64,000 nt of DNA. Origin: Roseiflexus sp. RS-1. GTDB taxonomy: Bacteria; Chloroflexota; Chloroflexia; Chloroflexales; Roseiflexaceae. Both the position numbers and the translations under genes were made by a program. The DNA lies in assembly GCF_000016665.1 (NCBI RefSeq), contig NC_009523.1, positions 1,736,001-1,800,000 on the forward strand, given 5' to 3'. Positions 1 to 64,000 of the stretch are shown piece by piece; position 1 is the first letter of the stretch; every line of letters starts with the position of its first letter. Under the pieces are notes generated by a model. It searched no databases. It saw only the letters and a list, made by a program, of their open reading frames with translations, and was not told where the DNA came from.

Positions 1-122
1 TCGCCTTGTCCAGCCGAGGGCGTATGATCTTTGAGGAATTATTCCGCTCTCGCCCGCGCAGGCGGGCTTCGCCCTGGCTGGCCGAGGGCTTCAGCCCGAC
101 GGCTCGCGCGGGATAGCGGATT
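1..122 (-). repeat. Family A MITE-like repeat, partial and inverted
   Basis: Reverse-oriented copy of the dispersed repeat seen complete at 28441-28555, 34002-34117, 51092-51208, 51428-51542 and 51678-51793. It shows the internal hairpins (GCCCGCGCAGGCGGGC and GCCGAGGGCTTCAGCCC). One end lies outside the window or is degraded. At 122 it is interrupted by a family B element inserted into the AT-rich part of its terminal repeat. Confidence 0.75.
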
Positions 123-291
123 ATAGCAGTTCTCAGATATGTTGACCCTTGTCCGGGTCTGCCGTGTCGCGCGAGGCGCCCGCTTGCGGCAGAGCGTAGA
201 CCGAAATTTATTTCGGTCACCGTGTGGGGAGCACGATACTGGGAGTGTTCAACCCTGTCCAATTGGTTCAACCTCTATGGGAACTGCTATA
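123..291. repeat. Family B MITE-like repeat
   Basis: Non-coding element bounded by inverted ends, TATAGCAGTTCTCA at 123 and GGGAACTGCTATA ending at 291, with an internal palindrome ACCGAAAT/ATTTCGGT near 208-222. A second full copy lies at 51344-51646 and a partial one at 28624-28760. It sits inside a family A copy, at the same place in that repeat as the copy at 51344. Confidence 0.7.
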
Positions 292-369
292 ATTCGGCGC
301 TTGGGTAGCGTGAGTCAATCGACGATGGCAGCTGTCGAACGCTGCGTGCTGTTTACGCTGGGGATTGTC

Positions 370-541
370 TAACAGCGATCTTGACGAATGTTCCATCACG
401 ATTCCATGTGTCAAAAGAGGAGCGAACGGAACTCATCGGCGGAACATCAGCCGGAAGCAGACGCCATTGGTGGGGGGCGATGTTTGGAGAGCATGCGTTG
501 ACGATCGCACAGAGATTGATGTCGGTCGGGCGCCCGTCCTT
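370..541 (-). pseudogene. Remnant of IS5-family transposase ORF A
   Basis: Read on the minus strand, this stretch encodes pieces such as GRPTDI, PPMSSVRSSFDTWNRDGT that match the N-terminal half of the transposase at 15235 (GRPTDI, PPMRSVRSSFDKWNRDGT). It carries a frameshift and substitutions, and nothing of the catalytic domain remains. It shows that this IS type has been active here more than once. No function is expected. Confidence 0.7.
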
Positions 542-544
542 TAG

Positions 545-620
545 ATCCTATCCGAATAACCTGGCAGCACGCAAGGCGATCAAGCCACAGGCGAAGAGGT
601 CACAGTTATTCGGATAGGCT
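545..620. repeat. Solo IS-end inverted repeat
   Basis: A perfect 13-bp inverted repeat, CTATCCGAATAAC at 548-560 and GTTATTCGGATAG at 605-617, encloses 44 bp. The motif resembles the CTATCCGA found at the right end of the IS5-family element near 16022, so this is probably leftover IS termini. The rest of the gap up to 720 shows nothing recognisable. Confidence 0.5.
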
Positions 621-721
621 CTTAGCGCCAGACATTTCAGGCGCTCACGCCATGCAGACGCGAGGGCGCATCACCATCGCCCGATGGTAAAGAGGGGGCG
701 CAACGCTGATGAATGCGCGCC

Positions 722-2125
722 TCACCGCCCTATGATCGGGAAATGCTGCCGATATACCGGCAACCCGGCAAGTTCGCGGTAGACCAGGTACGCCGGACGC
801 CACCGTTCAGGCTCGCCATTAAGAGCGTAGCATGCTCCGCCGGGGCAGTTCTCACCCGGCTGCGGCGGGCGGAATGGAATGCGCACTAACCCCCATCGCT
901 GGGCATTCGGTCCGTCCGCTGGCGGAAAATCTTCGTACTTGAACCAGAAGATCCGCGCCACGTCGCCGCGCGCAGCCAGAGAGACGTACACATCGTACAG
1001 AAACGCCGCCTGTCCTGCTTCGGTCTGTGGCGGGATCGGTCCACGCGGTCCATCCACATCGAACCCGACATTGTATCCGACTTCCGTGATCCAGAACGGT
1101 ATCGTTGGATCGCCGGCTTCCTGCAACGCGGCGCGCATCCGGTTCAATCCGCGATCAACCAGCGCATCGTTCGGCGAGAGACGGATCTCTTCGGGGTACG
1201 GATGGTAGCCAATCCCATCCAGGGGCCAGCGCCTCTGAGCATTCCTGAAACCCTGGAACGGCTCGCTCGCATACATCTGCTTCAGGTACTCGGCATCGGT
1301 CAAGAGCGTCTGATCATCATATCCATTCGTCGTGCCGCGCGGATGCAACCCGCCGAGAATGATCGCGGCATTCGCGCATCCATACGGTTCAGGGCGCGGC
1401 AGCGGCGGGATGCCGCGGCAGAAACGGTACAGTTTGGTGACCAGGCGCGCCGTAATGACCGGATCAATGCCGTCACCCGCCGGTCCGCCGGGCAGGTACT
1501 GCGGCAGACGGTTCTGCTCGTTCAACACCTGGTACGCCGCCACCCGGTCGCCGTACCGGTCGGCGATCATCAGCGCGCGCCGCAGCCACTCGTCCATGTA
1601 GCGGTTCACGCCGCCACCGTAGATCGATGTTTCGGTGAACGGACCGGTGTTGAGCACATGCGCATCTGTGCCCTGGATGAGGTCGAAACTGAGCAGACCC
1701 AGCACCTTGAAGCCATGCCGGGGCGCGACTTCGTTGATGAAGTAGTCGTTTTTGGCAATCTCGCGTTCGATAAAATCCGGCGGCAACGGCGGATCGGCGT
1801 CAAGCGGCGCAGCAATCCGAAAATCGAGGCGCACCCAGCGGGCGCCCATCTGCGCCAGCGCCGTTCCCATGCGATCCTGGAAGGTCTTGTTCGGTTGACC
1901 GGGGAATGCCGGGTTGGTGTCGAAATCAAACCAGGGATCACGGATCACCATGCCCATGAAGTCCGGGGGAAGGGTAACCGGCGCTTGAGACGGCGTAATC
2001 TGCGCTGCTGCAGGCATGGTTGTCGCGGGAGGCAGGATCCCTGCTCCAACCAGTATCAGCGCCGTCAGAACAATGCTGAAGCCGCCAGGCGACGTGGCGT
2101 GGCGTGGTGGACGTCGTTTTCGCAC
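722..2125 (-). CDS. Secreted glycoside hydrolase-like (clan GH-A fold) protein
   Basis: A protein of about 467 residues with a basic N-terminus, a hydrophobic stretch and an Ala-rich signal peptide cleavage region, followed by a predicted TIM-barrel glycosidase. Motif AYQVLNEQNR carries the Asn-Glu acid/base pair typical of clan GH-A, and PFWITEVGYN carries the candidate nucleophile Glu. HPYPEE is also typical of such barrels. Substrate is unknown; GH39- or GH5-like is the best guess. A GTG at 2125 with GAGGG upstream is preferred over an upstream GTG at 2158 that would overlap the preceding gene. It is the last gene of a three-gene minus-strand unit with two small membrane proteins. Confidence 0.65.
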   Translation of the reverse strand: MRKRRPPRHATSPGGFSIVLTALILVGAGILPPATTMPAAAQITPSQAPVTLPPDFMGMVIRDPWFDFDTNPAFPGQPNKTFQDRMGTALAQMGARWVRLDFRIAAPLDADPPLPPDFIEREIAKNDYFINEVAPRHGFKVLGLLSFDLIQGTDAHVLNTGPFTETSIYGGGVNRYMDEWLRRALMIADRYGDRVAAYQVLNEQNRLPQYLPGGPAGDGIDPVITARLVTKLYRFCRGIPPLPRPEPYGCANAAIILGGLHPRGTTNGYDDQTLLTDAEYLKQMYASEPFQGFRNAQRRWPLDGIGYHPYPEEIRLSPNDALVDRGLNRMRAALQEAGDPTIPFWITEVGYNVGFDVDGPRGPIPPQTEAGQAAFLYDVYVSLAARGDVARIFWFKYEDFPPADGPNAQRWGLVRIPFRPPQPGENCPGGACYALNGEPERWRPAYLVYRELAGLPVYRQHFPIIGR

Positions 2126-2126
2126 G

Positions 2127-2393
2127 CTACTCGCGCCCTCTTGAGTCGCCTTCTGCACCGATCTCGTCGATGCGCCGCCGCACGCCGAACGCTATCCCCG
2201 CCGCCAGCGCGCTCGATGCAATCGCCAGCGACAACCCGATCATCGGTCCTGCCAGACTCTCCTGGCGCGGCTCGGTCGGCGCAGGCGTCGGTTCAACCGC
2301 CAGCGCAACCGGAGACCCGACAGCGATGCTCAGCAGCAGCGCCGCGATTACCATCCAGCATGCGCTCCAGCGCAGTGCACGAACCTGGTGCAT
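2127..2393 (-). CDS. Small two-helix membrane protein
   Basis: An 88-residue protein with a hydrophobic N-terminal segment (about residues 11-32) that could be a signal or anchor, a Pro/Thr/Glu linker and a second hydrophobic helix (about 49-70) followed by a basic stop-transfer RRR. No known domain is recognised. It lies between a 66-residue membrane protein and the secreted glycosidase-like gene with gaps of only a few bases, so the three are probably co-transcribed. Its role is unknown; a membrane partner of the exported enzyme is a guess. Confidence 0.5.
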   Translation of the reverse strand: MHQVRALRWSACWMVIAALLLSIAVGSPVALAVEPTPAPTEPRQESLAGPMIGLSLAIASSALAAGIAFGVRRRIDEIGAEGDSRGRE

Positions 2394-2399
2394 GATGTG

Positions 2400-2600
2400 T
2401 CATTCTTCCTGCAATGGCTTCGAGCGTGCGCTGCGCATCCCGGCGTGCACAATGCGCCGAAGCCATCTCCAACCCTGGATAAAAAGCGCCGGACCACAGA
2501 GAATGATCCCCAGCGCCAGTACAATAATCACTATCCCGGACAGCTCCGTCTCGACCACGTCAACGTTCCTTTTATGTGCACAATCTGCAACACTGATCAT
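2400..2600 (-). CDS. Small single-pass membrane protein
   Basis: A 66-residue protein with one strong transmembrane helix (about residues 20-42) followed by a basic segment WRWLRR, giving a predicted cytoplasmic C-terminus. There is no recognised family. It is the first gene of the 2600-722 unit, six bases upstream of the next small membrane protein. It is supported by its position and hydrophobic pattern only. Confidence 0.4.
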   Translation of the reverse strand: MISVADCAHKRNVDVVETELSGIVIIVLALGIILCGPALFIQGWRWLRRIVHAGMRSARSKPLQEE

Positions 2601-2715
2601 TCGTGCACACTATACCATTTCCATCATTGCTGCGGGATAAAGACCCGATGAGAACATTGAGTGTTGGAACACTGGCGGCAACCGCGCCGCCTCTCTGCGA
2701 GTCGACATCATCGAC

Positions 2716-4137
2716 CTACAACCGCATCACCTTCACGAAATTCGTTGCGCCGCGCGTGGCAATCGGATGCCCGCCGGTCATCACGATCTGATCGCCAGGA
2801 CGGGCGTACCCCTGACCGATCAGCACATTGCGTACCGCATCCTCCAGATCGTCCAGTCGATCAACGTAGGGACACAGGAGCGGCGTAACGCCCCATACCA
2901 GGTTCAGTCGCCGATAGACCGCTTCAGATGGCGTCAGCGCAAAGATCGGCGTCTTTGGGCGCTGCCGCGCCACCAGACGGGCGGTGCTGCCGCTCATCGT
3001 GAATGCGACAATCGCAGTCACCGGCAGCACCTGCACGATCGCATGCACAGCGGAACTGATCGCCGCTGCGACCGTCGGCTGCTCATGGAAACGCCAGATG
3101 ATCTCATGACTGTGGTCGCCGCGCCGTCCGCTGGCTTCGGTCACTTCAGCGATGCGCCCCATCATCTGCACCGCTTCGACCGGATACGCGCCGGTGGCGG
3201 TTTCGCCGCTGAGCATCACCGCATCTGTGCCATCGATGATCGCATTGGCGACATCGCTCGCCTCGGCGCGTGTTGGGCGCGGGTTGCGAATCATCGAGTC
3301 GAGCATTTGCGTGGCTGTAATGACCGGCTTGCCCGCCATGTTCGTCGCCTCGATCACCTGTTTCTGGACGATAGGCACCTGTTCGGGTGGCATTTCGACC
3401 CCCAGATCGCCGCGCGCAACCATGATGCCGTCCGCCGCTTCCAGAATGGCTTCGAATTCGTGCAGCGCTTCCGGCTTCTCGATCTTTGCAATGACCGGCG
3501 TCGATGCGCCAGCCGCAGCGATCTGCGCCTTGATTTCCACCAGATCCGACGCGCGCCTCACAAATGAGAGCGCTACATAGTCCACTCCCTGCGCCAGACC
3601 GAAGAGCAGATCACTGCGATCTTTGTCGGTCAGCGCTGGCGCACTGACCGCGACGCCGGGGAGGTTTATGCCCTGATGTTCACGCAGTTCGCCGCCGACG
3701 ACGATCTCGGTTTCCACGTCATCGCCAGAAACGCGCACGACCCGTGCTTCGATCAAGCCATCGGAGATCAGGATGCGGTCGCCGGGACGAACATCGCGGG
3801 GAAGGGCAGCATAGGTTGTGCTCACGAGACTCGCAGTTCCCGCAACATTGCGCGTTGTGATGGTGAAACGGGCGCCGGGCTGAAGCATGACCGGCGTGCG
3901 ATCAACCAGCGAACCGGTGCGAATCTTCGGTCCTTGCAGGTCTTGCAGCAGTGCCAGCGGTCGTCCTTTGCGCACAGCAACCTCGCGCAACATCTCGATC
4001 CGTCGAGCATGCTCATCCTGGGTCCCATGCGAAAAATTAAGCCGCGCCACATCCATGCCAGCGTTGAGCAGGCGTTCGATCACCTCTGGGGTGCTGCTGA
4101 CCGGTCCAATCGTCGCTACTATTTTTGTACGGCGCAT
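2716..4137 (-). CDS. pyk: Pyruvate kinase
   Basis: Converts phosphoenolpyruvate and ADP to pyruvate and ATP in the last step of glycolysis. The chosen start gives the canonical N-terminus MRRTKIVATIGP and has AGGAG just upstream; an in-frame ATG at 4152 would add five residues. Seen in order: NFSHG, the substrate-binding QDLQGPKIRTG, the B domain, KIEKPEAL with the catalytic Lys, MVARGDLGVE, the signature TATQMLDSMI, SGETATG and a C-terminal domain. The length, about 473 residues, is normal for the family. The preceding comEA gene ends 15 bases upstream, so the two form a compact pair. Confidence 0.96.
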   Translation of the reverse strand: MRRTKIVATIGPVSSTPEVIERLLNAGMDVARLNFSHGTQDEHARRIEMLREVAVRKGRPLALLQDLQGPKIRTGSLVDRTPVMLQPGARFTITTRNVAGTASLVSTTYAALPRDVRPGDRILISDGLIEARVVRVSGDDVETEIVVGGELREHQGINLPGVAVSAPALTDKDRSDLLFGLAQGVDYVALSFVRRASDLVEIKAQIAAAGASTPVIAKIEKPEALHEFEAILEAADGIMVARGDLGVEMPPEQVPIVQKQVIEATNMAGKPVITATQMLDSMIRNPRPTRAEASDVANAIIDGTDAVMLSGETATGAYPVEAVQMMGRIAEVTEASGRRGDHSHEIIWRFHEQPTVAAAISSAVHAIVQVLPVTAIVAFTMSGSTARLVARQRPKTPIFALTPSEAVYRRLNLVWGVTPLLCPYVDRLDDLEDAVRNVLIGQGYARPGDQIVMTGGHPIATRGATNFVKVMRL

Positions 4138-4151
4138 ATGCTCCTGCTTCA

Positions 4152-4814
4152 TTATGGAGCAACGGTCACGAGCGGTGCAAGTTTTGCCAGCAGCGCAGGA
4201 CCGATGCCCTCCACTTTGCCGAGATCATCGACCGATCGAAACGGTCCTTCACGTTCGCGCCATTCGACAATCCGATTCGCCAGCACGCTGCCGATGCCCG
4301 GCAGGGCGTCGAGTTCTGCAACCGTTGCCCGGTTCAAATCCAGCAAGCCGCCAGAGTTGCCGCCCTTCGGGCTCTCTGCTGGTGTGATCTCCACTGCTGA
4401 GGTTCCATCTCCGATCCACGGAACACGCACGTGCTGACCATCGGTGATCGGGGCTGCCAGGTTGATACGCTCAATGTCGGCATCATCGGCAAAACCGCCA
4501 GCTGCCAGCACCAGGTCTTTGATCCGCGCACCGCCGGGGAGCCGGTAGACATCCGGCGCGCGTACCGCCCCGCTTACGTAGGCGACAATAAACGGGATGG
4601 CTGTCGGCGTCGCCGGACGCTCCGCTGCTGCCCGACCGCCTGTCTCTTCGGTGAACTCCTCATCGACGACGAATTCCGTGGTTGCCGCGGGTGGCGCTGT
4701 CGGTGGCGCCATATACTCCAGGATTGTCTGTCCAAGCACGCCAGCACCGAGCGCAAACAGGAGCGCGGCTGCGATCAGCGCCTTGCGCTGCGCTAATTCG
4801 CTGAGCAGTTCCAT
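4152..4814 (-). CDS. comEA: ComEA-like SLBB/helix-hairpin-helix DNA-binding protein
   Basis: A 220-residue membrane-anchored protein: an N-terminal transmembrane helix (about residues 12-33), a Pro/Glu-rich linker, an SLBB domain (YVSGAVRAPDVYRLP, about 79-140) and a C-terminal double helix-hairpin-helix (LDLNRATVAELDALPGIG and the second hairpin KVEGIGPALL). This is the architecture of ComEA, the receptor that binds incoming double-stranded DNA during transformation. No comEC or other competence gene is adjacent; pyk follows directly. The window also has a DprA-like gene at 58 kb, but that belongs to a different context. Confidence 0.88.
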   Translation of the reverse strand: MELLSELAQRKALIAAALLFALGAGVLGQTILEYMAPPTAPPAATTEFVVDEEFTEETGGRAAAERPATPTAIPFIVAYVSGAVRAPDVYRLPGGARIKDLVLAAGGFADDADIERINLAAPITDGQHVRVPWIGDGTSAVEITPAESPKGGNSGGLLDLNRATVAELDALPGIGSVLANRIVEWREREGPFRSVDDLGKVEGIGPALLAKLAPLVTVAP

Positions 4815-5027
4815 ACCAGCGCCTCCAGGAACACAACAGTTGCACGTGGGAAGCAGGAGACTGCCATCCCTCCACTGCTCATTATCCTGGAAGCGCGCGT
4901 TCTTCTCAACGACCGATTCGTCATCCCTGCCAGGAACCCATTCGTCCCCTGCCTGACCGTTGCTGCTTGCCTATGCAACTGTCCGATTCTGTGTCGCTGT
5001 TGTCGGGTATCAACATTATAATCAATA

Positions 5028-7397
5028 TCAATCTTCCACGTTCGGTGTTCCGCTCCCAGGTGCAGTTGTTTTTGCCCGCTTTTTGCCGGTGGATGTCTTT
5101 GTTCGCTTCGTTGCAGGTTGTTCCTCTGCCTTCGCCTCCATTGGCGCGTTATTCTCGGGCGTGTAGTTTGCAACTTCCTCGAGCGAGTTCACCAGGTAGT
5201 CGCACTTCGGATAACGACTGCATCCGAAGAACGGACGACCAAACTTGCCGCGCCGCTCCAGCAATTCCCCCTGACGACACTTCGGGCAGGTCACGCCGGT
5301 CGCCTTTGGCGGCGGCACCGGCTTCCCCTGTTTGTCGAGGCGTCGGGTATTTTTGCACTCCGGGTAGCCGCTGCATCCCAGGAATGGACCGAACCGGCTC
5401 TTCTTCAGCACCATTGGTCGTCCGCACAACTCACAGATGACGTCACTCACTTCTGGCGCGGCTGGCGCATCGATCACAATGCGTCCCTCGCCGTCGCGAT
5501 GAAAGTCACTGGTGAAATCGCACTCCGGGTAGCGGTTGCATGCCAGGAATTCGCCATTCTTGCCGAACCGGATCGCCAGCTGTCCCTGACTGCACTTTGG
5601 GCAGGTCAGGTCGGTCAGGATCTCCTCGCGCTTGACATTGCGCATACTGCGCTGCGCGTCCGCCAGTTTCTGCTCAAACGGTTCGTAGAAGGAGCGCAAT
5701 ACTGGCGTCCACTCTTTCTCCCCTTCAGCGATGTCATCGAGTTGCTGCTCCATTTCCGAGGTGAAGCCATAATCGACGATGCTCGGGAAATGCTGCACCA
5801 ACAGGTCGGTCACAACTCTGCCAAGGGTAGTCGGCACGAGTTTCTTATCCGCAAGTTCAACGTACTCACGCTCGATGATCGTCGAGATGGTGGGTGCATA
5901 CGTGGAAGGACGTCCGATGCCGAGACGTTCCAACTCCTTCACCAGGCTGGCTTCGGTGAAGCGTGGCGGCGGTTCGGTGAAGTGCTGCACCGGCAACAGT
6001 TGCACCAGCGCGAGCACATCACCCTCCGCCAGCAGCGGCAATCGCCGTTCGCTATCCTCATCCTCCTCGCCTTCGTCCAGGCTGACGTTGTAGACCGCCA
6101 GGAATCCGGGGAACTTCAGGACGGAACCGGTGGTTCGGAAGGTGTACGGATCGTTGCCCGCACTGCGCTCGATCCCGCGCCCTGCGCCAATGTCCACCGT
6201 CGTACTGTCGAACACCGCCGCCTCCATCTGGCTGGCGACAAACCGTTTCCAGATCAACTCATAGAGACGGTACTGATCGCTCGTCAGGTAGGGTTGCACC
6301 TGTTCCGGCGTGCGCCGGCTGAGGGTTGGACGGATGGCTTCGTGCGCCTCTTGCGCTCCTTTGGTCTTCGTTTTGTAAACCGGCGGTTTGGGCGGCAGGT
6401 ATGCTTCGCCGTACCGATCGCGAATAACGATGCGTGCTTCTTCCTGCGCTTCGCGCGATACATTCACGCTATCGGTGCGCATATACGTGATAAGACCAAC
6501 CAAACCCTCATCGCCGCCAATGTCCACCCCTTCGTACAACTGTTGTGCCACTGCCATAGTGCGTTTTGCGGAAAAGCCGAGTTTGCGCCCGGCTTCTTGC
6601 TGAAGGGTGCTGGTAGTGAACGGCGGCGGCGGGCTGCGTCGTTTGTCACGGCGCGTCACCTTGCGCACGATATACGCGGCGCCTTCCAGATCGACAATGA
6701 TCGCCTGCGCCTGCTCACCTGAGCCGATGTCGAACTTTTCGAGTTTCCTGCCAGCACGCTCGATCAGCACGGCGCGAAACGGATCGCGCGCTTCCTGTTT
6801 GAGCAGATCGGCTTCGATTGTCCAGTATTCCTGCGGAACGAATGCCTCGATCTCGCGTTCACGCTCAACGATCAGGCGTACTGCAACCGATTGCACCCTC
6901 CCGGCGGACAACCCGCGTCGCACTTTCTCCCACAGGAGCGGCGACAGTTTGTAGCCCACCAGACGATCCAGCACACGACGCGCCTGCTGCGCATCGACCA
7001 ACCGCCGATCAATGTCGCGCGGCGACGCCATGGCGCTGCGCACTGCACCAGGCGTAATTTCGGTGAAGACAACCCGGTACACTGGCTTTCCGCGCGGAAT
7101 TTTCGCCGCCTCGGTGATATGCCAGGCAATTGCTTCCCCCTCGCGGTCCGGGTCGGTCGCCAGATACACGGCATCCGCCTGGCGAATCGATTTGCGCAGC
7201 GCGGCAATGATTTTCTCCTTGCCCGGCGAAACCTCATACACCGGCGTAAAGTTCGCATCGAGATCAACGCCAAGGTCGCTCTTCGGCAGATCGCGAACAT
7301 GCCCCATCGACGCCTCGACCCGATACCCCTGACCGAGGTACTTCTGGATGGTGCGCGCCTTGGCTGGCGACTCGACAATAACCAGTTTCTCGCCCAT
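5028..7397 (-). CDS. topA: DNA topoisomerase I (type IA)
   Basis: Relaxes negatively supercoiled DNA through a 5'-phosphotyrosine intermediate. The 789-residue protein has the N-terminal Toprim domain (KLVIVESPAKARTI, DPDREGEAIAWH), the active-site region YMRTDSVNVS with the catalytic Tyr, and the gate domain. At the C-terminus lie three or more CxxC zinc-ribbon units (CPKCSQGQL, CELCGRPM, CPKCRQGEL) followed by a basic Lys/Thr-rich tail, typical of bacterial TopA. The start is unambiguous, as MGEKLVIVESPAKA is the family N-terminus. The 213-bp gap to comEA shows no other gene. Confidence 0.97.
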   Translation of the reverse strand: MGEKLVIVESPAKARTIQKYLGQGYRVEASMGHVRDLPKSDLGVDLDANFTPVYEVSPGKEKIIAALRKSIRQADAVYLATDPDREGEAIAWHITEAAKIPRGKPVYRVVFTEITPGAVRSAMASPRDIDRRLVDAQQARRVLDRLVGYKLSPLLWEKVRRGLSAGRVQSVAVRLIVEREREIEAFVPQEYWTIEADLLKQEARDPFRAVLIERAGRKLEKFDIGSGEQAQAIIVDLEGAAYIVRKVTRRDKRRSPPPPFTTSTLQQEAGRKLGFSAKRTMAVAQQLYEGVDIGGDEGLVGLITYMRTDSVNVSREAQEEARIVIRDRYGEAYLPPKPPVYKTKTKGAQEAHEAIRPTLSRRTPEQVQPYLTSDQYRLYELIWKRFVASQMEAAVFDSTTVDIGAGRGIERSAGNDPYTFRTTGSVLKFPGFLAVYNVSLDEGEEDEDSERRLPLLAEGDVLALVQLLPVQHFTEPPPRFTEASLVKELERLGIGRPSTYAPTISTIIEREYVELADKKLVPTTLGRVVTDLLVQHFPSIVDYGFTSEMEQQLDDIAEGEKEWTPVLRSFYEPFEQKLADAQRSMRNVKREEILTDLTCPKCSQGQLAIRFGKNGEFLACNRYPECDFTSDFHRDGEGRIVIDAPAAPEVSDVICELCGRPMVLKKSRFGPFLGCSGYPECKNTRRLDKQGKPVPPPKATGVTCPKCRQGELLERRGKFGRPFFGCSRYPKCDYLVNSLEEVANYTPENNAPMEAKAEEQPATKRTKTSTGKKRAKTTAPGSGTPNVED

Positions 7398-7619
7398 ACT
7401 CTGTCCAGTTTCAGTTGTTATCGGTATGCGCCTGTGGCATACAGGCAGTGACTATACCACAAGAATGACCTTGTTCTCCATGGGTTTTCGACCCCAACCC
7501 ATCCGTGCACTATAAAGGCTGGCGATCCGCATGTCAAGAGTATGATGGTTGTGGGGGGCACGGTTGTCGCTCGTTCAGCTCAGCCAACGCCGCCGGATCA
7601 TGTATGCCTGCCGGATTTC

Positions 7620-7752
7620 CGTGCGCTTTTGCCCCTCATCTCCTCTGCCCCCTTCTCCCACAACGGGTTGAAAGGGGAGTGTGGATGTCCTGATGCCTGA
7701 AACGGACGAGCGCACGCAGGGGCTTCCCAAAAAATCTACCCCTGGGAGGGGG
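7620..7752. repeat. Family C dispersed hairpin repeat
   Basis: Copy of an intergenic repeat also present at 49180-49330 and, twice in tandem, at 54508-54720. Shared blocks are CCCCTCATC, CCCCCTTCTCCCAC, a GTCCTGA(T/A)GCCTGAAACG stretch, CGCAGGGGC and AAAAAATCTACCCCTG. In better copies the centre is an inverted repeat of CCCCCTTCTCCC and GGGAGAAGGGGG. The rest of the topA-GNAT gap (7398-7783) shows no gene. Confidence 0.7.
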
Positions 7753-7783
7753 CAATGACGGGCGCGATGGTGCGGGGCGGTGC

Positions 7784-8689
7784 TCAACGCCCTTCCTTTA
7801 TCCACGCGTAGATGCGTCCCTGCTCAACGAAGCCGAGGCTGGCGTAGAAGTGTCGCGCCGGTTGATCCTCCGGTTCGCTGCCGTAGAACACTGTGACATA
7901 ACGCGCATCGTACCCCTGCAACCGCCGTAGACCTTCCAGCACGAGTGCGCGCGCCAGTCCGCGACGACGGTGCGCGGCGCGGCATCCCAGCGGTTCGATC
8001 TCGCCGACACGGTTGATCGGGTCGAACCACAGGGTGCAGAAGGCAGCGACGGTTCCGTCTGCCGCAACCGCGATCAGGTCGAGGTCGGGGCGGTAGGCGG
8101 GAGCGTGCACAACCGCACGATACCGGGCAATGGTCATCCGCGAGGGCGCGAAGGCGTCGCAGTGTGCTTCGACACGGGCATGCACGTCATCTTCACCGTT
8201 CATCGTGCGAATGACGTAACCGGAAGGAATGTCCGGCTCGGACACACGCTGACCCAGATCGCGCACGCTGAGCGAAAGGAAGTGTTCGGTGCGCCGGTAG
8301 CCGCGCTGCGCCAGCAGATCGTTGCGGTATGTGTCGTGCGCATAACTCCAGACCGATACGTGTGGATGCGGATCATCAACGTCGAGACGGCTCAGATGCT
8401 CCACCCAGTCGAGCATTGCTGGTTCGATCGAGCGGTGCGCCGGATGCACCAGCAGATCCACCTGATGCTCACTGGGCCAGGTAAACCCGACCAGCGCGCC
8501 CTGATGGTCGAACCAGAGGCGGATGCGCGTCGGCAGGGCGTGGGTGTCTTCGTCGGTGCAGCGCCACCAGTCGAGATTGCCAACGTGACAGTACACGCGC
8601 GGACCTTCGAGCGCCTCGATTTCCGCCACCAGCTGGCGCATGCGGGCATAGTCGTCTTCACCGGCATAGAGACGTGACATGACTGCCAT
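7784..8689 (-). CDS. GNAT-family N-acetyltransferase, two-domain
   Basis: A 301-residue protein whose C-terminal half is a clear GNAT fold: IAVAADGTVAAFCTLWFD, the acetyl-CoA loop region RRRGLARALVLEGLRRL and the terminal FYASLGFVE. The N-terminal half looks like a second, diverged GNAT-like domain (LVGFTWPSEHQVDLLVHP, RRTEHFLSLSVRDL), giving the tandem architecture found in several acetyltransferases. The acceptor substrate cannot be deduced. The start could also be the ATG three codons downstream; no strong ribosome-binding site separates the two. Confidence 0.85.
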   Translation of the reverse strand: MAVMSRLYAGEDDYARMRQLVAEIEALEGPRVYCHVGNLDWWRCTDEDTHALPTRIRLWFDHQGALVGFTWPSEHQVDLLVHPAHRSIEPAMLDWVEHLSRLDVDDPHPHVSVWSYAHDTYRNDLLAQRGYRRTEHFLSLSVRDLGQRVSEPDIPSGYVIRTMNGEDDVHARVEAHCDAFAPSRMTIARYRAVVHAPAYRPDLDLIAVAADGTVAAFCTLWFDPINRVGEIEPLGCRAAHRRRGLARALVLEGLRRLQGYDARYVTVFYGSEPEDQPARHFYASLGFVEQGRIYAWIKEGR

Positions 8690-8875
8690 AGCATCTGCGA
8701 ATGTTTCTCTGTGGAACCGGATGTTCTGGCTGGCGATACATGTTTCGGCGCAATCTTCGAGATTACGCAGATGTGCCAGGACGAGTGTTCGATGGTTTCA
8801 CGTTTCTTGCAGACAGCGGTACGATCACTGCACTCTGGACGGTAGCGCGCCTGAGTTGGAATAGGCGCGCCAGGT

Positions 8876-9661
8876 TCAGGCTTGCCGTAGACCGACAGCG
8901 ACAAGGCGTCTGGTCAGCCATGCCTCGTCAACCGGAGAGAGCGGTGGCGGTGGAGGCGGCTCGCGGTAGTCAATGCGCAGGTCGTACCGTCCTTCGGCAT
9001 ACGCTTCGTTCAGCGCTGCACCCAGATCAAGCGGAACGTCGGGATCGGGATCACGGAGCGGAACCGGCACGACGGGCAGCGGGTCCTGTAATTGAACGGG
9101 CCAGATTTCCACACGCGGGCGCTGATCGGCGCGACTGAGCATAATAACATATGGTGTTGAGGGCCAGGGTGTTGCCAGCGAGGGCCGTTGCCCGCCACGC
9201 AGCAGATCGATTTCGATCAGATGTACCGGGCTGCGGATGATCTCCCGACGTTTGCGTTCATATGCATCGGCTGCATCGATGCCTGTGCGTTTGTTCGCCG
9301 GAGAGAGAAGTTCTATCGCCGTGACAACCGTTTCGTCTCTCACCGTGCGCACTTCGAGGCGGCTATAGCGCGTTTCGATCTCAACGTCCAGCGCGCCAAC
9401 CACCGGCGCTGGCGCGACGGTTGTGGCGGTCACGCTGCTCTGTTGCTCATGCTCGATGATGGCGATGTCGGGAACGAGAAACCGGGAAAGGTTGACATCG
9501 ATAGTCTCGAATGCTGTGTAAGGTACGATGACGGCCACGTACCGTGGGCTGAGACGAGGCTGGAGTTGCCGTCGCATGGCAGCAATCAGCCCGGCATGCA
9601 CATCGGGCCAGATCGCTGCCGATTCGAGATACGGATCCATGCCTGGGAATGGTGATTGCAT
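8876..9661 (-). CDS. DUF4058 family protein
   Basis: About 261 residues beginning MQSPFPGMDPYLE, the hallmark N-terminus of the DUF4058 family common in Chloroflexota and Cyanobacteria. The ATG at 9661 has AGGAGG directly upstream and is preferred over an upstream ATG at 9688. Conserved internal stretches include VTAIELLSPANKR and YERKRREIIRS, which resemble PD-(D/E)xK-like folds, but no activity is established. Function is unknown; the gene stands alone between an acetyltransferase and an arginase-family gene. Confidence 0.85.
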   Translation of the reverse strand: MQSPFPGMDPYLESAAIWPDVHAGLIAAMRRQLQPRLSPRYVAVIVPYTAFETIDVNLSRFLVPDIAIIEHEQQSSVTATTVAPAPVVGALDVEIETRYSRLEVRTVRDETVVTAIELLSPANKRTGIDAADAYERKRREIIRSPVHLIEIDLLRGGQRPSLATPWPSTPYVIMLSRADQRPRVEIWPVQLQDPLPVVPVPLRDPDPDVPLDLGAALNEAYAEGRYDLRIDYREPPPPPPLSPVDEAWLTRRLVAVGLRQA

Positions 9662-9801
9662 ACGCCCCTCCTGCGGGTATTGTAGCACGGATGCAGGCGC
9701 ACGATCTCTCGCATCTGCGCCAGATCATCGGATGGGGCTATGCGTACCCGGCGGCTCAGGCGGTATCGTACCGTGTTGCGTGTGCTGGCGAGTGGTGATG
9801 T

Positions 9802-10677
9802 CTATATCATCCCATACCGCGCCCACGCCTCAAGACCGGCGCGAATGAGCGCTGTGCCTGATGCAACACTGATGGCGCTGCCAGGACCGGCGCCGTACAC
9901 AGAAACGACCGCAAACGCGCCAACTTTGCCAGTCGCCATGACCGCCTCGATTGCCACGCTCACGTCAGTCAGTCCCGGTCCGTGCGGCTCACGGGTGGCG
10001 TGGTTGGGCACAAGCGCAGCGTCGAGGATGTCGGAGTCGACGTGGAGGTAGAGCAGATCGCAGGTTGTCGCAAGCGCCGCCAGGGGACCGGCGAAATCGT
10101 TCAGATCGACAATGGCGGTTTCAGTGGCGCGGATCAACTGCTCTTCAGGCGGGTCGAGGTTGCGCCCATCGACAAGCAGGATACGGTCGGTTGGCAACGG
10201 TGCGGTCATCCCTGCCAGATCGCGCCACTGTGGCAGCGCCAGCCCGGCGCACACCGCCACCGGCATTCCTCCCAGCATTCCTGAGAGGGTCGTGCATGGC
10301 GTGTTGTAGTCGCCGTGCGCATCGAACCAGACCAGCCCGATGCGCGTGTGCGGTCCGCAGGAGCGTTGCAGCCCGGCGATGACGCCGACGGCATGGGTGC
10401 AATCGCCGCCGACGATCAGCGGCGCGCGACCGATGGTACGCGCTGCGGCAACGTCATCGGCGATAGCGCGGCAGATCCATCCCAGGTTCGATGGTTCATC
10501 ATCGCTGCGCTGCGCCTCCGGCATCTGCGGTTCACTGATGGTGACCGGTACGCCGGCGGTTGAGTAGACGCCGGAAGCGGCGTAAGCGTCGAGCGCGCGC
10601 TCATCGCCTTCGGCTGGCTTGCTGCCGCGATACCGCACGCCGATGACCTGGAGCGCGGTGAGAGCGTGGGTTTTCAT
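9802..10677 (-). CDS. Arginase/agmatinase/formiminoglutamase-family hydrolase
   Basis: About 291 residues with the three metal-binding motifs of the ureohydrolase superfamily: GGDCTHA (GGDH-like), WFDAHGDYNTP (DAHxD) and HVDSDILDAA (DxDxxDP-like). These residues hold a binuclear Mn centre that hydrolyses guanidino or related C-N bonds. The third motif has Ala where a Pro is usual, so the exact substrate (arginine, agmatine or another) is open. The start MKTHALTAL at 10677 has AGAAAGG upstream; an upstream extension would overlap the mannosidase gene and looks non-coding. Confidence 0.8.
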   Translation of the reverse strand: MKTHALTALQVIGVRYRGSKPAEGDERALDAYAASGVYSTAGVPVTISEPQMPEAQRSDDEPSNLGWICRAIADDVAAARTIGRAPLIVGGDCTHAVGVIAGLQRSCGPHTRIGLVWFDAHGDYNTPCTTLSGMLGGMPVAVCAGLALPQWRDLAGMTAPLPTDRILLVDGRNLDPPEEQLIRATETAIVDLNDFAGPLAALATTCDLLYLHVDSDILDAALVPNHATREPHGPGLTDVSVAIEAVMATGKVGAFAVVSVYGAGPGSAISVASGTALIRAGLEAWARYGMI

Positions 10678-10724
10678 AGGCCTTTCTGAACTGGTGTCCT
10701 CGCAGGCAGGTCTCAGACCTGCCC

Positions 10725-13700
10725 CTATAGTCGTACACGAATCGTCTTGATCTCGAACGGACGCACGTTGCACTGCACCGTCTGACCGTCCACAGTCACC
10801 GGTCCGGTCTCGCGTTCCAGCAGATCGACCTCTACCGCCGACTCCACCGGTCGCCCGAAGTCGAGGCGCACCTGACCACGCTGGTTATGCGCTTCATACA
10901 TACGCACGATCAATCCATCACCATCGTCGGCGGTTTTGATCGTTTCAACCACGACATGATCACTTTCGACGCGCAGGAATGATCGCCCTTCGGCAGGAAC
11001 CTCACCCATGACCGTCACGGGGCGCAGCGGGGCATTCAGTTCATACGCGCGGCGGGTGACCTGCGCTTCGCGCCAGTCGCCAGCGTGCGGCAGCAGGCTG
11101 TACATAAAGCGATGCACCCCGCGGTCGGCCTGCGGATCGGGAATGACTGCCGATTTGAGCAGTGATATGCCCAGGGTGTTGTGGAGCAGACTGTGACCAT
11201 ATTTGCCGTTGTTCATCAGCGCCACGCCATACCCGCCCTCGCTGAGATCGACCCAGCGATGCGCACACACCTCGAAGCGCGCCCAATCCCAGCTGGTGTT
11301 GCGGTGGGTTGGGCGTTCGACTGCGCCGAACTGGATTTCGCAGGTGGCGCGGGTTGCGTTGAGCCGCAGCGGGAACAGCACACGCAACAGGTTCTGCCGT
11401 TCCTGCCAGTCCACCTCTGTATCGAAGTCGATCCGGCGACTGTTGCGCCACAGACTGATCCGCTGCCGGATCGTACTCTTGCCGAAGCGCCGCACGATTT
11501 CGACCGTGGCGCGCAGCGGTCCTTCTTCAACGACACGCCATTCGCTGATGTCGTGAATCGGGTACGGTTTTTCGAGATAGAACGGATCGATATCCCAGGC
11601 ATCCCAGAACATCGGGCGGTCTTCGTACAGGACAAGCTGGTTGCCGGTGGCGCCTTCGGCGATGATTTCGCGCTCATACCGGGCATCATAGAGCGATCCG
11701 ATTTCGCCGTGCGTATCGAACTCGATGCGAAACTCATCGGACGCCAGATACTCGCGACGAACAGTGAAACGGGCGGGCGGAGTCGGGCGGGAGACTTTGT
11801 CGATGGCAGTGTACCCGAATGCCGGCACGGACGCTTCCACCAGCAGCGCGCGTGTCCCATCAAGGTGCTCGACCGTCTGCGTCACGCCGGCAACCGCCGG
11901 TCGGGGGCGGTCATCGAGCGGAATGGCGACGCATTCGGTGCGATCCCACGCCAGGCTGTTGAACACTGCCAGGCGTGGCGTAGCGCCGTTCCCGTCACTC
12001 TCGGTCAGGTCGGTAATCGCAGCGTGGCGCACCGTCTCGACCGTTTCGCGCACCTCGGCAAACTGACGTTCACTCTCGACATACACCAGCGGCACTGAAC
12101 TTCCGGGCAAAATATCGTGGAACTGATTGAGCAGCACTGTGCGCCAGGCAGCGTCGAGGTCCGCCTGGCGGTTGATCGCTCCCTGCGTGACGGCCCAGGC
12201 ATTGAGCCATTCGGCTTCGCGCAGCAGGAGTTCCGCCTGACGGTTGTTCTGCTTGGTGCGCGCCTGACTGGTGTAGGTGCCACGGTGATACTCCAGGTAC
12301 AGCTCGCCGACCCACACCGGCAGCCGGGGATTGTTCCAGACGCGCTGCCGCAGGCGCTGGAAGTACTGCTCGACGCGACCGGGGCGCACAACCGGGAAAC
12401 CCGGCAGGTCGGACATGACCCGCGCCAGTTCGAGCATCTCCTCGGTCGGACCGCCGCCGCCATCACCGTGTCCATAAATGTAGAGCACTTCGTCATTGAT
12501 GTCCTTCTGGCGGTAGTGGTTCCACGTTCCGAAGACCTCAGACGGAAGCATGCTCCCGTTGTAGGTATAGAACTGCGCCTCGGTCGGGTTTGGCTTCAGC
12601 GGCGCGGACGTTGCCGTCACGAAATGCGCCAGCACCTCGGAGCCATCGATCCCGCGCCAGCGGAAGGTATCGCAGGGCATGCGGTTGAACTGGTTCCAGC
12701 TGATTTTGGTCGTCATAAAGCACGAAATACCCGCCAGACGCATGATCTGCGGCAGCGCCGCCGAGTAGCCGAACACATCCGGCAACCAGATAACGTGCTC
12801 AATAAGACCGAACTCACCCTCGAAGAAGCGCATGCCGTGGATCACCTGGCGCACCAGCGATTCGCCGCCGGTCACATTGCAATCCGGTTCAAGCCACATT
12901 GCGCCGACCGGTTCGAACCGTCCTTCAGCGACGCGCTGGCACAACCGCTCATACAATTCCGGATCGTCCTGCTTGAGGAACGAATAGGTTTGCGGCTGGC
13001 TCATGCTAAAGTGATACTCCGGGTAGCGTTCCATCAGGTGCAGCGCGGTTGCAACCGTATGCGCAATCTTCTGGCGGGTGCGCCACAGGGGCCAGAGCCA
13101 GGCGACATCCATATGCGCGTGGCCGGTTGCCAGGATGGTTGGGCGTTGTCCCGGCTCCAGGTTGGCCGTCAGCGTCTCGCGCAGAAAGGTCAGCGCCGCG
13201 CCAGCCGAAATGGCGAAGCGTTCACTCTGCCACCCCTCGCGCAGGTCGAGCAGGTTATACGCGCGATTGATCCGGTCGAGCAGGGCGTGCTTTTCCGGGT
13301 CGCTCTCGCGGTAGGTGGAGATGGCATCGAGCACCGCGTACATCACAGCAGTCAGGCGACCGATGATTTCGTCGCGCAGTTGCAATTCCAGCCCGCCAAA
13401 CGGACGGGGGTAGGGCGTATAGCAGCGGATCAGCGCCTCGTGTTCCCCCTCGTGCGCGCTTTCGGGGATCAGCGCAGCCGGGTGCGGCTCATCAATCCCG
13501 GCGAGCGCGCGCCCGTCGAGGTAGAGAATGCCCTCGATGCCAGCGTGCCCTTCCTCAGACCAGCGCAGCCGAACCTGCACCTGGCGTCCGCGCCATTCTT
13601 CCGGGACGCGCAGGGTCGTGCGCAGCCAGTGGGTATGCCCGCCATCGACCGGCATGCCCCATGGAAGCGGTTCATCCGGCTTATCGGGGCTCTGCGGGTC

Positions 13701-13898
13701 GCCGCCCCAGCGTTCACCGACCTTCAACGGACGCCAGGATGGATCATCGGGAGGCGGCGGCGGGGACATTGCGTTATCGGGTGGCGTGCCGGGCGCCGGG
13801 CAGGTCCACACATTGGTGATCGGGCGGGTATCGCGGATGATAGCGGCGCGCATCTCCTCCAGACGCGCCTTCAGTTTTTCGACGGTGAAGAAGAGCAT
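10725..13898 (-). CDS. Alpha-mannosidase, glycoside hydrolase family 38
   Basis: A 1057-residue GH38 enzyme that hydrolyses alpha-mannosides. The catalytic domain shows the zinc-site motif GHAHMDVAWLWP, the stretch WLEPDCNVTGGESLVRQ containing the candidate nucleophile Asp, and WLPDVFGYSAALPQI, HGDGGGGPTEEM. The C-terminal half holds the beta-sandwich domains of the family. There is no signal peptide, so it is probably cytoplasmic. Length fits bacterial family members. A lone gene just upstream (in transcription) of the arginase-family gene. Confidence 0.95.
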   Translation of the reverse strand: MLFFTVEKLKARLEEMRAAIIRDTRPITNVWTCPAPGTPPDNAMSPPPPPDDPSWRPLKVGERWGGDPQSPDKPDEPLPWGMPVDGGHTHWLRTTLRVPEEWRGRQVQVRLRWSEEGHAGIEGILYLDGRALAGIDEPHPAALIPESAHEGEHEALIRCYTPYPRPFGGLELQLRDEIIGRLTAVMYAVLDAISTYRESDPEKHALLDRINRAYNLLDLREGWQSERFAISAGAALTFLRETLTANLEPGQRPTILATGHAHMDVAWLWPLWRTRQKIAHTVATALHLMERYPEYHFSMSQPQTYSFLKQDDPELYERLCQRVAEGRFEPVGAMWLEPDCNVTGGESLVRQVIHGMRFFEGEFGLIEHVIWLPDVFGYSAALPQIMRLAGISCFMTTKISWNQFNRMPCDTFRWRGIDGSEVLAHFVTATSAPLKPNPTEAQFYTYNGSMLPSEVFGTWNHYRQKDINDEVLYIYGHGDGGGGPTEEMLELARVMSDLPGFPVVRPGRVEQYFQRLRQRVWNNPRLPVWVGELYLEYHRGTYTSQARTKQNNRQAELLLREAEWLNAWAVTQGAINRQADLDAAWRTVLLNQFHDILPGSSVPLVYVESERQFAEVRETVETVRHAAITDLTESDGNGATPRLAVFNSLAWDRTECVAIPLDDRPRPAVAGVTQTVEHLDGTRALLVEASVPAFGYTAIDKVSRPTPPARFTVRREYLASDEFRIEFDTHGEIGSLYDARYEREIIAEGATGNQLVLYEDRPMFWDAWDIDPFYLEKPYPIHDISEWRVVEEGPLRATVEIVRRFGKSTIRQRISLWRNSRRIDFDTEVDWQERQNLLRVLFPLRLNATRATCEIQFGAVERPTHRNTSWDWARFEVCAHRWVDLSEGGYGVALMNNGKYGHSLLHNTLGISLLKSAVIPDPQADRGVHRFMYSLLPHAGDWREAQVTRRAYELNAPLRPVTVMGEVPAEGRSFLRVESDHVVVETIKTADDGDGLIVRMYEAHNQRGQVRLDFGRPVESAVEVDLLERETGPVTVDGQTVQCNVRPFEIKTIRVRL

Positions 13899-14106
13899 GG
13901 CAACAGGTCCTCGGGCTAGAACGAACGGTATGTATCATACCATGAGTATATGGTCGCATTCGATCGCAAACAGAAAGGGATTTTGCAGTTCAAAGCGGGC
14001 ATCACGCTGGAGATGGCGACTGGCTACTGTGTTGCAGCGTGCGGGTGCGAGAGGTGGAACCAGACTGGCAGAAGCAGTTCGTGGAGCATTGTCGGACGGC
14101 GGAGGT

Positions 14107-14296
14107 CTATGTGCGTTTGAAATCTTCCCAATCAAGACCCAATTGACGTACGATATGTCGTATAGTGCCCATCTTGAGGTCTTTGCCACCCCAGTCCGGC
14201 AGGGTTGTGCCATTTGCGATGCGAACCGCCGCTGTGTCGGGGCAACTCTTGGCAGCCCAGAGCGCGCAGTTTGCGAGCAACCTCGTGGTATCTCAT
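14107..14296 (-). pseudogene. hicA: Frameshifted HicA-type mRNA interferase toxin
   Basis: Starting at the ATG that overlaps the hicB stop (ATGA), the frame reads MRYHEVARKLRALGCQE, then RHSGGSHRKWHN, the conserved His-bearing HicA core. The next base pair shifts the frame: the continuation TLPDWGGKDLKMGTIRHIV and QLGLDWEDFKRT lies in another frame and ends at 14107. Part of the loop between the two pieces is also missing relative to the usual HicA. Without frame correction the product would run out at a stop after 51 residues. This is either decay or a sequencing error in the GCCGGACTGGGG region near 14180-14190. Confidence 0.75.
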
Positions 14297-14553
14297 GCCC
14301 CGACTGCTGTTTCGATCCAGAAAGGAGTTTGTTGGTCAAAGGCGGCCTGGCGTAAGACGGAAGGTAGCGGACGCCCCAGATCTTCATAGGCTTCAACAAT
14401 CGCGCGCAGGGCGTCGGCGACATTGTCCAGCGCTTCGGCAACAGTATCACCCTCGGTAATCAGCTCAGGCAGGATAGGACAGGTTACAGTATATCCGCCT
14501 TCTGTCTGTGGTTCAAAGAGCAGAGGCAGTTTGTAGATTGTTCTGGCAGCCAC
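14293..14553 (-). CDS. hicB: HicB-like antitoxin (type II toxin-antitoxin)
   Basis: An 86-residue protein with the HicB N-terminal RNase-H-like fold: LPLLFEPQTEGGYTVTCPILPELITEGDT, followed by the helix EALDNVADALRAIVEAYEDLG. It lacks an obvious C-terminal DNA-binding domain, as in short HicB forms. Its stop overlaps the start of hicA by four bases, the usual coupled arrangement, though here antitoxin precedes toxin. Since hicA is frameshifted, the pair may be inactive. Confidence 0.85.
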   Translation of the reverse strand: MAARTIYKLPLLFEPQTEGGYTVTCPILPELITEGDTVAEALDNVADALRAIVEAYEDLGRPLPSVLRQAAFDQQTPFWIETAVGA

Positions 14554-16046
<1,493 letters not shown>

Positions 16047-16086
16047 TGATCACGCTCTCACAGACCCGGAGAAAAACGCTGAAGAT

Positions 16087-16116
16087 TTGTCGTGTCGAAA
16101 CATAAGTCTGTAATAT
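16087..16116 (+). promoter_or_regulatory. Candidate promoter for the type III-D operon
   Basis: TTGTCG at 16087-16092 and TAATAT at 16111-16116, spacing 18, lie 38 bases before the cas10 start in an AT-rich leader downstream of the IS. The match is by eye to the sigma-70 consensus; an outward promoter from the IS is an alternative. Confidence 0.35.
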
Positions 16117-16153
16117 AGAACAGATCTCACTCATCAACAATTCGGAGAAAGAA

Positions 16154-17797
16154 ATGAACCAGCCAGAAATGTCCACCGTTTTGCTCCACGGTGATATCGA
16201 TGCTATCAAAAACTATGTCTTTGAAACCTCGTCACTACCTCAAATCCGTGGTGGCAGTCAATTGTTGGTAGAGTGCGAGGAAGAGATTAAAGAGAAGCTA
16301 AAATATCTGGAAGAGAGTGAAATATACTGTTCTGGTGGTAGTTTCCTTTTCGCTATCCCTAAAAATCAGGTCAAAGAAGCGAAACAAGAAATAGAAAGGG
16401 TATGCTTGGAAAAAACAGGTGCTGCTACATTGACAGTAGTCTACGAGCAAAACCTGCCTCCCGATTCTCCCGATACATCCCCCACAAATTCATGGGCTCA
16501 GCGCCTCTGGCAAGCATACCTGGTCCAGGACGGCAACAACAAGACCTCCCCCAAGCCATTTGCCCGACGGATAGCCTTCCTGGCCGGCCAACTGCGAGAG
16601 GCCAAAGCTCAAAAAACCCGAGCTCCTTTCTGGGAAGCCCCGCCTTTTGGCCTGCGTTGTGACCTATGCGGCAAGCGGGTAGCAGCCCGGTTATGGCGCT
16701 CGCCAGAGGGAGAAGAGAAGCGGTTGTGTCTAGTCTGTTGGATCCGCTATGAAGCAGGCAAGGGGGGAGGGCAGTTCAATAACCGCTTTAAGCAATGGGC
16801 GGGATCCAAGGAACTAACCATTTCCGCACATCACCCGGTTGATCTAGACCATTTAGTCCAGAGTGCTCGCGGTCACCAGTACCTGGCTTTCCTCTATGCA
16901 GACGGCAATGACATCGGCGGGCTGTTACAGCGCGTAAGTGATGAGAAGGAATTGCGAGGTCTGTCAAAGATCCTGCGCCGTGCGGCAGAAGAGGCGCTCT
17001 TTGAGGCCCTTAGAAAAGTCTGCGGACAGGCCCTCCGTGATGCCGATTACTGGCCCTTTGAGATTGTCCACATCGGCGGTGATGATGTGACCCTGCTCAT
17101 CCAGTCCGGCTATGCCTGGGAAGTAGCGGTCGAGTTCCTGGATCGGTTTGAGCAGAAAGCCAACCAGGAATTGAGAGATGGGTTAGAAAGGCTGGCAGAT
17201 TGGAAAATCACCGCTTCTGTCGGCATTGCTGTGGCAGATTCCAAGTATCCCATTCGTTATCTGGAAAAACTGGCCGAAGATATGCTGAAAAAGGCCAAAA
17301 GAAGGGCCAAGGAGGATCCACAAAACCCTTGTAGTACAATCAACTTCCTCTGGCTTCCCAGTCCAGTAGCAGCCGAATCGGCAGATCCGTTGCTATCGTA
17401 CTACGAGCCTCGCCAGAACGTGGTCCTTACGGGCCGGCCCTATACATTGGAGGAAGCCGGGTCCTTGGTAGTCCTGATGGAGCAGGCCACTAAAATGCCA
17501 CGTAGCCTCCGTCATCGCTGGGCTGGAGCTCTGGAAAAAGGACTTTTTGTTTCCCTCAACACCATTTACTACGATATTGCTCGCCGTAAAGAAGGGGAAC
17601 GTCACATATTCCAGAACTTTTTGCAAGCTCTGGGAGATCTCGCATTCGTCCGAGGCATGACAAAGCTACCGGCGCCGCTGTGGGCGTTTGATAAATCTAC
17701 TGGAAAGTGGCGTACTGCTCTCCTTGATGTTCTAGAATTGACCGAACTACGCGCTACGCGCCCCGATGTTGAGGAAATTTCTGAGGAGTCAGTCTAA
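16154..17797 (+). CDS. cas10: Cas10, HD-less type III-D large subunit with intact GGDD
   Basis: A 547-residue Cas10. The first palm domain starts at once (HGDIDAIKNYVF, residues 12-23, then RGGSQLL), so the usual N-terminal HD DNase is absent. A zinc finger follows (CDLC at 169-172, CLVC at 192-195), then YADGNDIGGLLQR (248-260) and the second palm with HIGGDDV (GGDD at 308-311), the catalytic motif that makes cyclic oligoadenylates. HD absence with an intact GGDD fits the III-D description. It should signal to the three CARF proteins downstream rather than degrade ssDNA itself. GGAGAAAG precedes the ATG; its stop overlaps the next start. Confidence 0.93.
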   Translation: MNQPEMSTVLLHGDIDAIKNYVFETSSLPQIRGGSQLLVECEEEIKEKLKYLEESEIYCSGGSFLFAIPKNQVKEAKQEIERVCLEKTGAATLTVVYEQNLPPDSPDTSPTNSWAQRLWQAYLVQDGNNKTSPKPFARRIAFLAGQLREAKAQKTRAPFWEAPPFGLRCDLCGKRVAARLWRSPEGEEKRLCLVCWIRYEAGKGGGQFNNRFKQWAGSKELTISAHHPVDLDHLVQSARGHQYLAFLYADGNDIGGLLQRVSDEKELRGLSKILRRAAEEALFEALRKVCGQALRDADYWPFEIVHIGGDDVTLLIQSGYAWEVAVEFLDRFEQKANQELRDGLERLADWKITASVGIAVADSKYPIRYLEKLAEDMLKKAKRRAKEDPQNPCSTINFLWLPSPVAAESADPLLSYYEPRQNVVLTGRPYTLEEAGSLVVLMEQATKMPRSLRHRWAGALEKGLFVSLNTIYYDIARRKEGERHIFQNFLQALGDLAFVRGMTKLPAPLWAFDKSTGKWRTALLDVLELTELRATRPDVEEISEESV

Positions 17798-18468
17798 TGA
17801 GCCATGTCAAAATAACTATTCGTTTCCCATTGGCAACTTCATTTCATACGACCGGTAACCGCCGACGATTGGGAGTAGACAAGACTCTAGCTCTAAGCAC
17901 TGAAGGAGTACCAGTGCTTCCAGCCACAACGATCAAGGGCTTTCTACGAGATTGTGCCGAGACTCTGTTGCGAACTTGGGCACAGAGGGTCTGCTTGCCT
18001 CCTACCCCGATGACGATGTGTTCAGAGAAGAATCTTTGCATGGTCTGTCAGATCTTCGGTAACCCGCGCCATACCTCGCCACTGCGTTTTCGGGACGGCC
18101 AATTTGTCCAGAAACCAGACATCATGGAGCGAAGTGGAGTAAGCATCAGCCGCAGCCGGCGAGCGGCTCTGCCCCAGCGTCTCTTTTTTCTGGAGACTAC
18201 AGACCCGCAGCCGGGAGAGGTGGTTGCAACTATTGAGGGTGACTTTGCCGATACCGAGTTGGCACGGCAGGCGACAGCCCTGATTGTCCTTGCAGCCCGG
18301 TCAGGGTTTGCTATCGGCGCGGGTCGTACTCGTGGTCTGGGATGGCTGGAGAGAGACAAGATGCGGGTAGAGTCCAGGATCGATGATGAGCAGGTGGAAA
18401 ACAGCCTTATAGAGCAATATGCCCATCTGTGGAGCGAAGGCAAGCATGTGGTTGAAAATCAAACCTGA
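17797..18468 (+). CDS. Cas7-like RAMP backbone subunit
   Basis: A 223-residue RAMP protein of the Csm3/Cmr4-like group. It has an RRM-type N-terminus (VKITIRFPLATSFHTTG), the loop RRLGVDKTLAL with Asp28 at the position of the target-RNA-cleaving Asp, VPVLPATTIKGFLR and CMVCQIFGNP, then a terminal Gly-rich motif GAGRTRGLGWLE. It overlaps the cas10 stop by one base (TAATGA) and its 3' end overlaps csx10 by 20 bases. It is expected to hold crRNA and cut target RNA at one site. Confidence 0.88.
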   Translation: MSHVKITIRFPLATSFHTTGNRRRLGVDKTLALSTEGVPVLPATTIKGFLRDCAETLLRTWAQRVCLPPTPMTMCSEKNLCMVCQIFGNPRHTSPLRFRDGQFVQKPDIMERSGVSISRSRRAALPQRLFFLETTDPQPGEVVATIEGDFADTELARQATALIVLAARSGFAIGAGRTRGLGWLERDKMRVESRIDDEQVENSLIEQYAHLWSEGKHVVENQT

Positions 18469-19654
18469 AGAGCCCTTGATCATCGGTGAGGTACGGGCTG
18501 GTTCGCAGTTTCTTACGAGCCTTCCCTTTATCCCTGGTCGCCTGCTGCGAGGCTCCTGGGTTGAGCGACTTCTAATTCAGGGCGAAACGGAGATCCTGCC
18601 CAAAGTGCAATCAATTCGGATAGGTAATTTCTTTCCTACCACAGAATGGCGGAGTATGGGCTATGCGCTTCCTCTGCCGCTTACTGCTCTGACATGCAAA
18701 CGGGAAGGAGGATTTCACAGCGAAACTTACCCCCAGCGGCGCGGTCATGGGATTGTTGACACTCTCTTGCCTCACCTGGCATATGTTCTGTTGCAGGAAC
18801 GTGGTGCCCTCTTTGCAGCGCCCTTTGGCATCACGTGTCTCACATGTGGAAGCCGCATGGAACCGGTATCGAGTTTTTATACCGTGTACCAGAACGGCGG
18901 CCGATCTCACTATGTTCGTACGCGCTTACAATATCATGCTCAGACGAAGGTGTCCTTGAGCCGCCACCGCCGCGCTTCGACCGAAGGGATGCTCTATACC
19001 GCCTCTGCGCTCAGCCCTCGGTCGTCAAGTCCTGACGGTTCAGCCAATGAGGCTCCTTTGGTCTTTCTGGGGCGGGTATACGGCGATGAGAAAGCGGTAA
19101 ATGACCTGTGCCGGGCCGTGAACGGCGCGGCTATCGGTGCCCTGCACACTCGAGGCTACGGACGCATCCGGGTAGAGGAAGCTGAGGTCCGGTTGCCTTC
19201 TTTGCGGGAGCGGGTGAAGGCCTTCAATGAGACTCTGAAAAGGCTGTGGGCCGATTTGCGCACTTTGTCCGTCAACGATGGTGACCTCCCATCAGAACCG
19301 GAGGGGCTGTACTTTTCCGTAGATCTTCTCTCTCCGGCCATCTTGCGCGATCCTGTTGGAGTGCCCACCCTGGTTCTCTCGCTGAGTCTCAACGGCCAAG
19401 CACTTACACCGATCTGGTATCAGGCCCGGCCCGATTTCGCCGGGGGGTGGGCTGAAACCTGGGGATTGCCCAAGTCTACAAATCTGGCCGTCCGCATGGG
19501 TAGCGTCTATGTCTTCCGCTGGAACGGCGGGTTGGAGGAATTGATTGCCGCTCTGGATTCGATGGAGACTCAGGGCATCGGTGAACGTTGCGACGAGAGT
19601 TTCGGCGAATGTCTGATCTGTCATCCATTTCATCAGGAGATACAGGAAAGATGA
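18449..19654 (+). CDS. csx10: Csx10, Cas5-like RAMP of type III-D
   Basis: About 401 residues. The N-terminal RAMP domain (LPFIPGRLLRGSW) is followed by a Cys-bearing insert (CLTCGSRM), the middle Gly-rich segment HTRGYGRIRVEE and a second RAMP-like half. The C-terminus GIGERCDESFGECLICHPFH is the recognisable Csx10 signature. In III-D complexes Csx10 caps the crRNA 5' handle as a Cas5 equivalent. ATG at 18449, preceded by GGAGCGAAGG, is chosen because the upstream in-frame ATG at 18419 lies well within the preceding gene. Confidence 0.9.
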   Translation, partial: WLKIKPEEPLIIGEVRAGSQFLTSLPFIPGRLLRGSWVERLLIQGETEILPKVQSIRIGNFFPTTEWRSMGYALPLPLTALTCKREGGFHSETYPQRRGHGIVDTLLPHLAYVLLQERGALFAAPFGITCLTCGSRMEPVSSFYTVYQNGGRSHYVRTRLQYHAQTKVSLSRHRRASTEGMLYTASALSPRSSSPDGSANEAPLVFLGRVYGDEKAVNDLCRAVNGAAIGALHTRGYGRIRVEEAEVRLPSLRERVKAFNETLKRLWADLRTLSVNDGDLPSEPEGLYFSVDLLSPAILRDPVGVPTLVLSLSLNGQALTPIWYQARPDFAGGWAETWGLPKSTNLAVRMGSVYVFRWNGGLEELIAALDSMETQGIGERCDESFGECLICHPFHQEIQER

Positions 19655-20037
19655 GAATGCTACCCCCTCGTATTCGCCACGCAATTGAAAAGCAAGATGA
19701 TGAGCTGGTACAGATGGCTCACGAGCTAACCAAGAGTCTAAGTGGTGACAAGAGACGCCAACTGCGCAACATCCAGGACGTTGCCGAGAGCAGCGACTCC
19801 TGGAAGGCACTGGAACTCTTCATCCGCTATCAGGCTGCTCGTGGCGAAATAGACAAGGCGTGGGCCGAAAGCGCGATTCAACATCTGGGGGATCTCCAGA
19901 GGAAAGCAAAAGGTTTGGTCACTCAGGTGGCTGGAGTAGATGCCGGGGCCGTCCATCTGGCTCTGGTTTCTCGGGTTCTGGGTTATGCTGTGCGCTGGCA
20001 TACCTGGGACACGAAAGGCAGGGAGGTAACCCGATGA
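19651..20037 (+). CDS. Small helical subunit (Cas11/Csm2-like)
   Basis: A 128-residue, largely helical charged protein with no motif of its own; in size and position (between csx10 and a Cas7 gene) it fits the Cas11 small subunit that lines the target RNA in type III complexes. The ATG at 19651 overlaps the csx10 stop (ATGA), and its own stop overlaps the next start the same way. The name rests on context, not sequence identity. Confidence 0.65.
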   Translation: MRMLPPRIRHAIEKQDDELVQMAHELTKSLSGDKRRQLRNIQDVAESSDSWKALELFIRYQAARGEIDKAWAESAIQHLGDLQRKAKGLVTQVAGVDAGAVHLALVSRVLGYAVRWHTWDTKGREVTR

Positions 20038-20837
20038 GCATTTTTGACACGTTTCGCAGCCGCCTGCAAGTGCAGGCTACACTCGAAATGCAGACAGCGC
20101 TCTCTGTAGGGGCTCGCCTCTCCCTGGAACCGACGGGTACCGATTTGCCGGTGGTGAAAAGCCCTGATGGCCTGCCCTTCATTCCCGGTTCGTCCATCAA
20201 GGGCGCTGTGCGAACCCAGGCGGAGCGGATTCTGCGCACGGTTAACCGCAGGCCGGACCTGTGGGCCTGTGACCCTTTCGCCGATCCTTGTGTGTCGGGC
20301 GGTCGCAAAGCAGAACTCTGGCAGCAGGCCGAGCAGCAAAACCGCCAGCAAGCCGACATTATCTTTGCTGAATCGGTCTGGAAAGAAAGTTGTACCGCCT
20401 GCCGCCTCTTCGGTTCTCCCTGGTTTGCCGGTCGGCTGGCCTTCAAGGATGCCTATTTGGTCAACGCCGATGACTTGCCCGTGGTCACCCAGATTCGGGA
20501 CGGTGTGGGTATTGATAGGGACCTGGGGGCCGCTCGCTCAAACATCAAGTACGACTTTGAAACGGTAGTACCCGGCGCCCGTTTCGGTGTTGAGATCTTG
20601 GGTGAGAATCTGGAGGACTGGGAGGTGGGCTTTCTCCTAGCTGTGCTCCGCCCGTGGGAGGAAGGAGCACTTTCCCTGGGTGGCAAAGTCACCCGCGGGC
20701 CGGGCTGGGGAGCGCTCCGCGAGATTCGGCTGACCCAGGTAAACCAGCAGAATTTAGTAGACTACCTGATTCAGGGGAAAACCCAGCCTGTTGAACCAGC
20801 TCCGTTCTTACAGGCTTTGCAGGAACGGTTGAGATAG
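20034..20837 (+). CDS. Csm3-like RAMP (Csx7/SSO1426-type Cas7)
   Basis: A 267-residue RAMP. The segment GTDLPVVKSPDGLPFIPGSS carries Asp37 at the position of the Csm3 catalytic Asp, followed by the IKGAVR helix. CTACRLFGSPWFAGRLAFKD, the thumb-like RDGVGIDRD and the late GGKVTRGPGWG complete the family pattern. It should be a backbone subunit that cuts target RNA. The ATG overlaps the preceding stop (ATGA). Confidence 0.9.
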   Translation: MSIFDTFRSRLQVQATLEMQTALSVGARLSLEPTGTDLPVVKSPDGLPFIPGSSIKGAVRTQAERILRTVNRRPDLWACDPFADPCVSGGRKAELWQQAEQQNRQQADIIFAESVWKESCTACRLFGSPWFAGRLAFKDAYLVNADDLPVVTQIRDGVGIDRDLGAARSNIKYDFETVVPGARFGVEILGENLEDWEVGFLLAVLRPWEEGALSLGGKVTRGPGWGALREIRLTQVNQQNLVDYLIQGKTQPVEPAPFLQALQERLR

Positions 20838-20847
20838 GGAGGCTGGC

Positions 20848-21732
20848 ATGCATAAGACACGCTACAACGCCTTACGCCTGACTTTGGAGATCCGTCCACG
20901 TGGTTCTCTGCTCATCAAGGCGGGCGGGCTGTCGGCGGATCCCACGCTGCCGGACATGCAGTTCGTCCGTACCTACCATCCTGAAAAGGGGGAGACAGTC
21001 TACATCCCCGGCTCTTCTCTGAAGGGTGTGGTACGAGGTTTCACTGAAAAGGTGCTGCGCACGCTCGGTCGAACGGACTCCTGGCACTGGGCCTGTCCTA
21101 CGTTTCCGGATGAGCGAGAGAGTTGTGCAAAGCGTCTGGAGAAAGTAGAAGACAGTGCGGTCGTCTACCGTCAATCCTGTGGCGCGTGCCGGATCTTCGG
21201 CCATACTCGCCTCAAGGGCCGGGCCGCGTTCACCGACCTCTTGCCGGCTACTGAAATCAAAACCGAAATCCGGTATGGAGTGGCCATCTCCCGGCTGAGC
21301 CATGCCGTGGCCCAGGGGCCTTTTGAGATGGAAGTTGTAGTAGATGGTGCCTTCATTGGACACCTCTTCCTGGAAAATTACGAACTCTGGCAGCTAGGTC
21401 TTCTGGTGTTGGCTCTGGAGAGTATGAACAATGGGCTGGTTAAGGTAGGCTTTGGTAAGAACCGTGGGTTTGGCGAGGTGGTGGTGACCGTTATGGAAGC
21501 TCAAGTGGAGGAGGCTGGATTCCAGGACGACCCGAATACTCTGCGAGGTCTTGCTGCCTTCGTTGCCAAGGAGGAGCAAGATCGGTATGGTCTTTATGCA
21601 CCAATTCGATTGAACGGGTTGCCCGCACCCGCTCAAAGCCTGAACTTAGGGCTCTATCAGCGGCGAGTATACGATGGCCAGGGGTGGCAATCTATTGCCA
21701 GTGTAGCTATGAATGCCTTGCAAGCAGGCTAG
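20848..21732 (+). CDS. Csm3-like RAMP (Cas7), second SSO1426-type copy
   Basis: A 294-residue RAMP similar in layout to its neighbour: AGGLSADPTLPDMQFVRTY with Asp36 at the catalytic position, TVYIPGSSLKGVVRG, CGACRIFGHTRLKGRAAFTD, RYGVAISRLSHAV and the C-terminal GFGKNRGFGEVVV. It is probably a further backbone subunit with its own target cleavage site. It has a C-terminal extension of about 60 residues beyond the RAMP core. The start follows the preceding stop by 10 bases. Confidence 0.88.
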   Translation: MHKTRYNALRLTLEIRPRGSLLIKAGGLSADPTLPDMQFVRTYHPEKGETVYIPGSSLKGVVRGFTEKVLRTLGRTDSWHWACPTFPDERESCAKRLEKVEDSAVVYRQSCGACRIFGHTRLKGRAAFTDLLPATEIKTEIRYGVAISRLSHAVAQGPFEMEVVVDGAFIGHLFLENYELWQLGLLVLALESMNNGLVKVGFGKNRGFGEVVVTVMEAQVEEAGFQDDPNTLRGLAAFVAKEEQDRYGLYAPIRLNGLPAPAQSLNLGLYQRRVYDGQGWQSIASVAMNALQAG

Positions 21733-21742
21733 AAGAGAAGAT

Positions 21743-22198
21743 ATGGAACGCCAGCAAGTTTATGTCCATTCTTTGAATGGTTCACCAGACATTCTGCAAG
21801 GCCAGTCTGCTGTACTTGGCAATCCTCTATACCACTGGGTTGCTGACCCTCTCACCTTTCGTATGGGTAATGGTATTCCTCAAGACTGGTTGGAGACCGG
21901 ATCGCTTTTCGGACCTCAAGGCGAACTGCGCTGGTGGCGAGAGGGAGCTGAGTATCGAGGCCTTCTACTCACAAAGACGCCCGTCGCCGGATTAACCCCT
22001 CTCTCGGAAGAGTGGGAGGGCGAGGAACAGATCTTCTTCCTTCAATCCCTGGATGACCGCCGGTTACGCCCGTCCTTCTCGGCTTACCCTGGGGTGGGGC
22101 AGGAAGGGTGTTGGCGGGGAATGGTGTATTACCGTGATGGAATTCCTGTTTTTCTTAGTCCTCGGGCACTGATACCTGGGAATGGAGGCGATCAATGA
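21743..22198 (+). CDS. csx19: Csx19-like type III-D accessory protein
   Basis: About 151 residues. The core TGSLFGPQGELRWWREGAEY then RGLLLTKT is the pattern I associate with Csx19 (all1473 group), an uncharacterised gene that accompanies csx10 in III-D loci. The fold appears all-beta and no catalytic motif is visible. The ATG at 21743 starts just after the previous gene; an upstream in-frame ATG at 21713 would overlap it. Its stop overlaps the next start. Likely a complex-associated protein of unknown job. Confidence 0.6.
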   Translation: MERQQVYVHSLNGSPDILQGQSAVLGNPLYHWVADPLTFRMGNGIPQDWLETGSLFGPQGELRWWREGAEYRGLLLTKTPVAGLTPLSEEWEGEEQIFFLQSLDDRRLRPSFSAYPGVGQEGCWRGMVYYRDGIPVFLSPRALIPGNGGDQ

Positions 22199-23187
22199 GC
22201 CCACAGCAACCTGGACCCAAACCCTTCTTCTGGGTGGCGCTAGATAAGGCAAAGCCGCCAAAAGGAAGACCCCACCTGCACGAACGCTTTTCCGGCCTGA
22301 GCGGGCGGATTGTGTTCCAGATAGAAGTGCTTTCCCAGTACCTCTACGTGGGGAGCGGCATCCTGGACCTTTTCACGCCACCTGGAGAGAAGCTGGAATA
22401 CGCCTATTATGCTTTTGCCCGACGGAATGGTCAGCTAGTCATTCCCGGCACAGGGATCAAGGGGGCCGTGCGCGGGGTGTACGAGGCCCTTACGAACTCG
22501 TGCGTCTCACAGCGAGGGCGTGATGAACGAATGCCAGGGTCTCACCAGGCCTGCCAGGGAATCAAAAAAGGAGAGGAACAGCAGGCAGTGCTTTGTCCGG
22601 CCTGCCGGCTCTTCGGTGTCACAGGCTACCGTGGTCGGGTGCACTTCACTGATGCAACCCCAATAGACCAGATACAGACCACCCGCATCAAAATCTCCGA
22701 TCTATGGCCGCCGCGACAGAGCAAAGGGCGCAAGTTCTATCAGAGCAGGCGCTTCCAGAGCCTGGATATGCGACCCAAAAAGAGCCACCGCTACCTGGAG
22801 GTGGTGTCTAAAGGAAGCCGCTTTGAGACCACCCTGGTCTTTGAGAACCTGGAGGAGGCGGAAATGGGGGCCTTGTTGCACGCCTTGGGCCTCGGTCCTC
22901 ATCCTCAGAGACCGGACGAGGTGGATCAGGCCTTTCCCATCAAACTAGGAGGAGCAAAACCGCGTTGCCTCGGGAGCGTGCGGTTTGTTCCACAGGATAT
23001 CTACCTGGTGGATGCAACAGACCCCCTGGGCTCTCTTGTCCAGAGAGGCCGACTTCTGGATGGCTTGACTGCACAGCTACGCCAGTGGCTTAAGAATGTG
23101 GGCAGTCTGCTGGATCAGAAAGCCTGGGAAAGCTTCCTTCAGGAAGCCAAACCCAAAAATGAGCCTTGCCCCAAGGAGGTGTACTGA
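22195..23187 (+). CDS. RAMP protein, Cas7-like, probably non-cleaving
   Basis: A 330-residue RAMP with LYVGSGILDL, QLVIPGTGIKGAVRGVYEAL, CPACRLFGVTGYRGRVHFTD, a basic central insert rich in Lys/Arg and Ser, and a late Gly-containing GGAKPRCLGSVRF. Where the Csm3-like neighbours carry Asp, this protein reads LEYAYYAFARR, so it is probably not an RNA cutter. It likely caps the distal end of the complex, like Csm5 or Cmr1/6. It overlaps csx19 by four bases. Confidence 0.82.
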   Translation: MSPQQPGPKPFFWVALDKAKPPKGRPHLHERFSGLSGRIVFQIEVLSQYLYVGSGILDLFTPPGEKLEYAYYAFARRNGQLVIPGTGIKGAVRGVYEALTNSCVSQRGRDERMPGSHQACQGIKKGEEQQAVLCPACRLFGVTGYRGRVHFTDATPIDQIQTTRIKISDLWPPRQSKGRKFYQSRRFQSLDMRPKKSHRYLEVVSKGSRFETTLVFENLEEAEMGALLHALGLGPHPQRPDEVDQAFPIKLGGAKPRCLGSVRFVPQDIYLVDATDPLGSLVQRGRLLDGLTAQLRQWLKNVGSLLDQKAWESFLQEAKPKNEPCPKEVY

Positions 23188-23189
23188 TA

Positions 23190-23504
23190 ATGTTAGACAA
23201 CCACATCCAACTTGCTGAACAGATTGCCAGTAAACTGCCTGAGGTTTCGCGTAACGAGTGGATGCGCTGGATGCAAATGGCTGAACGACAGGGTCTGGAT
23301 CGTGCAGTGGCTTATGCCGAGCGATTAGGCGAAGATCCTACCCTTCGCCCGGCCGTGCAAAGGGATAACAAACTGATAGCTCAGGCGATTCGGTCGAATT
23401 TGTCGGCCCTCAAACGTCTCCCTGAAAACAGCCAGAAGAAGACATCTGGCTACGTTGGTTGGCTTTTGCGTATACGTACCGTCCGTGGTTCGCTTCGGGA
23501 GTAG
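23190..23504 (+). CDS. Small helical protein in the III-D operon
   Basis: A 104-residue, mainly helical protein with a strongly basic C-terminal tail (SQKKTSGYVGWLLRIRTVRG). The ATG at 23190 has AAGGAGG upstream, overlapping the end of the RAMP gene. I do not recognise a family. It directly precedes a PIN-domain gene, 8 bases away, so it could be an antitoxin-like partner of that nuclease or an additional small subunit of the effector complex. Confidence 0.6.
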   Translation: MLDNHIQLAEQIASKLPEVSRNEWMRWMQMAERQGLDRAVAYAERLGEDPTLRPAVQRDNKLIAQAIRSNLSALKRLPENSQKKTSGYVGWLLRIRTVRGSLRE

Positions 23505-23512
23505 GACCAAGA

Positions 23513-23971
23513 ATGAGGTTTGTGTTTGATACCAGCGTTCTCATTGCTTATCTCCGAGGTGAAGCGGAAGCTGCTGACGCTGTAGTCGTAGCTTCCAATT
23601 GTGGTGGTATTCTTGTCTCCCAGATCAGTCTCATGGAACTTTATAGCTCTCAAAACCGACGCAATGCTGATATCGATAGAGAAGTGAGGAGCATTCATGC
23701 GTTAGAGCAAGCATACGGTCTTCGTCTCGTTCCTTGCTCTGAAACCGCTCAGAAATGGGCTTTCAAGATTATGAAGGCATTCCGTTCTCCTTTAGGAAGA
23801 AATGCTTTACCTGATGCCCTTATCATCGGGACGGGTATTGCTTATCGGGGGTGGTTGGTCACTTCTGACGGACACTGGGCACAGATCGCACAGGACAACG
23901 AGCAACGCCAGTTGCTCACTATCAGGCTCAAAGTGCTATCGCCATCAGAGCTTGTACGGAGGTTTGGATAA
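23513..23971 (+). CDS. PIN-domain (VapC-like) ribonuclease
   Basis: A 152-residue PIN protein. Acidic residues expected for the metal site are seen in FVFDTSVLIAYL (first Asp), SLMELYSS (Glu), LPDALIIGTGI (Asp) and LVTSDGHW (Asp). This is the VapC toxin/RNase fold. Its position, tightly packed between effector-complex genes and CARF genes, suggests it was recruited into the CRISPR operon; there is no typical VapB upstream, only an unrecognised 104-residue protein. Its stop overlaps the next start by one base. Confidence 0.85.
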   Translation: MRFVFDTSVLIAYLRGEAEAADAVVVASNCGGILVSQISLMELYSSQNRRNADIDREVRSIHALEQAYGLRLVPCSETAQKWAFKIMKAFRSPLGRNALPDALIIGTGIAYRGWLVTSDGHWAQIAQDNEQRQLLTIRLKVLSPSELVRRFG

Positions 23972-24978
23972 TGTCTAAGAAACTACTCATTGCAACGCTG
24001 GGCACTGCTCCAGCAGTGGTGACCGAGGCCGTGGACTTGCTGACCCAACAGAACTGCCGACCGGACGGTGTCATCTTGCTCAGAACCGAAGACCATGATG
24101 TTCGCGAAGCCTATGAGTTGCTGGCAACTCATCTCCCTCAACACGACAACTTGACCTGGGTGGAGCCTGTATCCATCGGCCAGTACGGAGACGTGGATAC
24201 CCCTGAGGCGGCCGTAGAGTTTATGCAGGAGACATGCCGCATTCTGAAGACCTACCGCGATGCAGGCTACCGACTTTTCGTGAGCATTGCTGGCGGCCGC
24301 AAAGCGATGTCGGCGCTTCTGGCCCTGGCCGTGCAGTTCTACGGCGCCGAACGGCTGTTTCACATCTGGGTGCCGCCGTGGTTGGAGGCGGAGGGCGAGA
24401 TTGCCCAATTCCGCAATCTCCCGGAAGAAGATCTCATCCAGAAGCTACATCCGCCTCTGAATACGATGACTCCGGAGGACCGCCCACGCCTGGTAGACCT
24501 GCCTTTCATCGGCCTCTTCCCGTGGCTGGAAGATATCCGGGATGCACTGAAAGGTGTAGTTTCCCCTGAACGCTCCTTAAAGACTCTGTTGCAAGCCAAT
24601 AATTTGTTGGACTCTCAGGCAAGGCCTACCAAGCTGGGAACTGCCGTTTTGACTATTCTGGAAGGCGTGGAGGGGTTACCCCCAGCACGTCAGGAAGAGT
24701 GCAAAATTGCTATCGCCAAACATCACGACCGCGATCGCCTGGAGCGCTTTGCGCGGGAACTCTGTAGCCGCTTTCCCTTTATCACTCAGACTCAAAGCGG
24801 CGAGTGGCGCTCCGGTGAGGCGAAGGTCAAGGCGGAGTCACCCAATCGCCTAAGGGTTTTTGAGTCTTTGGGCAAGGATTTTCAGATGCAACTGATCCTG
24901 GAAACGACGGCCACCACCTCTGGCCAACTGGAAGCTGCCAGACGAGCCGTAGAGCGCTACCTGGAGCGAAGGAGGTAG
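23971..24978 (+). CDS. CARF protein, Csx14-like ring nuclease/effector
   Basis: A 335-residue protein. The N-terminus LLIATLGTAPAVVTEAVDLL and the motif VSIAGGRKAMSALLALAVQF (about 104-123) define the CARF fold of the NE0113/Csx14 family. Such proteins bind cyclic oligoadenylate and several act as ring nucleases that switch the signal off. The C-terminal half (about 200-335) is basic and helical with no HEPN RxxxxH motif that I can see. Role here: sensing or clearing cOA made by Cas10. Confidence 0.8.
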   Translation: MSKKLLIATLGTAPAVVTEAVDLLTQQNCRPDGVILLRTEDHDVREAYELLATHLPQHDNLTWVEPVSIGQYGDVDTPEAAVEFMQETCRILKTYRDAGYRLFVSIAGGRKAMSALLALAVQFYGAERLFHIWVPPWLEAEGEIAQFRNLPEEDLIQKLHPPLNTMTPEDRPRLVDLPFIGLFPWLEDIRDALKGVVSPERSLKTLLQANNLLDSQARPTKLGTAVLTILEGVEGLPPARQEECKIAIAKHHDRDRLERFARELCSRFPFITQTQSGEWRSGEAKVKAESPNRLRVFESLGKDFQMQLILETTATTSGQLEAARRAVERYLERRR

Positions 24979-24999
24979 AGCATAGGTGCCTACCACCTC

Positions 25000-25956
25000 A
25001 TGGGCCTGGGCCGCTCCCCAGGCACCGTCATCGGGCTACTGACCTACCTGGCCCACCGTTATAACCGCTGGAACGCCGATGACCGGCGCTTCTTCGCCCG
25101 CTCCGGCGAAGTCCGCCAGCGCCGGGCCGGCGAGAGGGTCGGCGATGTGCAGGCGCTGGTCCTGTTCACCACGCTGGAGGTGCTGAGCGGCGAGGCCAAG
25201 GCCTTTGACTATGTGAATAACCCGCCGGGCGAAATCGCAACGGGTCCCCAACAGTCCGGAAGGCCGATGAAAGAGGTCCTGCGCGAATTGTTGCGCCGCG
25301 AATGGCCGGCCATCAGTGGCGGGCGAAAGAAGGGCGCCATCTTCTGTTGCAGAGTAGACCGCCGTGACATCAGTACCACCTACGAGCGGGTGGTCCGCGT
25401 CGTCGCCGCCCTGGCCAGCGTGGGCGGGCAGGGCAAGGAGATGTGGGCCAACCTGACCGGCGGCAATAATGTGATCAATCTGGCGCTGGAATTAGCTGCC
25501 ACTCTTTCCGGTGATATAGCCCGTCTCTACTACGTCCAGGCCGAGAACGAGGCTGCCGAAAAGTGCGTGCGCTACACCGCCGAGAACAGCTACTGGGTGG
25601 ACCTGCCGGTGATGCCCCTGGCGTTAGGCCGACTTCGTCAGACCATCATTCAGGTTCTGAATGACAATGGTCCAATTTCGCTGGAAGACCTGTACAGTTA
25701 CCTGCAAAATAAGTACTGGGACTTGAGCCGGGGGCTGACCTCAAAAGAGACACTCCGCAATGAGTATCTGGCCCCATTGTGGAAGCAAGGCCTCATTGCC
25801 GAGGCAGAAGGCGGCTATGTCGTCGGTCCGCAATGGGAGCTGATCCGACCTTACCAGGAGCTTTTGCAGAAAGCGCGAGATGTCACATTGACCATCGAGA
25901 AGCTAGCCGAGGAGAACAAGGATTGGTTGGAAAAAGAAGAGGTGTCGTGGAACTGA
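25000..25956 (+). CDS. CARF protein with C-terminal winged-helix domain
   Basis: A 318-residue protein. The CARF core includes MWANLTGGNNVINLALELAA and a beta strand IARLYYVQAE. A C-terminal region of about 100 residues (TIIQVLNDNGPISLEDLYSY, YLAPLWKQGLIAEAEGGYVV) looks like a winged helix, as in Csa3-type regulators. Translation may start earlier: in frame, IGAYHL precedes the ATG and AGGAGG sits seven bases before the ATA codon at 24982. That would imply a mutated or non-standard start. Likely a cOA-responsive regulator. Confidence 0.75.
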   Translation: MGLGRSPGTVIGLLTYLAHRYNRWNADDRRFFARSGEVRQRRAGERVGDVQALVLFTTLEVLSGEAKAFDYVNNPPGEIATGPQQSGRPMKEVLRELLRREWPAISGGRKKGAIFCCRVDRRDISTTYERVVRVVAALASVGGQGKEMWANLTGGNNVINLALELAATLSGDIARLYYVQAENEAAEKCVRYTAENSYWVDLPVMPLALGRLRQTIIQVLNDNGPISLEDLYSYLQNKYWDLSRGLTSKETLRNEYLAPLWKQGLIAEAEGGYVVGPQWELIRPYQELLQKARDVTLTIEKLAEENKDWLEKEEVSWN

Positions 25957-25988
25957 ATGGCTCTTCTCACCAATCCCCAGGAGATTCG

Positions 25989-26894
25989 ATGATGACAACC
26001 CTCATCCAGCTTATCGGTGCGCAGCCGCTGCCGAACCTGTTACCATGGCTGCATCTTAAACCCGATCAGACAATGCTGATCTACACACCACAAACCGATC
26101 AGGTCAGACAGCGCATTGAGTCAGTTATTGGCCAGTGTCACTCAATCCGGTGTGATGCCTACGATATTGAGAGTCTGGTCAAGGCGCTTGATGCAGAGCT
26201 GGCAAGTCAGCAGAACTCTGACCTTATTTTTAACCTTACTGGCGGTACCAAAGCGATGGTGCTGGCGGCAAATCAGGTAGCAATGAAGCGTGGTGCACTG
26301 GTTGTTTATCTTGAGAGTGAGCGCACTCAGAACGTTCTTTATGAGTACCGTTACGATAACCAGCAAAAGTTGCGTTTGCAAGGGAAAACCCTTTTACCAG
26401 AGCTTATTACCATCGAACAATTTCTTGATGCCCACATCGGCAAGGGGCAATGGCAGGAGGCAGGTCCCTCGAAAGATATTGGCGGTGCCTTTGAACAGGC
26501 GGTTGCCGATGCGATACGGGCCAGACTGTCGCAGGCTGAGGTAAAACAAGGGATCAAGTTCCTGGGAAGTGATAGGCGACCACAGGTAGATCTGGACATT
26601 GTTGTGCGCTGTGGTAATCAATTTGCCCGTATTGAGTGCAAATCACAAGGAAAGACAACCACGCTGGATGCGGCGAAGCAATTGAACCTGGTGAGCGAGC
26701 TGCTCGGCACGTATACGCGAAAGTTCATCGCTCTGAGTAATGACCCGAACCCCGAACATCAAGCAGTTTATGAGGCAACACGCACAACGGTGATCGTATT
26801 GAGCAGCTTTAGCGATACAAACCTGTCTGACAACGATCAGCAGAACTTGGCTAAAACTATCGCGCAGGCTATTGGATGTACTTTGGGGGAGTGA
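25989..26894 (+). CDS. Can2/Card1-like CARF PD-(D/E)xK nuclease
   Basis: A 301-residue protein. The CARF domain carries FNLTGGTKAM (81-90), the ligand-binding loop of the DUF1887 group. The C-terminal nuclease has the PD-(D/E)xK set: GGAFEQ with Glu169, QVDLDIVV with Asp201 and IECK with Glu216 and Lys218. Relatives (Can2, Card1) are activated by cyclic tetra-adenylate to nick or cut DNA and RNA. AGGAG precedes the ATG. This is the most clear-cut effector of the module. Confidence 0.88.
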   Translation: MMTTLIQLIGAQPLPNLLPWLHLKPDQTMLIYTPQTDQVRQRIESVIGQCHSIRCDAYDIESLVKALDAELASQQNSDLIFNLTGGTKAMVLAANQVAMKRGALVVYLESERTQNVLYEYRYDNQQKLRLQGKTLLPELITIEQFLDAHIGKGQWQEAGPSKDIGGAFEQAVADAIRARLSQAEVKQGIKFLGSDRRPQVDLDIVVRCGNQFARIECKSQGKTTTLDAAKQLNLVSELLGTYTRKFIALSNDPNPEHQAVYEATRTTVIVLSSFSDTNLSDNDQQNLAKTIAQAIGCTLGE

Positions 26895-26945
26895 ACGGTT
26901 AGACAAAGGCTTTGCCTTCGCCTATTCATTGTACTGCCTGAAGAG

Positions 26946-28121
<1,176 letters not shown>

Positions 28122-28128
28122 CTTACGA

Positions 28129-28362
28129 GTGCTGGCAAATAATCGCAATGCTTTGCTGCTGGCGAAGGTGGCAGCGTTGCTGCATGATGTGGGGAAATTC
28201 TGCAATTTGCATATTGAAGCACATACGATAGGCAGATCACGAAAGTGGTCAAATGATCATGCCTATAATGCGATAATAGATAGTCCGATTACTGTTATTC
28301 ATCTGAGCAATGCGGCGGCAAAGTTGAAGAAGCCTGATTCTCTAGACTTCATCAAGGTTTAA
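28129..28362 (+). pseudogene. Fragment of an HD-domain protein (Cas10/Csx11-like)
   Basis: A frame of 77 residues with LLLAKVAALLHDVGKFCNLH, the HD motif seen at the N-terminus of Cas10 and Csx11 proteins, then NDHAYNAIIDSPITVIH. It ends at 28362, where repeat sequence follows. The domain is far too short to be complete. It starts at GTG eight bases after the HEPN stop. Reading: the remaining N-terminus of a second type III large subunit. A stand-alone small HD protein is less likely. Confidence 0.6.
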
Positions 28363-28389
28363 TAGTAATACTATTTTCATAAACTAAAA

Positions 28390-28760
28390 TAATGAGGATT
28401 GGAGCATTAAATCCGCTATGCGCCTCGTACCGTCGGGCTAATGGAGATTAAGAATATAAACCGGTATTCGCCCTTGCCGTGGGGCTGAAGCCCTCGGCTA
28501 TACGGGGCAAAGCCCGCCTGCGCGGGCTAGAGCCGAATAATTACCCAAAGACCATAAGCCCTCGGCTATGCAAGGCGAAGCCCGCCTGCGCGGGGTATAC
28601 CGGATTATTTCTTCAAAGACCATAATTTCGGTCTACACTCCGCCCTGGGAATGGCGCGCCCCACGCGATAACCGAAATACATTTCGGTCTACACTCCGCT
28701 GGAAGCGGGCATCTCGCGCGAAACGGCAGGCTCAGACAGGGGTCAACGTATCTGAGAAAT
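28390..28760. repeat. Nested family A and family B repeats
   Basis: A complete family A copy (28441-28555, TGG...CCA flanked by TAA on both sides) sits within another family A copy whose halves are 28390-28440 and 28556-28623. Right of that lies a partial family B (28624-28760) with two ATTTCGGTCTACACTCCGC blocks. No gene is seen between 28363 and 28942. Confidence 0.75.
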
Positions 28761-28955
28761 AACGCCCAACGTTCACCGCCCAACGTTCACCGCCCAACCT
28801 TCACCCTTCACCGCCCAACGCCCAACCTTCACCCTTCAACTCACCGCTCACCGCTCCCCAGCACGCCAGCACACAACGCCCACCGCCCACCGCCCAACCT
28901 TCAACCTTCAACCCTCAACCTTCAACCTTCAACCCTCAACCTTCAACCTTCACCC
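28761..28955. repeat. Imperfect short tandem array (CGCCCAACGTTCAC / CCTTCAA type)
   Basis: Degenerate units such as CGCCCAACGTTCAC and CAACCTTCAACC repeat without a strict period, running into the 3' end of trpD. The same sequence style reappears at 33506-34281 on the other side of the trp operon. Confidence 0.8.
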
Positions 28956-29968
28956 CCCCGGCTGACCGTGATCAGCCGCTCCAGGCGTGCCAGAGCTGCG
29001 CCGCTCTCCAGGCTGTGGCGCGCCTGGTGCAGTCCGTCGCGCAGGTCGGCGGCGCGGTCGGCGGCAACCAGGGCGGCGGCGGCGTTCAACAGCGCGACAT
29101 CACGTCGCGCGCTCTGATCCTCGCCGGAAAGAATGCCGCGCACGATGGCGACATTGACGGACACATCACCGCCGCGCAGCGCTTCGCGCGGGGCGGGAGC
29201 AAGCCCCAGATCGGCGGCAGTGACTTCGTAGCGTCGCGGCGTGTGACCGGCGCGCACGTCGATCACCAGGTTCGGTCCGCTGAGCGTCAGTTCGTCGAGA
29301 CCACCATGCCCGTGGATGACCAGCGCGTGCTGTGTGCCGAGCAGGTGCAGTGCCCGTGCCATCTTTTCCGCCAGCGCCGGGTCGGCGACGCCGAGCACCT
29401 GGTGGCGCGCATGCGCCGGATTGCTCAGCGGTCCGAGAATGTTGAATACAGTGCGGATGCCGATCTCGCGGCGCACCGGACCAACGAAGCGCATCGCAGG
29501 GTGAAACTTTTGTGCGAACATAAAGCCGATGCCCGCCTGATCCAGACAGCGCGCCACACTGGCGGCGTCCAGTTCGATGTTGACCCCCAGCCCTTCGAGA
29601 ACGTCGGCGGAACCGCAGACACTCGACATAGCGCGGTTGCCGTGTTTGGCGACAATCGCGCCTGCGCCGGCGGCGATGAAGGCGGCGGTCGTCGAGATGT
29701 TGAATGTTCCGGCGCCGTCGCCGCCGGTGCCGCATGTGTCGAGCAGCGGCGCGTCGAAGTGAACTGGAATAGCTTTAGCCCGCATCACGCGCGCCATACC
29801 GGCAATTTCGGCGTCGGTTTCGCCCTTCAGGTGGAGCGCCGTGAGCAGCGCCGCAACCTGCGCTGGCGTCGCCATGCCGGTCATGATTTCTTCCATCGCT
29901 TCGGCAGCCTGGTCTTCGCTGAGATCGTGGCCCCGAACGATCTGAATGATCTGATCACGGATTGGCAT
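28943..29968 (-). CDS. trpD: Anthranilate phosphoribosyltransferase
   Basis: Transfers phosphoribosyl from PRPP to anthranilate, step 2 of tryptophan synthesis. About 341 residues. Seen: the N-terminal helical domain, DTCGTGGDGAGTFNIST (PRPP-binding GTGGD), KHGNRAMSS and NILGPLSNP, with GHGGLDELTL. ATG at 29968 with AGGAG upstream gives MPIRDQIIQIV; a longer start at 30001 lies further inside the preceding gene. It overlaps the ATP-grasp gene by 14 bases, so it is the last gene of a trpE-G-X-D operon. Confidence 0.96.
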   Translation of the reverse strand: MPIRDQIIQIVRGHDLSEDQAAEAMEEIMTGMATPAQVAALLTALHLKGETDAEIAGMARVMRAKAIPVHFDAPLLDTCGTGGDGAGTFNISTTAAFIAAGAGAIVAKHGNRAMSSVCGSADVLEGLGVNIELDAASVARCLDQAGIGFMFAQKFHPAMRFVGPVRREIGIRTVFNILGPLSNPAHARHQVLGVADPALAEKMARALHLLGTQHALVIHGHGGLDELTLSGPNLVIDVRAGHTPRRYEVTAADLGLAPAPREALRGGDVSVNVAIVRGILSGEDQSARRDVALLNAAAALVAADRAADLRDGLHQARHSLESGAALARLERLITVSRGGEG

Positions 29969-31379
29969 CGAGAGACTCCTGTTTCTGTCCGGGTTCGACA
30001 AGAAATGTCGGCAGCACCGGGCTGCTGCCGGTCGAACTGTCTGGTGTTGCAGTGACGATGCGCGTCAGGCATCCCGACGCGCGGTCACCGTAGAGGCATG
30101 GACTTGAATTGACATAATAAATACCAGAGGTCAACCCCTCGTCGTCCGACCAGATCGGGTAGTGTTCTTCCGGTGCCGGTATGCGCTCCTGGAGGATAGA
30201 CGGCTCTTCGAGTGCGCGTTCGAGCGCTCCTTCCCAGTCGAGCGGCGCTGTTTCCCAACCAAAGATGACCTCTGCGTTGCCATACGCATCGTTCGGTTTG
30301 AGTGCCAGGCGTTCGCGGTGGCGACGGGCAAAGTCGAGCAGATCGACCCGTTCCCCCTGGTAGCGGGTGGTCTCTCGACGCACCAGCCGCGTCCACGGCA
30401 CGTGGCGCGCTACCGCCATCGCTGACCCGGCGTCGAGGATGCCGCCTGCCGGTCCTTCATCGTCGGAGAGCAGCCACATGATCAGTCTGGTATGTGCTGG
30501 TCTGGTGCGGAACGGGTTGACGATGCAGACCACCCGATCGGCGTAGGCGCGGATCAGCGGGTGGTGCAGGTCGTACATGGCAAGGAATTCGTGCTGCAAC
30601 AGACGGCGGTAGACCAGATCGACCGGTCGCCATGATGCCCCGCCGTCTGCCAGGCGCGTTTCGACGTACAATCGCCCGCCCTGGTATTGCAGATCATCGG
30701 GAGTGCATACCACGGTCGGGAGACCGTCCGCCTCGAAGCGTTGTTGCAGATGATCGATCTCAGACCATGTCGCTACATCGGGAAAATCGACAATTGCGAC
30801 GGTCGGCGTGCCCCGCCCGCCCCAGGCGCGGTATGCGTCGAGCAGCGTCTGTTGCAACCCCTGACGCACCGGTAGCGCTGTTGCGTGGAAGGTCTCGCGG
30901 AATGCCGCCATGATCCGGGTCTGGTCGAAGAGACCGGCAAGCGCTTCGTCGTAGCCGATCCCGATTGGCGACTCGACATGTGCTTCGGTGAACCAGCACC
31001 ACGCGCCGTTGGGCGCCAGCAAGCCGTCGAGACGCCCGAAAGCCATGGCGCCGGGGTAGCCGGGGTCGATTGCCAGCAATTCGCGTTCGACCGGCGTGAG
31101 ACGGTACGGCGCCAGCAGCGCCGGTTCGGTCAGCGCTGCGGCGCTCACTGCGCGAATGGCGCGCCCGACGAGTGCAGCCGCGTGCAGCAGTGTGTCGTAC
31201 TGGACGCGGGTGATGAACCGCGGGCGCATGACCGGACAGATCGGCTGGTCGCGCTGCGGACCGACCAGCATGCCGCGTTCGCGCATCCCTGCGTCGAGAA
31301 CAGCGAATGTGTCGCGCGCCAGCGCTTCGTCGAGCAAACTGTGGTAGTGCGCGATGATACCGTCGAGGTCGGTCGTCAT
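29955..31379 (-). CDS. Circularly permuted ATP-grasp-like enzyme in the trp operon
   Basis: A 474-residue protein. The C-terminal LALKPNDAYGNAEVIFGWE and SILQERIPAPEEHYPIW match the ATP-binding part of circularly permuted ATP-grasp proteins (glutathionylspermidine synthase-like). VDLVYRRLLQHEFL and VCIVNPFRTRP fit the same family. These enzymes usually make an amide or peptide bond using ATP. It sits tightly between trpG (1-base gap) and trpD (14-base overlap), so it is co-expressed with tryptophan genes, yet it has no known role in that pathway. Substrate is unknown. Confidence 0.72.
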   Translation of the reverse strand: MTTDLDGIIAHYHSLLDEALARDTFAVLDAGMRERGMLVGPQRDQPICPVMRPRFITRVQYDTLLHAAALVGRAIRAVSAAALTEPALLAPYRLTPVERELLAIDPGYPGAMAFGRLDGLLAPNGAWCWFTEAHVESPIGIGYDEALAGLFDQTRIMAAFRETFHATALPVRQGLQQTLLDAYRAWGGRGTPTVAIVDFPDVATWSEIDHLQQRFEADGLPTVVCTPDDLQYQGGRLYVETRLADGGASWRPVDLVYRRLLQHEFLAMYDLHHPLIRAYADRVVCIVNPFRTRPAHTRLIMWLLSDDEGPAGGILDAGSAMAVARHVPWTRLVRRETTRYQGERVDLLDFARRHRERLALKPNDAYGNAEVIFGWETAPLDWEGALERALEEPSILQERIPAPEEHYPIWSDDEGLTSGIYYVNSSPCLYGDRASGCLTRIVTATPDSSTGSSPVLPTFLVEPGQKQESLDANP

Positions 31380-31380
31380 C

Positions 31381-31947
31381 TCAACGTCCTGTCAGAAAGT
31401 TGCGCAGCAACTCCTTCCCTGCCTCGGTCATGATCGACTCGGGGTGGAATTGCACGCCCTGCACCGGATAATCGCGGTGGCGCAGCCCCATGATCAACCC
31501 GTCGTCCGTCCAGGCAGTGATGCTCAGGCAGGCAGGCAGGTCGTCGCGGCGCACAATGAGCGAATGGTAGCGCGTCGCCAGGAACGGATCGGGGAGACCG
31601 GTGAACACCCCCTGACCGTTGTGGTGAATGGCGGAAAGTTTCCCGTGCATCACCTTCGGCGCGCGCACGACGGCGCCGCCATACGCCGCGCCGATTGCCT
31701 GGTGCCCCAGACAGACGCCAAGGATGGGAATGGTTGCGCCGAGTTCACGAATGAGGGCGACACTGATGCCAGCCTCGTTCGGGGTGCATGGTCCGGGTGA
31801 AATGACGATCTTCTCCGGTGCGAGCGCCGCCACATCACCGACGGTCAGTTCATCGTTGCGCCTGACGATCACCTGCGCTCCCAGTTCGCTCAGGTACTGG
31901 TAGAGATTGTAGGTGAAGGAGTCATAGTTGTCGAGGAGGAGTATCAT
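31381..31947 (-). CDS. trpG: Anthranilate synthase glutamine amidotransferase subunit
   Basis: A 188-residue class I glutamine amidotransferase supplying ammonia to TrpE. Motifs: [40 protein letters not shown] with the nucleophile Cys, RYHSLIV and [12 protein letters not shown] with catalytic His and Glu. It may also serve 4-amino-4-deoxychorismate synthase (PabA), as in many bacteria. Its start overlaps the trpE stop by four bases. Confidence 0.95.
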
Positions 31948-33488
31948 ACTTCGCCCTCCGCTGCATCAATGGCGCGCAGGAGCGCCGCCGCCTTATTGCA
32001 ACTTTCCTCGTACTCGGCTGCCGGGTCGCTGTCCGCCACCACGCCGCCGCCCGCCTGCACATAGGCGATCCCATCCTTGACGACCATGGTGCGCAGCGCG
32101 ATGCAGGTGTCGAGGTCGCCGTTGAAGCCGACGTAACCGACGGCGCCAGCATAGACGCCGCGCTGCTCACCTTCGAGTTCGGCAATGATCTCCATAGCGC
32201 GGATCTTCGGTGCACCGCTGACGGTTCCGGCGGGAAACACCGCCCGCAGCGCGTCGAGCGCCGTCATATCGCTGCGCAGTTTGCCCGTCACGTGGCTCAC
32301 CAGGTGCATGACATGGCTGAACTTTTCAACCTCCATAAATGAGGATACACGCACCGTCCCCGGTTCCGACACGCGCCCCAGGTCGTTGCGTCCCAGATCG
32401 ACGAGCATCAGATGCTCGGCGCGCTCCTTTTCGTCTGCCAGCAATTCCTGCGCCAGGCGCGCGTCCTCTTCGGGGTCTTTGCCGCGGCGGCGCGTGCCCG
32501 CAATCGGATGGGTGGTGACGACTCCTTCCTCGACGCGCACCAGCAATTCCGGCGATGCGCCGACCAGGTCGCCTTCGGGGGTGTGGAGGTAGAACATATA
32601 CGGCGATGGGTTGATCGTCCGCAGGGCGCGGTAGATGGCGAAGGGATGCACACGCACCGGGCGACTGAAGCGTTGCGATGGCACGACCTGAAAGATGTCG
32701 CCAGCTGCGATGTACTCCTTGGCGATCTCGACTCGTCGCATGTACTCATCGCGGGTGACGTTCGATGCGACGGCGACCGGCTCAGGTGCATCGGGGGGCC
32801 AGGGATCGTAGTTTGCCACGAAAGAAAACGTATGATCCGGCATCTCGCGCCCTGATGCCGGAAGCGCCTGATTATGGATCGGCAGCGGTTGTCGCAGGCG
32901 CTCGATCAACGCCTCGATCCGCGTCGCGGCGCGTCGGTACGCCCCTTCGAGATCCGGATCGTCCAGATGCACGTGGGTCAGCACCTTGATCTTATGGCGC
33001 AGATGGTCGAACACCAGCAACGTATCGACGAATTGCCACAACCCTTCGGGCATGGCATACCCGCGTTTCTCCGGGCGCGGCAGGCGCTCGAAGGCGCAGA
33101 CCGTCTCATAACTGAAGTACCCGACCGCGCCGCCGACGAAGCGCGGCAGGTCGGGCAGGCGCACCGGACGGTAGGCGCTCAGGTAGGAGTGCAGCACCCG
33201 GAGCGGATCAGTGTAGGGCAACGTCTGCTTGTACCCGCCCTGCACCGCGCTGGCGATCCCCTGATCGAACCGCAGCGTCAGGTATGGTTCTGCGCCGATA
33301 AACGAGTAGCGCGCAATATGCTGCCCGCCCTCAACTGACTCAAGCAGAAAACTCCACGGTTCACGCGCCACCTTGAGGAATGCCGACACCGGCGTCTCCA
33401 GGTCGGCAAGCACTTCAGCGTAGATCGGGCACAGGTTGCCCTGACCGACCAGTGCGCGCATATCGCTCAGCGATGGGGTCAGTTTCAT
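31944..33488 (-). CDS. trpE: Anthranilate synthase component I
   Basis: Converts chorismate to anthranilate with TrpG. About 514 residues. [19 protein letters not shown] carries the LLES tryptophan feedback site. The chorismate-binding core shows [47 protein letters not shown] and [18 protein letters not shown]. The ATG at 33488 with GAGAAGGGA upstream is preferred over one eight codons earlier. First gene of the operon; the upstream side is a 14-bp tandem array rather than a recognisable T-box or attenuator. Confidence 0.96.
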
Positions 33489-33505
33489 ATCGTGTCCCTT
33501 CTCGG

Positions 33506-33788
33506 AGTTCAACGTTCAACGTTCCAGGTTCGACGTTCAACGTTCAACGTTCCAGGTTCAATGTTTCAGGTTCAACGTTCCAGGTTCAACGTTCCAGGTT
33601 CGATGTTCCAGGTTCAACGTTCCAGGTTCAACGTTCCAGGTTCGATGTTCCAGGTTCAACGTTCCAGGTTCAACGTTCCAGGTTCAACGTTCCAGGTTCA
33701 ACGTTCCAGGTTCAACGTTCCAGGTTCAACGTTTCAGGTTCAACGTTCCAGGTTCAACGTTCCAGGTTCAACGTTCCAGGTTCAACGT
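33506..33788. repeat. 14-bp minisatellite upstream of trpE
   Basis: About 20 tandem copies of GTTCAACGTTCCAG with scattered variants (CGACG, CGATG, TTTCAG). The array starts about 18 bp upstream of the trpE start codon. Because 42 bp is three units, open frames across it read as 14-residue protein repeats; these are artefacts. Each unit contains the palindrome AACGTT. Confidence 0.95.
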
Positions 33789-33970
33789 GCAACGTGCAAC
33801 GAGCAACGCTTCAACGTGCAACGTGCAACGTGCAACGAGCAACGCTTCAACGTGCAACGTGCAACGTGCAACGAGCAACGCTTCAACGTGCAACGTGCAA
33901 CGTGCAACGAGCAACGCTTCAACGTGCAACGTGCAACGTGCAACGAGCAACGCTTCAACGTGCAACGTTC
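33773..33970. repeat. 36-bp tandem array adjoining the 14-bp array
   Basis: A higher-order repeat: CTTCAACG, then GTGCAACG steps and GAGCAACG, with strict 36-bp period. The CTTCAAC block recurs at 33809, 33845, 33881, 33917 and 33953. There are no unique spacers, so this is not a CRISPR array. Confidence 0.92.
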
Positions 33971-34001
33971 CAACGTTCCAACGTTCTAACGTTCAACGTT
34001 T

Positions 34002-34117
34002 ATGGAGATTGAGAATTTAATCCGGTATGCGCCTCGTGCCGTCGGGCTGAAGCCCTCGGCTAGGCAAGGCGAAGCCCGCCTGCGCGGGCTGTAGCGGAAT
34101 AATTACTCAAAGACCAT
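34002..34117 (+). repeat. Family A MITE-like repeat, complete
   Basis: A full element bounded by TGGAGATTGAGAATTTAATC and its imperfect inverse ending GGAATAATTACTCAAAGACC A, with TTA on both outer sides (a TNA-type duplication). It is inserted within the CAACGTTC repeat tract between trpE and trpS. Confidence 0.85.
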
Positions 34118-34281
34118 TAACGTTCAACGCCCTAACGTTCCAACGTTCAACGTTCCAACGTTCAACGTGCAACCCCCAACGTGCAACGTGCAACCCCCAA
34201 CGTGCAACGTGCAACGTGCAACCTTCAACCTTCAACCTTCAACCTTCAACCCTCAACCTTCAACCTTCAACCTTCAACCCC
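34118..34281. repeat. Degenerate CAACGTTC / CCTTCAA tandem tract
   Basis: Continuation of the array after the family A insertion: CAACGTTC units, then CAACGTGCAACCCC units, then CCTTCAA units up to the trpS stop codon. Together with 33489-34001 it fills the whole 793-bp gap between trpS and trpE; no gene is seen there. Confidence 0.9.
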
Positions 34282-35289
34282 TCAGATAAACTTCAACCCC
34301 ATCGCTTCTTTCATGCGGTTGAGCGTCTCATCGGCTTCAACGCGCGCGCGGGCAGAACCGGCAGCCAGGATTTCCTCGACGATGCGCGGATTGCGTTCGT
34401 ACTGCGCGCGTCGCTCGCGGATCGGCTCAAGGAACGCATTGATTGCAGCGGCGAGTTTACGTTTGACCTCAACATCGCCGACTTTCCCCTGACGATAGCG
34501 TTCTTTCAGGTCATTCACCTCGTCCACATTCGGATTGAAGGCGTCGTGGTAGATGAAGACCGGGTTCCCTTCGACCCTGCCGGGAACATCGGCGCGCACA
34601 CGGTTCGGATCGGTGTACATCCGACGCACCTTCTCTTCAACCGTTCGGGCGTCGTCGCTCAGGTAGATGGCGTTATCCAGGCTCTTCGACATTTTTGCCT
34701 GACCATCGATCCCCACCAGCGTCGGCACATCGCCGATCAGCGTTTCGGGTTCGGGCAGCACCTCGCCATACAGCGTATTGAAGCGGCGTGCAATTTCGCG
34801 CGTCACCTCCAGGTGCGACGCCTGATCCTTGCCGACCGGCACCAGATCGGCGCGCACACAGAGGATGTCGGCGGCCATGAGCACCGGATACCCCAGCAAC
34901 CCATACGACGGCTGTTCGATGTGCAAATCCTGCATCACCTCCTTCAGCGTCGGCACACGTTGCAGGCGCGGCACGGTCGTCAGCATGCCGAAGATCAGCG
35001 CAATTTCGCTGATTGCCGGCACCATCGATTGCAAAAAGTAGGTCGATTTCTCCGGGTCGATCCCGACGCTCAGATTATCGAGCACCACATGGCGAATGTT
35101 CTCGCCGGTCTGCCGCAACCGCTCAAGTTCGGTGCGGGTGGTGAGCATATGCAGGTCGGCGACCAGGAAGAAGCACTCATACTCATCCTGCAACCGCACC
35201 CGGTTCGCCAGCGTGCCGACATAGTGCCCCAGGTGCATGCGCCCGGTTGGGCGGTCGCCGGTCAGAATACGTTTTTTGGGTTGATTCAT
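34282..35289 (-). CDS. trpS: Tryptophanyl-tRNA synthetase
   Basis: Charges tRNA-Trp. About 335 residues of the class Ic type. [17 protein letters not shown] contains the HIGH-like motif, and [14 protein letters not shown] the KMSKS loop; [11 protein letters not shown] is also characteristic. ATG at 35289 with GGAG upstream gives [14 protein letters not shown]. The gene lies on the same strand upstream of the trpE operon but is separated by the repeat tract. Confidence 0.96.
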
Positions 35290-35400
35290 AGCACTCCTCC
35301 ACACGAGTTATGGTATAGTGTTCATCGAAATTGCGTTCATCCGCCCGCGAGTGCTGCACCTGCGGGGGGATTCCGTCAGACAAGCGTCAGATCATCATCT

Positions 35401-37326
35401 ATGCCATTGAAACCACTCTCCCGCCGCGCGGCTCTGTCCGCCGCTGCGACGTTCGCCGCGCTTGCGACGCTCCGTCCGGCTTTTGCGCAGGAAGGTGCGT
35501 CGCTTGCTGCCCGCAAACCGGTTGTTGCCCCGCTGCAACCGGTTGAGGTCGACGTTCGCATCCCCGGCTACACCGGTCCTGCCGCGATTGTTCTGTTCGA
35601 CAACCGCAAGCGATTCGCTGGCGTCGCCGAGGGGCGCGTCGAGAATGGCGTCGGGACATTGATCGCCATTCCACGAGGCGCGTTGGGTGCACAGTGGGCC
35701 GCACTGTTCGCCTCCGGTCAGTTCGTCGCGGCAAATCCGGCGCTCTTCACGCTCGATGCACGCACCGAAATCTGGACCGGGCAGGAACGTTTCGATCGGT
35801 TCGTTCCGAATGCTGCCGCCATCTTCACCGCCGCCACCCTGTCGTACACCATCGGCAATGTTGCCTTTCGCGGCTATCGTTCGCCCGACAGCCCGTTGAT
35901 CTGGTTGCGCGACCACGTGTATGCGCAACGCGGCGCACGCTACTTCGATGTTGACCTCAAAACCGCCTTCGACGACTTCCGGCGCTACCAGCAACCCGAC
36001 GGCAGTTTCCCCGATTTTCTGCCGCGCCCCCCATGGACTGACCGCGCCCTGCGCGTCCCGGTCGAAGCCGATGTCGAATACCTGTATGTTCAGGGCGTCT
36101 ACGAAGCCTGGCAGGCGACCGGTGATGATGGCTGGATGCGTGGCCACCTGGAACCGATGCGGCGCGCCGTCACCTATTCGTTGCAGCATCCGCTGCGCTG
36201 GGACGCCGAACGCGGGCTGATCAGGCGCCCGTTCACCATCGACACCTGGGACTTCGAGTACGGTCCCACGACGATCGACCCGGATACCGGCAAGCCAGCG
36301 CCGCGCCACTGGATCGACGACAGGACGATCTGGGGCGTTTTCCATGGTGACAACACCGGCATGGCGCAGGCGCTGACCATGCTCGCGCGGATGGAAGAGC
36401 GCGTTGGCGATACGAACCTGGCGCGCGTCTGGCGTGATGTCGCCGCTGGTCTGATGCGCAACCTGAACGCGCTGAGCTGGAATGGGCGTTTCTTCCGTCA
36501 CCATGTTCCTGCACAACCCTTCGACATTCCCGGTGTTGATCGGGAACGGCAGTTGAGTCTGTCGAACGCATATGCGCTTAATCGCGGCGTTTTGACCGTG
36601 CAACAGGGTCAGGCGATCATCGACGAATACATCGAGCGTTCCAAAACCATGCGCGCTTTTGCCGAATGGTTCAGCATCGACCCGCCGTTTCCGCCGGGGA
36701 GTTTCGGGCTTGCCGGGCGCAGCGGCGAGTTGCCGGGCGCGTATGTCAATGGTGGCATTATGCCGATCACCGGCGGCGAACTGGCGCGGGGCGCCTTCCG
36801 CTACGGCAACGAAACCTACGGCTTTGCCATTCTGGAGCACTACTGGCTGCGCATGCTCAGTCGCGGGCGCACCTTCCTCTGGTACCATCCCGATGGCGCC
36901 GAGGGCGTCGGCTCTGAGGATACCATCCCGACCGATGCGTGGGGAACGGCAGCGATGTTCACCGCACTGATCGAGGGCGCCGCCGGCATCGAGGATCGGG
37001 GCGTCGCCATGCGCGATGTCATCGTCAGCCCGCGCTGGGGCGCAACCGGTCTGACGCAGGCATACGTGTCGGCGCGCTACCCGGCTGGCGACGGGTATCT
37101 GGCGTATGTCTGGCGGCAGAACCCGCGCAGTATCGACATCGACCTGAGCGGCGCCTTCGACCGCGCGCAGGTGCGGGTGTTGCTGCCGCTCGATGCGCCG
37201 GGCGATGTCGAAGCGCTGGTCAACGGCGCGCCGGTGGCGTCCAGCAGTGAAACCCTGCGCGCAAGCCGGTATGTCATCATCGACGTGGCAGATATGGCAG
37301 TTGTTCAGGTGCAGGTGCGCTGGTGA
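35401..37326 (+). CDS. Tat-exported six-hairpin glycosidase-like protein
   Basis: About 641 residues. The N-terminus has a twin-arginine motif (LSRRAALSAA) and a hydrophobic stretch ending AFA, so Tat export is likely. The rest fits an (alpha/alpha)6-barrel glycosidase: LIWLRDHVYAQRGARYFDVD, QPDGSFPDFLPRPPW, EADVEYLYVQGVYEAW, AYVNGGIMPITGGELARGA and DAWGTAAMFTALIEGAAGI, followed by a small beta domain. The exact family is not clear (GH63/GH15-like clans are similar). The ATG at 35401 is chosen because the signal peptide begins there; upstream in-frame sequence lies antisense to trpS. Divergent from trpS. Confidence 0.75.
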   Translation: MPLKPLSRRAALSAAATFAALATLRPAFAQEGASLAARKPVVAPLQPVEVDVRIPGYTGPAAIVLFDNRKRFAGVAEGRVENGVGTLIAIPRGALGAQWAALFASGQFVAANPALFTLDARTEIWTGQERFDRFVPNAAAIFTAATLSYTIGNVAFRGYRSPDSPLIWLRDHVYAQRGARYFDVDLKTAFDDFRRYQQPDGSFPDFLPRPPWTDRALRVPVEADVEYLYVQGVYEAWQATGDDGWMRGHLEPMRRAVTYSLQHPLRWDAERGLIRRPFTIDTWDFEYGPTTIDPDTGKPAPRHWIDDRTIWGVFHGDNTGMAQALTMLARMEERVGDTNLARVWRDVAAGLMRNLNALSWNGRFFRHHVPAQPFDIPGVDRERQLSLSNAYALNRGVLTVQQGQAIIDEYIERSKTMRAFAEWFSIDPPFPPGSFGLAGRSGELPGAYVNGGIMPITGGELARGAFRYGNETYGFAILEHYWLRMLSRGRTFLWYHPDGAEGVGSEDTIPTDAWGTAAMFTALIEGAAGIEDRGVAMRDVIVSPRWGATGLTQAYVSARYPAGDGYLAYVWRQNPRSIDIDLSGAFDRAQVRVLLPLDAPGDVEALVNGAPVASSSETLRASRYVIIDVADMAVVQVQVRW

Positions 37327-37337
37327 GCGCGCAATGA

Positions 37338-38105
37338 TCACAACGTCGCCCACCACCCGCGCACCTTCTGCGCGCTGAGCAGCAGAAAGTCGTGATCCTG
37401 GTCGAAGACTTCCAGCGTGATGACATCATCGTAGCCGCCCCGTTTCAGCAGGCGGATCGTCTCCTGCCAGTCGATCTTGCCGGCGCCAATCGGCATATGG
37501 TCATCCTCCTGACCGCGATTGTCGGAGAAGTGCACGTGCCACAGCCGTGAACCGAGCCGGTCGATCAACTGCTCCAGATCGATCCCCGCCACAAACGCAT
37601 GCCCGACATCGAGGTGCAGTCCCAGACGCGGGTCGGCATCGAGAATGGTGCAGATCTCCGTCAGCCCGAAGCGGCGCGACGGCGGATGCTCGACGACGAT
37701 CTGGATGCCGTAGGGTTCCGCCAGGTGCGCCAGTTCGGCAAAACTGGCGCCGTTGCGTTTCAGTTCGTCATCGTTCCCGTAGAGCGAGACGCCGCGCGAG
37801 ATATGGACGTTCACCAGGTGCGCGCCGATCGCCGCGAAGACCGGCAGCGACGCCGCCACTTCCTCGACTGCCGCGCGACGCACCCGCTCCACCGGCGAGG
37901 CGAAGGGCAGATACCAGGCGGTATGACCAACCACGCGCATGCCGGCAGCATCGAGGATCGCACGCAGTTCCGCCGGATCGAAACTATCGAGCAGCGCCGC
38001 CGGTCCCTCGATTGTCAGGTCGAGCGCCTCGAACCCGTTTGCGGCAGCCCAGCGCGCTTCATCGAGGATGCTGCGCGCGGGATGGTTCATGTACGCCAGG
38101 TACAT
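37338..38105 (-). CDS. Sugar phosphate isomerase/epimerase-like TIM barrel protein
   Basis: About 255 residues of the xylose isomerase-like/AP endonuclease 2 fold. Motifs: GFEALDLTIEGP, VGHTAWYLPFASP, VNVHISRGVSLYG, IVVEHPPSRRFGL with the metal-binding Glu, GLHLDVGHAFVAG, WHVHFSDNRGQEDDHMPIG and a terminal ITLEVFDQDHDF, giving a plausible divalent metal site. Substrate unknown. The ATG at 38105 has AGGAG seven bases upstream. It follows trpB2 by 16 bases, so it should share the T-box-controlled transcript. Confidence 0.82.
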   Translation of the reverse strand: MYLAYMNHPARSILDEARWAAANGFEALDLTIEGPAALLDSFDPAELRAILDAAGMRVVGHTAWYLPFASPVERVRRAAVEEVAASLPVFAAIGAHLVNVHISRGVSLYGNDDELKRNGASFAELAHLAEPYGIQIVVEHPPSRRFGLTEICTILDADPRLGLHLDVGHAFVAGIDLEQLIDRLGSRLWHVHFSDNRGQEDDHMPIGAGKIDWQETIRLLKRGGYDDVITLEVFDQDHDFLLLSAQKVRGWWATL

Positions 38106-38121
38106 TCCACATGCTCCTGTC

Positions 38122-39480
38122 TTATCCAACCGCTGGCAACCCGGCAAGCGCCATAGCGACCTCTTCCTCGGAGTACTCGTAGTCGCGCAGTTTCCCTGCC
38201 ATGTAGTCGGTATACGCCTGCATATCGAAGTGCCCGTGACCGCAGAGGTTGAACAGGATCGCGCGACTGACCCCTTCCTCCTTGCAGCGCAGCGCCTCAC
38301 GGATCGCCCCGGCGACGGCGTGGTTGGCTTCCGGCGCGGGAATGATCCCTTCGGCGCGGGCGAACTGGATGCCAGCGCTGAACGTTTCGAGTTGCTGGAT
38401 ATTGATCGCCTCGATGACGCCCAGTTCGAGCAGGTGGCTGACGAGCGGCGCCATACCGTGGTAGCGCAACCCGCCAGCATGGATGCCGGGCGGCACGAAG
38501 TCGTGCCCCAGGGTGTGCATCTTGACGAGCGGCGTCATCTTTGCCGTATCGCCGAAGTCATACGCATACCTGCCGCGCGTCATACTCGGACAGGCAGCCG
38601 GTTCGACCGCCACCACGCGCACATCGCGCTCGCCGCGCAGTTTCTTCCCGATGAATGGGAACGAAATGCCGCTGAAGTTGCTGCCGCCGCCGGTGCACCC
38701 GACGATGATGTCGGGGTAATCGTCCGCCAGTTCCATCTGCGCCAGCGCCTCTTCGCCGATGACCGTCTGATGGAGCAGCACGTGGTTGAGCACGCTGCCG
38801 AGCGAGTATTTCGCGTCCGGGTCCTGCGCCGCAACTTCGACGGCTTCGGAGATGGCGATCCCCAGGCTGCCGGTGCTGTCGGGATGGGCGGCAAGGATCA
38901 TGCGCCCGGCGTTCGTCTCCTCACTCGGGCTGGCGACCACCCGCGCGCCGTATGCTTCCATCAGCGCCCGTCGATACGGCTTCTGCTGATAACTGACCTT
39001 CACCATAAAGACCAGCACCTCAAGCCCGAAGAACGCGCCCGCCATCGCCAGCGACGATCCCCACTGCCCTGCGCCGGTTTCCGTCACCAGGCGTTTGACC
39101 CCTTCCTGCTTGTTGTAGTACGCCTGCGCCACGGCGGTATTCGGCTTATGGCTCCCCGCCGGGCTGACTCCTTCGTACTTGTAGTAGATACGGGCAGGCG
39201 TGTCGAGCGCCCGCTCCAGGCGGCGCGCGCGAAACAGCGGCGTCGGGCGCCACTGACGGTAGATCGCCTGCACCTCTTCGGGTATCTCGATAAAACGCCC
39301 GGTGCTCACCTCCTGCATGATCAGCGCCATCGGAAAGAGCGGCGCCAGATCCTGCGGACCGATCGGTTGACCCGTGCCCGGATGGAGCACCGGCGGCGGC
39401 GGTACGGGCAGGTCCGCCTGGATGTTGTACCAGGCGGTCGGCATCCGATCTTCGGCGAGCAGATACTTGACGGTCTTCAT
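38122..39480 (-). CDS. trpB2: TrpB2-type tryptophan synthase beta-like protein
   Basis: A 452-residue PLP enzyme of the TrpB2 group, which joins indole and serine (or phosphoserine). Seen: [20 protein letters not shown] with the PLP Lys, [25 protein letters not shown] (phosphate-binding loop) and the long N-terminal extension [19 protein letters not shown] that distinguishes TrpB2 from TrpB1. No trpA adjoins. A T-box leader lies directly upstream, so expression should respond to tRNA charging, presumably tRNA-Trp. Confidence 0.95.
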
Positions 39481-39569
39481 GGAACGTCCCTCCTCAGCAG
39501 CACGGGTAGCGCGCAGGTAACGTCACCGGCGACGCGCGCCGCGCCTGCATCGAACAGCGCGCGCCGTGA

Positions 39570-39886
39570 ATCAAAAAGCCCCTCGTCCCATCCAGGGACG
39601 AGAGGCTGAAACAACCTCCGCGGTGCCACCCCGGTTCGCCACGCCGTTCAGACGTGACGCCCTCAGCGAGTACGGCGTGCATTGCACGCGATACCCCGCG
39701 CCCTTGTAACGGTGGCGTCTCCGGCGGCTACTACTGCGGACAACGCTCAACGTTGCCGGTTCGCTCCGCAACTCCCGGGCCCATTCCGCACCGTCGCCTG
39801 CACCGACCTCTCACCGTCCGCCGGTTCGCTGAGCCGCGCCCTGGTGCGTACTCTTCCCGTTCACAGTCGTTAACATCAGGTTTGTG
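39570..39886 (-). promoter_or_regulatory. T-box riboswitch leader of trpB2
   Basis: On the minus strand the leader contains the T-box proper, GGGGTGGCACCGCGG (complement of 39617-39632), directly followed by an intrinsic terminator. Upstream sequence has GAGTACG-like and GAACCGG elements suited to stem I. The alternative antiterminator pairs with uncharged tRNA. A UGG triplet complementary to 39781-39783 is one candidate specifier codon, but I could not fold the RNA, so the tRNA-Trp assignment rests mainly on the downstream gene. Confidence 0.9.
39575..39605 (-). terminator. Intrinsic terminator of the T-box leader
   Basis: Stem CCTCTCGTCCC / GGGACGAGG (39595-39605 pairing with 39581-39589) with a TGGAT loop, followed on the transcript by GGGGCTTTTT. 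It overlaps the expected antiterminator region after the T-box motif. Confidence 0.9.
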
Positions 39887-39892
39887 TGTGTG

Positions 39893-39921
39893 AGTATAGC
39901 AGGAATCGGCGTCGGCGTCAA
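39893..39921 (-). promoter_or_regulatory. Sigma-70-type promoter of trpB2 leader
   Basis: Minus-strand -35 TTGACG (complement of 39916-39921), 17-bp spacer and -10 TATACT (complement of 39893-39898), placing transcription start just upstream of the T-box leader. The stretch from 39922 to 40123 shows no other feature. Confidence 0.75.
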
Positions 39922-40123
39922 ACGGATTTCTAACATAGAAGCCGATCTGGCATCCGGTCTGCGGCGCGCCTTCAATCGCAGCAAGCCGCCCGGCGCCAGC
40001 ATGATCGCGTAGGGAAACCACAGGTGCGATGCTTGCCTGATTATTGGCTGTGCAACCTGGACAGCGCGTACACGTATCTCTTATCGAGAACGATATCATA
40101 CAACCTGTCAAAAGGAGCGAAGC

Positions 40124-40882
40124 ATGGGTACACGTCGAAGCCGGCATCTCCACCTCTTCCTTCTTCTGGCGCTGATCGCACTTCTGCTGCTGACCGGTTG
40201 TACCACGCGGGCTGCTTCTCCGGGGCGACTGTTCGTAAGCGACGAGACGGAGCTGTTGCGCCATTTGGAGGTGGCGAAGGCTGCTGCGCCGCTGGTGCAA
40301 CGCGGCGCCAGAGTCGTTGTTCTCATTGTCGAGCGCGGTGATAACAGCGGCGACGACCTGACCAGGCGGCTGACCGCCATCAATCAGGGACATTCGTCGC
40401 ATGATCGCATTCCTCCTGACGCAATCGCCATCTACGTCAGTTACGAACCGCGATACGCCGAACTGCGCGCGGGGAAGAACTGGAGTGACGCCCTCACAAA
40501 CGACGTGCTGACAGACATTCGCACCAGGACGCTCAATTCTGCGCTGCGCAAGGACAATGTGACCAATGGCGTGGCCGAAACGCTCAGGCGCTTTGAGTCG
40601 GTGCTGATGTGGCGTGATATCAATAATCTGATCACCATTGCTATCATCGTGATCATCGTGATAGTAGTTATCTTGATCATCGTCGGAATAGTGCGCAGCT
40701 TGCTGAGCGGCAACATACGGTGGAGTTCTGACTCTTCTGACGACTGGTCGTACTCGTCGAGCAGCAGGTCATCATCGTGGGACTCGTCGAGTGATGACTC
40801 ACGATCGTGGGGTTCGTCGAGCAGCGACTCGTCAGGTGGTGGTTCGGGTAGTGATTCGAGCAGCAGCGGCGGCTCGTGGTGA
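40124..40882 (+). CDS. Lipoprotein with TPM-like domain and Ser-rich tail
   Basis: A 252-residue predicted lipoprotein: signal segment LFLLLALIALLLLTGC with lipobox LTGC. A globular domain of about 130 residues (RLFVSDETELLRHLEVAKAA to VAETLRRFESV) resembles the TPM/YgcG domain. Then come a strong transmembrane helix (ITIAIIVIIVIVVILIIVGI) and a low-complexity Ser/Asp/Gly tail of about 55 residues. YgcG-like proteins often end in such Ser/Gly stretches. Function unknown; acts at the cell envelope. Confidence 0.7.
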   Translation: MGTRRSRHLHLFLLLALIALLLLTGCTTRAASPGRLFVSDETELLRHLEVAKAAAPLVQRGARVVVLIVERGDNSGDDLTRRLTAINQGHSSHDRIPPDAIAIYVSYEPRYAELRAGKNWSDALTNDVLTDIRTRTLNSALRKDNVTNGVAETLRRFESVLMWRDINNLITIAIIVIIVIVVILIIVGIVRSLLSGNIRWSSDSSDDWSYSSSSRSSSWDSSSDDSRSWGSSSSDSSGGGSGSDSSSSGGSW

Positions 40883-40995
40883 TCGGTCAATCCACTCCTG
40901 CGCAGCAGGACAACGCGTGCTATTCGTTCTCTAACACATCACCCCTGCCATACGCAGGGGTGACAAAAACAGGTGCGCTGCTGCACCAACCACAG

Positions 40996-41241
40996 TCATG
41001 TGCGGAAGAAATCGATCACCGAGCCGCGGTCTTCTTCGCTCGGCATAATCTCGACAAACGTGATGCGCCACCAGGGGAAGATGACGCTCTGGACGCCGGG
41101 CGCCAGATATGGGACATCCTTGCCATCACGTTTGCGCATATTCGTCACTTTGATGAACATATCTCCGGGTTGCGGCTCCTGTTCGATATCTGCCAGAACC
41201 GGGTCTTCACCGGCAATGTGCAAAATGACGGTTCGTGCCAC
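40996..41241 (-). CDS. Small conserved-looking protein of unknown function
   Basis: An 81-residue soluble protein (MARTVILHIAGEDPVLADIE start, IFPWWRITFVEIMPSEEDRG later). There is no recognised family. It lies 12 bases after the FHA gene on the same strand and is the last gene of the kinase/phosphatase/VWA/FHA operon, which is the main reason to believe it. Codon use matches its neighbours. Confidence 0.6.
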   Translation of the reverse strand: MARTVILHIAGEDPVLADIEQEPQPGDMFIKVTNMRKRDGKDVPYLAPGVQSVIFPWWRITFVEIMPSEEDRGSVIDFFRT

Positions 41242-41253
41242 TGTGCGCTCCTT

Positions 41254-41775
41254 TCATCGCTTGCGATGATGACCTTCCAGACGCAACAACAATGTGCCAC
41301 ACATAATCTCATCGCCGGGCTGCACCGGCGTTGCGCGCATCGGTTCGATCTGCCGACCGTTGACGAACGTGCCGTTGGCGCTGCCAAGGTCCTCCACCCG
41401 ATACGTCCCGTCACGATACGAGAGAATCGCGTGGCGGCGTGAGACGCCAGCATCATACCCGCCAAACGGACCCAGATCGACATCCGGCATGATGCCGCGT
41501 GTCGGGTCTGCCCGCCCGATCAGCACCTCATCGCTCAGATCGACCTCGATCCGGCGTCGATTGCTCACCACGATCAGCGCGACGACGTGATCCGACAGTG
41601 TGTTCTCGTCTGAGGGCAGACCAGACGTGGAGGGCGTTTGATGATTTTCGACCGCCGCCACATCCAGTTCGCGCGTCGACTCCGGCGGACCGGCGTCGAT
41701 CAGGCTGGCGCCGCATTCAGTGCAGAAGATCGTGCCATCGAGTTGTTTTGCCGTACAGTTTGGACAGACAATCAT
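41254..41775 (-). CDS. FHA-domain protein with zinc ribbon
   Basis: A 173-residue protein: an N-terminal zinc ribbon (CPNCTAKQLDGTIFCTECG, residues 4-22), a linker and a C-terminal forkhead-associated domain (LIGRADP, GVSRRHAILSYRDG, YRVEDLGSANGTFVNGR). FHA domains bind phosphothreonine, so it is a natural reader of the kinase encoded upstream in the same operon. The start is clear. The gap to the VWA gene is about 75 bases. Confidence 0.92.
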   Translation of the reverse strand: MIVCPNCTAKQLDGTIFCTECGASLIDAGPPESTRELDVAAVENHQTPSTSGLPSDENTLSDHVVALIVVSNRRRIEVDLSDEVLIGRADPTRGIMPDVDLGPFGGYDAGVSRRHAILSYRDGTYRVEDLGSANGTFVNGRQIEPMRATPVQPGDEIMCGTLLLRLEGHHRKR

Positions 41776-41851
41776 AAGCCGTTGACCGGTTCACGTCGTG
41801 CGTATCGAATAACGAGTCGTTTCCTGTATCTTACGAAGAGCGCGAGTCTTC

Positions 41852-43129
41852 TCATGTCCCGGTCTCACGTTCATCGCTGGCAACCGGTCCGATCAGCCCG
41901 CGCGTGCCGAACCGGATGCGTTTGCGCCCTTCTTCGCTCGCCGCGCCGCTGCGCAGGATGCGCGTCGCCTCCTGCTGTAACGTATGCGCCAGCGCAGTAT
42001 CGCCAACGTTGAGCATGCGCGTGCCAGCCATGTGCAGGCGCTCACTCGCTTCTGCAAGCCGTCCTTCGGCAGCGTGCTTCCATGCGCTCGCCTGCAACCG
42101 GTACGCTACCAGACGTTCCAGCCAGTGCTTGACGGTTGCATCGACACGATGGGTTACTTCCGCAGCCGGGCGCATGCTGATGCGAATCAATTCTTCACGC
42201 ACCTGATCGCGCAGGTTCGCGGCGGGCAGGTGGTACCGCAGCGTCAGTTTCAGCACCGGATAGTCCCCGACTGGCAGCGCTGGCACAACGACCTCGATCA
42301 GAAACCCCTGCACACCGGTATCGGGCCAGTCTCCCAGATTGGCGGCCCAGCGGCGCTCTTCCTCCTCGACAATCGTGATCGGCGCGATGAAGGGGCGCAC
42401 CTGATCGAGCGAGCGGATCAGCGCGCCGGGGCGTGTTTCGAGCGAGAGGTGCACCTGTTGCGCAAAGATGGCATGCAGACGTTTCACCTCATCGGCGAAC
42501 ACTTTGACGACATCCTGAGCGGTGGCGATGTACTGCGCGCGACTGTTTTCGCTGGCGGTCATTGTTTCGAGCAGGTCTTCATTCCACTCCGTCCCGATCC
42601 CCAGCGCCGTCAATCCGATGCCGCGCGATTGTCCACGGCGCGCAATTTCGACACAGCGACTCTCATCGCCATAGGTGCGTCCGTCGGTCAGCAGAATAAG
42701 CCGGCTGATCCCGCGTGTCAGGAAGGGGCGTTGCACTTCTTGCAGCGCCAGCGCCAGACCCTGCGCCATTTCCGTGCCGCCAGCCGCTTCGATCTGCGCA
42801 ATCGCCGCCTTCAGATCGGATTTTTTGATGGCGCGCTGGGCAGGAATGACGACATCGGCGCGATCATTGAACACGACCAGCGAAAAATAATCGTCGGGTC
42901 CCAGTTGATCAACGATCCGCGCGGCGGCTTCTTTGACCTGCATCAGACGTTCGCCGCGCATCGATGAACTCCGGTCGAGAACCAGGCACAGGTTGAGCGG
43001 CAGTTTTGGCAGTTGCTGCGCCACCCCTTCAGCGTGCGCTTCCAGCAAGACGTAGACTAACTGCGGCTCATCGCCAACTGCCAGCATTGTGCGGCTCAGA
43101 GTCTGTTGAAGGTTGATGCCTGGCGTCAT
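41852..43129 (-). CDS. von Willebrand factor A domain protein
   Basis: A 425-residue protein with an N-terminal segment and a VWA domain carrying the MIDAS motif LVLDRSSSMRG (DxSxS), DDYFSLVVFND, GGTEMAQGLALAL and LILLTDGRTYGDE. The C-terminal half is an alpha/beta region of unknown role. There is no signal peptide, so it is cytoplasmic. It lies between PP2C and FHA genes; such kinase/PP2C/VWA sets recur in bacteria, including TerY-associated triads, and the VWA protein may be a phosphorylation target or scaffold. Confidence 0.9.
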   Translation of the reverse strand: MTPGINLQQTLSRTMLAVGDEPQLVYVLLEAHAEGVAQQLPKLPLNLCLVLDRSSSMRGERLMQVKEAAARIVDQLGPDDYFSLVVFNDRADVVIPAQRAIKKSDLKAAIAQIEAAGGTEMAQGLALALQEVQRPFLTRGISRLILLTDGRTYGDESRCVEIARRGQSRGIGLTALGIGTEWNEDLLETMTASENSRAQYIATAQDVVKVFADEVKRLHAIFAQQVHLSLETRPGALIRSLDQVRPFIAPITIVEEEERRWAANLGDWPDTGVQGFLIEVVVPALPVGDYPVLKLTLRYHLPAANLRDQVREELIRISMRPAAEVTHRVDATVKHWLERLVAYRLQASAWKHAAEGRLAEASERLHMAGTRMLNVGDTALAHTLQQEATRILRSGAASEEGRKRIRFGTRGLIGPVASDERETGT

Positions 43130-43236
43130 ATCTGCCCTGCCGATAGGTGCACGGGTGCGTCACACCAACAATAGAAACACGTTACCACGAGTATGGCATC
43201 GCTGGCAATAGGAAAAAATGGCGGATATGACGTGCG

Positions 43237-44205
43237 CTAGACGAGCCGGACCAGCACTGCCGAGATGTTATCAGGTCCGCCCGCGCGGTTCGCCGCGTCC
43301 ACCAGCGCACGCACCGCACGCTGCGGGCTATCGATAGTCTGAATAATCCGCAACATTGCCGCATCGTCCACACATCCCCACAGACCGTCGCTCGCCAGCA
43401 GCAGATGAGTCGCATCGCCGATCGGCTGGAACACCAGATCGACGGCGATCTCCGGGTGCTGACCGACGGTGCGGTACAGTTGGGAGCGGAGCGGGTGATC
43501 GCGCGCCTCAGACGGGTCGAGCTGTCCCATGTCGATCAGGCGCCCCACTGCGGAATGGTCGGATGTCAACTGATGGATGCCGCGCGCATCGATCAGATAG
43601 GCGCGGGTATCGCCGACGTGACCGATATAGAGCGAGCGACCGAGCAGAAGCGCCGCAGTGCAGGTTGTTCCCATGTCCGAGCCGATCAACCGCGCCTGAT
43701 CCCAGATCGTGCGGTTGGCTTCCTGAACCGCTTCAACCATCAGCGCCTGCAGGGAGACGTTGATCGCGCCTTCGATTGCCGGAACGAGGAGGTCGGCGAT
43801 TATACGCCGTGCAACGGCGCTGACCGCCATGCGGCTGGCGATCTCGCCGCCTGCGTGCCCGCCCATCCCGTCGGCAACAATGAACAGTCCAAGGATGGCA
43901 TCGCCGGTTTCGCGCGGGATGCTGCTGATCAGGGTATAGATCGAGTCCTGATTTGTTTCACGAATCTGGCCGATATGGCGCATGGCTGCCGCCGCAATTG
44001 CAGGCGGCGCGGGTGGAGTTTCACGGGGGAGTGTCTCATCGTCGAGCGGTTCGGTGGCGCCGGGTCGCTGATCCTGATCGGCCTGCGCCATCACTGCGCG
44101 CGTATCCAGCGGGCGTGTGCCATCGCCATCGTCGCCAGACCACCATGCCGCGCTCTGGTCAGGCGGCGAGTTGTCAGGTTGCTCAGGCGGTGTATGTTCA
44201 CTCAT
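43237..44205 (-). CDS. PP2C-family Ser/Thr protein phosphatase
   Basis: A 322-residue protein: an acidic, Pro-rich N-terminal tail of about 80 residues, then a PP2C domain with RETNQDSIY, IVADGMGGHAGGEIASRMA (metal-binding Asp and Gly), YIGHVGDTRAYLI, LLASDGLWGCVDD and GPDNISAVLVRL. It should reverse the action of the kinase encoded 77 bases upstream. The order kinase, phosphatase, VWA, FHA is consistent with one transcript. Confidence 0.93.
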   Translation of the reverse strand: MSEHTPPEQPDNSPPDQSAAWWSGDDGDGTRPLDTRAVMAQADQDQRPGATEPLDDETLPRETPPAPPAIAAAAMRHIGQIRETNQDSIYTLISSIPRETGDAILGLFIVADGMGGHAGGEIASRMAVSAVARRIIADLLVPAIEGAINVSLQALMVEAVQEANRTIWDQARLIGSDMGTTCTAALLLGRSLYIGHVGDTRAYLIDARGIHQLTSDHSAVGRLIDMGQLDPSEARDHPLRSQLYRTVGQHPEIAVDLVFQPIGDATHLLLASDGLWGCVDDAAMLRIIQTIDSPQRAVRALVDAANRAGGPDNISAVLVRLV

Positions 44206-44282
44206 GGATTATCGACTTTCCGGTGCAAGAACAACGACGAACTGCGCTGCGGCCGGCGGAGGAAGCAACACGTGTGGCAACA

Positions 44283-46244
44283 TTACGCACGCAGCGCATA
44301 CAGTGCGTGATCGAGCGATCCGATATAGACCACGCCTTCGCTGATCGCTGGTGACGACACAACCGGTCCCTGCGTCTCATAGCGCCAGATCAACGTGCCA
44401 TGCGCGGCGTCGAGGCAGTAGACGCACCCATCGGCAGCGCCAAAGTAGACCCGCCCCTGCTCGACGCGCGGCGATGATGTGATCTGACTGCCGGTGTCAT
44501 ACTTCCAGGCAAGCTTGCCGTTCTTCAGTTCGACTGCGTACAGGTTGCCATCGACCCCGCCGACGAACACCCGTGTGCCAAAGACATACGGTGATGAATT
44601 GACATAATGATTTGTGCGGAACTTCCACACGGGCCAGCCGCCCTCGCTATCGAGCGCGTAGAGGGTGTTGTCCATCGAACCGACGATGACCATATTCTCG
44701 GCGAAGGCGGGCGATGAAATGACCGGTTGCTGAGTACGCTGCTTCCAGCGCACCCCGCCATTTTTGATACTCAGCGCATAGACGAACCCATCACCGCCGC
44801 CGAAGTAGACCGACTCGCCCACAATGCACCCTGAGGAACGGATCGGCATCCAGGTGCGATACTTCCAGATCTGTGCGCCGCGCAAGCCGTCGATGGCATA
44901 GAAGTGCTGATCATCCGAACCGATGAAGATCACCCGATCAAGCACGCGTGGCGACGAGCGCACCGGTTTGCCGGTGCGGAACGTCCAGCGCAGCGCGCCG
45001 CGGCGAATATCGCAGGCGTACACGGCGCCATCTTCCGATCCGACAACAACAATATCGTTCCATACCGCAGGCGACGATGAAATGCCGCCTTCGGTGGCGT
45101 ACTTCCAGCGGAACTCGCCGCGCCCCGCATCGACCGCATACAGGTTCGTGTCGTAGCATCCGACGAAGACCATGCCGTTGCTGACGCATGGTGATGAACG
45201 CACTTCGTCTTCGCACACAAAGCGCCAGACCAGTTCGGTGGTCGGGGCGCTGCTGACGCGCGGCAACGCAACTTTTCCCGCCGTCGCCGCCCCGCCGGAA
45301 TGTGTGCGCAGCGTCGGCGTCTGCAAGAGCGCCAGGCGCATCTCCTCCGCCGATGCCCAGCGGGTTTTCATATCGTAGGACAACGCCTTCTCGATCACTG
45401 CAGCAAGTTCGGGCGAAACCTGCGGGTTCAACTGGCGCAGCGGACGCTCGTGGAAGGTAAACGGCGTCTCTGTGCGCGGATCGCTTGCGGTCAACAGGTG
45501 ATGGAGCGTCGCGCCAAGAGCGTAGAGGTCGCTCTGCGGTTCAGCGATGCCCTTGTACTGTTCCGGCGGCGAATATCCTTCGGTGCCGATCACGGTGCCG
45601 CGGGTGCGCACCAGGCTGCGCGCGATGCCGAAATCGATCAGCACGATCCGATCCTCAGGGGTGATCATGACGTTGGAAGGTTTCATGTCACGGAAGACGA
45701 TCGGTTCCGGCTTCTGACCGTGCAGGTAGGCGAGCACCTCGCACAACTGAACCGCCCAGCGCGCCACGCGCTCTTCGGGCAGCGGACCTCCCGCATCGCT
45801 GAGGACGGTTTCCAGGTCTTTTCCGTGGATCAACTCCAGGATCAGATAGACCCGCCCATTCTCCTCGAAGAAATCGAAGACTTTTGGAATGGCGGGATGT
45901 TGCAACGTTGCCAGCAACCCGGCTTCGCGCTCGAAGTTCTTGAGATTCAACAGGCGCGTATTCGAATCCGGCGCGCTTTGATACATCTCCTTGATCGCGC
46001 ACGGACGCACGACATCCTTGAAGCGCAGGTCGCGCCCGCGATACACAACGCTCATCCCGCCGATACCCAGCGTGCCTTCGATGACATAGCGCCCTTGCAG
46101 GATCACACCGGGCTGCATCACCGGCGCAACGACGCGCGCGCCAGCGCCGGGGGCTGCCGTTCCTTGCGGGTCAGCTCCGGCATCACTCTGTGACGCATTG
46201 GCGCCGATACCTTTCGTGGTGCCGGGCTTCTTGATCAACGCCAT
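44283..46244 (-). CDS. Ser/Thr protein kinase with PQQ-like beta-propeller
   Basis: About 653 residues. The kinase domain (about 50-310) has GTLGIGGMSVVYRGRD, the VAIK-type CAIKEMY, FRDMKPSNVMI (HRD region, with Phe-Arg-Asp) and IVLIDFGIARS (DFG). The C-terminal 330 residues consist of about eight PQQ-type beta-propeller repeats (blocks like VYACDIRRGALRW and FYAIDGLRGAQIW each followed by SSP). No transmembrane helix lies between them, so it is probably cytoplasmic. The ATG at 46244 has GGAGG upstream; a long open extension further upstream covers the promoter and is not coding. Confidence 0.92.
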   Translation of the reverse strand: MALIKKPGTTKGIGANASQSDAGADPQGTAAPGAGARVVAPVMQPGVILQGRYVIEGTLGIGGMSVVYRGRDLRFKDVVRPCAIKEMYQSAPDSNTRLLNLKNFEREAGLLATLQHPAIPKVFDFFEENGRVYLILELIHGKDLETVLSDAGGPLPEERVARWAVQLCEVLAYLHGQKPEPIVFRDMKPSNVMITPEDRIVLIDFGIARSLVRTRGTVIGTEGYSPPEQYKGIAEPQSDLYALGATLHHLLTASDPRTETPFTFHERPLRQLNPQVSPELAAVIEKALSYDMKTRWASAEEMRLALLQTPTLRTHSGGAATAGKVALPRVSSAPTTELVWRFVCEDEVRSSPCVSNGMVFVGCYDTNLYAVDAGRGEFRWKYATEGGISSSPAVWNDIVVVGSEDGAVYACDIRRGALRWTFRTGKPVRSSPRVLDRVIFIGSDDQHFYAIDGLRGAQIWKYRTWMPIRSSGCIVGESVYFGGGDGFVYALSIKNGGVRWKQRTQQPVISSPAFAENMVIVGSMDNTLYALDSEGGWPVWKFRTNHYVNSSPYVFGTRVFVGGVDGNLYAVELKNGKLAWKYDTGSQITSSPRVEQGRVYFGAADGCVYCLDAAHGTLIWRYETQGPVVSSPAISEGVVYIGSLDHALYALRA

Positions 46245-46337
46245 ACAACTCCTCCGCAGCGGGCCATACCGGGATGCACCATGCAGACGGGCGCGCCTGG
46301 CAGGATGGATACGCGCTCGACCGGTTAATCTCTTGTT

Positions 46338-46366
46338 ATTATACAGGATAGACGTGAGTGTGGCAG
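46338..46366 (-). promoter_or_regulatory. Promoter of the kinase/PP2C/VWA/FHA operon
   Basis: Minus-strand -10 TATAAT (complement of 46338-46343) and -35 CTGCCA (complement of 46361-46366) with a 17-bp spacer, about 94 bases before the kinase start codon. The rest of 46245-46684 contains only a GAGGGC-type hairpin (about 46545-46595) and no gene. Confidence 0.55.
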
Positions 46367-46684
46367 CGTGTGCAGATATGCAGATGCACGCTTGCTCACT
46401 GCTGTCATTATAGGGCTTCCGGCTGGATGAATCAACAGGCGGCATTGCGTCGGATCGTCGTCAGAATCGTACACCCGACTGTGCCACACTGCTGGGGTAA
46501 CTGTTCACACCTGGAGGAACACACGCGCCTGGAAGTGAGAGCGGGACGCCCTCGTCGCGTCTATGAGGGCAAGATGCCCTCGCTCCCAGGCGACATGGGA
46601 ATGCTTACACTGCTGCGGTAAGTTGAACGGCCTGCACACCCGTGCTATGATTATCGAAAAGCATTCAGGAGTGAGGAGTCAGGC

Positions 46685-47308
46685 ATGGAAAGCGGCGACC
46701 CCTTCGATCCGCGTGCGCCCCGATCACCGCGCCGTGAGCAGCGGGATACCGAACGGCTGGACGCTGGCAATCACGCCGAGCCGGTGAATCCGGCATGGCG
46801 TCGGACCAGGAGCGCCGGGCGTCAACCGCGTGGCGGTGCATCGTTTCCCCAGGAACTGTTGCTCTGGCTTCAGTACGATGGTTGGAAGTTCGTGCTGGCT
46901 GCCATCGCAATTGTGCTGGCCGGGGTTGTGCTCTTCGTTCTCAGTCAATCGAATGCACCGAGGCCGTTGCCCGCTGCGGCGCCCGAACCGCAGCCGCCGA
47001 TTATGCTGACGCCGCTGCCGGAACAACCGACGGTCACGCCTGAGCCGCTGACCTCGACTCTCTCGCTGACACCGACCACGCCGCTGAATGTTCGGTTGCG
47101 CGTGCAGGGAACGGGCGCACTTGGTCTCTTTTTGCGCCCTGAGCCAAATGTCAACACGACACCTATCAAAACCCTGCCCGAAGGCACGATTGTTACCGTT
47201 GTCGGGGAGGACTCGGTGCAGCCGGATCGGGTGTGGAAGCGGGTGCGCGATCCGGAGGGCGCCGAGGGATGGGCGGCGGCGGATTACCTGGCGCCGGTGA
47301 CGCCGTAG
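46685..47308 (+). CDS. Membrane protein with extracytoplasmic SH3-like domain
   Basis: A 207-residue protein: a polar N-terminal 60 residues, one transmembrane helix (FVLAAIAIVLAGVVLFVLSQ), a Pro/Thr-rich linker and a C-terminal bacterial SH3-type domain (LGLFLRPEPNVNTTPIKTLP, EGTIVTVVGED, WKRVRDPEGAEGWAAADYL). Such domains commonly bind cell-wall or peptide ligands. It is encoded alone, convergent with the radical SAM gene. Confidence 0.8.
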   Translation: MESGDPFDPRAPRSPRREQRDTERLDAGNHAEPVNPAWRRTRSAGRQPRGGASFPQELLLWLQYDGWKFVLAAIAIVLAGVVLFVLSQSNAPRPLPAAAPEPQPPIMLTPLPEQPTVTPEPLTSTLSLTPTTPLNVRLRVQGTGALGLFLRPEPNVNTTPIKTLPEGTIVTVVGEDSVQPDRVWKRVRDPEGAEGWAAADYLAPVTP

Positions 47309-47338
47309 GAATGGTGGATCGTCGCAGAAGGCGGGCGC

Positions 47339-48499
47339 TTACCACAGGCGTCGCTGTTCGAGCAGGCGGCGTCCATCGAGCAGGAGGTAAGGCGCTGCCC
47401 AACCGACGACGACCCCCAGTTTTGCGAGTTGCCCCGGCTCGCGCAGGCGCGTCTCGCGGCGCACGGCGATAATCCGGTCAGCGGAGCGCGGACCGATGCC
47501 GGGAACGCGCAGCAACAATCGTCGTGGTGCGGTATTGACATCGACCGGTTCACAGAGGAAACGTTCCGCCCACGCCTGTTTTGGGGTCTTGTCACGCGGC
47601 AACATGTCGTTGTCGTCGAACGGCAGTTCATCGATGGTAAATCCGTAATCGCGGATCATGAAGTCCGCCTGGTAGAGCCGCAGTTCACGCAGCGGATCCC
47701 CGGCGGGCAGGTCGGCGAACGGCGTGCGCTCGATAGGGTGAAAGGCGCTGAAGAATGCGCGGCGCAGGTCGAGTTCCCGATGGGCGCGCGCCGCCGTCCC
47801 CAGCAACTCACGGTCGCTTTCGCCAGCCGGACCGACGACGAACTGCGTGGTCAGGCTGCGGGCGGCTGGCCGTCCGGCGGCGCGCGCCCGGCGGATCAAG
47901 GCGGCTGCCCACGCCATGCGTCCCCACATGCTGCTGGCAAACTCTTTTTCCGGCGCAAGCAGCGCCAGGCGTTCAGCGTTCGGCGCTTCCAGGTTCAGCG
48001 AAACGCGGTCTGCCAGTTCGATCGCGCGTTCGATGTAGTCGAACGCGGCGCCGGGGATCAATTTCAGGTGAATATAGCCGGTGTACCCTTCTTTCAACCG
48101 CAAACGCTCGACCGTTGCCAGCATCTTCTCCATGGTCGCATTCGCGTCGGGGACAATCCCGGAAGAGAGGAACAGACCATCGACCTGACGGGTGCGATGC
48201 AGCGTCATGAAGGTTGTCGCCAGTTCATCGGGTTTGAAAGTGGTGCGTGAACGCCGCACGGCGCACGAGGTGAAGCAGTAGCGACAGGAATAGCGGCATG
48301 CGTTGGTTTGCAGCACCTTGAACAGGCGTGTCGTTCCGCCTCCTTCTTTTGTGGCGGTATAGATGAAGCCCTCTGGCTGACGAATCCCCTCTTGCACACT
48401 TGCAACAGCCGGGATCGACGTTGCCTCGACGGTTGCTTCGGCGCTGAGGATCGCCAGCTTCTGGCGTGCGTCCGGTTCGATGAAGATGAGTGGACTCAT
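47339..48499 (-). CDS. Putative DNA modification/repair radical SAM protein with HhH
   Basis: About 386 residues. The radical SAM cluster motif is CRYSCRYCFTSC, followed by LFLSSGIV and YTGYIHLKLIPGA. The C-terminus has a helix-hairpin-helix (LLLRVPGIGPRSADRIIAVR) that suggests DNA binding. This matches the family annotated as putative DNA modification/repair radical SAM proteins; its reaction is unknown. The ATG at 48499 with AGGA close by starts next to the conserved ARQKLAILS; upstream in-frame starts at 48607 and 48721 would add a weakly conserved leader. Confidence 0.83.
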   Translation of the reverse strand: MSPLIFIEPDARQKLAILSAEATVEATSIPAVASVQEGIRQPEGFIYTATKEGGGTTRLFKVLQTNACRYSCRYCFTSCAVRRSRTTFKPDELATTFMTLHRTRQVDGLFLSSGIVPDANATMEKMLATVERLRLKEGYTGYIHLKLIPGAAFDYIERAIELADRVSLNLEAPNAERLALLAPEKEFASSMWGRMAWAAALIRRARAAGRPAARSLTTQFVVGPAGESDRELLGTAARAHRELDLRRAFFSAFHPIERTPFADLPAGDPLRELRLYQADFMIRDYGFTIDELPFDDNDMLPRDKTPKQAWAERFLCEPVDVNTAPRRLLLRVPGIGPRSADRIIAVRRETRLREPGQLAKLGVVVGWAAPYLLLDGRRLLEQRRLW

Positions 48500-49592
48500 C
48501 GCTTCCTGCGTTGTTACCGGCGTCGGTCGTTCTTCCGGCGTTTCGTGCTGTGTCGAGTGTGTCGCCTCCACTTCCACAAAGGGGAAACAGCCTGATGCGG
48601 AGAGCATGCCGCGAGGAGGGGGAAGTGCGTGTCGGAAAAGGGGTGTGGCAGAGTGGCGCTGCTGTCTGGTCGAACCATCACCCTGGCAATGGGAGTCCCC
48701 GCCTGTCCACGTGAGCATCACGGAGCATTGGGCGCACGGGTCTCTCGGATCCTCTCCCGGCTGCGGTGCTCAGATCATCTCACCGCCATACTCATCGGCG
48801 TAGGGTCCGGTGTTTTCATCATCGCCGCCGGGCGCATCTTCCGGCAGATCATCGTAGTCCATACCGCCTCCGCAGCAAACCGGCGCCTGGTTTCAACAGC
48901 GGATTCCCGATACCTGGCATTGATTTTGGTTCGCCTTGTTTGTACCGGGCATGATGCAAACACGCTCTATTGTACCAGATTTTTGCCCTGGAGTGCAGAG
49001 AGAAACGACCTTCTGCCAGATCTTGATCGATCAGGATGCATTTCTGCCAGGTCAACCTGTGGTTATTCTGGGATGTTCCTGGCGCTCTGGAATGGAACGC
49101 TGCGTGTCCCCTTGACCGCGGCGTCCCTACCTCTCAAGTGTAGAGTTTTTGGAGAGATGCGCGATGTTCTGCATTCCCGTGCGCCGTTGCCCCTCATCCC
49201 CCCTGCCCCCTTCTCCCACACGGGGAGAAGGGGGAGTTTGGGCGTCCTGATAGCTGAAACGGGCGATGGCACGCAGGGGCCTGCCAAAAAAATCTACCCC
49301 TGTGAGAGCGTCCCTACCAGGGCGGGATGCCCTCGCGCAGATGGGGAGCGAACACCGGTGTACGGTGTATGACCAGGGGGAGGTTCTTCGGGCGCATTCT
49401 GAGTCTGTTGCGGGCATATGTCGCGCGTGATCCCAAAAACACGCGAGACGCTGCACACGAGCGTCTCGCAGAAATGTGCCCGCCTTCCCTAACGCACCAT
49501 CGCAGTGCTGAGAGCGCAGAGTTTTCATCAATGGCATCTCTGCGTCTCAGCAGTGGGGCGAACTTTTTGGAGGTGACTCAAGAGGGGATTGC
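48500..49592. other. Gap with one family C repeat and no supported gene
   Basis: No protein-like frame is convincing on either strand between the radical SAM gene and tRNA-Val. If the radical SAM gene used its farthest start, coding would extend to 48721. The stretch 49180-49330 is a family C repeat. Confidence 0.5.
49180..49330. repeat. Family C dispersed hairpin repeat
   Basis: Best-preserved single copy: CCCCCTTCTCCCACACGGGG then AGAAGGGGGAG forms a long inverted repeat, followed by GTCCTGATAGCTGAAACGGG, CGCAGGGGCC and AAAAAAATCTACCCCTGTG. Same family as 7620-7752 and 54508-54720. Confidence 0.8.
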
Positions 49593-49669
49593 TGGTGGGC
49601 GATACTGGACTCGAACCAGTGACCTCATCGGTGTGAACGATGCGCTCTAGCCAACTGAGCTAATCGCCC
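49593..49669 (-). tRNA. tRNA-Val (anticodon CAC)
   Basis: The minus strand reads GGGCGAT TA GCTC AGTTGGCTA GAGC, an anticodon arm CATCG TTCACAC CGATG with anticodon CAC, a five-base variable loop, the T arm ACTGG TTCGAGT CCAGT and ATCGCCC A. The 3' CCA is encoded. All four stems pair by eye. It decodes the valine codon GUG. Confidence 0.96.
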
Positions 49670-49846
49670 AGCGCATACTAGTATACCACGGAGCGTCAGA
49701 ACGCGCAACTCGTGTAAATAGTTCAAAAACCTGAACTTTTGTAGACGATTTGTGGTGCTTTTGTGCCTGGGTTCTCCACATGATTCATGGTATCCTGCTT
49801 CACAATTATCTTCCCGTCATACCCTCATATATGTATGGAGGACGGC

Positions 49847-50872
49847 ATGGCACGCCGGAGTGGTGGTATCAAGCGGAGTTCCTGGGTGACCTTTCGCAGA
49901 CGTTTGTTTTTGGTGCGTCAGTTGCTGCGCGCGCCTGCGAGTGCGGAAGAGTTGATAACAAAAGTTCAGACGGAGCTTGGTGAGAATGGATATCCGGCGA
50001 ATGCGGCGGCGGCGCTCAAGCATGATCTCGATTCGCTCAAAGGAGAGTACGACTGCCGAATTGTCTATCGGCGCGATCAGGGGAAGTATGTCATTGTCGA
50101 CCTGGGAGAACTGGCGTTGCTCGATCTGCCGCAGCAGAGCCTCGAGGCGCTGGCGCTGCTCGATGCGAGTTATCCGGCGGGAACTGGAAATCCCGTGCAT
50201 GCCCATATTCGTGCGTTGCTCGATCAGGTGATCCAGATGCTGCCCAATCGTGCGCAGACGCAGTTGCAATCGCGGCGCAGTACCGCGCGTCAGCGGGTGC
50301 GCAGTGGTCGGATCGACGCGAATGTGCTAGCGGCAGTGCGTCAGGCAATCGAGGAGCGGCGTGAACTGGCGTTTCGCTATTGGGGGTTGAACGATGGCGA
50401 AGCGCCGCGACGGCATCGTGTTGCGCCCTATGGCATCTTCTTCCGCAATAGCGGGCATACGTATCTCGATGCCACACTGCTCGAAGTGCAACCGCCCGGT
50501 TCCGAGCAACTGTTCGCTGCTCTCGACTACCGCCTCGACCGGATTGTTCCCGGTACGGCGCAGGTGCTTCCAACCCCCTTGCCGCCGGAGCGCCCAAAGG
50601 CGCGTACATGGACGTTGCGCTACCGCCTGCATCCCGACGTTGCCCGTGGAGAGGATGTGGCTGCGCTGTTCCCCGATACGCGCATCGAGTATGGTGATGA
50701 TGGCAGCGCGCTTGTGTCTGCAACCATTTCCAATCTATCGATTGCGCGCGATGTGCTGCTACGCTATGGTGATCGGTGTCGGGTCATTGATCCGCCTGAG
50801 TTAATCGACATGATCCGCGAGACGGTCGATGCAATGGGATCGCTCTATGGCAGCCCGATCTCGTCGCGGTGA
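49847..50872 (+). CDS. WYL-domain transcriptional regulator
   Basis: About 341 residues. An N-terminal winged-helix segment (RRRLFLVRQLLRAPASAEEL, ALKHDLDSLKGEYDCRIVYR) is followed by a WYL-type domain (AVRQAIEERRELAFRYWGLN, RVAPYGIFFRNSGHTYLDAT) and a C-terminal WCX-like part. WYL regulators often sense nucleic acid fragments or nucleotides and control stress or defence genes, but nothing adjacent points to a target. The ATG at 49847 has GGAGG seven bases upstream; a longer start at 49787 is less likely. Confidence 0.85.
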   Translation: MARRSGGIKRSSWVTFRRRLFLVRQLLRAPASAEELITKVQTELGENGYPANAAAALKHDLDSLKGEYDCRIVYRRDQGKYVIVDLGELALLDLPQQSLEALALLDASYPAGTGNPVHAHIRALLDQVIQMLPNRAQTQLQSRRSTARQRVRSGRIDANVLAAVRQAIEERRELAFRYWGLNDGEAPRRHRVAPYGIFFRNSGHTYLDATLLEVQPPGSEQLFAALDYRLDRIVPGTAQVLPTPLPPERPKARTWTLRYRLHPDVARGEDVAALFPDTRIEYGDDGSALVSATISNLSIARDVLLRYGDRCRVIDPPELIDMIRETVDAMGSLYGSPISSR

Positions 50873-51023
50873 GCGCGTGGTGTCGCCTGATGGTTTGCCG
50901 GTGATCCACTGAAAGCGCAGAGGGACGCGCATTCTGGGGCGGTGGTGCGCGCTCTCCGCTCCCTCTGTGCCGATGCAAACCTGATTCAATTGTATTGCCA
51001 GGGTCGCTTCACCGCATGGCTTG

Positions 51024-51208
51024 ATGGAGATTGAGAATTTAATCCGGTATGCGCCTTGTGCCGTGGGGCGTGACGCCGCTTGTGCGGGCTAATGGAGATT
51101 GAGAATTTATTCCGCTCTACCGCGCTAGCCGTGGGGCTGAAGCCCTCGGCTAGCCAAGGCGAAGCCCGCCTGCGCGGGGCTATACCGGAATAATTATTCA
51201 AAGACCAT
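51024..51208 (+). repeat. Family A element inserted in a partial family A copy
   Basis: The complete element 51092-51208 (TGG...CCA flanked by TAA on both sides) interrupts a family A copy that begins at 51024. It is the same configuration as at 28390-28623: the inner copy enters at the GGGCT/AAGCCC hairpin of the outer one. Confidence 0.8.
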
Positions 51209-51327
51209 AAGCCCTCCCTGAGCGCGTGGAAGCCCCTGTGGGGCTGGCGTTTCAGTCATCCTTCCCTATGCCGGGGAAACCTGGGTTGATCCAGCCCGTA
51301 GGGCTTGTCTGACCTCGGACAGGGCTA

Positions 51328-51835
51328 ATGGAGATTGAGCATTTATAGCAGTTCTCACAAAGGTTGAACCTGTTGGACGAGGTTGAACGCTTCTGGGAAT
51401 TGCGCGCCCCACGCGATGACCGAAATTATGGAGATTGAGAAATAAATCCGGTATACGCCCTTGCCGTGGGGCTAAAGCCCTCGGCTATGGAATGCAAAGC
51501 CCGCCTGCGCGGGCTATGGCGGATTATTTACTCAAAGACCATCATTTCGGTCTACACTCTGCTGGACACGGGCATCTCGTGCGACACGGGAGCCCTGGAC
51601 AGGGGTCAACGTAAGACAGGGGTCAACGTATCTGAGAACTGCTATAAATCCGCTCTACCGCACGAGCCGTGGGGCTCATGGAGATTGAAAATTAAATCCG
51701 CTATACTGCGCTAGCCGTGGGGCTGAAGCCCTCGGCTAACCAGGGCAAAGCCCGCCTGCGCGGGCTATACCGGATTATTTATTCAAAGACCATAAGCCCT
51801 CGGCTATGCGCTGCGAAGCCTGCCTGCGCGTCACG
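51328..51835. repeat. Triple-nested family A and B repeats
   Basis: An outer family A copy (begins 51328, resumes after 51646) is split by a family B element (51344-51646, ends TATAGCAGTTCTCA and TGAGAACTGCTATA). The family B element itself contains a complete family A copy (51428-51542) within its ACCGAAAT/ATTTCGGT palindrome. The outer copy is then interrupted again by a complete family A element at 51678-51793. The whole gap 50873-51916 holds repeats only. Confidence 0.8.
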
Positions 51836-51916
51836 CGAACTCCAACGGCGACCCTCTCGACTATCGGCTATCGGCTATCGCCTATCGCCTATCGCCTATC
51901 CAATGTGATGACAGCG

Positions 51917-54388
51917 CTACGCCTGTGGCGGGGCAGCCACGCCGGTCGAGGTGATGTCTTCCGGTTGCGATTCCACCTGGGTGACAGACGCGAACAGGTT
52001 GCTGATCGTTGCCGCCGGATGCGGGAGCAACGCTGCTGCCAGCACCTCGTCGAGCGTATCGACCAGCACAAATGTCAATGCCTCGCGCACATCACGCGGC
52101 AGATCGTCGAGATCGATGTCGTTGCGACGCGGCAGGATGATGGCGCCGATCCCGGCGCGGTGTGCGCCAAGCACCTTTTCCTTCACCCCGCCGACCGGCA
52201 AGACCCGCCCGCGCAGTGTGATCTCGCCGGTCATTGCGACATCGTCGCGCACCAGGCGCCCGGTCGCCGCTGAAGCGAGCGCCGTCGCCATGGTGATGCC
52301 CGCCGACGGACCATCCTTCGGCACCGCTCCGCCGGGAACGTGAATATGCACCGCGTGCGTATCGAAGAATCGCGGGTCGATCCCCAGCGTATGCGCCCGC
52401 GCGCGCACGCAGGTCAACGCTGCTTCTGCGCTTTCACGCATGACATCGCCCAACTGTCCGGTGAGGCGCAGTTCGCGGTTCCCTTCAACGACCGACGCCT
52501 CGACGAAGACAATATCGCCGCCGGCAGGCGTCCAGACCAGACCGGTCGCCACACCTGGCTGGTCGATCCGCTCTCTGGCTTCGTTGAAGAACCGTGGACG
52601 CCCAAGCGCGCTGCGGACGAATTCAACGGTAATGACAACCGGTGTTGACGGCGGCGCCGGTTCGTCTTCAACCAGCCGCCGTGTCACTTTGCGCAGCACT
52701 GCTCCGATCTGGCGCTCCAGGTTGCGCACCCCTGCCTCACGGGTGTAATCGTGGATGATGACGCGCAACGCTTCTTCCTCGAAGATGACCTCGTCGGGGC
52801 GCAACCCATTGGCGCGCAGTTGTTTCGGGATCAGATGGCGCTGCGCGATGTGCACTTTTTCATCTACGGTATAGCCGCTCAGTTCGATGACTTCCATCCG
52901 GTCGCGTAACGCGGGCGGCACCGTATCCATTGTGTTCGCGGTAGCGATGAACAGCACCTTGCTGAGATCGAACGGCACATTCAGATAGTGATCGGTAAAG
53001 GTGTCGTTCTGTTCCGGATCGAGCACTTCCAGCAGGGCGGCTGCCGGATCGCCGCGATAGTCGTGCCCCAGTTTGTCAATCTCATCGAGCAGGATCACCG
53101 GGTCGGACGTGCCGGCACGCCGCAGTTCCTGGATCAGACGCCCTGGCTGTGAGCCGATGTAGGTGCGGCGGAACCCGCGCAGCTCGGCTTCATCGCGCAC
53201 GCCGCCAAGACTCATACGCGCGAACTGACGCCCAAGCGCGCGCGCAATGCTCTGTCCCAGGCTGGTTTTCCCCACACCTGGCGGACCGACAAACGCCAGG
53301 ATTGGCTCACGTGCGCGTTCGTGACCGTCGTTGAGCGCCTGGCGACGCTGCCTGACTGCCAGATACTCAAGGATGCGCTCTTTGATCTTCTGCAACCCAT
53401 AGTGGTCTTCGTCGAGCACCTGCCGGGTATGCGCGATATCGATCGGCGCACCGGTGAATGTGTTCCATGGCAGTTCCGCCATCCACTCCAGGTAGGTGCG
53501 CACCATCTGGTACTCTGGCGACGCACTGTTCATCCTGCTCAGGCGGTTGAGCTCGCGGTCGGCTTCTTTGCGCGCTGCGGGCGACAGGTTTGCTGATGCG
53601 AGTTTCTCACGCAGTTCGGCAAGTTCGTCCGCCTCCGGGTTGTCTTCACCCAATTCCTTCTGAATCGCGCGCAGTTGCTGGCGCAGGTAGAACTCGCGCT
53701 GTTGCCGGGCGGCGGCATCCTGCACTTCCTGGCGTATACGCGCCTGAACATCCATCAGCGCCAGTTGTTTGCGGTAGAATGCCAGCACCTTGCGCAGACG
53801 CTCGACCACATCGAAGGTTTCGAGCAGGTCTTGCCGTTCTTCAAAGGTGTAGTCCGGCGAATAGCCGGTATTATCCGCCAGATGACCGGGATCGTTGATG
53901 CTGCGCACAAAGTTGCGAATCTCCTGGGGAATGCCGGGGCGCAACTCAAGCACGGCATCGATTGCCGCATGCACTTCGGTCATCAACTGTTCGAGTTCTT
54001 CGGTGTGCTCGACATGATCGTGCCGCTCGACATACCTGAAGCGCGGGTACGGTTCCTCCTGAGTCTGATCGATCAGTTCCGCCCGTACCAGACCGCGCAC
54101 CACCATGCCACTCCCACCGTTCGGCAGACGCCCGATCTGCTCGATGCGCGCCACCACTCCGACCCGATGGATCCGCAGTGCGAGCGGGGCGCCCTCCGGT
54201 GCATCGCGCCGATACGCGACCAGCAGCGCCAGCTGGTTCTCTTTCATCGCGGCATGCGCTGCCGCCTCGATGCCGTCGTTGAGCGGCACGGTCACGACGG
54301 TATAAGGAAAAATGACCACGCCATCGAGCGGGATCAATGGCAATGTTTGTGTCTGGTGTGTCGTCTCGGACACATGATCGTCTTCCAT
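51917..54388 (-). CDS. lon: ATP-dependent protease Lon
   Basis: An 823-residue Lon: N-terminal LON substrate-binding domain ([20 protein letters not shown]), coiled-coil middle, AAA+ module ([20 protein letters not shown] Walker [32 protein letters not shown] Walker B region) and C-terminal peptidase domain with [20 protein letters not shown] (catalytic Ser) and the Lys in [14 protein letters not shown]. It degrades damaged and regulatory proteins. Length is typical. A good promoter lies upstream. Confidence 0.97.
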
Positions 54389-54437
54389 AGCGTTCCCTCA
54401 GTTGTAGACTGGCGAAGACATGCTCCGCGTATGAGGT

Positions 54438-54466
54438 ATTATGATGCGCTGCGTGGTCACCGTCAA
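54438..54466 (-). promoter_or_regulatory. Promoter of lon
   Basis: Minus-strand -35 TTGACG (complement of 54461-54466), 17-bp spacer, -10 CATAAT (complement of 54438-54443), about 50 bases before the lon start codon. No CIRCE element was noticed. Confidence 0.65.
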
Positions 54467-54507
54467 GGGTTGTGGCGCGCGATAGGGCAAACTCTAACGA
54501 AACGTTA

Positions 54508-54727
54508 TTGTGCGCTTGTGCCCTTCATCCCCCCGACTCTCTTCTCCCACAAGGGGAGAAGGGGGAGTTTGAGTGTCCTGAAGCCTGAAACGGGAGATGG
54601 CGCGCAGGGGCTTTTCAAAAAATCCACTCCTGTAAGCCAACCCCTTTCTTCCACGAGGGGAGAAGGGGGAGTCTGGTCGTCCTGAAGCCCAGAATGAGAG
54701 AAGGAACGCAGGAGTCTTCCAAGAAAG
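54508..54727. repeat. Family C repeat, two tandem copies
   Basis: The first copy (about 54508-54632) matches 49180-49330 closely. The second (about 54640-54727) repeats the CCCCTTTCTTCCACGAGGGG...AGAAGGGGGAG hairpin and the GTCCTGAAGCCC block. The copies end at the stop codon of the membrane protein gene. Confidence 0.75.
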
Positions 54728-55576
54728 TTACGCCGCACTCACAGGTTGCAACCCGCCCTGGCTGTGGATCAGCGCGCCGATGCCGGGGATCGCCAGGATG
54801 TACAGCACCAGTAATGCCGCAGGTATCGAGATGAACGTCACCATCGCGGCAGGGAGCGCCAGGATCGCCGCTGCCATGATCTGATGCCAGTCGAGGTCGT
54901 ATGGTGGGTGACTGTGGCGCGCCAGGCGAAAACCAAGCGCGCGTGCGCTGACCGCGATGCCCAGCGCAACCGGTAGATGCGCCAGGATGACAACAATCGC
55001 GGCGATTGGCAGACCGGCAAGCGTTGCGGTCAGCAACGTCAGTAGCGCGGCAACACCGGCAATCAGCAGTCCGATCGACAGCAATCCCGTTCCAAAAGCG
55101 CGGAAGGGCATCGCCAGCAGAGTCGTTCCTGCGGCTGCGCTGCGGCGGGGCCAGAAACCCAGGGTCAGCACGACTGCCATGACCTGAATCAACCACACGA
55201 GCGCGCCTGCCAGTGCGCGAACCAGAGGCATATCGAGACGTTGCCCTATCGCGGCGAGAATCACAGCCCGCATCTGAGATTGACCGGCTGTGCTTGCAAA
55301 CGCTCCTATTGGCGTCTCAACGCCGCGCATCAGGTTGAATGCGCCAGCAGCGGCGGGAATGACCAGCAATGCCACTGCTGCAACAGTTGCGGCTCGACCG
55401 AGCGCCTGGCGCAGCGCAGCGCGGCGTGCGGCAACCCGCGGTGACGTATGCGGCAGGCGACGCAGCGCACCCGCGACCAGATCGGTGGTCGGCTCGCGGG
55501 GTTCGAGTGCGCCGCTGCGCGCCAGCGCCTGGCGGAATGCAGCATCATGTTCATCATTGGTCGAATGAATATGCAT
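54728..55576 (-). CDS. Membrane protein, probable ECF sigma partner
   Basis: A 282-residue protein with a cytoplasmic N-terminal 70 residues (DAAFRQALARSG, ALRRLPHTSPRV) and about five or six transmembrane helices. No zinc-binding anti-sigma motif is visible. It directly follows the ECF sigma gene (17-base gap), the position of anti-sigma factors, so it may be a membrane-bound regulator of that sigma factor. This role is inferred from context only. Confidence 0.6.
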   Translation of the reverse strand: MHIHSTNDEHDAAFRQALARSGALEPREPTTDLVAGALRRLPHTSPRVAARRAALRQALGRAATVAAVALLVIPAAAGAFNLMRGVETPIGAFASTAGQSQMRAVILAAIGQRLDMPLVRALAGALVWLIQVMAVVLTLGFWPRRSAAAGTTLLAMPFRAFGTGLLSIGLLIAGVAALLTLLTATLAGLPIAAIVVILAHLPVALGIAVSARALGFRLARHSHPPYDLDWHQIMAAAILALPAAMVTFISIPAALLVLYILAIPGIGALIHSQGGLQPVSAA

Positions 55577-55593
55577 AGAACTTTTAACTCCTG

Positions 55594-56166
55594 TCAGGAG
55601 GGTATTTCTTCATGGACAACACCCTCAGCACGCAATGCCTCGGCGAGCATACGCCGTGCGCGGTGCAATCGGGTTTTGATCGTGCTCTCCGGTAAACCGG
55701 TCACTTGCGTAATCTCTTCATACGAGAGATCGTTCCAGTAACGCAGCACAGCAACTTCACGGTACGTCGGCGGCAGGCTCAGGAGTGCACGCTGTACAGC
55801 GTCGCGTTCTTCCCGCTCAACAGCGCTGCGTTCCGGGCCTTTCGCCGACGTCGGGACGCTCAGCACCACATCGTCGAGCGTCAACCAGGCAAATCGCCGC
55901 CGCCGCAGACGGTCGATACAATAGTTTGACCCGATCGACAGAAGCCAGGTCGAAAACCTGCGTTCCTGGTCGAAACGCGCCAGATTGGTGTACGCCCGCA
56001 GAAAGATCTCCTGACTGGCATCTTCTGCCTCTTGAGCGTTTCCGAGCATTCGATACGCCAGATTGAACACTGATCCGGCATAGCGCCCCATCAGTTGCGC
56101 AAAAGCGTCGTGATCACCATCGATGGAGCGTTTGATCAGCGCGTATTCGTCGGACTGCTCCACCAT
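55594..56166 (-). CDS. ECF-type RNA polymerase sigma factor
   Basis: A 190-residue sigma-70 family ECF factor. Region 2 shows FAQLMGRYAGSVFNLAYRML, then GNAQEAEDASQEIFLRAYTNLARF and RFSTWLLSIGSNYCIDRLRRRR. Region 4 shows AVQRALLSLPPTYREVAVLR, then LSYEEITQVTGLPESTIKTRLHRARRMLAEAL. It is of the SigW/RpoE-like kind. Regulon unknown. The downstream membrane protein is the likely controller. Confidence 0.93.
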   Translation of the reverse strand: MVEQSDEYALIKRSIDGDHDAFAQLMGRYAGSVFNLAYRMLGNAQEAEDASQEIFLRAYTNLARFDQERRFSTWLLSIGSNYCIDRLRRRRFAWLTLDDVVLSVPTSAKGPERSAVEREERDAVQRALLSLPPTYREVAVLRYWNDLSYEEITQVTGLPESTIKTRLHRARRMLAEALRAEGVVHEEIPS

Positions 56167-56377
56167 GCGCCTTTACCGTTCTGCAAGAATTACGCGCATG
56201 CGCTGCGAAAGGTTTCGCCTGACGATGCGCTGCCGCCAGGACGATACGTGCGCTTGCATAACGAGCCTCTATCGTATACCATGGGGCAGCGCCGCCTATC
56301 GGGAATCGCCTGGCCGATACCGTTGTGCGATGCCTGGGATGCGAGCGACCATGCGGCGCTGCAAGGGAGGATGAAGC

Positions 56378-56632
56378 GTGGCAGGAACATACAATCGTGA
56401 TCAGATTCGTGCAGCATTAGCGCTTACCGATCCGGCTGTCAGTTCGTTTCTCGATCTACAGACCGGCAATGTTGTTTCCATTACTGAGGGCGATCCAAGT
56501 CCGGCGAACCAGGAACTCAGCGCGCTCATCATGGAGAGTTATGGTGATCGGTTCCGTTACATTCCGGGCGGGAATCCCGCTGCCGATGATGCAGCAGTGA
56601 GCGCCTGGCTCGAGAATGAAGGACTGATGTAA
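56378..56632 (+). CDS. Small conserved-looking protein
   Basis: An 84-residue acidic protein (IRAALALTDPAVSSFLDLQT, GNVVSITEG, SALIMESYGDRFRYIPGG). The N-terminal pattern, a helix followed by a strand with SFLDLQTGNVV, resembles the start of UPF0158-type proteins, but I am not certain. GGGAGG precedes the ATG. It is convergent with pgk and shares a terminator hairpin with it. Confidence 0.6.
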   Translation: MAGTYNRDQIRAALALTDPAVSSFLDLQTGNVVSITEGDPSPANQELSALIMESYGDRFRYIPGGNPAADDAAVSAWLENEGLM

Positions 56633-56652
56633 CCACTGACTCTGCCTGTGGC

Positions 56653-56681
56653 AGCGGGAGCAGTGCGTTGCTGCTCCCGTT
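56653..56681. terminator. Shared intrinsic terminator hairpin
   Basis: AGCGGGAGCAG (56653-56663) and CTGCTCCCGTT (56671-56681) form an 11-bp stem with a seven-base loop between two convergent genes. A T-rich run (TTATTTT) follows on the plus strand. Confidence 0.7.
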
Positions 56682-56693
56682 GCCGTTATTTTC

Positions 56694-57881
56694 CTATGCG
56701 TCGTTGAGCGCCGCGACGCCAGGCAGGATACGCCCTTCCAGCAGTTCCAGCGATGCGCCGCCGCCTGTCGAGATGTGACGGATCTTGTCGGCAAGCCCCA
56801 TCTGCTCCACTGCGGCAACCGAGTCGCCGCCACCGACAATTGTCATTCCCGGGCAGTTCGCCATTGCCTGCGCAATTGCGCGCGTTCCCTCCGCAAACGG
56901 CGCCAGTTCGAATACGCCCATCGGTCCATTCCATATCACTGTCTGCGCAGTGGTGATGATCTCAGTATAGGCGCGAACTGTTTCAGGACCAATGTCCAGC
57001 ACGCGCCAGCCGGGTGGTATGTCACCGACCGACACGACCCGGCGGTTGGCGTCGGCGCTGAAAGCGTCGGCAATGACGACGTCGGTTGGGAGCATGAAGC
57101 GCACGCCACGGCTCGCCGCTTTTTCGAGCAGGTCTTTGGCGACCGGAACCGAATCCGGCTCAACCAGCGAGTCGCCCATCTCGTACCCCTGCGCCAGCAG
57201 GAAGGTGTTCGCCATGCCGCCGCCGATGAGGAGCGCATCAACTTTGCCGAGCAGGTTTTCGATCACCCCAATTTTGTCGCTGATCTTGGCGCCGCCGATG
57301 ATAGTGACGAAGGGACGGGTGGGGTTCTCCAGTGCGCCCTGGAGTGCAGCGAGTTCGGCTTCCATCAGAAAGCCGGCGACGGCGGGGAGGAAGCGGGCTA
57401 CTCCCTCGGTCGAAGCGTGAGCGCGGTGCGCCGAACCGAAAGCGTCATTGACATACACATCACCGAGTTTCGCCAGTTCGCGCGCCATGCTCTCGTCGTT
57501 GGCTTCCTCACGCGGATCGAAGCGCGTATTTTCGAGCACCAGCACCTCGCCGGGCTTGAGGTCCTGCGCCGCCGCTTCAGCCGCAGGACCGGTGGTTGCC
57601 TGCGTGCCTTTGATCGCCTTTGCTTCAGGCAGCAGTTCCGCCAGTCGCGCAACGACCGGCGCCAGTCGCATGCTTTCGACGACTTTGTTTTTGGGGCGAC
57701 CCAGGTGTGACATCAGAATGACTGCTGCGCCATGCTCAAGCAGGTAGCGAATGGTTGGCAGCGCAGCGCGAATGCGCGTATCGTCGGTAATCTGTCCGTT
57801 CTCCAGCGGCACGTTGAAATCGACCCGAACCAGAGCGCGTTTGCCGCTCCAATCGATGTCACGGATCGTCTTTTTTGCCAT
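56694..57881 (-). CDS. pgk: Phosphoglycerate kinase
   Basis: Transfers phosphate between 1,3-bisphosphoglycerate and ADP. About 395 residues. Motifs: [82 protein letters not shown] and [11 protein letters not shown]. The ATG at 57881 with AGGAG upstream gives [11 protein letters not shown], the usual start. Single gene. Confidence 0.97.
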
Positions 57882-58012
57882 CGTTCTTCTCCTTCTCGTC
57901 AATACGACGCTTCGGGACGCTCTTATTGTAGCATAGTGCGTCGAGTGCACTGTCTTTGCACTGCTGTTTTCCTGTGCGCGTAGAGGACATCTGCCAGGCT
58001 AAGCAACGTAGG

Positions 58013-58660
58013 CTATTTCGTATTCCCTGAGTCGCCTTCCTTGAAAACGCGAAGATCCTGAATGACCAGCGGCTGTGCGCCCAGGGTGAGAAGATTGGCA
58101 TTCTCTGGAGCGTCAACTGTAAACAGCGTCTTGCCCATGGCGATCATCTCGCGGCAGAGAGCCTCGGTCTTACCGCCAGGAGCAGCATGCGACACAAAGG
58201 ACCGGCTTGCCAGAGCAGCCACGAACCTGTTGCGCTGGTCGGCCAGGTCCGCCGTTGCGCGCCGCTGTTTGGGCGCGAATATGGATACAAGCAGGACGCG
58301 GCCGGCCCGAATCCCATCCCTGACCTCTGTGACCGGCCGGACTCCCTCCAGGCCGCGGGCCGGGCATACGATGACGGGTTGCGGGCCACGCAGGAGGACA
58401 GCAAGGCACTCCTTCTCCATAGGTGTATGGAAGCCCCCGATGACCGGAACCCTCGCGTCGCGCAGCGCCCTGGCGAGGTCGTAGGTCTTCAGGATGATGT
58501 TCCCCGGGCATTTTGTCGAACAGAACAGCCCCAGCGGATCATACTGGAGCAACTCAGGGTTACCGAGGAGGAACACGTGCTCTGGTGCGCGCTTACCGAG
58601 GCGCTCCCGCAGCGCGACAGGGTAAGCGGTATCTCTGATATGAAGCCGCTCGATATTCAT
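58013..58660 (-). CDS. DprA/SLOG-like protein of a defence cassette
   Basis: A 215-residue Rossmann-type protein of the DprA/SLOG group: LGLFCSTKCPGNIILKTYDL, ARALRDARVPVIGGFHTPME, VIVCPARGLEGVR and LVSIFAPKQRRATADLADQR. It lacks the N-terminal SAM-like and C-terminal winged-helix parts of full DprA. SLOG proteins bind nucleotides or ssDNA and occur in several phage-defence cassettes. Its start overlaps the DUF3644 stop by four bases, making it the third gene of the type IIG cassette. Confidence 0.78.
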   Translation of the reverse strand: MNIERLHIRDTAYPVALRERLGKRAPEHVFLLGNPELLQYDPLGLFCSTKCPGNIILKTYDLARALRDARVPVIGGFHTPMEKECLAVLLRGPQPVIVCPARGLEGVRPVTEVRDGIRAGRVLLVSIFAPKQRRATADLADQRNRFVAALASRSFVSHAAPGGKTEALCREMIAMGKTLFTVDAPENANLLTLGAQPLVIQDLRVFKEGDSGNTK

Positions 58661-59736
58661 GCTGGACTCTCCGCTGTCTTGGCGAACAGAGCTTCATATT
58701 CCTTCTCGTCCTTGAATTTCTCTATGAGGAACTGTACCCAGGCTTCTGTGTACACATAGTCACTGTGGGCCTTGTCGTAGATACAGTACTTCGAATTGGT
58801 CATTTCTGGATTTGAACTCTTGCTGTCAGGCCGGACCTTGTAACGTTGCCAGCATCGCGTATGCCATGCGAGGTTGAACTTGTCCCTCTGCTTTCCATTC
58901 CGTGTTATCTTCGGATCGCCGAATGCTTGCTGGACGCGTCGCACGACATCCTTAGCGCGTAAATTGTCGAGGTTTGCCACAGGAACTTGTTTGTACTTCA
59001 CTGCAATGAATGCCTGAAATTGTTCCTTCTCTTCTTCGGATAATTTATCATAATGAATGAACTGAATCGCCAGAGCGTCCTTGCTCTTATGATTGGCGAC
59101 CTGGATCAGGAAGGCCTTGAAGGCATACTGGCTGCTCTGGAAAACGTCTGCGGAAATGGAAGAACGGTACTTTTCGATGAAATCAGCGGCGTCTCTGGCT
59201 GCGGGATTCCGCCTGACCGCCTCGGCGAGATTCGAGGAGGAAGGATACATCTGCAAAGCGAAGGAAAGAGATTGGCGGAGGCAATACCTGGAGCCGAACT
59301 CCTTCGCCAGCATGGCGTCGAAGTTTAGCAACATGGCCTGGCACTCGCCGAAAATCAGAGGATCGATCTCAGGCAATGAGCGGTGCTCGATCTTGTTGCG
59401 CAGGGGAATAAAGAACTCGAGGTTCTTGCGCACAGGGTTGCCGGTATCGTCGCCATAATACTGTTTCAGGCATTCAGTAAGTTCCCAGTGCTTGTAATCG
59501 CCGTCTACCCTCAGATAGGGACTCTTCTGCTTCCGTCGGTCGCTGCGGTAGTAGGGCTCGACCCCGCAGCGAAAGAAGATGGCATGAAACAGCGCGGTCC
59601 AGGCGATAATCATGAGCGTGATGTATCCGCCGGACTTGAAGGTCACGGCGGGTTTGTTGTAGACCTCCACGGCGAGCAGAGCGGCGTCGCGGGCCTTCTG
59701 GAGAGCGTCTCGCGCTGCTCGAGGAAAACGGTTCAT
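58657..59736 (-). CDS. DUF3644 protein with HEPN-like RNxxxH motif
   Basis: A 359-residue protein of the DUF3644 group, recognised from VEVYNKPAVTFKSGGYITLM, then IIAWTALFHAIFF and PYYR. FFIPLRNKIEHRSLPEID carries RNKIEH, which fits the HEPN RNase motif RNxxxH; this is my observation from the sequence, and RNase activity is inference. Residues 190-359 are helical and basic. DUF3644 genes are often found beside restriction-modification genes. It overlaps its neighbours at both ends by four bases (methylase fragment, DprA-like gene). Confidence 0.75.
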   Translation of the reverse strand: MNRFPRAARDALQKARDAALLAVEVYNKPAVTFKSGGYITLMIIAWTALFHAIFFRCGVEPYYRSDRRKQKSPYLRVDGDYKHWELTECLKQYYGDDTGNPVRKNLEFFIPLRNKIEHRSLPEIDPLIFGECQAMLLNFDAMLAKEFGSRYCLRQSLSFALQMYPSSSNLAEAVRRNPAARDAADFIEKYRSSISADVFQSSQYAFKAFLIQVANHKSKDALAIQFIHYDKLSEEEKEQFQAFIAVKYKQVPVANLDNLRAKDVVRRVQQAFGDPKITRNGKQRDKFNLAWHTRCWQRYKVRPDSKSSNPEMTNSKYCIYDKAHSDYVYTEAWVQFLIEKFKDEKEYEALFAKTAESPA

Positions 59737-60528
59737 TCCTCATCCTCCGCAGCGTCGCTGCCCATGCGGTACTTGATGTCGTAGTTGATAATGAAGTCCA
59801 GTTCCTCGTCGGTAAAGCCGTAGTGCCGGGCGAGAACGCGGTCGATTTCATCGATGATGGGTTTGGAGTGCTTCACGTCGAAGTTTGTTTCATCCGTTAA
59901 GATAATAGCTCCTCGTCTTTGACGTATTTCTGAATGTCTAGAATACGCTCTCAATATTTCTGACTGAAGATTTGTAAATATCTCAGGAGACGACATGGCG
60001 AAATCGAAAATTGGCATCTCATCAACTTCACGTGACACTACATCCATACAATTCGAGTTTGTAATCCAATACCAATAGAACAGTTGACTATTCAGTAGAC
60101 AGAATGCTATAGGTGCGGCGCGTCTATCCACTGAAATACCCTTGTAATGTGACGAAAGTTTCTCTAGAAGTGCTTTACGCCAATATCTTCCTCCTGAATG
60201 ATAGTAAATCGATTTTCCTCGAGAAGAGTAGAAATCTTTGAATTTTTTGTTATATCCACAGATTTTGGTCAAAATTCTGGCTTCAACATCTTTCCCTATC
60301 TTGGGGAACGAGTTGGCATGCGATCTTGGAACTGAAAGTCTCAGATATTCAATCCTTTGAAACAGAGAATCTCTGTCGCTTTCTATGCCGCTTCTCCAGC
60401 GATAATAAGTTGTTGAAAAAACATCGGTCTCTATTGTCATAGCGTTAACAATAGCTAAAGTGATGGTCAGATTCATGTCCACGCCTACGAAAAGCTTACC
60501 CGGACGTGTTGCAAAGTGCGAATGCCAT
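59733..60528 (-). pseudogene. C-terminal part of Eco57I-family type IIG methylase, cut off by IS
   Basis: Frame on the minus strand from 60528 to 59733. The first codons read WHSHFATRPGKLFVGVDMNL, the expected continuation of the N-terminal part that ends at 61657. The remainder is the target-recognition/C-terminal domain (YRWRSGIESDRDSLFQRIEY, SRGKSIYYHSGGRYWRK, INSQ-like LLNSQLFYWYWITNSNC). It could only be made alone from an internal GTG at 60482 or an ATG shortly after. The stop overlaps DUF3644 by four bases. Confidence 0.88.
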
Positions 60529-60589
60529 TAGACATCATCAAGATTTAGTGATATACTATTTTTGTACAATCTGAAAATGGAGAAAAACG

Positions 60590-61647
60590 ATGTGTAAGTA
60601 TCGATCCATTATCGAAAATCCGGAGAAATTACGCTCTATGACCGGACTGACCGTTGAAGAGTTCCACGCGCTGGTTCCGATCTTCCACGCCGCATTTGAA
60701 GCGTATATGAAACGTCGCACGATTGATGGCCGCGTCCGATATTGTCGTCGCTACGTCTCGTATGCAAACTCGCCGCTTCCGACAACAGAAGATAAATTGC
60801 TCTTTATTTTGACCTACTTAAAACAAAACCCAACGCAAGTGATGCACGGACACCTCTTTCAAATGAGCCAATCAAACGTAAGCAAATGGGTGCATCTTTT
60901 GCACGGAGCGCTGAACTATGCGCTTTCACAGCAAAATCTCCTGCCTGCGCGCACTGCCGACGACCTGGCGAGGCGATTGCAGGAAGAACCGTCGTGTGAA
61001 GAACCGTCGTGTGAAGAACCGTCGTGTGAAGAACCGTCGTGTGAAGAACCGTCGTGTGAAGAACCGTCGTGTGAAGAACCGTCGTGTGAAGAACCGTCGC
61101 ATGCGACAAAAGCGCCCCCCTTTTTATCCATGACGGCGTAGAACGTCCCATTCGCCGTCCAAGCGACAAAGTCGACCGGGAGTTGTATTACAGCGGTAAG
61201 AAGAAACGACATACGCTTAAGAACGTTCTCATCATTGATGAGTTTGGCTCTATTCACTTTTTGAGTGACACCTACGAAGGAAGGGTCCACGATAAATGTA
61301 TTGCGGATGAAGCGGGATACACCCTTCCAAACGCGAGCATTCTCTATCAAGACGCCGGATTTCAAGGATTTACCCTGCCTGGCGTCCAGATTATGCAGCC
61401 AAAGAAGAAGCCGCGCAATGGAACCCTCACGCCGCAGGAAAAGGAGGAAAACCGGCGTATCTCATCCGTTCGCGTTCGTATTGAACATGTTATCGGCGAT
61501 ATCAAGCGGTATCGAATCATTCACGACATTATCCGCTTCAGTTGTTCCGAATTTCGGGATATGGTCATGGAAACATGTTGCGGGCTGCATAACTTCCGAA
61601 TTTGGCTGAAACGCAAAAAGCAGTCCAAAAATCAAAACGAATCTTGA
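60590..61647 (+). pseudogene. Transposase (IS5/DDE_Tnp_4 type), two frames
   Basis: Frame 1 (60590-61141) carries the helix-turn-helix part: YANSPLPTTEDKLLFILTYL, KQNPTQVMHGHLFQMSQSNV and SKWVHLLHGAL. At GCGCCCCCCTTTTTAT (about 61110-61125) the catalytic part continues in another frame: FIHDGVERPIRRPSDKVDRE, NVLIIDEFGSIHFL, YQDAGFQG and RVRIEHVIGDIKRYRI, with the Asp/Asp/Glu set. Whether the shift is programmed or a lesion is open. A 15-bp repeat adds about 40 residues just before the junction, so this copy is probably not a normal transposase. Confidence 0.82.
60983..61102 (+). repeat. In-frame 15-bp tandem repeat inside the transposase
   Basis: Eight copies of GAAGAACCGTCGTGT (the last ending GCAT) starting at 60983, 60998, 61013 and so on every 15 bp. 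They encode Glu-Glu-Pro-Ser-Cys repeats on the plus strand. Confidence 0.97.
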
Positions 61648-61656
61648 TGAAGTCTA

Positions 61657-64000
61657 TTGTTGTTTGGCTTGTTCTCTATAGATTGACTGTAGCTCTTTCA
61701 TGCCGTTCGTTGAGACCGAGGCAATTGGAACAATCATGCCAAACCTACCACCTTCACTTGCTAACCTGAACCCTCGCTCCGTGACAAAGGCGTACAAATT
61801 TGCACATGGCTCAGTAGCGAATCCTTTTACTTGGTACTCTGAACGTACTTTGGTGTAAGAGACATACGGCGGATTTCCAATAATCACATTAAACCCGCCG
61901 TTGCGCATGATGCCGTAGAACTCAGCGAACCAGTGGAAGGGCTGGTGGCTAGCCTTCCACGCCTCGAACGCCTGCGGCTTCTCTAGGTCAACGCCGTACT
62001 CGCCGGCCAGAAAACGGTCGAGCTGGGCGGTCAGCGTCTCCAGTCGATGGCGCAATTCCTGCTTGTCGCGGTGGGTGATCCGGCCGCCGTGGGTCGTCTG
62101 CTGGGCGCGGAACTGGACGAAGGCTCGATCGGCAAGTTCCAGGTCCTCCTGGAATTGCTCGTACTCCTCGGCTGCGCTTCCGAGAAGGAGTTTGTGCTGA
62201 ACCGCTTCGCCGACCTTCTTCTCGTGGAACGCTTTTCGCACATCCTCAGCGGTGGCGTATCCGACAAGCGTGTTGCCGGCGCGGATGTTGAAATCAATGT
62301 CGGGCAGCGGCTCGATCTGTTCGACCCGCTCGACCTGCGCCGCGAGTTTGAGGAACAGGCGCAGTTTGCAGATCTCGACCGCCTCTTCCATGATGTCCAC
62401 GCCGTAGAGATTGTTGATAATGATGGATTTGAGGATGAAGTAGCGCTCATTGGGGTGCTTTCCGATCTGTTCCAGCACCCTTTTGAAATCGCTGAACTGT
62501 TCCGGGTGGTGCTTCTTCCCCTGGAGATCTTCGACGAACCGCTCCATCCGCTCCAGGCAGTCGCTGTAGAGCGTCTCCAGGATGCGCAGGGCGGCGAAGA
62601 GGAAGGCGCCGGAGCCGCAGGTGGGATCGAGGACGGTGATGTTCTCGATGGCATGCCAGAAGGCGCGCAGGAGTTCCGGTCCTTCGCACTGCACGATGGC
62701 ATCGCGCGCGAATTGCCAGATGTCGAGGTTGAGCGTGATGAGATCGTTGATCTGGTGAACCTCGCCGTTGCGCAGCTTCTCGCGGATCTCCAGGCACCGA
62801 TTGCGCCGATAAACGTATTCGCGCCAGGTCTCGGTTGCGAGGCGAAGGAGATCGCCACTGGGCGCTTGTTCGAGATTGTAGCGTCTATCGTGCATGCGCG
62901 CTTTGGGGTCGTGCATGCCCTTTTGCACGAAATCGGGCAGGTCGGACTCCGGGACGATGGAACCGTCGGCACGCACGACGCCGTGCCGCACGGCCGGATA
63001 GATGTAGCGGTCTGGGTCGTCACGGAGCAGCCGCCACAGGGCCGAATCGGGTTTGAAAGCCACGGCGCACGCCTTGCTGGCGACGTCGAAGATGAAGGGA
63101 ATGATGGTGTTTTTGCTGATGTATTCGGTGATATCCTCCTTCGTGTAATACGCTCCCATCTGCTTCTGGTTGATGTACTTCTCGAAGATGTAGCCGACCA
63201 CATCAGGGTTGATCTCGTTGTCGGCGCGCAGCGGGCGCTCGTCGAGGTGCCAGGCGTACTGGTCGAAGAAGTCGAAGAGCTTCTCGAAGGCAGCGTCGGG
63301 GATGTCGATCTCTGGCCAGCGCGCTTCCAGGTCGTGGACTTCAAAAAAGCCGCCGTTCAGGAATGGCACGTTGCCGAGCAGCTTTTCAAAGGTTGGGTCG
63401 AGCGCGCGCTCGTCCGGCGACTTGCCGAGTCCTTCATGGAAGAGTCGCAGCAGGAAGTAACGGTAGAAACTGTGAAACTTGTTGCTTCCTCTGACTGCCT
63501 GCACCTGCGCAAGGCGGTTGCGCAGGTAGTCGGTATCGCCGTCCAGGAAGCCTTTCTTCTGGATGAAATAGACGAACATCAGCCGGTTGAGCATGAGGGA
63601 CGTGTACCACTGGAGATCCGCGTCCGACGTGATCCCCTGGATGAGCTTGCGGAAGGCCTCGTGCTCTGCCTTGAACCGGTCGTAGAAGCGCCTGGTGACC
63701 CTGTCCACATCGAAGGCAGCGCGGGCGCGGCCGGCTACGTCCACGACGGTGATCCGCTCTTCCTCATCGAGGCTCACAGCGATCTGGTTGAGCCGCTGGA
63801 TGAGCGGGTCACCGGATTGCGAGACGTAGAACCGATGGTCACGGCTGGCCAGCGGCTTGCCCGGTTCCCGCCGCACCCAGTGCCAGACCTGCTGTCCACC
63901 CGGACGATCAACGTAGATGACGAAGTGCTCGCGCGCAGACCTGGTTACGTGGTTGTCAATCTTCAGCCGCGTCGCACGGTCGGGGATGGCGGGGCAGGTA
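61657..64000 (-). CDS. Type IIG (Eco57I-family) restriction-modification protein, N-terminal part, partial
   Basis: The frame is open from the window edge (first visible residues TCPAIPDRATRLKID) to the IS at 61657, about 781 residues seen. VTRRFYDRFKAEHEAF, LDPTCGSGAFLFAALRILE (SAM-binding motif I), YGVDIMEEAVEICKLRLFL and NVIIGNPPYVSYTK (NPPY catalytic motif) mark an N6-adenine methylase of the Eco57I group. The gene starts beyond the window and is truncated by the IS after SIYREQAKQQ. With the downstream part it would exceed 1000 residues, in line with fused restriction-methylation enzymes; the nuclease part would lie outside this window. Confidence 0.87.

Follow-up and report, generated by a model that had tools for sequence, protein, structure and literature searches.

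ATP-dependent ligases of the glutathione synthetase (GSS) and glutathionylspermidine synthetase (GspS) branch that have been characterised use Mg-ATP to phosphorylate a carboxylate, which is then attacked by an amine to form an amide. The GSS residues given in PMC2845819 include Lys305 and Lys364 of the human enzyme and Asp130, Glu146, Lys382 and the Mg-associated Glu386 of the yeast enzyme. The fungal enzyme Cp1B, from the E-64 pathway, is reported to couple an amino acid to epoxysuccinate, which is a plain carboxylic acid, and its activity is reported to be lost or reduced when R139, D141, E163 or N165 is replaced by alanine (PMC12568646). Functionally unassigned genes within trp operons have been described as well (PMC2395257, citing Xie and colleagues): the insertions named in that paper fall in the trpB-trpA or the trpF-trpB interval, and a gene of the aminotransferase class lies beside trpE or trpG. 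The gene that we describe here likewise has no known function and sits amid trp genes, and is hence a variant of an already reported phenomenon; the passages of that paper on such insertions do not mention a ligase between trpG and trpD. Our literature search returned no title on this gene or on its arrangement, and the amidoligase review by Iyer and colleagues (2009) may cover the four-gene operon discussed below.

We analysed a window of 64,000 nucleotides from the genome of Roseiflexus sp. RS-1 (here G000; 5,801,598 bases in a single contig). Four genes of the window are central to this work:

31944..33512, minus strand: trpE, anthranilate synthase component I (PF00425 and TIGR00564, both above cut-off; the open reading frame is counted from a TTG, and its first ATG is at about 33488)
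31381..31947, minus strand: trpG, anthranilate synthase component II (PF00117 and TIGR00566, both above cut-off)
29955..31379, minus strand: homologue of GSS/GspS-type ATP-grasp ligases, 474 amino acids, labelled CPG (open reading frame, AlphaFold2 model, Foldseek and VIA matches)
28943..29968, minus strand: trpD, anthranilate phosphoribosyltransferase (PF00591 and TIGR01245, both above cut-off)

The open reading frame of the ligase homologue starts with the ATG at 31379, and its coordinates include the stop codon. A single base separates it from the end of trpG (31381), and the likely trpD start, an ATG at 29968, overlaps its 3' end by 14 bases. The preliminary description of this stretch had the gene locked between trpG and trpD by just this gap and overlap, and the reading frames and the Pfam and NCBIfam identities of the neighbours bear this out in the window. 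AGGAG stands 7 bases 5' of the trpD ATG, within the last codons of the ligase homologue, and is likely to be the trpD ribosome-binding site. We regard the open reading frame as a real gene, since homologues occupy the equivalent place in other genomes and its dN/dS is below 1. Between 28000 and 34500, promoter-like and terminator-like sequences were about as frequent as expected (2 against 1.7 and 6 against 6.0, respectively), and an Rfam scan of 28000-36500 for RNA regulators returned three palindromic-repeat matches (CRISPR-DR28, one under cut-off) and one sub-threshold miRNA match. A class I tRNA synthetase of the W/Y family, probably trpS, is encoded at 34282-35304, which lies upstream of trpE and shares its strand.

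Searched on its own, the window protein has no Pfam or NCBIfam match at E ≤ 1 and no match to PDB sequences at E ≤ 10, and it does not reach the curated cut-off of PF14403 (CP_ATPgrasp_2). Among four relatives scanned with PF14403, one passes (L131, 37.0 against 32 bits), and L031, L083 and L142 lie under the cut-off with 30.7, 29.3 and 23.8 bits; the same model finds two matches in the window's own genome, the window gene not being one of them. However, a profile built from 81 rows retrieves 3n6x, a putative glutathionylspermidine synthase, from the PDB with an E-value of 4.9e-13. The AlphaFold2 model of the window protein (pLDDT 93.4, pTM 0.92) matches human glutathione synthetase (E 1.9e-16) and Cp1B (E 1.6e-14) in Foldseek, and its VIA Z scores are 29.9 with YgiC, 28.1 with GspS, 27.6 with human GSS, 25.0 with Cp1B and 24.6 with 3n6x, the structural match to the GSS/GspS branch spanning nearly the whole chain. 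Judged by the overall fold of this model, the window protein is an ATP-grasp homologue of the glutathione synthetase / glutathionylspermidine synthetase branch. The term "ATP-grasp-like", used of the protein earlier, was right; the identity comes from the fold model and the relatives rather than from database matches of the window protein itself.

The arrangement is not peculiar to one strain. Ligase homologues lie between trpG and trpD in four genomes (G000, G001, G002 and G009) and beside trpD in a fifth (G005), the first two, G002 and G005 being Roseiflexus and G009 (locus L082) representing one sister genus; the adjacency of the G005 copy to trpG is likely but indirect, since trpG is on one contig and the ligase homologue on another, and the kind of repeat that closes the trpG contig opens the other. 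A trpD match was found in 54 of 60 genomes, and at the 30 trpD loci that we fetched the ligase homologue is immediately upstream in 5 and absent from that place in 25. All five genomes of the two genera that have a trpD match carry it next to trpD, so that it holds a conserved position in this lineage as a component of the trp operon. Two further genomes are uninformative, because the G003 contig stops within trpG and the G004 search gave neither a close trpE nor any trpD match. The possibility, raised in the preliminary description, of a chance insertion confined to this strain is ruled out, since the same place is occupied in two genera.

The tight spacing, by contrast with the position, varies. 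In G001 the gap to trpG is again 1 base, but the protein ends before the trpD start. In G002 about 186 bp with palindromic repeats separate trpG from the ligase homologue, and the 14-base overlap with trpD is retained. The overlap with trpD is present in G005 too, and in G009 about 31 bp precede the ligase homologue and about 119 bp separate it from trpD.

In a tree of 82 rows, for which the relatives were the best 80 of at least 573 confirmed stretches, an eight-sequence clade is split off by a branch with 100/100 support. It comprises the five trp-linked rows, which form one group (support 100/99), and L083 (Kouleothrix), L084 and L085, from three Chloroflexales genomes; trpE, trpG, trpD and the partners of the four-gene set described below are all absent from the stretches examined around these three. 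The clade is therefore not dependent on trp linkage. In G006, G011 and G048, three of the 25 genomes without the ligase homologue upstream of trpD, trpG directly precedes trpD. Because of these three relatives the simplest history, as read from the sequences, is probably a single insertion into an existing trpG-trpD pair in the common ancestor of Roseiflexus and the sister genus.

The wider family has other company. The window genome encodes a paralogue (G000:C1:3241621-3243009) with 46% identity to the window protein, in a four-gene set that runs in the order esterase (PF00756), second ATP-grasp protein (a weak RimK match, E 0.062, under cut-off), ligase paralogue and GCS2 (PF04107, 1.7e-63). 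This set lies at about 3240479-3244781 of the contig (6480-10782 of L031), and relatives of it are found at loci L086-L158. The 73 operon-type loci among the best 80 of at least 573 confirmed stretches come, apart from a few records with other labels, from Chloroflexota, Gemmatimonadota and Acidobacteriota, and their ligases share 33-43% identity with the window protein (alignment A3). The paralogue and these relatives are, like the window gene, full-length homologues, but they differ from it in that GCS2, the second ATP-grasp protein and the esterase adjoin most of the loci and in that the motifs changed in the window copy are intact. The second ATP-grasp gene is present at at least 66 of the 73 loci, GCS2 at at least 49 and the esterase at at least 32, all lower bounds since some contigs are short; trpE, trpG or trpD was near the ligase at none of the 73.

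Ligase and GCS2 also co-occur where they are unlinked, as in several Chloroflexaceae. Across 60 genomes, the window's own included, a full GCS2 match was present in 35 of the 36 with an operon-type ligase and in none of the 24 without; this count leaves out remnants in G001 and G005, a weak partial ligase match in G012 and a partial GCS2 match in G051, which has no ligase and whose GCS2 match is over the cut-off but covers 109 of 291 positions. Across the phylum, the family profile matched 123 of 400 genomes, and many of the matches are short and weak and are probably other ATP-grasp proteins. BshC, of bacillithiol synthesis, was found in none of the 60 genomes. The four-gene set is a candidate for making a gamma-glutamyl or thiol metabolite, given that a novel thiol has been reported from Chloroflexus aurantiacus (PMC6336425). 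The set, conserved in Chloroflexota and other phyla as an amide-ligase operon, is a side result of this work.

These observations bear on the function proposed in the preliminary description, the conjugation of anthranilate or tryptophan. A ligase acting on anthranilate, chorismate or tryptophan and co-expressed with anthranilate synthase would account for a gene closely packed on the same strand in the trp operon and conserved there in two genera. However, members of its clade (L083, L084, L085) are found away from trp loci, the partners of its family are of another kind (GCS2, a second ATP-grasp protein, an esterase), and the window strain carries substitutions at metal- and ATP-binding residues, as set out below. 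We consider such an activity very unlikely. What holds of the preliminary description is a conserved ATP-grasp ligase homologue in the trp operon; conjugation of any of the three compounds finds no support.

We compared the window copy with the family residue by residue; the conservation rows are the best 80 of at least 573 confirmed stretches, so the counts apply to the nearest relatives, and roles were assigned by motif, spacing and HMMER alignments, coordinates not being superposed. The segments compared are:

30978..30986, minus strand: codons 132-134, the E-x-N motif, here E-A-H (N134H)
30486..30488, minus strand: codon 298, equated with the first phosphate-binding lysine, here Arg
30270..30299, minus strand: codons 361-370, a lysine, acidic residue 365 and the glycine-rich loop, here KPNDAYGNAE (E365A, G368N, G370E)
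30018..30044, minus strand: codons 446-454, the alanine-rich loop, here PDSSTGSSP, mostly LNVTAGGGS in relatives

Residue 134 is Asn in all 73 operon-type rows, among the best 80 of at least 573, and in the seven other rows of the window gene's own clade. Residue 298, which aligns with a lysine of 3n6x and was equated with human GSS Lys305, is Lys in the same 73 rows and in G002, G005, G009, G014, MAG66 and OHK40, and Arg in G000 and G001. The segment 361-370 reads KPND(E/D)YGG-x-G in relatives. Its residue 365, four after the conserved K361 and so at the same spacing as yeast GSS Lys382 and Glu386, is Glu in 47 and Asp in 26 of the 73 operon-type rows (again among the best 80 of at least 573) and Glu or Asp in G009, G014, MAG66 and OHK40, but Ser in G002 and G005 and Ala in G000 and G001; the glycine-rich loop is GNAE in G000 (G368N, G370E) and GGAE in G001. 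In the alanine-rich loop G000 has N447D, V448S and G453S, and the loop of G002 and G005 is shorter by one residue. R116, D118, E132, K361, D364, Q397 and R440 are unchanged in G000. Measured against what an active ligase of the GSS/GspS type is expected to have, the window copy retains R116, D118 and E132 of the R-x-D and E-x-N motifs with His for N134, has one (K361) of the two phosphate-binding lysines with Arg for K298, has Ala where the acidic Mg ligand would stand, four positions past the second lysine, and lacks the family form of the glycine-rich and alanine-rich loops.

The differences are graded across the lineage. At the 45 columns that are invariant in the 73 operon-type rows (among the best 80 of at least 573), G000 differs at 11, G001 at 8, G002 and G005 at 2 each, and G009, G014, MAG66 and OHK40 at 1 each; at the 76 columns conserved to at least 95% in the best 80 of at least 573, the differences are 24 in G000, 21 in G001, 11 in each of G002 and G005, 10 in G009, 9 in G014 and 8 each in MAG66 and OHK40. 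K297T is common to the whole clade, trp-linked and stand-alone, and is the only change at an invariant column in the sister-genus copy (G009). A sequencing error behind the changed residues is unlikely, since K298R, E365A, G370E, D424N, N447D and G453S recur in the separately assembled G001; N134H, K293R and G368N are seen in the G000 assembly only. We also considered a compensated frameshift through the alanine-rich loop; the DNA alignment, judged by eye, has in-frame codon changes instead.

The window protein resembles E. coli GspS, YgiC and YjfC and 3n6x in fold (Z 24.6-29.9), and the R-x-D and E-x-N motifs of its family align with YjfC and the E-x-N motif with 3n6x; it differs from all four in sharing only 13-16% identity, in having E-x-H and altered loops, and in lacking an amidase domain. 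Eukaryotic-type glutathione synthetase and Cp1B are also alike in fold (Z about 25-28), but the window copy is changed at the residues equated with the catalytic Asn, Lys and acidic ligand and in the loops. We know of no pathway common to the window gene and these two enzymes.

Could the protein nevertheless remain an amide ligase on the original substrate of the family, with altered metal binding and with some redundancy between it and the GCS2-operon paralogue? Many active-site residues are retained, and the copies in G009, G014, MAG66 and OHK40 appear intact. However, G000 combines changes at the Asn of E-x-N, at the first Lys, at acidic residue 365 and in both loops. Two Roseiflexus relatives, G001 and G005, have each lost the greater part of both the operon-type ligase and GCS2 through deletions (L185 11995-14806 and L186 1979-4397), with remnants left and with the esterase and second ATP-grasp genes still present, and a search of both genomes found no GCS2 match. 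The breakpoints on the ligase side differ (about residues 211 and 126) and those on the GCS2 side are close (about residues 277 and 275); deletion would have been independent in the two, since G000 and G002, the tree neighbours closest to them, retain both genes. Despite these losses both genomes keep the trp-operon copy, which also counts against continued activity alongside the paralogue. We judge continued activity of this kind decidedly unlikely.

We estimated selection on the gene with trpD and trpE as controls. The pairwise NG86 dN/dS between G000 and G001 is 0.31 for the ligase homologue against 0.08-0.12 for trpE, trpG and trpD; trpE was excluded from the pairwise comparisons with G005 and G009, where only 4 codons aligned. 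In a home-made codon model, omega of the ligase homologue is 0.296 on the G000 and G001 tips and 0.097 elsewhere (2dlnL 15.06), whereas trpD is unchanged (0.062 against 0.056, 2dlnL 0.06). For trpE, 2dlnL is 1.99 with six taxa and 4.61 with five (tips 0.094 against 0.040); part of the tip effect may therefore reflect short branches, since trpE rises too in the five-taxon run. The stem of G000 and G001 shows no rise (0.112 against 0.093), and including it in the foreground gives 0.186 against 0.088 (2dlnL 8.9). Omega = 1 is rejected on the G000 and G001 tips (2dlnL 20.5-20.6) and on those of G002 and G005 (omega 0.102, 2dlnL 136); thus the copies are still constrained. Constraint is relaxed in the window's lineage but has not vanished, and the Roseiflexus copies that lack acidic residue 365 in G002 and G005 remain well conserved under strong purifying selection.

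We favour, with some confidence and with appreciable doubt, the explanation that the window gene is carried along in the trp operon as a catalytically dead passenger under relaxing selection, the trpD start region giving its frame partial protection. The tree and the gene context show a clade of Chloroflexota amide ligases of the GSS/GspS type that diverged from the operon-type family, occurs by itself in three Chloroflexales genomes and, on the simplest account, moved a single time into the trpE-trpG-trpD cluster, in an ancestor shared by Roseiflexus and the sister genus. In the sequences, the acidic residue at lysine+4 is gone from all four Roseiflexus copies, the G000/G001 lineage has gone on to change the first lysine and the loops covering ATP, and G000 alone has changed N134, K293 and G368 as well. 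On this explanation the window protein would no longer make an acyl-phosphate. Early stops in the ligase homologue would be expected to weaken trpD translation, and the frame may be partly kept open because the ribosome-binding site and start of trpD lie within the 3' end of the gene. Coupling to trpD is not the whole explanation, since in G001 the protein ends short of the trpD start and in G009 the two genes are 119 bp apart. Also against the dead-passenger explanation, the copies are still constrained and the G000/G001 stem shows no rise in omega; the retention of R116, D118, E132, K361, D364, Q397 and R440, too, would argue against it.

The main rival is a domesticated pseudoenzyme, which would have lost its chemistry in the Roseiflexus ancestor but kept some task in tryptophan synthesis that needs no catalysis, such as nucleotide sensing or the binding of TrpG, TrpE or TrpD. 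Such a role fits the position next to trpD in five of five genomes of two genera with a trpD match, and it fits an omega of 0.10 in G002 and G005, even with Ser at 365, together with the rejection of omega = 1 in G000 and G001. It sits less well with the relaxed selection in the window's lineage and with the variable spacing to trpG and trpD, which includes inserted repeats in G002 and G005. We think domestication unlikely, though well worth keeping in mind. Its more specific form, in which the ligase, once captured by the trp operon, shed its metal-binding chemistry in the Roseiflexus ancestor and persisted in a non-catalytic capacity, with anthranilate synthase or TrpD as its partner or as the target of its allosteric sensing, is a shade less likely again.

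On the favoured dead-passenger explanation, the locus would offer a graded series in which a ligase enters a core biosynthetic operon and loses its active site stepwise, from the intact copy of the sister genus, through Roseiflexus copies without acidic residue 365, to the window's lineage, in which most contacts to ATP are gone. It would also serve as a warning that operon position alone is unsafe for inferring a substrate.

Several other features of the region deserve mention. A palindromic repeat, AAGCCCGCCTGCGCGGGCT, occurs at 51-69, 28488-28625, 34068-34091 and 51162-51766, and also at 3639-3824 of L080 and 1-394 of L081; the window holds 7 copies with at most 2 mismatches, against 0 in shuffled sequence, and Rfam labels three of them CRISPR-DR28. 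It looks like a dispersed repeat, since units similar to it stand in series between trpG and the ligase homologue in G002 and G005. Arrays of a repeat of about 7 bases (GTTCAAC type) flank the trp genes at 33507-34278, between the probable trpS and trpE, and at 28761-28956. CARF-type CRISPR ancillary genes lie at 23971-26894 (Cas_NE0113 at 23971-24978, and a Card1-type CARF protein ending at 26894), and 27386-28121 encodes a nucleotidyltransferase and HEPN pair that resembles a toxin-antitoxin system.
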